From assembly GCA_030639395.1 (NCBI GenBank), contig DAOWCW010000001.1, positions 1-26,243 of the forward strand: a stretch of DNA of 26,243 nucleotides. The letters run 5' to 3'. The notes under the pieces were generated by a model. It searched no databases, was not told the DNA's origin, and saw nothing but the letters and a program-made list of their open reading frames with translations. This DNA comes from an archaeon. Its GTDB lineage: Archaea > Nanoarchaeota > Nanoarchaeia > Pacearchaeales > GW2011-AR1. Each line of letters opens with the position of its first letter. The stretch's first letter is position 1. Positions 1 through 26,243 of the stretch are shown here, piece by piece. The translations under genes and the position numbers were made by a program.

Positions 1-2
1 AA

Positions 3-12
3 TTTTATAAAG
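3..12 (+). promoter_or_regulatory. TATA box of the first gene
   Basis: TTTTATAAAG lies 30 nt before the ATG at 33. This is the same spacing seen before many genes in this window, and it predicts a leaderless transcript starting at or near 33. That makes 33, not a later codon, the expected first start. Confidence 0.6.
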
Positions 13-32
13 ACTTAATCCCTTTAGTTTTT

Positions 33-110
33 ATGAGAAACAAAAAAGCTCAGAGTTGTGCTTATGCTTCTATTGCTATTATTTTGTTTGTAGCTCTTTT
101 AGTTGTATGA
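33..110 (+). CDS. 25-codon membrane segment, out-of-frame N-terminus of the DUF2085 gene or a coupled leader peptide
   Basis: The ATG at 33 sits at leaderless distance from a TATA box. It opens a 25-residue peptide, MRNKKAQ followed by a hydrophobic helix, that ends in TGA at 108-110. The TGA overlaps the ATG at 107 of the following frame (ATGA). DUF2085 proteins normally have a membrane helix before their CHQ motif, and this peptide supplies exactly such a helix in the wrong frame. It is therefore either a frameshifted N-terminus (mutation, sequencing error or programmed shift) or a separate peptide whose termination is coupled to restart at 107. The sequence alone cannot decide. Confidence 0.5.
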   Translation: MRNKKAQSCAYASIAIILFVALLVV

Positions 111-433
111 ATTTTTTTAAATTTATTTGTCATCAGAACAGAGAAAGGTCTTTTGTTCTAATTGGAAAGGTAATGCCTGTTTGTTCTCGTTGTTTTGGAA
201 TATATTTTGCTTTATTTATTAGTTTAATCTTTTTGTTTATTTTATCTCCTGTTTTTTCTAAAATTGAGGTTTTGATTCTTTTTGTTTTATTGAATTTACC
301 TTTAATTATTGATGGGACGGTTCAATATTTGAAACTTAGAGAGAGTAATAATAGATTTAGAGTTTTTACTGGTATTCTTGCTGGGATTGGTGCTGGTATA
401 GCGATTTATTACTTATTCGAAATTTTTATTTAA
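107..433 (+). CDS. DUF2085 family membrane protein
   Basis: The 108-residue protein from ATG 107 begins MNFFKFICHQNRERSF. It carries the DUF2085 signature: CHQ and RSF near the N-terminus, then PVCSRCFGIY, two hydrophobic stretches, and the C-terminal RESNNRFRVFTGILAG block before a last helix. Family members are small multi-pass membrane proteins with conserved Cys and His whose biochemical role is not established. The frame stays open further upstream to a TTG at 56, but that extension (MCLCFYCYYFVC...) is an off-frame reading of the membrane segment at 33-110. Start 107 is preferred because its ATG overlaps the stop of that upstream peptide. Confidence 0.75.
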   Translation: MNFFKFICHQNRERSFVLIGKVMPVCSRCFGIYFALFISLIFLFILSPVFSKIEVLILFVLLNLPLIIDGTVQYLKLRESNNRFRVFTGILAGIGAGIAIYYLFEIFI

Positions 434-490
434 TTGTCGACGGTAATTTGATGTGGTATCAATTTTACATGGGCAAAGTTTTATAAAAGG
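434..490 (+). promoter_or_regulatory. rps12 promoter with GTCGAC element and GGGCAAA-TATA box
   Basis: The parts are TTGTCGACGG at 434-443, GGGCAAAG at 471-478 and TTTTATAAAAG at 479-489, with the ATG at 512. The same parts in the same order stand before the EF-2 gene (6642-6685), where the distance between GTCGAC and GGGCAAA is 27 instead of 37 nt, about one helical turn shorter. GGGCAAA directly before the TATA box occupies the place of the archaeal BRE. The GTCGAC palindrome may bind a shared regulator; that part is inference. Confidence 0.65.
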
Positions 491-511
491 ATTTTTCACT
501 TAATTATTACT

Positions 512-934
512 ATGGGTTTAATGAGTGGACGGAAGATGAAAAATAAGCGAAAGAAGTTTCGTGATAATAGGTTGCCAGATAAAAAGAAGCGACTTGGGAT
601 TAGTTTGAAGTTTGATCCTATTGGTCGGGCTAGTCAGGCTAGGGGAATTGTTGTTAAGAAGATTCAGAAGGAAGCTAAGCAGCCTAATTCGGCGATGAGG
701 AAATGCTGTAGGGTTCAGTTGATTAAGAATGGGAAGGAAGTGACTGCTTTTATTCCCGGGAATTTGGCACAGAAATTTGTTGATGAGCATGATGAGGTTG
801 TGATTGAGAGGATTGGTGGGAAGCAGGGTAGGACGAAGGGAGATTTGTCAGGTGTTCGATTTTGTGTTATTAAAGTAAATGATCAGCCTTTGGCGCGACT
901 TTGGTCGGGTAAGATTGAGAAGGGGCGGCGATAA
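512..934 (+). CDS. rps12: 30S ribosomal protein uS12 (archaeal type)
   Basis: This is a component of the small subunit decoding centre. The 140 residues match archaeal/eukaryotic uS12: the basic N-terminus [34 protein letters not shown] with the KQPNSA decoding loop, [22 protein letters not shown] (usually GDIPGV in archaea) and the C-terminal GKIEKGRR. Start 512 lies 33 nt after the TATA box and is consistent with a leaderless mRNA; a second ATG at 521 (MSGRKMKNK) is possible. It is the first gene of the ribosomal cluster with the 1021 gene and rps7. Its TAA stop lies inside a perfect 11-bp palindrome (929-952). Confidence 0.96.
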
Positions 935-952
935 AATGCGAGCATTTTATCG
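929..952 (+). terminator. Hairpin enclosing the rps12 stop codon
   Basis: Arms 929-939 (CGATAAAATGC) and 942-952 (GCATTTTATCG) are perfectly complementary around a GA centre. In RNA this folds as 10 bp with a 4-nt loop. The UAA stop (932-934) is in the 5' arm. No U-tract follows, so it may act as an RNA processing or 3'-end protecting element rather than a terminator. Confidence 0.7.
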
Positions 953-960
953 AGGGGTTT

Positions 961-987
961 CGGTGGTTCGGTGGTTCGGTGGTTCGG
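961..987 (+). repeat. Short tandem repeat, 3.4 copies of an 8-bp unit
   Basis: The unit CGGTGGTT is repeated three times and followed by CGG between rps12 and the next gene. The tract is G-rich on the coding strand. No function is visible; it may be slippage-prone. Confidence 0.8.
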
Positions 988-1020
988 GGCTTGGGCAACT
1001 TTTTGGAGGTAGTTTTTAGG

Positions 1021-1362
1021 ATGGGAAGAGATGGGAACCCAAAGTCTTCTAGGCTATCTAGATTAATAGGGCAAGATGTGACTATTGCTACTAATAATGG
1101 ATTTGAGGTTGAGGGTAAATTAATTTTTGGAACTGAAGAAAATGTCGGTAAAAATAGAAGGGTTTTTGAGGTTGGCGTTCATGTAGAAGAGTATCATGGA
1201 AATTCCTCTACTGGTTGGTATATCGTTGAGTCAGGAAATGCATTGAGATTTTTTAAAGAGTCTATTGTTAATCCTTCAGATGTGGATACGGAGTTAAATT
1301 CTATATTTTTAGATAATGGAAATTTTGAAGGAAGTAAAAAATATGGAGGAATTTTAGCGTAA
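1021..1362 (+). CDS. Small hypothetical protein, possible Sm/SH3-like barrel
   Basis: The 113 residues start MGRDGNPKSSRLSRLIGQDV. The ATG at 1021 is chosen because GGAGGT stands at 1005-1010; a longer GTG-initiated reading from 979 would run through the tandem repeat and the ribosome binding site. I do not recognise the family. The run IGQDVTIATNNGFEVEGKLIFG, then alternating strands and NALRFF, looks like an all-beta small barrel of the Sm or SH3 kind, which would suit an RNA-associated protein, but this is only a pattern judgement. It lies between rps12 and rps7, and the next ATG (1364) begins two bases after its stop, so it is cotranscribed and probably translationally coupled with rps7. 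Confidence 0.7.
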   Translation: MGRDGNPKSSRLSRLIGQDVTIATNNGFEVEGKLIFGTEENVGKNRRVFEVGVHVEEYHGNSSTGWYIVESGNALRFFKESIVNPSDVDTELNSIFLDNGNFEGSKKYGGILA

Positions 1363-1363
1363 T

Positions 1364-1960
1364 ATGGTAGAGATGAAAATTTTTGGGCTTTTTGATGCGT
1401 CCGAAGTTAAAGTGGAAGATCCTGGTTTAAAGAAGGTTGTGAATTTGAGTCCTAAGTTGATGCTGAAGAGTCATGGTAGGATTAAGTGGGATCCGGCTAG
1501 GACTAAGGTTAATGTCGTTGAGAGGTTAATTAATTTATTACAAGTTCCTGGGAGTCGAGGAAAGAAGCATAAGATTATTACTGGTTGGATTACGGGGAAG
1601 CAGACTCGGTGTACTGGGATTGTTATTGATGCGTTTAAGATTATTGAGGAGAAGACTGGGGAGAATCCTTTAAAGGTTTTTGTTCGAGCTATTGAAAATG
1701 GGGCTCCTCGGGATGAGACGACTACGATTGTTATGGGTGGTTCGAAGTATCCTCAGGCTGTTGATGTTTCTCCGAGGCGAAGGTTGAATCTGGTTTTGAG
1801 ATATTTTGTTAATGGGTCTTATGATAAGGCGTTTAATAAGAAGGCGACGATTACGGAAGCTTTGGCTAAGGAGTTGATGTTAGCTGCTGATAATAGTGGT
1901 GAATCTTTTGCTGTTCGAAAAAGAATAGATACGGAAAAACAAGCTGATGCGGCAAGATAA
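1364..1960 (+). CDS. rps7: 30S ribosomal protein uS7 (archaeal type)
   Basis: This protein nucleates assembly of the small subunit head and contacts the E site. The 198 residues show archaeal uS7 features: MKIFGLFDASEVKVEDPGL, VNVVERLINLLQVPGSRGKKHKIITGWITGKQ, ENPLKVFVRAIENGAPRDETTTI with a GGSKYPQAVDVSPRRRLNLVLRYF-type core, and ITEALAKELMLAADN...SFAVRKRID near the end. A GGAGGA at 1345-1350 lies 13 nt before ATG 1364; ATG 1373 (MKIFG) is an alternative start that matches the usual family N-terminus better. The TAA at 1958-1960 is inside an 11-bp hairpin. Confidence 0.96.
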   Translation: MVEMKIFGLFDASEVKVEDPGLKKVVNLSPKLMLKSHGRIKWDPARTKVNVVERLINLLQVPGSRGKKHKIITGWITGKQTRCTGIVIDAFKIIEEKTGENPLKVFVRAIENGAPRDETTTIVMGGSKYPQAVDVSPRRRLNLVLRYFVNGSYDKAFNKKATITEALAKELMLAADNSGESFAVRKRIDTEKQADAAR

Positions 1961-1976
1961 ACGTAGTTTATCTTGC
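1952..1976 (+). terminator. Hairpin enclosing the rps7 stop codon
   Basis: GCAAGATAAAC (1952-1962) and GTTTATCTTGC (1966-1976) form a perfect 11-bp stem around GTA. The last two sense codons and the UAA stop lie in the 5' arm. No U-tract follows directly. The arrangement repeats that of rps12, EF-2 and EF-1A. Confidence 0.75.
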
Positions 1977-2030
1977 AGTTCGCTGCGCTGCGAGTTGTGA
2001 GTGTTTGAGTTCGCCTTTGGCTTTTGAGTA

Positions 2031-2071
2031 GGGCTTTGCCCGGGTTGATAGGAGTTGTTATTTAGTTTTTG
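2031..2071 (+). repeat. Dispersed intergenic repeat, copy A (hairpin plus GGGTTG tract)
   Basis: A GGGC-TTT-GCCC hairpin (2031-2041) is followed by a tract that matches copy B at 2727-2760 over 34 ungapped positions (2038-2071) with about six mismatches (GCCCGGGTTG, then GTTGTTATTT). Copy B also follows a hairpin ending in GCCC. Confidence 0.6.
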
Positions 2072-2139
2072 AAGAGATTTAGTATATAGGCTGGGAACTT
2101 AGAAATGGCGATTATGATAATACAGAGAGGCTCGCTGAA

Positions 2140-2328
2140 TTGGTTTCTGATTTTTCAAATGTGAATGAATTGAGAAAATATAAGCAAGCTACGAAGGACA
2201 AATTTGATAGTGGGAAGTTGTTTGGGATTGTTGGATTATTAGGTATGTTTGGTAGTGCAGGATTACTTGCTGGTCGTTCTAAAAAAGTCAAAGAGTTATT
2301 AATAACATTGTTCTCAAAACTTATTTAA
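2140..2328 (+). CDS. Small membrane protein with uncertain start
   Basis: A 62-residue reading from TTG 2140 has a charged N-terminal part (NVNELRKYKQATKDKF) and one glycine-rich membrane helix (LFGIVGLLGMFGSAGLLAG), followed by a lysine-rich end. The frame stays open upstream to 2083 and reads plausibly (NGDYDNTERLAEL) but offers no ATG or GTG. A TATA-like TTTAGTATATAGG at 2078-2090 predicts a leaderless start near 2105, where there is an ATG in another frame. The true gene may therefore start at TTG 2140, or may be frameshifted near 2105-2110. Function unknown. Confidence 0.5.
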   Translation: MVSDFSNVNELRKYKQATKDKFDSGKLFGIVGLLGMFGSAGLLAGRSKKVKELLITLFSKLI

Positions 2329-2350
2329 AGTAATTTCTTTTGAGTATGGA

Positions 2351-2668
2351 GTGGTGAAGTGGCAAGGTGAGGTTAAGACTGTTGGGTCGGAGGTTGATGA
2401 TTCTGGCAAGGTTAAGGCCCTCTACGGGCATGACTCTGGTGAGCCCGACTTTGTGGTGGTTGAGAGTGGTGAAGAGGTTGTGAGTCGGCGGACGATGTTG
2501 AGCTTGAGTGTTGTGAGTTTTTTGGGAAGTATGATTTTTTGGTCGCAGAATATTACGGGAAATGTTGTTTTGGAATTTGGGAAGGAGAGTGCAAATTGGA
2601 TTGGTGGGGTTTTGTTTTTATTGGCTATGATTGGGTTTTTGGCATACGTACAAAAAAGAAAAAAATAA
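2351..2668 (+). CDS. Small membrane protein with NITGNVV anchor motif
   Basis: The 105 residues start at GTG 2351 (or the adjacent GTG 2354), closely preceded by GGAG. The first half is hydrophilic and acidic. It is followed by two membrane segments, around residues 50-64 and 82-100, separated by WSQNITGNVVLEFGKES, and a basic tail (YVQKRKK). The NITGNVV segment after a first helix is a pattern I associate with small membrane and surface proteins of DPANN archaea; its role is unknown. The stop codon lies in the loop of an A/T-rich hairpin (2650-2683). Confidence 0.7.
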   Translation: MVKWQGEVKTVGSEVDDSGKVKALYGHDSGEPDFVVVESGEEVVSRRTMLSLSVVSFLGSMIFWSQNITGNVVLEFGKESANWIGGVLFLLAMIGFLAYVQKRKK

Positions 2669-2683
2669 TTTTCTCTTTTTTGT
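2650..2683 (+). terminator. A/U hairpin with the stop codon in its loop
   Basis: ACAAAAAAGA (2650-2659) pairs with TCTTTTTTGT (2674-2683). The TAA stop at 2666-2668 is in the loop. The 3' arm ends in a T-run that can itself act as an archaeal U-tract terminator. Confidence 0.6.
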
Positions 2684-2711
2684 GGGGTATTAGTATAATA
2701 GTGTAATGGTA

Positions 2712-2760
2712 GGGCGACTTTGGGTCGCCCGGGTTGGTTGGGGTTGTTATTTTGTTTTGG
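2712..2760 (+). repeat. Dispersed intergenic repeat, copy B (hairpin plus GGGTTG tract)
   Basis: GGGCGAC (2712-2718) and GTCGCCC (2724-2730) form a perfect 7-bp stem with loop TTTGG. The tract 2727-2760 matches copy A. The hairpin superficially resembles a tRNA-Gln anticodon arm, but no acceptor or T arm exists. Confidence 0.6.
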
Positions 2761-2809
2761 TGAAGTTGTTCTTGATTATGTTTATTAAGGTGAGGGAATT
2801 AGAATTTTT

Positions 2810-2983
2810 ATGTGGGATGTTAAGAGGCTGGATTGCTACTGGAAGGCTATTGATTTGATTGTTGTTTTTGATGAGATTGTTGCTGGATTTCCTAAGTTCG
2901 AGGAGTATGAGTTGGGGAGTTTGAAGCGGATGATTTATGGAGTTGTTGGATATGTTCGGAAGAAGGATATTCGGTCAGTGTGA
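2810..2983 (+). pseudogene. Truncated four-helix-bundle (S23/IVP-like) protein
   Basis: A 57-residue reading starts at ATG 2810. It contains CYWKAIDLIVVFDEIVAGF, then FPKFEEYELGSLKRM, which follows the pattern of four helix bundle proteins of the 23S rRNA intervening-sequence family (a W/KA-DL helix, then FPKEE-YGL-SQ-RRA). Family members are about 110-125 residues; here the frame ends after roughly the second helix, and no continuation is visible in other frames before the Lrp gene. It is either a truncated remnant or a shortened gene. Codon use matches the G+T-rich neighbours. In bacteria such proteins occur within rRNA insertions or diversity-generating systems; nothing of that kind is seen here. 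Confidence 0.55.
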
Positions 2984-3016
2984 TAGTATGTGGCACAATG
3001 ATGTCGTTGTCGGGAA

Positions 3017-3982
3017 TTATTCTGGGAAAGATAGGTATTTATGTTCCTTGTAAAATAACATATACTTATAATTTTTAATAACTTCGCTAAATTGTTTTTT
3101 AATATCTTCTAATATTTCTCTGAGATGAGGCAAGGATTTAACTTGAATATCAATTTCGATGTCATCTCCTCCTAAAACTTCATTGTCATAGATTATGTTT
3201 GGATGTCGTTTAATGTAGTTTCTAAATCTCTCTTCTTTTTGGTTTGTCATGTTATGTAAGGTGAAGTGAACTTTAAAATATTGATAGCCTAGTTTTTCTA
3301 GGTCAAACATCGTTCTATATCCTACAATAATTTTTTTATCTTCTAATTGTTTTATGCGCGAAGTTACTGTCTTTGGCGTTATTTTTAATTTTTCAGCAAT
3401 TTCTAATATTGGAATTCTTGAATTTGGAGTGAGTAATTTTAGAATTTTTAAATCTGTTTTATCGACTTTTATATTCTGAGGTTCTGTGATAATTATTTGT
3501 TCTTGTTTATTTTGTTTATTTTCTAAAATATATGTTCTTGGGTAATACTTTATTTTAGTGAAAATTGTTAGCCATTTTCTATCAATAAAATTCCTGTATT
3601 TTTGTAATAGTTCTTCCCATAAAATATTCATTTCCTTTAGGTTTTTTGTTAATATTAATATTCCTAAATCATATTCTCCTTCTATAGAAACAATCCAGAC
3701 AATATCTTTTTGTTTTTTTAAAAATTCGATTATCTCTTTTTCTTTGCTTGAAGTTGTGTTTTGAAATTTTAAATATAACCTGAAGGATGTAAATCCTAAT
3801 TTTCCAAAATTGACTAGTGTTTGAAATTGTTTTATTATTCCTGTCTTTTGAAGATTTTTAATTCTGTAAATTATGGAGTCTTTACTTAGTCCGACTTTTT
3901 TAGCAATTTCGTTAAATGATTGTTTGCTGTTGAGGTCTAGCTCATATAATATTTTTTTATCTTTTAGGTCTAGTTTTATCAT
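3017..3982 (-). CDS. Tandem Lrp/AsnC-family transcriptional regulator
   Basis: The 321-residue protein has two complete Lrp-like modules. Residues 1-60 are a winged helix (LDLKDKKILYELDLNSKQSFNEIAKKVGLS), followed by an alpha/beta RAM-like domain to about 150 (WIVSIEGEYDLGILILTKN). A second helix-turn-helix starts at about 173 (DKTDLKILKLLTPNSRIPILEIAEKLKI), followed by another RAM-like domain to the end. Standard Lrp proteins have one module of about 150 residues. The duplication suggests that one chain supplies two DNA-binding units. A TATA box (TTTATAAG on the minus strand, 4006-4013) lies 31 nt from the ATG, so the mRNA is probably leaderless. No amino-acid biosynthesis gene is adjacent to hint at its target. 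Confidence 0.85.
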   Translation of the reverse strand: MIKLDLKDKKILYELDLNSKQSFNEIAKKVGLSKDSIIYRIKNLQKTGIIKQFQTLVNFGKLGFTSFRLYLKFQNTTSSKEKEIIEFLKKQKDIVWIVSIEGEYDLGILILTKNLKEMNILWEELLQKYRNFIDRKWLTIFTKIKYYPRTYILENKQNKQEQIIITEPQNIKVDKTDLKILKLLTPNSRIPILEIAEKLKITPKTVTSRIKQLEDKKIIVGYRTMFDLEKLGYQYFKVHFTLHNMTNQKEERFRNYIKRHPNIIYDNEVLGGDDIEIDIQVKSLPHLREILEDIKKQFSEVIKNYKYMLFYKEHKYLSFPE

Positions 3983-4005
3983 TTGTAGATATATCGGTAA
4001 TATAG

Positions 4006-4013
4006 CTTATAAA
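4006..4013 (-). promoter_or_regulatory. TATA box of the Lrp-like gene
   Basis: On the minus strand TTTATAAG stands 31 nt from the start at 3982. Between them lies an A/T-rich, partly symmetrical stretch (GATATATCGGTAATATA, 3988-4004 region) that could be an autoregulatory site, though its symmetry is weak. Confidence 0.5.
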
Positions 4014-4076
4014 TATTTCTATTATGACGTAGAATAGCGTGGAAGATTTCTTATAATGTGGAGTTGTTACTTTGTT

Positions 4077-4583
4077 ATGGTAAATGGAGTTATGAGATAT
4101 TTTGGGCTGACAAATGAGCTTGGAGGGGAGGCAGAGATTAATGCTGTCCGTAGAGGAGGAGTAGCTATAATAGCGATTATGTTAGGACTGGCAGGTTTCC
4201 ATTCATGCGATAGAGAAAAAGTAAAGCAAGTCGGAACATATAATGGAGCAGTAATTGAAAGGCATACTGAGTCATTTGGTAGATCCAGGGGAGATTATGT
4301 AGTTACTATGCCAGAAGGTTATGTTTGTGTTGGTGGTGAATCTCTTGAGGAAAGAACAAATGAGTATGATGTGAGTACAAATAAGGACGGCATTAAAGTT
4401 ACAACTAGAAGAGGCGCAGAGGATTTGGTTATTGATGTTTCAAAGAGTTTTAATCGTGAAATAATTGAAAGAGATTTAGGTTATAAAGTTACAAATAGTG
4501 GTCAGTTGGAGCCGTATAAGAGAAAGTGTTTGCAGGCGATTATTGGGTATAATAAAAGTAAGATGCAGGAGGATGAAAAATGA
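4077..4583 (+). CDS. Hypothetical membrane-anchored protein, first gene of an A-rich pair
   Basis: Start 4077 (MVNGVMRYFGLTNELGG, 168 residues) is preferred over the ATG at 4056 because a TATA box (TTTCTTATAAT, 4047-4057) lies at leaderless distance from 4077 and overlaps the earlier ATG. The protein has one membrane segment (GVAIIAIMLGLAGF), then HSCDREKVKQVGTYNG. The Cys just after the helix could be a lipid-anchor site, but the sequence before it (GFHS) is a poor lipobox. The remainder is mixed beta/charged. I do not recognise the family. The gene ends in ATGA overlapping the next gene. Codon use is A-rich, unlike the G+T-rich ribosomal genes nearby. Confidence 0.75.
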   Translation: MVNGVMRYFGLTNELGGEAEINAVRRGGVAIIAIMLGLAGFHSCDREKVKQVGTYNGAVIERHTESFGRSRGDYVVTMPEGYVCVGGESLEERTNEYDVSTNKDGIKVTTRRGAEDLVIDVSKSFNREIIERDLGYKVTNSGQLEPYKRKCLQAIIGYNKSKMQEDEK

Positions 4584-5431
4584 ATGTAGAAGATAGAAAA
4601 TATATGAAAGAAAGGATCATAGCTTCAATAGAGCCAAGGGGGTGCTGGACAGGACAAGAAGGGAACATGATTGATATTCATGAAAATATTTCAAAAGAAA
4701 AATTAGAAGAGGCGTATGTTAAAGAATTAGATTTGGAAAAAAGAAAGGGTGGGTTTTATAAAGCTTGGAGGGAATTTAGAGGTTCTCAACTATCATATGA
4801 ACATGGTGCGGAAATTAATGAAATTGAGATAAATTATTATTCTAGAAGAAAATTAATTACAGATAAACTGAGTCAAAAAATAAATGAAGTAACTACAAGA
4901 GAAATTCCTTCTGATTCCTCACTTGTTGGACTGGAGTATTCACTAATTAATTTAAAAGAATTTTCTAAATCAGAAAAATCATTGCCATGGCTTGTTCAAG
5001 AGACTTATTCAAATTTGGCAGGACAATTTCCAAACATATCTTTAGTAGATATAAGTAGTGTAATTGATAATTTTCAATTAGGGGAAATTTCTTGTACTGA
5101 TGTTAAAATTCTTGGTAATTATGCTGAGTCTTATATTGATCACAAATTAAATTCAGTTAATAATCATTTTTATTTTGATAAATTTGCAGAAATTTTAAAA
5201 ATGGATATTGAAAGAAATAGTAAGCCAAGTTGGTTCTTATATTCTTCATCTGCTCCGTTTGTAGGGTATATATCTATAAGAAATAGTGCTTTAGTATTTC
5301 TTGAAAAGTTATCAGAACATAAAGTTGGAAATCTTGATGAAATTTTGAGTGAATTAAATGCAAATAAAGAAGAATTAATTTTAAGATTTAATCAAGAATT
5401 TAGTGAAGCTAGAAAATTAGATAGAATATGA
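4580..5431 (+). CDS. Hypothetical soluble helical protein, translationally coupled to the previous gene
   Basis: The 283 residues begin MNVEDRKYMKERIIASIEPRGCW. The start is firm: AGGAGG at 4566-4571 lies 8 nt upstream, and the ATG overlaps the TGA of the preceding gene. There is no signal peptide or membrane helix. The protein is predicted mostly helical, rich in Glu, Lys, Ser and Asn. No domain is recognised. Coupling to a membrane-anchored partner suggests that the two act together. The A-rich codon use, atypical for this strand, fits an acquired or relocated unit. Confidence 0.75.
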   Translation: MNVEDRKYMKERIIASIEPRGCWTGQEGNMIDIHENISKEKLEEAYVKELDLEKRKGGFYKAWREFRGSQLSYEHGAEINEIEINYYSRRKLITDKLSQKINEVTTREIPSDSSLVGLEYSLINLKEFSKSEKSLPWLVQETYSNLAGQFPNISLVDISSVIDNFQLGEISCTDVKILGNYAESYIDHKLNSVNNHFYFDKFAEILKMDIERNSKPSWFLYSSSAPFVGYISIRNSALVFLEKLSEHKVGNLDEILSELNANKEELILRFNQEFSEARKLDRI

Positions 5432-5493
5432 AACTCTCACAAATGATTGATAGGATAGAATCATGAATTTAACTTGTTTTGTCTAGAGTCCAT

Positions 5494-5640
5494 CTAAAAA
5501 AATTTATCATCCTTAACTCTCTCAGTCAAACCATCAAATGGTTCCCGATATATTCTCGTGTCTAGCTGGTGGTTATTCATTAATGGTTTTAAGTAGACTC
5601 TTTCTTTTCTATCTAAGCCTGAAGGTTTCTGTCTTTCCAT
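5494..5640 (-). CDS. Possible 48-residue charged small protein
   Basis: On the minus strand an ATG at 5640 opens MERQKPSGLDRKERVYLKP and runs to TAG at 5494-5496. A TTAAAT box around 5664-5673 lies about 30 nt upstream, which would make it leaderless. Composition is protein-like (charged, with Tyr, Phe and Pro). No family is recognised. A longer plus-strand reading across this region (5538-5813) looks less natural. It may also be a remnant of a larger gene. Confidence 0.4.
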   Translation of the reverse strand: MERQKPSGLDRKERVYLKPLMNNHQLDTRIYREPFDGLTERVKDDKFF

Positions 5641-5667
5641 TATTGTGTTTCGTTGAGATTGCATTTA

Positions 5668-5718
5668 AGGATTATTTGATTAATTTGATTGATACTCCTG
5701 GGCACGTTGATTTTGGTG
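5668..5718 (+). repeat. Exact 51-nt copy of an internal EF-2 gene segment
   Basis: These 51 bases are identical to 6958-7008, the part of the EF-2 gene encoding EDYLINLIDTPGHVDFGG with the GTPase DTPGH motif. Similarity stops abruptly on both sides. The copy is in the same orientation 1.29 kb upstream, in the intergenic region before the SGNH gene. Lack of any mismatch implies recent copying or continuing gene conversion. Confidence 0.9.
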
Positions 5719-5805
5719 AGTCTCTGTTGCGCCCTGTGGAGCACGGCTTGATAAGGTTTGTAGGGCTAGGGGTAAGTTTTTATAATTTGTTTGTTATTCT
5801 ATCGC

Positions 5806-6423
5806 ATGGTTAAGATTGTTTGTATCGGGGATAGTATTGTTGAGGGCGAGGGAGATGAGTTGGGGCTTAGTGGATGGGCCGGGAGACTTCAACTCAAAGT
5901 TTTGAAAGGTTCTAAAGTCGGTGAGAATAGGGTTTATAATTTGGGAATAGGAATGGAGACTTCGATAGATTTGATGCATAGATTTTTTTCGGAGGTTCTT
6001 TATCGTGATCCTGATGTTATTATTATACAGGCTGCCCATGGAGATAGTCGTTTAATGAGGTCTGGTTCTGATAGGGAAGAGTTTGAGATTGGGAAGAGGG
6101 CTAGGCTTCGGGTTTATGATAAGTTGTTTCGTTATCTAAAGGGGAGCGGAAAAAGGGTTTTGATTGTTGGGCTGAATCCGATTTATGTTGAGGGGAGTAT
6201 GAAGGAGGGTGCTGTGAAGAGGGCGGCACATGTGGAGTCTCATAATAGGGGGCTTGGGAGGCTGTGTCGGGAATTTGAATTGGAGTTTTTAGATCCGCGG
6301 GATATTTTTGTTGATGTGGATTTGAAGGATTATTATGTGGACGGACTTCATCCTAATTCTAAAGGTTATGACTTGATGTTTGATGCTATTTATACGAAGT
6401 TGGTTGAGCTGAAGTATTTGTGA
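5806..6423 (+). CDS. SGNH/GDSL-family hydrolase
   Basis: From ATG 5806 the protein has 205 residues. Block I is IVCIGDSIVEGEG with the catalytic Ser at residue 10; block II is VYNLGIGMETS; block III is represented by QAAHGDSR rather than GxND; block V is VDGLHPNSKGYDLM with Asp179 and His182 completing the triad. Members hydrolyse esters or thioesters; the substrate here is unknown. No signal peptide is seen, so it is probably cytoplasmic. The start is set by TTTTTATAAT at 5777-5786, 29 nt upstream (leaderless); a TTG at 5791 in the same frame is less likely. Its 3' end abuts a decayed regulator gene on the other strand. Confidence 0.88.
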   Translation: MVKIVCIGDSIVEGEGDELGLSGWAGRLQLKVLKGSKVGENRVYNLGIGMETSIDLMHRFFSEVLYRDPDVIIIQAAHGDSRLMRSGSDREEFEIGKRARLRVYDKLFRYLKGSGKRVLIVGLNPIYVEGSMKEGAVKRAAHVESHNRGLGRLCREFELEFLDPRDIFVDVDLKDYYVDGLHPNSKGYDLMFDAIYTKLVELKYL

Positions 6424-6428
6424 TAATT

Positions 6429-6600
6429 TGAATTGTTTTCGGTATGCATTCGCTACTTTTTTGCTCCTTATTATTAGATAATCTGGATTTCCTCATATGA
6501 TGATTTGGACATTGTTTCCGTAGATTTGCGTTGGGTTTTCATTGAAAAATCTTTTTTTGATTTTTTTGTATTTGGATGTTTTATTTTTTGTTATTAGTTT
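6429..6600 (-). pseudogene. Remnant of a TrmB-type transcriptional regulator (C-terminal domain)
   Basis: Minus-strand translation gives KKRFFNENPTQIYGNNVQIII, an in-frame TGA (6493-6495), then GNPDYLIIRSKKVANAYRKQF. This follows the C-terminal pattern of archaeal TrmB-family regulators (T-x-IYG-KVAI... P-I-I-KN-EVA-SYR-YFELLW). The stop and the loss of the usual FELLW ending and of the N-terminal winged helix show a decayed gene. Its 3' end is cut off at the SGNH gene. No other gene is seen in 6424-6640. Confidence 0.5.
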
Positions 6601-6641
6601 TTAGTCGTTGGTTTTATTCTATGAGAATTGTGGTTTTGATT

Positions 6642-6685
6642 TTGTCGACGGGCAATTTCCTTTTGGCAGGGCAAACTTTTATAAA
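6642..6685 (+). promoter_or_regulatory. EF-2 promoter with GTCGAC element and GGGCAAA-TATA box
   Basis: TTGTCGACGGG at 6642-6652, GGGCAAAC at 6669-6676 and TTTTATAAA at 6677-6685, with the ATG at 6708, 31 nt from the TATA start. It shares all parts with the rps12 promoter, including a TTTTTCA-TTAATT stretch after the TATA box. A second GGGCAA stands at 6650-6655. Confidence 0.7.
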
Positions 6686-6707
6686 CCATTTTTTCAATTA
6701 ATTCTCT

Positions 6708-8879
6708 ATGGCAGATAAGATGACTGAGAAGGTTAGGGAATTACAAAAAGACCCAACACATATTCGAAATATTGCAATTTGCGCCCATATTGATCATGGG
6801 AAGACGACGTTTTCTGATAATCTTTTGGCTGGTGCTGGGATGATGAGTGAGGATTTGGCTGGGAAGGCTAGGACTTTGGATTTTCATGACGATGAGGCAG
6901 AGAGAGGGATTACTATTGATTCGGCTTCGGTTTCTATGGTTCATAAAGTGAATGACGAGGATTATTTGATTAATTTGATTGATACTCCTGGGCACGTTGA
7001 TTTTGGTGGGGACGTTACTCGGGCGATGAGGGCGGTTGATGGTGCGATTGTTTTATCTTGTGCTAGCGAGGGGATTATGCCTCAGACTGAGACTGTTTTA
7101 AGGCAGGCTTTGAAGGAGAGAGTTCGTCCTATTTTGTTTATTAATAAGGTTGATAGATTGATTAGAGAGGTTAAGTTGACTCCTGAGGAAATGCAGAAGA
7201 GGTTTGTTGATATTATTGATTCTGTGAATAAGTTGATTGCTGAGATTGCTGAGCCTGAGTATAAACAAAAGTGGCAGGTTAATGTTGCTGATGGGACTGT
7301 TGCATTTGGTAGTGCGTTTCACAATTGGGCTTTGTCCATTCCTTATATGCAGGAAAATAAGATTAGTTTTAAGGAAGTTATTGATGCTTACGAAGCTGGC
7401 GGTGAGGAGTATAAGATTTTGGCTAAGAAGGCTCCTATTCATGAGGTTGTTCTTGGTATGGTTATTAATAATCATCCGGATCCTGTGACTGCTCAGGGAT
7501 ATAGGATTCCTAAGATTTGGCATGGTGATTTGGAAAGTGATGCTGGAAAGGATTTTATTAATTGCAATATTGATGGAGAGGTTGCGTTTGTTCCAATTAA
7601 GATTGTTGTTGACCCGCATGCTGGAGAGGTTGCGGCTGGTAGGTTATTTGGTGGAACGATTAAGCAGGGTGATGAGTTGTATATGAATATTGCGAAGACT
7701 AAGGTTCGGGCTCAGCAGGTTTCGATTTACAAGGGGGCTTCGCGGGTTCAGCTTGATGAGGTTGTTGCTGGGAATATTGTTGGTATTGTTGGATTGAAGG
7801 ATGTTGTTGTTGGGGAGACTGTTTCTAGGAATCCAATTGAGCCGTTTGAGGCGATTAGTCATTTGTTTGAACCCGTTGTTACAAAATCTATTAGCGCCAA
7901 GAGAACTGCTGATTTGCCGAAGTTGATTGAGATTTTGAGACAGGTTGGTAAGGAGGATCCGTCCTTGAGGATTGAGATTAATGAGGAGACTGGAGAGTCA
8001 TTGATGTCTGGGATGGGTGAGTTGCATTTGGAGATTATTGAAAATAGGATTAAGACTGAGAAGGGCTTGGAGATTGAGATGGGTCCACCGATTATTGTTT
8101 ATCGTGAGTCGATTGCGAAGAAGAGTGATATTGCTGTTGGGCGTTCTCCGAATAAGCATAATGATTTTTTTATGGTCGTTGAACCTTTGGAAGATAATAT
8201 TATTGAGGCTATTGCGGATGGTACTTTGCCATCTGGTAGAATTAAGAAGAAAGATAAGGCTTTGGATGAGACTTTAGTTGGCTTGGGAATTAGTAGGGAT
8301 GAGGCTGGGCAGTATAGGAATATTTACAAGGGTTCGGTTTTTCAAGATAGAACTAAAGGTATTGTTCAGATTGGAGAGGTTATCGAGTTGTTACTTGATG
8401 CGTTTGAGCAGGTTATGGATGCTGGTCCGTTGGCACGAGAGCCTTGTCATAAGATGAAGGTTTCGGTTGTTGATATGAAGTTGCATGAGGATTCGATTCA
8501 CCGTGGTCCTGCGCAGGTTTATCCGGCTGTTCGAGATGCGATTAAGGAAGGTTTTGCTAAGGCTGTCCCTGTTATTTTTGAGCCGGTTCAGGTTCATCAG
8601 ATTGAGGCGCCTACTGATTTTATGGGTGCTGTGACTTCGCTGGTTTCTGGGAAAAGAGGGACTTTGGTTGATGTGCAGCAAGATGAGACAGGTGTTACAG
8701 TTAGGGCTGAGTTGCCGGTTTCGGAGATGATTGGATGGACTAGTGATTTGAGAAGTGCGACTGAGGGTAGAGGGGTTTCTAGCTTGGTTAGTCAGACTTT
8801 TAAGAAGTTGCCTACGGACATGCAGGCTAAGGTTATTGCGCAGATTAGGTCTCGGAAAGGATTAGCCGAGAATCAGTAA
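6708..8879 (+). CDS. fusA: Translation elongation factor EF-2
   Basis: This is the ribosomal translocase GTPase. At 723 residues it is normal for archaeal EF-2. Visible motifs: G1 AHIDHGKTT (25-33), RGITID switch I, G3 DTPGH (92-96), G4 NKVD (146-149), and in domain IV LHEDSIHRGPAQ with His598 as the diphthamide site. The leaderless start at 6708 follows the TATA box by 31 nt. Codons are strongly G+T-biased (TTG, GTT, GAG), typical of the well-expressed genes here. Part of its G domain is duplicated at 5668-5718, and its stop codon begins a long hairpin. Confidence 0.98.
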   Translation: MADKMTEKVRELQKDPTHIRNIAICAHIDHGKTTFSDNLLAGAGMMSEDLAGKARTLDFHDDEAERGITIDSASVSMVHKVNDEDYLINLIDTPGHVDFGGDVTRAMRAVDGAIVLSCASEGIMPQTETVLRQALKERVRPILFINKVDRLIREVKLTPEEMQKRFVDIIDSVNKLIAEIAEPEYKQKWQVNVADGTVAFGSAFHNWALSIPYMQENKISFKEVIDAYEAGGEEYKILAKKAPIHEVVLGMVINNHPDPVTAQGYRIPKIWHGDLESDAGKDFINCNIDGEVAFVPIKIVVDPHAGEVAAGRLFGGTIKQGDELYMNIAKTKVRAQQVSIYKGASRVQLDEVVAGNIVGIVGLKDVVVGETVSRNPIEPFEAISHLFEPVVTKSISAKRTADLPKLIEILRQVGKEDPSLRIEINEETGESLMSGMGELHLEIIENRIKTEKGLEIEMGPPIIVYRESIAKKSDIAVGRSPNKHNDFFMVVEPLEDNIIEAIADGTLPSGRIKKKDKALDETLVGLGISRDEAGQYRNIYKGSVFQDRTKGIVQIGEVIELLLDAFEQVMDAGPLAREPCHKMKVSVVDMKLHEDSIHRGPAQVYPAVRDAIKEGFAKAVPVIFEPVQVHQIEAPTDFMGAVTSLVSGKRGTLVDVQQDETGVTVRAELPVSEMIGWTSDLRSATEGRGVSSLVSQTFKKLPTDMQAKVIAQIRSRKGLAENQ

Positions 8880-8988
8880 TTTCAATTTCTAGCGTTTTAT
8901 ACTTCGTTGCGAGAACGCTTGCGTATGTTAATACGCCACGCAACCTCGCGCCTCGTCTAAAACTGCTATAAATTGAAATTGTTAACTG
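8874..8988 (+). terminator. Long branched hairpin starting at the EF-2 stop codon
   Basis: Successive pairings: 8878-8888 with 8970-8980 (AATTTCAATTT/AAATTGAAATT), 8890-8893 with 8965-8968, 8894-8899 with 8958-8963 (GTTTTA/TAAAAC, one bulged T), 8906-8911 with 8939-8944 (GTTGCG/CGCAAC), and an inner GCGTAT-GTTA-ATACGC hairpin (8921-8936). The TAA stop is 8877-8879. The structure spans about 105 nt and fills most of the gap to the next gene. Confidence 0.85.
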
Positions 8989-9032
8989 GGGAGCTTGTAA
9001 AGATTTTTAAGTATTGATTAAGTTGCTGGTCT

Positions 9033-9671
9033 ATGGTAGAAAGTAAATATAATTGGGGATTATATGTACTTATAATTTTTATTGGTATATTCTTAACTAG
9101 TTTTTTGCTTAGCTCATGGAGTGGCTTCTTGAATGGCTTATTTAATTTAGATTTGAATTTAGCTGATAATTCTTTATTCGAGATTGTAAGTTTATGGGCA
9201 CTTATATGTGCAATCTTTATAATTCCGATTGTATGGTTTATTGACTGGATAATTCAAGAAAATACTAAAAGTAAAAAACACACAATTCCAGCATGGGTTT
9301 GGGGTATCGTAGTTTTAGCTTTAATTTACTCAATTTTTACCTTGAATATTTTAAGTATTTTCATGATTGTAATTAATATTGCAATTGGCCTTAAGTGTAA
9401 AGATTGGGCTGAAAAAATTAATAAAAATATTTTAATTGCTTTTTTTATTGGATTTGTTTTTGGAATTTTTGGAATATTAGGTTATTATATTTATTACAAA
9501 CATAATAACCCAAAAGAAGATAATGAAAAAAGGGAGTCATCAAAGAAACAAAAAACAAAAAACGTAAAAATGCAAAAGAAGGATACAGATGATTGGATTT
9601 TTATGCTGAAGGCGGTGGGTGTTTTTATTGTTATTATTTTAGTTTATCTTTTAATCAGATTAATATTCTAA
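9033..9671 (+). CDS. Multi-pass membrane protein of unknown function
   Basis: The 212 residues contain about six membrane helices: two in the first 75 residues, two to three between about 90 and 155 (GIVVLALIYSIF, ILSIFMIVINIAIGL, ILIAFFIGFVFGIFGILGYYIYY), then a lysine-rich cytoplasmic linker (KESSKKQKTKNVKMQKK-like) and a final helix. No family is recognised. A TATA-like GATTTTTAAGT (around 9002-9012) lies 27-30 nt before the ATG. The base composition is A-rich compared with EF-2, as in the 4077-5431 pair. Confidence 0.75.
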   Translation: MVESKYNWGLYVLIIFIGIFLTSFLLSSWSGFLNGLFNLDLNLADNSLFEIVSLWALICAIFIIPIVWFIDWIIQENTKSKKHTIPAWVWGIVVLALIYSIFTLNILSIFMIVINIAIGLKCKDWAEKINKNILIAFFIGFVFGIFGILGYYIYYKHNNPKEDNEKRESSKKQKTKNVKMQKKDTDDWIFMLKAVGVFIVIILVYLLIRLIF

Positions 9672-9703
9672 GCATTTTTAAAGTTGATTTTGGTGATATA
9701 TTT

Positions 9704-10276
9704 ATGAAACAGAGAAAATCAAATGGCTTTGGAATTGCTAGTTTTGTTTTAGGGCTTCTTTCACTTCTCTTTATGCCTACTATTATTGGACCCTTTATTT
9801 TTGGAACACTTGGGATTGTTTTTTATTTCAAGCAGAAGAAAATAAAGTCTAGTGGTTTATCTATTGCGGGATTAGTTTTGAGTATTATATCTCTTGTTTT
9901 TTTTATTTTTATAGCTACAATAACAATTATCTGGGCTGCGATAATTCCTATGGTTTCTGAAAATATTGCTGAAGAGCCTATTGTAGATAGTGGGACTTTA
10001 AATTCGGATGAATATGTTTTTCAGGGATTTTATGTTTATGATTATGATTCGGTAACTCTAGAGGTAACGACAACTAATCCTTCTAGCATGATGCTTCTTC
10101 AGGAAAATGAATTTTTAAGATATGAAAAAGGCGAGGAATTTTATTACATTGAAGGAACATTGGAAGCTAAAAGACTATTTCTAGGAAATCATGAATTAAA
10201 TTCAGGGACTTATTATTTGGTTATTCAGGGAATTAATGATTCACTTACCTATGAATATTCAATAAGTGTGGATTAG
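9704..10276 (+). CDS. DUF4190-like membrane protein with extracytoplasmic beta domain
   Basis: From ATG 9704 (190 residues) the protein starts MKQRKSNGFGIASFVLGLLSLLF. The first 85 residues contain a two-helix segment with G-IASFVLGLLS and SSGLSIAGLVLSIISL, the pattern of DUF4190 membrane domains. A third helix is followed by an extracytoplasmic part ending in YEYSISVD, likely beta-rich. An earlier in-frame start near 9593 would overlap the previous gene and read its end off-frame. TTTTTAAAG (9675-9683) lies 29 nt upstream, so a leaderless start at 9704 is preferred. Its stop overlaps the end of a small minus-strand ORF. Function unknown. Confidence 0.78.
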   Translation: MKQRKSNGFGIASFVLGLLSLLFMPTIIGPFIFGTLGIVFYFKQKKIKSSGLSIAGLVLSIISLVFFIFIATITIIWAAIIPMVSENIAEEPIVDSGTLNSDEYVFQGFYVYDYDSVTLEVTTTNPSSMMLLQENEFLRYEKGEEFYYIEGTLEAKRLFLGNHELNSGTYYLVIQGINDSLTYEYSISVD

Positions 10277-10362
10277 TTAAATTCATAGAACCAAACTTTT
10301 CCACTACTATCGGTTGGAGTGTAATACTGGTGACTTGGATATAAAAAGTTGTGATTTAACAT
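10273..10362 (-). other. Protein-like minus-strand fragment
   Basis: A 29-codon reading from ATG 10362, MLNHNFLYPSHQYYTPTD continuing to GKVWFYEFN and TAA at 10273-10275, looks like the C-terminal end of a longer protein. The frame is open upstream to about 10380 without another start. It is probably a gene remnant. It overlaps the stop of the plus-strand 9704 gene tail to tail. Confidence 0.3.
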
Positions 10363-10447
10363 ATCTTTTAGGAGTGGTCGAGAGAGAGTTTATTATAGAT
10401 GTAAGAAGAGTTGAATAATATTTTTAAGTGATGGTTAGTGAGTTAAT

Positions 10448-10640
10448 TGGGTTAGTAATCTAATGGTTGTCATAATAATAATTATTACTAAGATTATTGC
10501 AGAGGATAATAAAAATATTGTGGAGGAGCACAATTTTTTAATGAAGGGCATTATCCCAGATGACACATGTATGGGAGATATAGCTTCCTTCTTTATTAAT
10601 GGATATATAAGAAATCCTAAATAAAATGAAATGAATGAGA
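10448..10640 (-). pseudogene. Broken paralogue of the 10708-11106 membrane protein
   Basis: Minus-strand translation gives FYLGFLIYPLIKKEAIS, a short insertion, then CSSTIFLLSSAIILVIIIIM and TIRLLTQLTH. It aligns with FYLGFLLYPLIEKG, LSSTIFRLSTAIIFIISII and IIRLSIKLAS at the C-terminus of the intact gene next to it. The N-terminal half has no counterpart, since only about 70 nt separate the fragment from the intact gene. This accounts for the gene-free stretch 10363-10707. Confidence 0.7.
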
Positions 10641-10707
10641 TGAACCGTAGGGCAGGAATAACAAAACAAGTAAAAATCCCAGATGAATTTAAATGATTTT
10701 GAGGGGA

Positions 10708-11106
10708 TTAAGAAGCTAATTTGATTGATAATCTGATAATTGCTATAATACTTATTATAAAAATTATCGCTGTGGATAATCTAAATATCGTGGATGAGAG
10801 CAATTCTTTAAGAAAAAATACAGTCCCTTTTTCTATTAATGGATATAGAAGAAAACCTAAATAGAATAATATGAAATAACCTAAGAAAATATATCCTAGG
10901 ATTTTAGTGGAAGTTGTTAGGACATGATTTAGACTTGAGTGTTGGGAGATACATAGGCATACAATGGCGAAGATTCCAAAAATAAATGTTTCTAGTGCTA
11001 CCCTATGAATAGATCCCTTGTTGACGGCATAATCTGAGAAAAAAGCTAATGCTAGAATTAGAGAGGACACAATTACTATTAATTGAGGAAGATTGTCTTT
11101 TGTCAT
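10708..11106 (-). CDS. Four-helix membrane protein of unknown function
   Basis: The 132 residues begin MTKDNLPQLIVIVSSLILALAFF and contain four hydrophobic segments. The second (FIFGIFAIVCLCIS) and third (ILGYIFLGYFILFYLGFLLYP) are separated by a short polar loop. No family is recognised. A CCTTAAAAC box about 30-40 nt upstream on the minus strand is a possible TATA element. It is transcribed divergently from the EF-1A gene, so 11107-11281 holds both promoters. A degenerate partial copy lies just downstream. Confidence 0.7.
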   Translation of the reverse strand: MTKDNLPQLIVIVSSLILALAFFSDYAVNKGSIHRVALETFIFGIFAIVCLCISQHSSLNHVLTTSTKILGYIFLGYFILFYLGFLLYPLIEKGTVFFLKELLSSTIFRLSTAIIFIISIIAIIRLSIKLAS

Positions 11107-11191
11107 TATTATTTGTGATTTTTGAATGTTTTAAGGATTTGTTTGTTTTATTGGTGCGTATTATTATTACAAATCTTTCTAAACCACAACC

Positions 11192-11200
11192 CTTAAAAAC
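11192..11200 (+). promoter_or_regulatory. Probable EF-1A TATA box
   Basis: CTTAAAAAC about 90 nt before the ATG would give a 5' UTR of roughly 60 nt, unlike the leaderless genes. The sequence before the ATG contains ATTAACTAAATT, which also occurs before the surface protein gene at 21727. No Shine-Dalgarno sequence is visible. Confidence 0.4.
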
Positions 11201-11281
11201 CAAAATCTATATTCTAAATTGTATCGTTGGGAGTAAAATCCTTCGGTGTGATTAAATTAACTAAATTAAAAAATAGAAAAA

Positions 11282-12568
11282 ATGGCTAAAGAAAAACCAG
11301 GAATTAATGTTGTATTCGTTGGGCACGTCGATCAGGGGAAATCTACTTGTGTTGGTAGAGTATTCTTCGATGGTGGCGCTGTTTCCGAGCAGGAAATGAA
11401 GAAGTTCAAGGAAGAAGCAGAGAAGCATGGTAAGGTTGGATTCGAGTTTGCTTATGTGATGGATAATTTGAAGGAAGAGCGAGAAAGAGGAGTTACTATT
11501 AACTTGTCTTACAAGAAGCTTATTACTAAGAATTTTGAAGTTACGATAATCGACGCTCCGGGGCATAAGGATTTTGTTAAAAACATGATCACTGGTGCTT
11601 CGCAGGCGGATGCGGCTTTTTTGGTTGTTGGATGTGAAGACGGTGTACAGCCGCAGACTAAGGAACATGTTTGGTTACTTAGAACTATGGGCGTTGCTAG
11701 CCTAGCAGTTTTAATTAATAAGATGGACGTTGTTGATTATTCTGAGGAGAAGTACAAAAAGGCTGTTGAGGACGTTAAAGCTGTGATTAAGCAAGCTGGA
11801 TACGATACTGAGACTACTCCTTTTATTGCAGGTTCTGCTCTTATGGGCGATAATATTGCAAACAAGTCTGACAAAATGGCATGGTATAAGGGACCAACTG
11901 TTTTAGAGCAGATTGATAAGTTTCCTGCACCATCGAAACCAACAAATTTACCAATGCGTATGCCAATCCAGGATGTTTATGAAATAACTGGTATTGGTAC
12001 TGTTCCTGTAGGAAAGATTGAAACAGGTATTATGAAAATCGGACAAAAGGTTATCGTATTACCAGGTCGATCTGGAACTGGTATCCCTGGTGAGGTTCGA
12101 AGTATTGAAGCTCATCACGAACAGCAAACAGAAGGCGAGGCTGGAGACAATGTCGGTATCAACATTAGGGGTGTTGGTAAGAAAGATATGGCTCGAGGCG
12201 ACGTTATTTGTGACGCTGCTGAACCTGCATCTATAGTTGAAGAATTTGAAGCACAAGTTGCTATCATTAATCATCCAACTGTTATTGCTAAGGGTTATAC
12301 ACCAGTTTTCCATGTTCATACAGCTCAAGTTCCGTGTCAATTCGTGGAACTGAAGGCTAAGTTGGACCCTGCTACTGGACAAGTTGCTGAAGAGAACCCA
12401 GATTTCCTCAAGAATGGGGATGTTGCTATTGTAAAGATTAAGCCGATTGGCAATCTAGTTATGGAGTCTGCTGATAAGAATCCGAATATGGCTAGGTTTG
12501 CGATTCGAGATGCTGGTGTTACAGTTGCTGCTGGTGTTTGTAAATCTTTGACTCCTAAAAAACTTTAA
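11282..12568 (+). CDS. tuf: Translation elongation factor EF-1A
   Basis: This GTPase delivers aminoacyl-tRNA to the ribosome. The 428 residues are full length for archaeal EF-1A. Motifs: G1 GHVDQGKST (14-22), RERGVTIN switch I, G3 DAPGH (91-95), G4 NKMD (146-149), and domain II/III signatures VGKIETG and the C-terminal MARFAIRDAGVTVAAGV. The residue after GHVD is Gln instead of the usual archaeal His (Ser in most eukaryotes), in the P-loop next to the nucleotide. The start at 11282 matches the family N-terminus. The stop codon is inside the 5' arm of the longest hairpin in the window. Confidence 0.98.
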   Translation: MAKEKPGINVVFVGHVDQGKSTCVGRVFFDGGAVSEQEMKKFKEEAEKHGKVGFEFAYVMDNLKEERERGVTINLSYKKLITKNFEVTIIDAPGHKDFVKNMITGASQADAAFLVVGCEDGVQPQTKEHVWLLRTMGVASLAVLINKMDVVDYSEEKYKKAVEDVKAVIKQAGYDTETTPFIAGSALMGDNIANKSDKMAWYKGPTVLEQIDKFPAPSKPTNLPMRMPIQDVYEITGIGTVPVGKIETGIMKIGQKVIVLPGRSGTGIPGEVRSIEAHHEQQTEGEAGDNVGINIRGVGKKDMARGDVICDAAEPASIVEEFEAQVAIINHPTVIAKGYTPVFHVHTAQVPCQFVELKAKLDPATGQVAEENPDFLKNGDVAIVKIKPIGNLVMESADKNPNMARFAIRDAGVTVAAGVCKSLTPKKL

Positions 12569-12665
12569 TTTTATTTGAAAATTTCTTGGTAAAAAAATGT
12601 TCACGTACACTTGTACGCGTCACATTTTTTTACGCTTCGAAATTTTCTGACTAAAATTAAAGTTT
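12560..12665 (+). terminator. Long hairpin enclosing the EF-1A stop codon
   Basis: Four nested stems: 12560-12573 with 12652-12665 (14 bp, AAACTTTAATTTTA and its exact complement), 12578-12585 with 12639-12646 (8 bp), 12590-12600 with 12622-12632 (11 bp), and 12604-12608 with 12613-12617 (CGTAC/GTACG, loop ACTT). About 38 bp pair over 106 nt. The UAA at 12566-12568 is in the outer stem. A T-rich tract follows at 12667-12683, so termination there is likely. Confidence 0.92.
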
Positions 12666-12704
12666 GCTTTTTATTTTTTTATTATTGCCCTTTTTTTGGG
12701 TTTT

Positions 12705-12740
12705 ATTTGTTTGATTTAGTTGGATATGTTTTTATAAAGT
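12705..12740 (+). repeat. 36-bp direct repeat, copy 1, containing a promoter
   Basis: These 36 bases are identical to 13410-13445. They contain TTTTTATAAAG (12729-12739), which lies 32 nt before the ATG at 12761, so the repeat is a duplicated promoter. The identity ends just after the TATA box. Confidence 0.9.
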
Positions 12741-12760
12741 GTGTTCTAGTTGTTTTTGAT

Positions 12761-13336
12761 ATGGATAGAAAAGTTGCCAAGAAGTTGTTAGGTGAATTGG
12801 GAAGACGTGGAAGACTTGTAACTCTAGATAATGAATTATTTTTAGATATATTGGTTTCAGCTAAGGTTCCTGAGTCTTCAAGGTTTTATGAAGAAGTGTC
12901 AGGAGATCGGCAGACGGTAAGGGGAATTGGTCGTTGTCATTGTCTTTCATTGTCAAAAATTTTGAGAAATAAAAATGCGAAGTACTATCAATTATCTCAA
13001 TGGGGAAGAGCCTATGAGGCTGTTGCGTCTGCTTTTGGTATTTGTTCTTCAGATGCTTTAGGTAGAGATTTGCAAGCAGATGAGAATTTGATAAGGATGA
13101 TGACAGAATGTGAAGATCCGTTTTCATTGCTAGGGAAACTTGAAACATATGATTTTGAGAAGTCTAAAGGGAAGTTATTAATTAGGATTTATCCGGTTTT
13201 GGGAATTCCTGGTGTTGAGGATATGAATTCGATATATGATTGGGAAAGAGCGAATACAGTTTATGAAGAAGTTAAGGTTGTGGGATTTTTTCCGAAACAA
13301 AAAAGAATTAGTTCGCAAGAATATTTGTCTTGTTAA
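12761..13336 (+). CDS. Hypothetical protein, possible winged-helix features
   Basis: The 191 residues begin MDRKVAKKLLGELGRRGRLVTL. The start is fixed by the TATA box; an open frame further upstream (from 12611) would read through the EF-1A hairpin. The N-terminal helices plus KYYQLSQWGRAYEAVASAFG, which resembles the wing region (YYxLTxxGxxL) of archaeal winged helix proteins, suggest DNA binding but weakly. A Cys/His pair (RCHCLS) occurs near residue 58. No family is recognised. It shares an identical promoter segment with the next gene, so both are probably expressed under the same conditions. Confidence 0.75.
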   Translation: MDRKVAKKLLGELGRRGRLVTLDNELFLDILVSAKVPESSRFYEEVSGDRQTVRGIGRCHCLSLSKILRNKNAKYYQLSQWGRAYEAVASAFGICSSDALGRDLQADENLIRMMTECEDPFSLLGKLETYDFEKSKGKLLIRIYPVLGIPGVEDMNSIYDWERANTVYEEVKVVGFFPKQKRISSQEYLSC

Positions 13337-13409
13337 TTAGAATGGACTTTGTTGCTATGATTTAAGGTTCACTGTTGGGTGTTTTTGTTTGGATTTTTTG
13401 ATTTGTTTG

Positions 13410-13445
13410 ATTTGTTTGATTTAGTTGGATATGTTTTTATAAAGT
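13410..13445 (+). repeat. 36-bp direct repeat, copy 2, containing a promoter
   Basis: This exact copy of 12705-12740 carries its TATA box at 13434-13444, 31 nt before the ATG at 13465. A short TTTGTTTGA tandem precedes it. The genes behind the two copies are not similar. Confidence 0.9.
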
Positions 13446-13464
13446 TTGATTTTATCTTATTTCT

Positions 13465-13770
13465 ATGAAGTTTGAAAGATATCACGAGGTAAATGGAAAT
13501 TCGTATGGGGTTAACCGAGATGAGAAATTAGATTGTAGTATAATTACTAAAATAGAGGGGAATCCGGAGAGAAGGTGTAGTTATCAGCAGGTTGCTAAAT
13601 TATATAAAACTGGGAAGTCTAAGCAATTTGTTTTAAGTGTAATTAAGACGATCGGTCATTATACATTTGGAGTTCAAATTGATAGGCCTATGTTAGTAAT
13701 TGAAAATTGTTATCCTAAGAGAGCTGAGGAGAAGAGCTGTAGATTTCTTGATGATCTTTTGCAGGATTAA
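13465..13770 (+). CDS. Hypothetical 101-residue protein
   Basis: It begins MKFERYHEVNGNSYGVNRDEK and is soluble, with mixed charge and four Cys (residues about 24, 38, 87 and 96). SYQQVAKLYKTGKSKQFVLSVIK looks like a helical segment. No domain is recognised. The start is set by the duplicated promoter. The stop at 13768-13770 is followed by a short intergenic region containing the next gene's TATA element. Confidence 0.7.
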   Translation: MKFERYHEVNGNSYGVNRDEKLDCSIITKIEGNPERRCSYQQVAKLYKTGKSKQFVLSVIKTIGHYTFGVQIDRPMLVIENCYPKRAEEKSCRFLDDLLQD

Positions 13771-13821
13771 GGTTAAGTTGATTACGATAATTCTTAAAAA
13801 CTCATTATAACTTTTTTATTT

Positions 13822-14379
13822 ATGACAGTTCAAGTTAGAGAGAAAACGATTGAGGAGATGAGGGTTAAGTTGGGTTCGATTAATACGGCTTTGAATAAGA
13901 TTATTTATTTGGAGAGTGCACTGAAGGCGGTTGGTGGGAGTTTTGAGATTAAGCGGTTTGTTTGGGGAGAATTGGCTGGATTATATGAGGAGAGGAAAAT
14001 GTTTGAGCGGGCGGCGCGAGCACTTGGGAATTTAGCGTCGATGGAGCCGATGTTTCGTGAGAGGATGGATTCTTATGTTATGGCGGCTGAGATGTTTTGT
14101 CGTATTGGAAAGATTGGTGATGCTGATGAGATGTTTGTTCGTGCAGCTCGGGATGTTGCTGGGGATGGGAAAGGGAAAGTGATGCTTGCGCGGAAGAATG
14201 TTTATTTTGGTTTTGCACGGGAACTTGAGAAGAAAGGAAAGAGGGCGAGTGCGGTGAAGTTTTATGAGAAGTTGATTAAGATGAGGTTGGAGGATGTCGA
14301 GAGGGATGAGATTCTGGAGAAGTTGCGGATGTCGTATAGGGCGTTGGGGATGTTTAGAGAGGCGAGATTGCTTGGATAG
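13822..14379 (+). CDS. TPR-like helical repeat protein
   Basis: The 185 residues are almost entirely helical, with TPR-like spacing: ELAGLYEERKMFERAARALGNLA, MAAEMFCRIGKIGDADEMFVRAAR, YFGFARELEKKGKRASAVKFYEKLI and LRMSYRALGMFREARLLG. These four helix pairs match the TPR pattern of small/large/aromatic positions followed by A-x-x-x-(F/Y/A). TPR proteins act as protein-binding scaffolds; the partner is unknown. The leaderless start at 13822 lies 29 nt from TTCTTAAAAAC (13792-13802). Codon use is G-rich. Confidence 0.78.
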   Translation: MTVQVREKTIEEMRVKLGSINTALNKIIYLESALKAVGGSFEIKRFVWGELAGLYEERKMFERAARALGNLASMEPMFRERMDSYVMAAEMFCRIGKIGDADEMFVRAARDVAGDGKGKVMLARKNVYFGFARELEKKGKRASAVKFYEKLIKMRLEDVERDEILEKLRMSYRALGMFREARLLG

Positions 14380-14499
14380 GGTTTTGTTTGTAATGTTTTT
14401 GATAAAATAAAGTTGTAATAGCTGATTAAGGAATTATGTTTTAAGAGGATTATTGGAAGTGCGGTTTTTAGAAAAAAAATAAAAAATAAAAAATAAAAG

Positions 14500-14583
14500 T
14501 TAAAGGTCTTCTTCTAAATCTAGCGCATTTTCTCCGAGGCTTTCTTCGTCATATTCTTCGTTCAGATTTGTCGGTTTTGTCAT
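14500..14583 (-). CDS. Possible 27-residue acidic peptide
   Basis: ATG at 14583 opens MTKPTNLNEEYDEESLGENA, ending DLEEDL and TAA. Ten of 27 residues are Asp or Glu. It directly follows a second acidic frame (14597-14671) on the same strand. Too short for a family call; it could be a microprotein or a chance reading. Confidence 0.35.
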   Translation of the reverse strand: MTKPTNLNEEYDEESLGENALDLEEDL

Positions 14584-14596
14584 TTTTTATTTTGGG

Positions 14597-14671
14597 CTAG
14601 TTCTCGTCTTCAAGTTCTTCTTCATCGTCGAATTCTTCTTCTTCGATGTCGTCTTGTTTTTCGATTTCTAT
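14597..14671 (-). CDS. Possible acidic micro-ORF without a standard start codon
   Basis: The frame IEIEKQDDIEEEEFDDEEEL ends EDEN and TAG at 14597-14599. No ATG, GTG or TTG exists in frame after the upstream stop. The only candidate is ATA at 14669-14671, preceded by GAGGGT eight or so bases upstream. A minus-strand TATA element at 14711-14726 is at a suitable distance for transcription. A frameshift in the A-run is an alternative. Confidence 0.25.
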   Translation of the reverse strand: MEIEKQDDIEEEEFDDEEELEDEN

Positions 14672-14945
14672 TTTTTTACCCTCTTTTTATTTGAGGTTGG
14701 TTGATTTGAAATCTTTATAAATATTTGTGTAGATTTTTTTGTTTTTTGGAGGATGTAAAAGAATTTAAAGGAAGATTTCCTTGAGATTTTTGTGTTTTTG
14801 GCATAAAGGTTTGATGTGCAAAAGTTTTTAAATGAGAAATATTTTTCTTGGATGTTAGAGATAGCTTAGAAGGTTATTATCATCATCACATTCACGTTTG
14901 AGGGTAGGAAGGTATTTCTAATTATAACTAAATGGAGAAAAAAAT

Positions 14946-16106
14946 ATGGCAAAAATAAGTCCAACGTCGATAAAATATCAGATCGTAGCTGCGTTTAACG
15001 CTGACGGTCCGTTTCAGAAGCCTGATGTAATTGGGGCTTTGTTTGGGCAGACAGAAGGTTTGCTTGGTGCTGACATGGAACTTCGTGAGCTTCAGAAGGA
15101 AGGGAAAATTGGTAGGATTGAAGTTGATTTGCACACTGAGGGCGGGAAGACGACAGGAGAGATTACTATTCCGACTGCACTTGATAAGACTGAGACAACT
15201 ATTATTGCGGCTTCTTTAGAGACTATTGATAAGATTGGTCCTACTGATGCGACTATTAAGGTTACGGAGATTAGTGATGTTCGTGGTTCTAAGAGAGATT
15301 ATATCATGGAGAGGGCGAAGGCTCTTTTGGCTGGTATTTCGAATGAAGGTATGGATTCTACTGAGATGGAAACTGAGCTTCGTGAATCTACTCGAATTTC
15401 TAAGGCTGTTGAATATGGTGTTGAGGGATTGGCTGCTGGTCCAAATATCGATAGTGAGAAAGAATTGATTGTTGTTGAAGGTCGAGCTGATGTTGTGAAT
15501 ATGTTGAAGCATGGTATCAAGAATGTTATTGGTATGCAGGGAACTCGTTTTCCGAAGACTATCGCTACTCTTGGAGAAACAAAGGAATTGACTTTGTTTG
15601 TTGATGGAGATAGGGGCGGTAAGTTGATTGCTCAGAATGTTTGTGACAATGCTAAAGTTGTTTACATCGCGATTGCACCTGATGGAAAGGAAGTTGAAGA
15701 GTTGACTGGCAAGGAGCTTTTGCAGGCTTTGCGAAAGAAGGTTCCGGCTGCGGTTTTTTTGAAGAATGGTTCGGGTCCGGTTAGGACTGCTGCTAGAAAG
15801 GTTGAACCTGTTGAAGAGATTGTTAGGCGAGAATTGACTGATGACGATATTTCTAAGCTTCGGAGTTTGAGTTCTGAGATTAAGGGCAAGAATGTCTTGG
15901 TTGTGAATGAAGATTTGGAAGTTGTGAAGAATGTTTCGGTTCTGAGGCTGGGTTCGATTGATGCGAAGGATGCGTTTGTTCTGATGGTTTCTGAGGCGAC
16001 TGGCGTTGTTGTTCAGGCTGCTGAGAGATTGCAGTCTAGAGCGGTTGCGGCTAGGACGTTTGGGAAGATTCCTGAGAATTCAGATGTTGAATTAGTATCA
16101 TTATAA
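14946..16106 (+). CDS. dnaG: Archaeal DnaG-like primase / exosome subunit
   Basis: The 386 residues match archaeal DnaG. The N-terminal part is SPTSIKYQIVAAFNADGPFQKPDVIGALFGQTEGLLG. The TOPRIM domain has LIVVEGRADVVNML with Glu178 and LFVDGDRGG with Asp220/Asp222, then a lysine/glutamate-rich linker and a C-terminal domain. In archaea this protein is mainly the poly(A)-binding subunit of the RNA exosome and has weak primase activity. The family is usually 400-450 residues, so this one is slightly short. GGAG at 14933-14936 serves the ATG at 14946. A strong hairpin follows 40 nt after the stop. Confidence 0.95.
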   Translation: MAKISPTSIKYQIVAAFNADGPFQKPDVIGALFGQTEGLLGADMELRELQKEGKIGRIEVDLHTEGGKTTGEITIPTALDKTETTIIAASLETIDKIGPTDATIKVTEISDVRGSKRDYIMERAKALLAGISNEGMDSTEMETELRESTRISKAVEYGVEGLAAGPNIDSEKELIVVEGRADVVNMLKHGIKNVIGMQGTRFPKTIATLGETKELTLFVDGDRGGKLIAQNVCDNAKVVYIAIAPDGKEVEELTGKELLQALRKKVPAAVFLKNGSGPVRTAARKVEPVEEIVRRELTDDDISKLRSLSSEIKGKNVLVVNEDLEVVKNVSVLRLGSIDAKDAFVLMVSEATGVVVQAAERLQSRAVAARTFGKIPENSDVELVSL

Positions 16107-16143
16107 GGTTGAGAAGACCTATTTTTTATTTTTTAATTTCATA

Positions 16144-16176
16144 AAGAATTGCGCCGTCAAAGACGGCACAATTCTT
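16144..16176 (+). terminator. GC-containing hairpin downstream of dnaG
   Basis: AAGAATTG (16144-16151) pairs with CAATTCTT (16169-16176), and GCCGTC (16153-16158) with GACGGC (16162-16167), with one C-A mismatch and an AAA loop. A T-rich tract precedes it (16119-16138). Its reverse complement contains TGTGCCGTCTT, also found in the in-frame repeats of the endonuclease IV-like gene. Confidence 0.8.
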
Positions 16177-16235
16177 ATGGAAATGGATTGGGTAGTTTGG
16201 AGAAGTTTTATATAGTTAATTTAGTTTATTTGGGT

Positions 16236-16709
16236 ATGAAAAGAGAGATTGGGACTGATGGTTTTGCTTGGCGGAAGTTGTTTATGTTTGTTATTCTGAT
16301 CGTTGTTTTGTGGATGATTTGGTTTGTATTTTTTGGCTATGAGGAGTGTTCTGATAGGGCTTGTTTTGAGGAGAATTTGAAGGATTGTGATAGGGCGAAG
16401 TTTGTGAGTGGGGATGATATGATTTTTGAGTATGTGATTAAAGGGAATGAGGGTGATGATTGTGAGGTTGAGGTTGAGTTGTTGCAGGGTGAGTTGAATA
16501 ATGCGGATTCTGAGAAATTAGAGGGACAGATGATGACTTGTATGTTGCCACTTGGAGCTGTTGTTGTGCCGGAGAGTGATATTGGAGTTTGTCATGGTTT
16601 GTTGAAGGAGGGTTTGCAGGATTTGATTATTAGGAAACTGCATACTTATTTGGTTCAAAATTTGGGTAGGCTGAATTTGGAGATGGCGGGAATTCCTTCG
16701 GTGGATTAG
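16236..16709 (+). CDS. Cys-rich single-pass membrane protein (DPANN-type hypothetical)
   Basis: From ATG 16236 the protein has 157 residues: a short N-terminus (MKREIGTDGFAWRKLF), one membrane helix (MFVILIVVLWMIWFVFF), then an extracytoplasmic domain with six Cys (GYEECSDRACFEENLKDC, DDCEVEVELLQGEL, TCMLPLG, IGVCHGLLKEGLQDL). The even Cys count and exported location suggest disulfides. I recognise the pattern from conserved hypothetical proteins of Pacearchaeota/Woesearchaeota but know no function. TTTTATATAG (16206-16215) is 30 nt from the ATG, indicating a leaderless start; an upstream TTG start (16149) would run through the dnaG hairpin. Confidence 0.82.
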   Translation: MKREIGTDGFAWRKLFMFVILIVVLWMIWFVFFGYEECSDRACFEENLKDCDRAKFVSGDDMIFEYVIKGNEGDDCEVEVELLQGELNNADSEKLEGQMMTCMLPLGAVVVPESDIGVCHGLLKEGLQDLIIRKLHTYLVQNLGRLNLEMAGIPSVD

Positions 16710-16757
16710 TTTATTTATTTACTATAACTTTAAATTACATATGTTCTTTTGTTTCTT

Positions 16758-17702
16758 ATGAGTACAATTAGATTTGGGCCTGGTGGGCTTGGACCGGTTA
16801 AGGATGCGGTGAAAAATTTGGAGAGGTTTGCTGAACTTGGTCTTCGGGCTTGTGAGGTTGAGTTTACCTATGGTCCGTATATTAAGAATGAGGATGATGC
16901 TAGAAAGATTGGAAAGAGAGCGAAGGAGCTTGGGATTTATTTGTCGATTCATGCGCCGTATTTTGTGAATTTGAATTCTAAGGAGAAGGTGAAGATTGAG
17001 GCATCGAAGAAAAGGGTTTTGAAATGTTGTGAGGTTGCGTCGTGGCTTGGGGCAAAGAGGGTTGTTTTTCATCCTGGGTTTTATAGTGGGATGTCTAGCG
17101 AGGAGGCGAGTGTTAAGATTAAAGAGGGAATTATTGAGATGATGGAAGTTGTCGAGAAGGAGGGTTGGGGTGTTGAGATTTGTCCGGAGTTGATGGGGAA
17201 GGTGAATGTGTTTGGGTCAATTGATGAGGTTTGTGATTTGGTTCGTGAGACTGGGTGTGGGTTTTGTATTGATGTTGCTCATGTCTTGGCGAGGTATGGG
17301 AAGTATGAGTTTAGGAAGATTGAGGAGGCGTTTCCGATGAAGACGTGGCATGTCCATTTTTCTGGAATTGAATATGGAGAAAAGGGAGAAAAGAGGCATT
17401 TGGTTGTTGAGAGGAAAGAATGGGAAGAGGTTTTGGGTTGGCTGAAGGGTTTGAGGACACGTAATAGTGTACCCTCTAAAATGGGCACCGATATGCCGTC
17501 TTCATCGGGCGCACGTAATAGTGTACCTTCTAAAATGGGCACTGGTGTGCCGTCTTCATCGGGCGCACGTAATAGTGTACCCTCTAAATTGGGCACTGCT
17601 GTGCCGTCTTCATCGGGCAAGGATGTGGTTTTAATTTGCGAGAGTCCGGATCCGGTTGGGGATTCTGTTGCTGGGTTGAGGATTTGGGAAGAGCTTAGGT
17701 AA
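16758..17702 (+). CDS. nfo: Endonuclease IV-family AP endonuclease/TIM-barrel protein with a repeat insertion
   Basis: The 314-residue protein has the endonuclease IV TIM-barrel metal ligands in order: CEVEFTYG (Glu), IHAPYFVNL (His), VVFHPGFYSG (His), VEICPELMGK (Glu), FCIDVAHVLAR (Asp, His), WHVHFSG (His) and LICESPDP (Glu). Such enzymes cleave DNA at abasic sites. Start 16758 (MSTIRFGPGG) follows the TATA element at 16729 by 29 nt. Between GWLKGLR and KDVVLICESP there is a 54-residue insertion of three 18-residue units (ARNSVPSKMGT-x-x-PSSSG), where relatives have only a few residues. The insertion lies before the last catalytic strand, presumably in a surface loop, so the enzyme may still be active. 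Confidence 0.85.
   Translation: MSTIRFGPGGLGPVKDAVKNLERFAELGLRACEVEFTYGPYIKNEDDARKIGKRAKELGIYLSIHAPYFVNLNSKEKVKIEASKKRVLKCCEVASWLGAKRVVFHPGFYSGMSSEEASVKIKEGIIEMMEVVEKEGWGVEICPELMGKVNVFGSIDEVCDLVRETGCGFCIDVAHVLARYGKYEFRKIEEAFPMKTWHVHFSGIEYGEKGEKRHLVVERKEWEEVLGWLKGLRTRNSVPSKMGTDMPSSSGARNSVPSKMGTGVPSSSGARNSVPSKLGTAVPSSSGKDVVLICESPDPVGDSVAGLRIWEELR
17459..17620 (+). repeat. Three in-frame 54-bp tandem repeats within the endonuclease IV-like gene
   Basis: Units start at 17459, 17513 and 17567, each 54 bp, with a few substitutions. Each encodes (A/T)RNSVPSK(M/L)GTxxPSSSG. Each unit contains AGTGTACCC and GGGCAC(T) arms around an 8-9 nt loop, and a second hairpin GGCAC-n4-GTGCC (clear in copy 3). 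The 54-bp length keeps frame. The minus strand is also open through the repeats. Confidence 0.95.
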
Positions 17703-17766
17703 TTTTTGATTATTTGGAAAGGTTCATGTTTTGTATGGGTTTGGTGCTTTGAATAAGGATACGGTT

Positions 17767-18030
17767 TTATAATTCGAATTCGTCGATAAAATTTATGATT
17801 GTTAAATATTTTTCTAGATATTTCTGACCTTTTTGAGTTATGGCGATTTCTTTGTTTTTCCCGTGGATTTCTTTTATGAATTTTTTATCTAATAATTCTG
17901 AATAGTATTTTTTGAATCTGGAGGATGAAAGATTTGATTTTCTAAGTAGAGGTGTTGGTTTTATTAATCGATTTTCTTGGATAATTTTTAAAATATCCTT
18001 TATTATTTCTAGCTTGTTTCTTTTTGTCAT
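17767..18030 (-). CDS. Winged-helix transcriptional regulator (HTH_45 type)
   Basis: The 87 residues begin MTKRNKLEIIKDILKIIQEN. The pattern is that of small archaeal winged helix regulators: a first helix, IKPTPLLRKSNLSSSRFKKYYSELLDKKFI as the recognition region, and EIAITQKGQKYLEKY as wing and last helix. It binds DNA as the sole domain. The ATG at 18030 begins two bases after the stop of the upstream 7-TM gene, so both are cotranscribed from the 18727 promoter and probably coupled. The membrane partner may sense a signal for it; that is inference from context. Confidence 0.82.
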   Translation of the reverse strand: MTKRNKLEIIKDILKIIQENRLIKPTPLLRKSNLSSSRFKKYYSELLDKKFIKEIHGKNKEIAITQKGQKYLEKYLTIINFIDEFEL

Positions 18031-18031
18031 T

Positions 18032-18727
18032 TTAGTTTGTTTTTTTGATAACTTTATATAAAATTAATAGGAATATTCCGAGGGATGCTAGATATATGAA
18101 TAGTTGAAATATTTGTAGGAAGTTTGGGATGAGGATGTCAATGATGTTGAAAATCCAGAAGATGGAAAGCATTAGGTAGATTATGTAAAGGTTGCCGTGT
18201 TTTCTTTTCTTTGATTGTTTGCAAGATGTATAAACTGCGAAGCCGATGAAGGCGAAAAGTAGGATGTTGATAAGGAAGTAAATTGTTTGATTTTTGGACA
18301 AAAGGATTATTGTAGCGATGGTGAACGATGTTAAATGAAGGAGATAGATTGTCGAGCCTGATTTCCATTTTTTCCAGATTACACTATAGAGAAGATAGAA
18401 GATTGCCATGGAGCTAAAATACATAAACATGAAAAGGGTTATGTTTCCGAAAACTGGGAGGAAGGTTGTTAGTTCGTTTATGTTGAAGTAGAATAATATT
18501 ATTTTTATGAAAGATCTGAAGAAGTAGGCGAGTGCGAAAAACAGGAAGGAAAGTCGGAAGTATTTTATTCCTTTGTGGGAGCTTAGTTCGTATAGTTCTT
18601 TTGTTCCGAAGTATATTATTAGGCTGCAAATAATTATTACGAAAGAGTAAAGTATTTCTCCGCTTATTCCTGCTCCTAGTAATTTTCCCATTCCTTGCCC
18701 AGTTGCGTGTCCTGTTATGAATGTCAT
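18032..18727 (-). CDS. Seven-helix membrane protein paired with a winged-helix regulator
   Basis: The 231 residues start MTFITGHATGQGMGKLLGAG and contain about seven hydrophobic helices (YSFVIIICSLIIYFG, YFRLSFLFFALAYFF, FGNITLFMFMYFSSMAIFYLLY, LLHLTSFTIATIILL, YFLINILLFAFIGFAVY, YIIYLMLSIFWIFNIIDILI, LFIYLASLGIFLLIL). I do not know a named family. On the minus strand an ATATTTAAAC box (around 18750-18758) lies about 29 nt from the ATG, consistent with a leaderless transcript. Gene order suggests a sensor-regulator unit. Confidence 0.78.
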   Translation of the reverse strand: MTFITGHATGQGMGKLLGAGISGEILYSFVIIICSLIIYFGTKELYELSSHKGIKYFRLSFLFFALAYFFRSFIKIILFYFNINELTTFLPVFGNITLFMFMYFSSMAIFYLLYSVIWKKWKSGSTIYLLHLTSFTIATIILLSKNQTIYFLINILLFAFIGFAVYTSCKQSKKRKHGNLYIIYLMLSIFWIFNIIDILIPNFLQIFQLFIYLASLGIFLLILYKVIKKTN

Positions 18728-18844
18728 TTTTATATAAGATGTTTTTGGTTTAAATATTTATAAGAAAAGTGGATTGTTGGTCCATCTTCCTTATAAGTAG
18801 ATTTGTTTTTGGTTTGTTAGGTAAATTATAGGAGGTAAAATAAA

Positions 18845-19240
18845 ATGAAAAATAAGAAAATGGTGAGCATGTTTGCTTTTGGGTTAGTTGTTTTTTTGGG
18901 AATTAGTTTGGTTGCTGCTTATCAGGGTGATTATTCTGCAGAGGGACCAGCTTTTTCGACGGATAGACATGAGGTTATGACTCAGGCTTTTGAAGATTTG
19001 GATTATGATGCATGGGTTGCTTTGATGGTTGAAAATGGAAAGCATTCAAGAGTTATGGATGTTGTAAATGAAGATAACTTTGCTTTGTTTGTCGAGGCTC
19101 GTGAAGCTGGAATGTCTGGAGATACAGATAGAGCTATTGCGTTGAGGTCTGAGCTTGGTTTAGGCAATGGAGTTGGTTCCAAGGATGGAGCTGGTTTCGG
19201 AGGTGGAAAAGGTATGAAAAAGCATGGGATGAATAGTTAG
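18845..19240 (+). CDS. Small secreted helical protein
   Basis: The 131 residues have a signal peptide (MKNKKMVSMFAFGLVVFLGISLVAA, cleavage probably after VAA-Y). A helical domain follows: YDAWVALMVENGKHSRVMDVVNEDNFALFVEAREAGMSGDTDRAIALRSELGL. The protein ends with a Gly/Lys-rich tail (GGGKGMKKHG). The W-x-x-LM-x-x-NG...V-x-x-xNF-x-x-F-x-EA pattern recurs in exported proteins of archaea and candidate-phylum bacteria; its function is unknown. GGAGGT at 18831-18836 gives a clear ribosome binding site, and CTTATAAGTAG at 18790-18800 a TATA box, so this gene has a short 5' UTR unlike the leaderless genes. Confidence 0.8.
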   Translation: MKNKKMVSMFAFGLVVFLGISLVAAYQGDYSAEGPAFSTDRHEVMTQAFEDLDYDAWVALMVENGKHSRVMDVVNEDNFALFVEAREAGMSGDTDRAIALRSELGLGNGVGSKDGAGFGGGKGMKKHGMNS

Positions 19241-19290
19241 GGTTGGATTGTCTTTATATTAACTAGAATTTTGTTTGATGACTTGATTAA

Positions 19291-19335
19291 AAACTGGAGA
19301 AATATTTTTCTTTTTTGTTTCCAGTTTGGGTTTTT
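19291..19335 (+). terminator. Terminator hairpin after the small secreted protein
   Basis: AAACTGGA (19291-19298) pairs with TCCAGTTT (19320-19327), with a T-rich loop, then GGGTTTTT. Confidence 0.65.
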
Positions 19336-19424
19336 ATGTGAAGATTAAAATTTGGTATGTGGGTTCGTAGGATTTATAAAGTTGTATTGCTGTTTATTAG
19401 GAAGAAATATAAGGAGGTAATTTA

Positions 19425-20063
19425 ATGAAGAAAATATTTACAATTGTTGGTGTCGTTTTGATGTTGTCGTTGGTTCTTGCTGTAGAGGGTCAGGGTGCTG
19501 GTGAAGTTGGAGTTGGATCTGATAGTTTGGATTTAGGGGCTGAGGCACAAGGTGGTGGAGATGGTTCGCAAGTTGGTAGTGTGGAGGGCCAGAAAGTTCA
19601 GCTTCAGGCAGGAGAACATGTTGGAGTGGGCGGTCAGCAGATAATGATACGACAAGAATCAAATAATCAAATCAGGTTGGAAGTTGGTGGGAAATCTGCA
19701 AAATCTTCTATGGTGATGAGTCAAGAAATGGTTAATGGTGAAGTTAAACTTAGTACGCAACTTTCTAATGGAAAAAGTGTGGAAATTAAGGTTATGCCGG
19801 ATGCTGCTTCTGAAGTTGCTATGAATAGATTGAAATTGAAAACTTGTTCTGAAGATGCTGGATGCTCTATTGAGTTGAAGGAAGTTGGAGCTGGAGATAA
19901 GGCGAGTCTTGCTTATGAGGTGAAGACGCAGAGGCAATCGAAAATTTTGGGATTATTTGGAGCGAGCATGCAAGTGCAGGCACAGGTTAATGCTGAGACT
20001 GGAGAGCTTTTGAGTGTCAATAAACCTTGGTGGGCATTTTTAGCAAGTGAATCTGAAGAGTGA
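19425..20063 (+). CDS. Secreted Gly-rich protein of unknown function
   Basis: The 212 residues have a signal peptide (MKKIFTIVGVVLMLSLVLA, then VEGQG), a Gly/Gln-rich low-complexity stretch (about 20-75) and a beta-rich domain with two Cys (LKTCSEDAGCSIEL). The end is VQAQVNAETGELLSVNKPWWAFLASESEE. The NAETGE...KPWWAFLA ending is one I associate with exported proteins of DPANN archaea. GGAGGT at 19413-19418 is 6 nt from the ATG, and TTTATAAAG at 19373-19381 is the TATA box. Likely cell-surface or periplasmic. Confidence 0.8.
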   Translation: MKKIFTIVGVVLMLSLVLAVEGQGAGEVGVGSDSLDLGAEAQGGGDGSQVGSVEGQKVQLQAGEHVGVGGQQIMIRQESNNQIRLEVGGKSAKSSMVMSQEMVNGEVKLSTQLSNGKSVEIKVMPDAASEVAMNRLKLKTCSEDAGCSIELKEVGAGDKASLAYEVKTQRQSKILGLFGASMQVQAQVNAETGELLSVNKPWWAFLASESEE

Positions 20064-20070
20064 TTGCACA

Positions 20071-20095
20071 AAGTATTTTTTTATTTTTTTACTTA
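20071..20095 (+). terminator. T-rich terminator tract
   Basis: Two runs of seven T, flanked by AAGTA and TACTT, follow the stop of the secreted protein gene. Long T-tracts suffice for termination in archaea. Confidence 0.55.
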
Positions 20096-20126
20096 ATTTT
20101 AAATAGAGAGGCGGGATTGTAATAAT

Positions 20127-20828
20127 ATGAGATTGATTTTTGTTGGGGCTCAGGGTTCTGGGAAAGGAACACAGGCGAAGATGGTTGCGAAGAGGTTTGG
20201 GCTTTGTCATATTTCTAGTGGGAATTTGCTTCGTGAGGTAGTTGCTTCACGAGATGACGGAGGGCAGATGACGGAGGATAGGAAGAGGCTTGGGAAAGAG
20301 GTTAGTGAGATTATGAGTAGGGGAGGGTTGGTTTCTGATGAGTTGATTATTCGTATTTTGAAGGAGAGATTAAAGGAGGCGGATTGTGAGAAGGGTTTTA
20401 TTCTTGATGGGTTTCCGAGGAATGTAAGTCAGGCTGAGAAGCTGAAAGGGATTGGTGCACTCAAGAGTGTGCCCTCTGCCTCTGGGGCATTCACTGATAC
20501 GGACAAGGAGGATAATATTGATAAGGTTATTGAGATTGAGATTAGCGACAAGGAAGCTGTTAGGAGGGTTTGTGGTAGGAGGAATTGTCTGAAGTGTGGA
20601 GCGATTTATAATGTGAATAGTTTGAGACCTAGAACTGAGGGTATTTGTGATGAATGTGGAGGAGAGTTGACGAGGAGAGAAGATGATAGTGAGGATGCTT
20701 TGATAGAGAGGTTGAAGATTTACCATGATGAAACGGAGAAGATTTTGAGAATGTATGATGTTGTTAGGATTAATGGAGAGCAAAGTATTGAGAAGGTGTT
20801 TGGGGATATCTTGCAAATTTTAGGTTAG
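20127..20828 (+). CDS. adk: Adenylate kinase with zinc LID and a palindromic insertion
   Basis: It catalyses ATP + AMP to 2 ADP. P-loop GAQGSGKGT (7-15), AMP-binding SSGNLLR and GFPRNVSQAE, VRRVCGRR at the LID entry, and Cys144, Cys147, Cys164 and Cys167 forming a four-Cys zinc LID (bacterial-type long adk, not the archaeal trimeric kind). At 233 residues it is longer than usual because of an extra segment around 109-130 (ALKSVPSASGAFTDTDKED) between the AMP region and IDKVIEIEIS. The start lies 30 nt from TTTTAAATAG (20097-20106), so it is leaderless. Its stop overlaps the end of the convergent protease gene by 9 nt. Confidence 0.95.
   Translation: MRLIFVGAQGSGKGTQAKMVAKRFGLCHISSGNLLREVVASRDDGGQMTEDRKRLGKEVSEIMSRGGLVSDELIIRILKERLKEADCEKGFILDGFPRNVSQAEKLKGIGALKSVPSASGAFTDTDKEDNIDKVIEIEISDKEAVRRVCGRRNCLKCGAIYNVNSLRPRTEGICDECGGELTRREDDSEDALIERLKIYHDETEKILRMYDVVRINGEQSIEKVFGDILQILG
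20466..20495 (+). repeat. In-frame palindromic insert in adk
   Basis: AGTG-T-GCCC, a 10-nt loop, then GGGC-ATT-CACT. Both arm pairs are complementary. AGTGTRCCCTCT and GGGCA are shared with the endonuclease IV-like gene repeats, and both encode SVPSxxG. Confidence 0.75.
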
Positions 20829-21311
20829 GTATTTTTTAATTATGGTGTCTGTGTCTGATTCTGAGAATCCTATTGTTTCTTCAAGGGCTCCTGCGCATCC
20901 CATTATTTCTCTAGAGAAATCACATTTACTCTTTGCATAATTTTTGGTGCAGTGTTGTCCGCAGTCGAATTTTGGATGAACTAATCCTAGCCAATGCCCT
21001 ATCTCATGTGCTAAATTAATGGGGTTATTTGTGGAGTAGATTAGTTTTGTTTTTTTGTTATAATGTATCCAGACGTTTTCTTTTATTATGGCTATTATGT
21101 CTAATTTGTTTTGCAGTGTATTTGCCTGTTTTTCTTCTTGTGAATAATCTTGAGAAGGTTTTGTGTACATAGTTTCTACGTGTTTGAGTGTTATTATTTT
21201 ACCTAATGGGTTGAAATTTAAAGCGCTGTTTGCCAATTGGGCCAGATCTTTTATGTGTGGGGTTTTTGATGTTTGATGTATACCTATAATTCCTAGTTTT
21301 AATTTTGGCAT
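20820..21311 (-). CDS. Metzincin-like zinc metalloprotease
   Basis: The 163 residues have the extended zinc motif HEIGHWLGLVH (His102, Glu103, His106, His112) and a Met-turn candidate REIMGCAG with Met137, the two hallmarks of metzincins. Cys117, Cys121, Cys130 and Cys139 could form disulfides or bind metal. Unlike archaemetzincins, no Cys follows the third His directly. There is no signal peptide or obvious propeptide, so it seems cytoplasmic, which is unusual for metzincins. It lies 22 nt downstream of a ribbon-helix-helix gene on the same strand and is probably in its operon. The 3' end overlaps adk tail to tail. Confidence 0.85.
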   Translation of the reverse strand: MPKLKLGIIGIHQTSKTPHIKDLAQLANSALNFNPLGKIITLKHVETMYTKPSQDYSQEEKQANTLQNKLDIIAIIKENVWIHYNKKTKLIYSTNNPINLAHEIGHWLGLVHPKFDCGQHCTKNYAKSKCDFSREIMGCAGALEETIGFSESDTDTIIKKYLT

Positions 21312-21333
21312 TTTGGAAGTGATTAGTAATTAT

Positions 21334-21609
21334 TTATTTCAGTTTTTTTTCTTTTTCTAAATCTTCTTTTTGTTGTTTTTCTTCTTCTAGCATCCTGTGT
21401 CTTAGGTCGGAGATTCTTTCCAGAATTCTTTTTGCTCTTTCTGGAGAGTCTCTTGCTGTGTTCAGGACGTAGAGAATTTTTCTTAAAATGTCGTCATAAG
21501 ATTCTCTTTTATGTTCTCGGAGTTTTTCTATTCGAAGTTTAGTTTCTTCTAAGAGTTTTATTGTGGTTATTTTTCCTTCTGGTTTTTTTGTTTTTTTGTT
21601 GTTACTCAT
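21334..21609 (-). CDS. Ribbon-helix-helix DNA-binding protein (antitoxin-like)
   Basis: The 91 residues contain the ribbon-helix-helix pattern GKITTIKLLEETKLRIEKLREHKRESYDDILRKILYVLN: a short strand, then two helices joined by the HKRESYDD turn. A long charged helix follows (SPERAKRILERISDLRHRMLEEE...), a possible partner-binding tail. Such proteins repress their own promoters and often serve as antitoxins. A perfect inverted repeat, GTATACTGAAGTATAC, sits between its TATA box and its start, the expected place for an autoregulatory operator. The metalloprotease gene follows in the same unit. Confidence 0.82.
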   Translation of the reverse strand: MSNNKKTKKPEGKITTIKLLEETKLRIEKLREHKRESYDDILRKILYVLNTARDSPERAKRILERISDLRHRMLEEEKQQKEDLEKEKKLK

Positions 21610-21623
21610 TTTTACGATATATT

Positions 21624-21639
21624 GTATACTGAAGTATAC
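21624..21639 (-). promoter_or_regulatory. Probable operator of the RHH-protease operon
   Basis: GTATACT-GA-AGTATAC is a perfect 7-2-7 inverted repeat. On the minus strand it lies between TTTAAAAAG (about 21641-21649) and the ATG at 21609, overlapping the expected transcription start. Bound protein there would block transcription. Confidence 0.75.
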
Positions 21640-21726
21640 TTTTTAAATGTTTTCGTCTCTCTAGAATTACAACAAACACAAGGTTTAAATAGGTTTTGTT
21701 GATTATAGATATTAACTAAATTTAAA

Positions 21727-22926
21727 ATGAAAAATATGAAAAGAAATTTACTTTTGATTCCTTTTGTGGTAGTTCTAGCTTTATTTGTTACAACATTTGC
21801 TTCGGCTGAATTAGTTACTGATATTAATACTGATTTTAACGGTGTTTTACTTAGTGCTGATGATACTATGGTCGGAGATGTTGAAGACGTTGTTCCTATT
21901 AAGGTGACGTTTGAAGCTGTTGATGATGTTAGCGATGTAAGGATTAAGGTTTATATGGAAGGTCACCGAGATGATGTTTCTGTCCGTACGGATAGATTTG
22001 ATATCGAGAACGGTGTTATTTATACTAAGCTTTTGTCTTTGAAGTTACCTTCTGGTTCTGATGATTTGTCTGAAAAATATACTCTTTATGTAGAGGTTGT
22101 TTCTCAGGATGGTCGGAGTGAAGCAGAATATACTATTAGCATGCAACGAGATTCATATGCTTTCGAGATTTTGTCTGTTGACTATTCCTCGAGGGTTAAG
22201 TCTGGTGACGTTTTTCCTATTTCTGTTGTTGTAAAAAACACTGGATATAATAGGATGGACGATGCATATGTTGTTGTTTCTATTCCTGCCTTGGGTGTTT
22301 CTGCTCGAGGATATGTTGGAGATTTAATTCCAACTGAGGATTATATAGATTATGACAACGAGGAAGATTCTATGTACCGAATGGTATACTTGAATGTTCC
22401 TGCTGGTGTTGCTAGTGGTGTTTACGAGATGGAAATTATGGCTTACAATAATGACGCTGAGACTGTTGAGACACGGTTGATTAGTGTTGGTGAGTCTGCT
22501 TCTACTGTTGTTTTAGCTGCTGTGAAGAATCAAGATTTGAATGCTGGAGAGACGGTAATTTACGATTTAATTATTGTTAACTCTGCAGATAGTGTTAAGG
22601 TTTTCACCTTAAATAGTGTTTCTGGAGATGTTTTGAGTGTGTCCGTGCCTTCCGTTGTTACTGTTGGTCCAGATGCGAGTGAAACTGTTTCTATTGCAGT
22701 AACTGCTGCTAAAAATACTGAAGTTGGAACTTATACTTTCTCTGTAGATGTTAATGGTGAGCAAGCTGTTTTTGGTGCTAACGTTGTTGGTGGATCTGTA
22801 TCCTCATCCGTTATTGCTTTAACAGTGATTCTTGTAATCGTGTTCGTTGTTCTTCTCGCTGTTTTGGTTGTTCTTCTTACTAAGAAGGAAAAGCCAATCG
22901 ACGAAGTAGAGACTAGCTATTACTAA
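21727..22926 (+). CDS. Membrane-anchored surface protein, candidate S-layer component
   Basis: The 399 residues have a signal peptide (LLLIPFVVVLALFVTTFASA, then ELVTDI), two or three Ig-like beta domains (VPIKVTFEAVDDVSDVRIKVY; FPISVVVKNTGYNRMDDAYVVVSIP; VIYDLIIVNSADSVKVFTL), a C-terminal membrane helix (VIALTVILVIVFVVLLAVLVVLL), and a cytoplasmic tail TKKEKPIDEVETSYY. The SYY end recurs in DPANN surface proteins, as far as I recall. The codon set (GTT, GCT, TCT, GAT) and the strong terminator suggest high expression. The TATA box GTTTAAATAG (21683-21692) gives a short 5' UTR. Role as an S-layer subunit is inference. Confidence 0.78.
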   Translation: MKNMKRNLLLIPFVVVLALFVTTFASAELVTDINTDFNGVLLSADDTMVGDVEDVVPIKVTFEAVDDVSDVRIKVYMEGHRDDVSVRTDRFDIENGVIYTKLLSLKLPSGSDDLSEKYTLYVEVVSQDGRSEAEYTISMQRDSYAFEILSVDYSSRVKSGDVFPISVVVKNTGYNRMDDAYVVVSIPALGVSARGYVGDLIPTEDYIDYDNEEDSMYRMVYLNVPAGVASGVYEMEIMAYNNDAETVETRLISVGESASTVVLAAVKNQDLNAGETVIYDLIIVNSADSVKVFTLNSVSGDVLSVSVPSVVTVGPDASETVSIAVTAAKNTEVGTYTFSVDVNGEQAVFGANVVGGSVSSSVIALTVILVIVFVVLLAVLVVLLTKKEKPIDEVETSYY

Positions 22927-22955
22927 TCTTGAATATTATTTTTTATTTTTATTTT

Positions 22956-22986
22956 GCCCTCATTTGAGGGCTTGAGCTTTTTTGAG
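22956..22986. terminator. Bidirectional terminator between convergent genes
   Basis: GCCCTC-ATTT-GAGGGC (22956-22971) is a perfect hairpin, preceded by T-runs (22939-22955) and followed on the plus strand by TTGAGCTTTTTT. It separates the surface protein gene from the SMC gene, which reads toward it. Confidence 0.75.
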
Positions 22987-22987
22987 T

Positions 22988-23001
22988 AATTTTATAAAAT
23001 T
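22988..23001. promoter_or_regulatory. Palindromic TATA element
   Basis: AATTTTATAAAATT is a perfect 14-bp palindrome. Read on the plus strand it lies 30 nt before an ATG at 23020 that opens only an 11-codon frame (MGVGKCGIFVL) running into the 3' end of the SMC gene on the opposite strand. It could drive an antisense RNA; no evidence of function otherwise. Confidence 0.35.
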
Positions 23002-23061
23002 GGTGTATTTGTGATTTTTATGGGAGTTGGTAAGTGTGGAATCTTCGTATTGTGACTTATA

Positions 23062-25926
23062 CTAAATTTTCAGAGATATAATTTTTGAGATATTTTCTTG
23101 CATGGATACTCCGTATAAATTTGAGGATTCAGAGATTAGGGTGTCGTTGTGGGTGATTACAATGTATTGTCCGGTTGTCATGTATTTTTTTATTAGAGCT
23201 GCTAAGAGTTCGGAGTTGTGTTTATCTAGGGCGGCGTCGATTTCGTCGAATACATAGAAGCAATATGGTTTATATTCTTGAATTGCGAATATTAAAGAAA
23301 GAGCTACCATTGTTTTTTCTCCGCCTGAGAGTGATGTGATGTCGAAGTATTTTCCTCTAGAAACTTTTATTAGGATATTTAGTCCTCCGTCGAATGGATC
23401 TTTTTTGTTTTCGAGTTCTAGTATAACTTCGCCTTTTCGGGAGAGTTGTGTGAAATTTCGTGTGAAGTATTCGTTGACTGCTGAAAGAGTTGATAGGAAT
23501 GATTTTTTCTTTTTCTTATCGATTTCCTGAATTATTTTTTCTATTTGTTCTTTTTCTTCGTGGATAATTTTTACTTTTCCTTCTATTAATATTACTTGTT
23601 CTTCAACTTTATCGAAGACTTCTAGTGCCCGTAGATTTACATTTCCTAGTCGTGATATTCTAAATTGAGATTTTTGGAGACGCTCTTTTAGTTGTTCGGT
23701 TGGGAGGACTAAAATTTCTTGTGAAACGAATTCTGAAAGTTCGGAGATTAGGGATTCTATTTGTGCGTCGAGTTGTGCTTTTTGGATTTTGTTGTGATTG
23801 ATTTTGTCTTCGAAGTTTTTGACGGTGTGTTGAAGTCCGATGATATCGGTTTCTACAACTTTTTGCTGGTCTTGGAGAGAGTTTCTGAGGTCGAAGAATT
23901 TTTGAGATTTTTCGTATAGTTTTTGTTCTTCAATTTCTTTTTTGATGGCTTCTTTATCTTTTTCGGTTATTTGTAGTTCTATTTTTCTTAGTTCAATTTG
24001 AGATTCTTCTATGTCTCGTTGAGTTGCTTTTAGTTCTAAGGTTAGTCTTCCAATTTCTCGTTTTTTCATTTGGATTTCTGTGTCGACGTCCATATCCGTG
24101 AAGGAAATTTCTTGGAGACTTAATCTTGTTTCGTCATATTTTTCTTCGATGTTGGCGAGGGATTTGTAAGTTGTTTTCTTGGAATGTATTTTTTCATTTA
24201 AGGATTTTAATTCTTCTTGGGCGTCTTTTTGTTTTTCTGTGAGGATTTTGATTTGTTCTTTTTTCTCATTCGAATTTTTTAGTTTAATTCTATCTATTCT
24301 TAATTCTTCTAATTTTGTTCTGAGATTATTGAGTCTTTCTTTTAAATGATTTATTTTGGCGACATCTTCTATTTTTATTTTTAGATTTGTTTCTATTTCC
24401 TTGGAGGCGGTGTTTATTTTTGTGTCTGCGTTGGTTGAGATTTTATTTTTGTGATCTTCCTTTACATCTTGTTTGCAAATTGGGCATGATCTAAGGGCGG
24501 TTATATTGGACTTTAGTTTTTTTTCTCGTTTGACGTCCATCTCTAGAATTGCATTTCGTTTTTCTTTTTCTAAGAGTTCTTTTTCTAGTTTTAATATTTG
24601 ATCGGAAGTTTTTTCTATTTTGGAGCTTGTATCAAATTTTAGGGATTCGTTTGGTTCTGAGGATTTTTCGTATTTGATTTCGTTAAAGAGAGAGGTGATT
24701 GTTTGTTCTATTAGCTGAGTTTCTTTTTGGGATTCGATTAGGAATTTTTCTTTTTGGAATTTTTGGTTTTCTAGGGTTGAAATATCAGATTTTAAGATGT
24801 AGAATTTTCTTCGTTGCCGTTCTAAGATGTCGAATTTTTCTTGTAAGATTTTTTGCTGTTCTTGTTGTTTTTTTATTTCTGGAGAGGAGATTTTTATTTT
24901 TGACATTTCTATATTTAGGATTTCTATCTTTTCCCTTATTTTGTCTATCTTTTCTTTTCCTTGTAGAAGCCTGTTGTCGAAGTTTTCACGTCGGACATCT
25001 AGTCCTGCGAGCTCTGCTTTTAAGTCGGAGATTTCTCTGTGGAGGATTTCTTGTTCGTTTGATGTGGAAGATTGAATTTGTTTGTTTACTGCTAGAATTT
25101 TATTTTGAAATTCTTCTGCTCTAAAGTTGTTTTCTTGAATTTTTCTTTTTATTTTTTCTATTTCGTTATTTATGCTTTTAATTGTTTTTTCGATTTGTGA
25201 TATGTCTTCTATTTTTTTTGTTTTAGTTTTAACTAGAAGGGTTTTTTTGCATCGTTTTATTGTGTTTTCTAATTTTTGGTAAGAGATTGCTTCTTGCCTT
25301 TCTTTATTTAGGTTTTTTAGGTAAGTGGTTCTTTCTCTTAGGATGGCTGAGACTTCGTGGAGTTTCTCTTCGGTTTTTTCTAGTTCTCTGATGGATTTTG
25401 TTTTTCTTGTTTCGTAGATTGAGATTCCTGCGACTTCTTCTATTATTTTTCTTCTTTCTTCTGGGGTTGCTTTTACTAGGGATTGAATTTCGCCTTGGAG
25501 GATTATGTTGAATCCGTTTGGGTCGACGCCGGCTTGTGAGAGGAGCTCTAAGATGTCTTGGCGGGTTTTTGTTTTGTTGTTAATTCTGTAGATAGATTGT
25601 CCGGTTTTTCTTACGGTTCGTTTTATTGTGACTTCTTTTGAGTCGATTGCGAAGGTTTTGTCTGTGTTGTCGAAAGTTAGTATTACGGATGCTTCTTGGG
25701 ACCCCTTGTATGTTTTGTTTCCTGAGAAGAGAAGGTTTGCGGCCTTTGCAGCTCGGATTGATTTAATTGAGAGTCTTCCTAGGACGAAGCAGAGAGCATC
25801 TGTGATGTTGGATTTTCCACTTCCGTTTGGTCCGACGATTACATTCATTGAGTTGTCGAGAGGAATTTCGGTTTTTCTTGCAAAGGATTTGAAGCCGTGT
25901 ATTGTTATTTTTTTTATGTGGGTCAT
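23062..25926 (-). CDS. smc: SMC-type ATPase with a Rad50-like zinc hook
   Basis: The 954 residues have SMC-type heads: N-terminal IHGFKSFARKTEIPL and Walker A GPNGSGKSN, then SQAGVDPNGFNIILQGEI and EERRKIIEEVAGISIYE; C-terminal signature LSGGEKTMVALSLIFAIQ and Walker B YCFYVFDEIDAALD. Between them are two long coiled coils (about 165-470 and 500-790). The centre has CPICKQDV, with Cys481 and Cys484, where SMC proteins have a globular hinge of about 150-200 residues; none is seen. This explains the short length (SMC is about 1150-1200). It should dimerise through Zn like Rad50, while its heads resemble SMC. The TATA box (25971-25981) leaves a G-free leader of about 26 nt and no ribosome binding site. 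Confidence 0.9.
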   Translation of the reverse strand: MTHIKKITIHGFKSFARKTEIPLDNSMNVIVGPNGSGKSNITDALCFVLGRLSIKSIRAAKAANLLFSGNKTYKGSQEASVILTFDNTDKTFAIDSKEVTIKRTVRKTGQSIYRINNKTKTRQDILELLSQAGVDPNGFNIILQGEIQSLVKATPEERRKIIEEVAGISIYETRKTKSIRELEKTEEKLHEVSAILRERTTYLKNLNKERQEAISYQKLENTIKRCKKTLLVKTKTKKIEDISQIEKTIKSINNEIEKIKRKIQENNFRAEEFQNKILAVNKQIQSSTSNEQEILHREISDLKAELAGLDVRRENFDNRLLQGKEKIDKIREKIEILNIEMSKIKISSPEIKKQQEQQKILQEKFDILERQRRKFYILKSDISTLENQKFQKEKFLIESQKETQLIEQTITSLFNEIKYEKSSEPNESLKFDTSSKIEKTSDQILKLEKELLEKEKRNAILEMDVKREKKLKSNITALRSCPICKQDVKEDHKNKISTNADTKINTASKEIETNLKIKIEDVAKINHLKERLNNLRTKLEELRIDRIKLKNSNEKKEQIKILTEKQKDAQEELKSLNEKIHSKKTTYKSLANIEEKYDETRLSLQEISFTDMDVDTEIQMKKREIGRLTLELKATQRDIEESQIELRKIELQITEKDKEAIKKEIEEQKLYEKSQKFFDLRNSLQDQQKVVETDIIGLQHTVKNFEDKINHNKIQKAQLDAQIESLISELSEFVSQEILVLPTEQLKERLQKSQFRISRLGNVNLRALEVFDKVEEQVILIEGKVKIIHEEKEQIEKIIQEIDKKKKKSFLSTLSAVNEYFTRNFTQLSRKGEVILELENKKDPFDGGLNILIKVSRGKYFDITSLSGGEKTMVALSLIFAIQEYKPYCFYVFDEIDAALDKHNSELLAALIKKYMTTGQYIVITHNDTLISESSNLYGVSMQENISKIISLKI

Positions 25927-26150
25927 TGTTTTGGTTTTTGGTTGTTAGTTGGTGGTGGTTGGTAATTGGGGTTTTTAAAAATTGTTAAGCTAGAATAGTT
26001 TTTGTTGATTGGAAGTTTTATTTTTGATTAGTTTTTTTACGGTGTTCCATGAGAATCTTATTAGGGGTATGTATTTTTTGTTGTTGTTGGGAAGGGAGGG
26101 GGTTTTTAAGAATTTGTTAGGTGATGAATTGAATTAGTTGAGATGAATTA
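25927..26150. other. Intergenic region with the SMC promoter
   Basis: TTTTTAAAAAC on the minus strand (25971-25981) is the probable TATA box for SMC. The plus strand at 25928-25970 is almost only G and T, so the SMC leader is C+A-rich and lacks G. No gene is visible in the rest. Confidence 0.5.
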
Positions 26151-26243
26151 TTAAGGTTCAAAGGGATTTCTAAAACCTTTAGGAGCATAAATAACTTGAT
26201 TGCCTTTTTGCCAACGCTTCATATTCTTTTTATTTTTAGGAAT
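26151..26243 (-). CDS. C-terminal end of an unidentified gene, cut by the window edge
   Basis: The minus strand is open from the edge to TAA at 26151-26153 and reads IPKNKKNMKRWQKGNQ, then VIYAPKGFRNPFEP. It is basic and protein-like, but too short to assign. An internal ATG (MKRWQKGNQ) could also be the start of a very small protein. Confidence 0.45.
   Translation of the reverse strand: MPKNKKNMKRWQKGNQVIYAPKGFRNPFEP

What the first reader, a model, noticed from the sequence alone, without database searches (positions are those of the whole stretch)
17459..17620. Palindromic repeats inserted in frame into an endonuclease IV-like enzyme
Three 54-bp units encode 18-residue repeats (RNSVPSKMGT-x-x-PSSSG) placed between a helix and the last catalytic strand, where family members have only a short loop. 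Each unit holds inverted-repeat arms and has a length divisible by three. This is the behaviour of Rickettsia palindromic elements, which spread into coding genes without breaking them; I know of no described archaeal counterpart. Both strands stay open through the repeats.
Basis: partly seen in the sequence, partly recalled or inferred. Interest (0 to 1): 0.78.

Follow-up and report, generated by a model that had tools for sequence, protein, structure and literature searches.

The report
Hairpin DNA parasite inside archaeal genes
A 54-letter hairpin-forming DNA repeat in an archaeal enzyme gene belongs to a scattered family of tiny insertions that sit in frame inside many genes of one group of uncultured small-genome archaea, much like the known "selfish" repeats of Rickettsia.

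Summary
Observation confirmed: three 54-bp units (17457-17618) lie in frame in an endonuclease-IV-like TIM-barrel gene, before the last strand. The gene lacks them in 9 of the 9 closest genomes. This is no private loop expansion: a covariance model of the unit finds 36 copies in 11 of 200 genomes of the order. Thirty lie in genes or open frames (PheS, PheT, ArgS, ABCE1, TsaD, TatD, ribosomal proteins, topoisomerases and others), all sense strand, all one reading frame; six, all in one genome, are intergenic and carry stops. Insertion-free orthologues show 54 bp added just 5' of an AA dinucleotide, without target duplication. The apical stem covaries at synonymous third positions and rare codons are fixed: nucleic acid, not peptide, is conserved. 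Smaller relatives are scattered in the same clade; one is nested in a long unit. Best reading: a mobile double-hairpin element tolerated as disordered loops, working like Rickettsia palindromic elements (RPEs) and intragenic REPs. "No archaeal counterpart" is wrong: protein-coding palindromes were reported in Methanocaldococcus jannaschii in 2005. New: these families, their small modular build, AA target and single frame. The mobiliser is unknown; no movement was observed.

The parts
16758..17702 (+). Host gene: xylose-isomerase-like TIM barrel (PF01261), endonuclease-IV-like, 314 aa
   Evidence: PF01261, 1e-28; best solved relative: probable endonuclease 4, E 2.8e-7
17457..17510 (+). Element unit 1 (54 bp; TRNSVPSKMGTDMPSSSG)
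   Evidence: 73.5 bits, but the unit helped build R1; R3, built without it, E 9.7e-8
17511..17564 (+). Element unit 2 (54 bp; ARNSVPSKMGTGVPSSSG)
   Evidence: 49.7 bits, helped build R1; R3 E 0.19, weak
17565..17618 (+). Element unit 3 (54 bp; ARNSVPSKLGTAVPSSSG), the intact hairpin form
   Evidence: (84 bits, helped build R1); (R3 E 1.4e-11)
17565..17578 (+). Hairpin 1 of unit 3 (GCAC-GTAATA-GTGT)
17580..17617 (+). Hairpin 2 of unit 3: CCC/GGG closing stem, conserved internal loop TCTAAA../..TTCATC, covarying apical stem GGCAC/GTGCC
17619..17620 (+). AA of the host Lys codon at which the array stops; the 9 empty orthologous sites printed have AA here
20457..20491 (+). Probable short relative (two hairpins; ALKSVPSASGAF) inside the adenylate kinase gene 20127-20828, in a stretch absent from orthologues
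   Evidence: weak by models (R1 E 0.027; R2 E 0.091; R3 E 0.056); alignment gap to orthologues

Best explanation
The repeats are three tandem copies of a small, non-autonomous, palindromic mobile element of one clade of Pacearchaeota-like archaea. The element is a 54- or 60-bp double hairpin (smaller relatives from 24 bp). It lands 5' of an AA dinucleotide, in genes in front of a Lys or Asn codon, with no target duplication. Its length is a multiple of three and its stop-free frame reads (A/T)RNSVPSKxGTxVPSSSG, so it adds a short disordered Ser/Pro/Gly-rich stretch to the protein and is tolerated even in core enzymes. SHOWN: dispersal, empty sites, sequence and stem conservation beyond the peptide, one sense frame in all 30 coding long copies, stops in the six intergenic ones. 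INFERRED: that it moves as DNA (perhaps as a folded single strand cut by an HUH-type enzyme), that selection removes insertions in other frames, that it is selfish rather than useful, and that the inserts are translated. In the window one copy landed in the loop before the last strand and then grew to three by tandem duplication (inference).
For: Dispersal: same peptide in RadA, PheS, a DUF87 ATPase and, by Pfam accession (names recalled), RNase P p30, S2, S13 and a CCA-adding enzyme; BLAST of the array hit 7 of 11 genomes (one, G010, is a 21-bp chance match); model R1 hit 11 of 200 order genomes and 6 of 378 class genomes, all six from the same clade. Coding: 30 of 36 copies in a frame-0 ORF of at least 100 aa; 6 have stops, all in G114. 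23 of the 30 host ORFs have a Pfam family. Independent model: R3, built only from the six intergenic copies, recovers 11 known coding copies at E <= 1e-4 in 762 kb of G001/G006 and the window array. Empty sites: PheS G006 GTTGAG|54 bp|AAGAAA against G007 GTGGAA|AAGAAG; AA at the site in 8 of 8 empty PheS, 5 of 5 empty ABCE1-NBD1 and 9 of 9 empty TIM sequences printed. ABCE1 carries the long form at three different places in different species. Nesting: GGGAACT|24 bp|AAAGTTC, a short element inside a long one, again 5' of AA. Covariation: all 5 apical pairs have two-sided changes, 0 of 500 shuffles reach it. pN/pS 0.76; CCC fixed in 19 of 21 copies though 1 of 75 Pro codons in the host genes sampled. 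Insert modelled as disordered.
Against: No movement has been observed and no mobiliser is identified: Y1 transposase PF01797 is in 5 of 12 genomes searched but not in G001, the genome with most long copies, and no element lies in the 8 Y1 loci looked at; reverse transcriptase in 2 of 13. One orientation and frame in 30 of 30 is stronger than simple tolerance predicts, since two other frames are open. R1 was built from coding copies only, 24 of the 36 matches among them, so the 30:6 ratio leans to coding. Some sites are shared by distant species (PheS and UvrD in G001 and G006), which could be old insertions with many losses. At the G001 PheS site the flank is one codon shorter than in relatives, so that site is not a clean addition. 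AA lies inside the models, so only the empty sites test it, and these are few sites seen in related rows. Hairpin 1 fails in 5-6 of 27 copies in this register.
Confidence: 0.88

Rival explanations
1. Ordinary minisatellite or loop expansion private to this gene.
For: It is a clean 54-bp tandem array here, and other in-frame simple repeats exist in a relative (G112).
Against: The same unit, mostly single, is in many unrelated genes of related genomes with a covarying stem.
Confidence: 0.02
2. The element acts on RNA: it integrates through RNA (hence always sense) or is spliced out of, or bypassed in, the mRNA, like the bypassed hairpins (byps) of yeast mitochondria (recalled).
For: All 30 coding long copies are sense; an internal loop and covarying stem are conserved in the sense RNA; synonymous codons are fixed.
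Against: Coding copies keep frame 0 free of stops and have lengths divisible by three, while the six intergenic copies have stops, which removal or bypass would not require; no reverse transcriptase match in 11 of 13 genomes, assemblies possibly incomplete.
Confidence: 0.05
3. A co-opted module: a useful tag or regulatory hairpin maintained by selection in core genes.
For: Same sites in different species (PheS G001/G006, UvrD G001/G006, PheT G007/G115, PF04013 methyltransferase G007/G009); core genes look over-represented by eye, not tested.
Against: Presence varies: 2 of 12 usable PheS rows (13 genomes, one row dropped) carry it and 10 are empty; pN/pS 0.76; sites in ABCE1 differ between species.
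Confidence: 0.05

Closest known systems
Rickettsia palindromic elements (RPE) and the Wolbachia counterparts (WPE)
   Same: Palindromic DNA with an open frame, found in frame in housekeeping genes and between genes, in solvent-exposed parts of proteins (passages).
   Different: RPEs are 105-146 bp; ours 54/60 bp and smaller. RPE-4 and RPE-6 carry a terminal CGTC tag; ours has RTAC between two hairpins. No sequence kinship was tested.
Palindromic repetitive elements with coding potential of Methanocaldococcus jannaschii (Suyama, Lathe and Bork 2005)
   Same: Archaeal palindromic repeats fused in frame into protein genes, as two other papers describe them.
   Different: The paper is not held, so sequence, length and target could not be compared; a different archaeal lineage.
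Intragenic GTAG/CGTC-tagged REPs with RAYT transposases (PMC3733652)
   Same: 20-40 bp palindromes, often dimers, some inside ORFs including repair genes; marked by a tetranucleotide (passages).
   Different: Tag here is RTAC and lies between the hairpins; no element was found in the 8 Y1 transposase loci examined.
Double-hairpin elements of mitochondria
   Same: Very short mobile units made of two hairpins (recalled; only a search listing seen).
   Different: Organellar; no common sequence known to me (recalled).

Membership tests
Rickettsia palindromic elements (RPE) | Palindromic repeat dispersed in frame in unrelated protein genes and also between genes | tested here: met
   30 copies in frame-0 ORFs and 6 intergenic of 36
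Rickettsia palindromic elements (RPE) | Length 105-146 bp with terminal inverted repeats | tested here: not met
   54 or 60 bp, two successive hairpins; length range
Rickettsia palindromic elements (RPE) | Host is a member of the Rickettsiales | tested here: not met
   Closest loci are titled Pacearchaeota, Nanoarchaeota or archaeon; whether Rickettsiales hold this element was not searched
Rickettsia palindromic elements (RPE) | Insert lies in surface-exposed, flexible parts | tested here: met
   One case modelled: residues 236-283 pLDDT < 50 in a loop
GTAG REP with RAYT | Unpaired GTAG tetranucleotide at one end of the hairpin | tested here: not met
   RTAC between hairpins instead
GTAG REP with RAYT | Y1 transposase gene flanked by the repeats | tested here: inconclusive
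   PF01797 in 5 of 12 genomes, 18 matches; in the 8 loci fetched (1.5-kb flanks) R2 gave one match at E 0.61 and R1 none
M. jannaschii coding palindromes | Sequence or structural kinship with that element | not tested
   The search found only two papers that cite it
Insertion sequence or MITE with target-site duplication | Target-site duplication | tested here: not met
   PheS G006, ABCE1 G001 and G008 sites differ from empty ones by 54 bp with no repeat of the flank

The most novel reading that the evidence does not exclude
A mobile structured RNA: the element's conserved internal loop and covarying stem act in the transcript, and it enters genes through RNA, sense strand only, which would explain why 30 of 30 coding copies share one strand and frame; it would be a splicing-free, translated RNA parasite of archaeal mRNAs.
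Probability: 0.08. Interest if true: 0.88.

Novelty: new variant of a known kind. Interest (0 to 1): 0.58.

Why it matters
Protein-coding palindromes are chiefly known from Rickettsia and Wolbachia, with one archaeal report. A separate, much smaller and modular family in a clade of archaea whose assemblies are 0.5-1.2 Mb suggests that such repeats arise repeatedly in small genomes and can add new loops to essential proteins. With 13 related genomes, empty sites, a nested copy and both coding and stop-bearing copies, the system makes the open question of how such elements move, and why only one frame is used, directly testable.

Tried and rejected
Own-genome search: none held. A peptide regular expression over the 80 orthologue loci (1.19 Mb) found nothing; the element sits elsewhere in those genomes. 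Rfam: no family at gathering threshold in the window; two chance-level snoRNA matches in five carrier loci. A kink-turn-like reading of the antisense strand was considered and dropped as untestable here. Viral contigs: 0 matches to two patterns. A home-made hairpin scan of three contigs found an excess only in G006:C28 (12 against 0-4 in five shuffles); G001:C3 (4 against 1-7) and G001:C1 (2 against 0-3) showed none, as it misses the long form. Mobiliser: Y1 transposase and reverse transcriptase do not track the element. The third protein search gave only the query, one near relative and G001's TsaD-type protein.

Dropped rows: G010's 21-bp BLAST match; the G005 row of the PheS alignment, where the script took the neighbouring PheT; the G003 row of the Fe-S site print, a wrong place; the L158 fold used a wrong coordinate and shows no element. 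The L107, L108 and L109 matches and the nested L106 were left out of R1's alignment A2. For one search, 60 of the 65 R2 matches were given; the 5 left out overlap long-form copies. Of the 60, one had no tag; 44 lie in an ORF of at least 120 aa, 30 of them in frame 0 and 14 in other frames (9 antisense, 5 sense). So the single-frame rule is clean for the long form but not shown for the weak short matches, many of which may be chance. A weaker long relative in G006 (C28:36723, R3 E 2.6e-4) is not in a frame-0 gene.

Searches for prior description found none for this clade; most subscription papers and all preprints are outside that library. Papers: PMC10969869, PMC2229807, PMC3767692, PMC3733652, PMC2996958 seen as passages; the papers as a listing only; Ogata 2002 not held; Suyama 2005 seen only as a citation.

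Full report
1. What is in the window. The ORF 16749-17702 (+) encodes a TIM-barrel protein (PF01261). Among the 120 relatives listed, those with a name are called deoxyribonuclease IV (or -4) or TIM barrel protein, several from Pacearchaeota; the NCBI deoxyribonuclease IV models match below their cut-offs. Three 54-bp units occupy 17457-17618. GC skew falls from about 0.66 before the array to 0.07 over it. AlphaFold places the insert as a disordered loop (pLDDT < 50, residues 236-283) between helix 219-230 and the last strand 289-294 of a well-modelled barrel.

2. The insertion is local at this site. In an alignment of 24 homologues, P0001 (97% identical) and P0044 carry it at this position; P0044 has a single 18-residue copy. 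P0056 and P0118 end in TRNGVPSN and TRNGVSSR, as if an element overlies the stop codon (inference). The orthologous genes of the nine closest genome loci (L001-L009) are empty, with GA(T/C)|AA(A/G) at the site; in the window the codon before the array also differs. In P0001 the three units are the same peptide except for the first two residues of unit 1, and differ from the window's units, so the array turns over.

3. It is a dispersed family. The peptide occurs in RadA, PheS, a DUF87 ATPase and others; by Pfam accession, names recalled, also in RNase P p30 (twice), S2, S13 and a CCA-adding enzyme. BLAST of the 162-bp array in 11 genomes holding TIM orthologues gave matches in 7, one of them a 21-bp chance match; in the family of G001, 9 of 181. 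Model R1, built from 27 coding copies, gave 11 of 180 family genomes, 11 of 200 order genomes and 6 of 378 class genomes, all from the same clade. In an ABCE1 tree of 23 rows the 11 carriers fall in a group of 13 (support 91/87, moderate); its other two members are G002, which holds a worn copy in ABCE1, and G004; the label needs 3 changes on the tree.

4. Where copies sit. Of 36 R1 matches, 30 lie in a frame-0 ORF of at least 100 aa on the sense strand. In 29 this is the longest ORF; for the thirtieth (L099) an antisense ORF is longer, but the sense protein resembles that of L106 by eye. Six, all in G114, have stops in frame 0. Of the 30 host ORFs, 23 have a Pfam family: PheS, PheT, ArgS, a UvrD-type helicase, ABCE1, a PF04013 methyltransferase, TsaD, TatD, S3, L31e, L32e, TFIIE-alpha, a GTPase, two topoisomerase types, TrmB; 7 have none, among them L098, which resembles the p30-like P0122. 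The frames open in the 27 aligned copies are sense 0 (27), sense +1 (26) and one antisense frame (27); a second antisense frame is open in 2. So the use of one frame is not forced by stops alone. R1's sources were coding copies, and 24 of the 36 matches were among them; as a control, model R3, built from the six intergenic copies only, was run on 762 kb of G001 and G006. It found 11 matches at E <= 1e-4, all known coding copies, and one at 2.6e-4 that is not in a frame-0 gene. It also finds the window array (E 1.4e-11 for unit 3).

5. Empty sites. Filled and empty PheS differ by exactly 54 bp (G006 GTTGAG|54|AAGAAA; G007 GTGGAA|AAGAAG). The empty sequences printed have AA at the site: PheS 8 of 8, ABCE1-NBD1 5 of 5, TIM 9 of 9; the Fe-S site of ABCE1 also, in 4 of 4 usable empty rows. 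These are related rows of few sites. There is no target duplication. At the G001 PheS site the 20-residue insert is followed by one residue fewer than in relatives, so that one is not a clean addition. ABCE1 has the long form at the Fe-S site in G008 (worn in G002), in NBD1 in G001 and in NBD2 in G116. The PheS site is filled in G001 and G006 and empty in the 10 other usable rows. At the UvrD site G001 and G006 carry elements with different first hairpins, which favours independent insertion at a shared spot (inference).

6. What is conserved. The structure is hairpin 1 (RCAC-GTAATA-GTGT, or another short stem), then CCC/GGG enclosing a conserved internal loop and a variable apical stem. All five apical pairs have two-sided changes; 93.8% of cells pair; no shuffle of 500 reaches the observed values, and sliding the partners weakens the signal (the shuffles do not keep relatedness). 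Hairpin 1 pairs in 85.2% of cells and the CCC/GGG stem hardly varies. The strongest covarying pair (A-T 14, C-G 10, three other types once each) joins the third bases of the GGN and GTN codons, so the peptide does not explain it. Among 21 copies of 54 bp, pN/pS is 0.76; CCC is fixed in 19 of 21 though it is 1 of 75 proline codons in the window's host genes sampled, and TCT and GGC are nearly fixed. So the nucleic acid is conserved and the peptide looks like a by-product that stays open; recent spread would add to this. Single window units fold only modestly better than shuffles.

7. A superfamily. In G112 an 81-bp copy is a long element with 24 bp inserted in its apical loop, GGGAACT|24 bp|AAAGTTC, just 5' of AA. 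The piece resembles a short type seen elsewhere (APSVPLEGK). Model R2, from four short elements, matches 13 of 13 clade genomes and 1 of 13 other genomes at E <= 0.1, several of the 13 only weakly (four copies by construction). Types seen include APxGVPSEEGK (30 bp plus the Lys codon), PQVPSEEG(N/K), a 60-bp APKGVPPAQ.ASA..DK.GN type and APSVPLEGK. They share RTACC between two hairpins. Of 60 short matches examined, 44 lie in an ORF of at least 120 aa, 30 of them in frame 0. In G114 some intergenic long copies are set in longer hairpin mosaics with a shared tail.

8. How it probably works. A short folded element inserts 5' of AA without duplicating the target. This resembles single-strand transposition by HUH (Y1) enzymes, as proposed for REPs (PMC3733652; the target behaviour of that enzyme class is recalled). 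However, Y1 genes are in 5 of 12 genomes searched and not in the richest long-form carrier G001, and the 8 Y1 loci examined hold no element. A mobiliser that is lost, missing from incomplete assemblies, or of another kind is possible. The all-sense, single-frame pattern could come from selection against other reading frames or from a strand-specific route; I cannot separate these.

9. Known relatives. RPEs are 105-146 bp and in frame in protein genes (PMC2229807). REPs inside ORFs, including repair genes, are described in PMC3733652. Archaeal coding palindromes are recorded for M. jannaschii (Suyama 2005, cited in PMC2229807 and PMC2996958). So the kind is known, and known in an archaeon; the families here, their size, module plan and target rule were not found in print by the searches.

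Noticed in passing
window 20457-20491 (+), adenylate kinase gene 20127-20828: A likely short relative of the element (GCAC..GTGTGCCC..GGGGC; ALKSVPSASGAF) in a stretch missing from adenylate kinases of related genomes; model scores alone are weak.
   Followed up: partly
window 5668-5718 and 6958-7008: A 51-bp stretch of the EF-2-like gene (DYLINLIDTPGHVDFG) is repeated with 100% identity 1.29 kb upstream, in a small ORF that otherwise does not look like EF-2: a recent partial duplication or an assembly artefact.
   Followed up: partly
L288 and L277 (genome G112): PheS and ABCE1 of this genome carry other in-frame simple-repeat expansions (for example runs of GTCGGCA and GGGGTTTC) absent from the aligned relatives.
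   Followed up: no
L108, L109, L142 (genome G114): Intergenic copies share a downstream hairpin tail (GAGAAACGAAGTTTCTC-like), suggesting larger mosaic repeats or a non-coding RNA.
   Followed up: no
L106:1377-1796 (-), genome G112: A short element nested in the apical loop of a long element, at an AA site.
   Followed up: yes
L254:16723-16781 (+), L224 and L220: A further related form (GTACCC..TTAGGAGATTC..GAATCTC..ACGGGCAAA): one copy outside a frame-0 gene in G006, one in a 359-aa frame-0 ORF in G006, one with stops in G008.
   Followed up: partly
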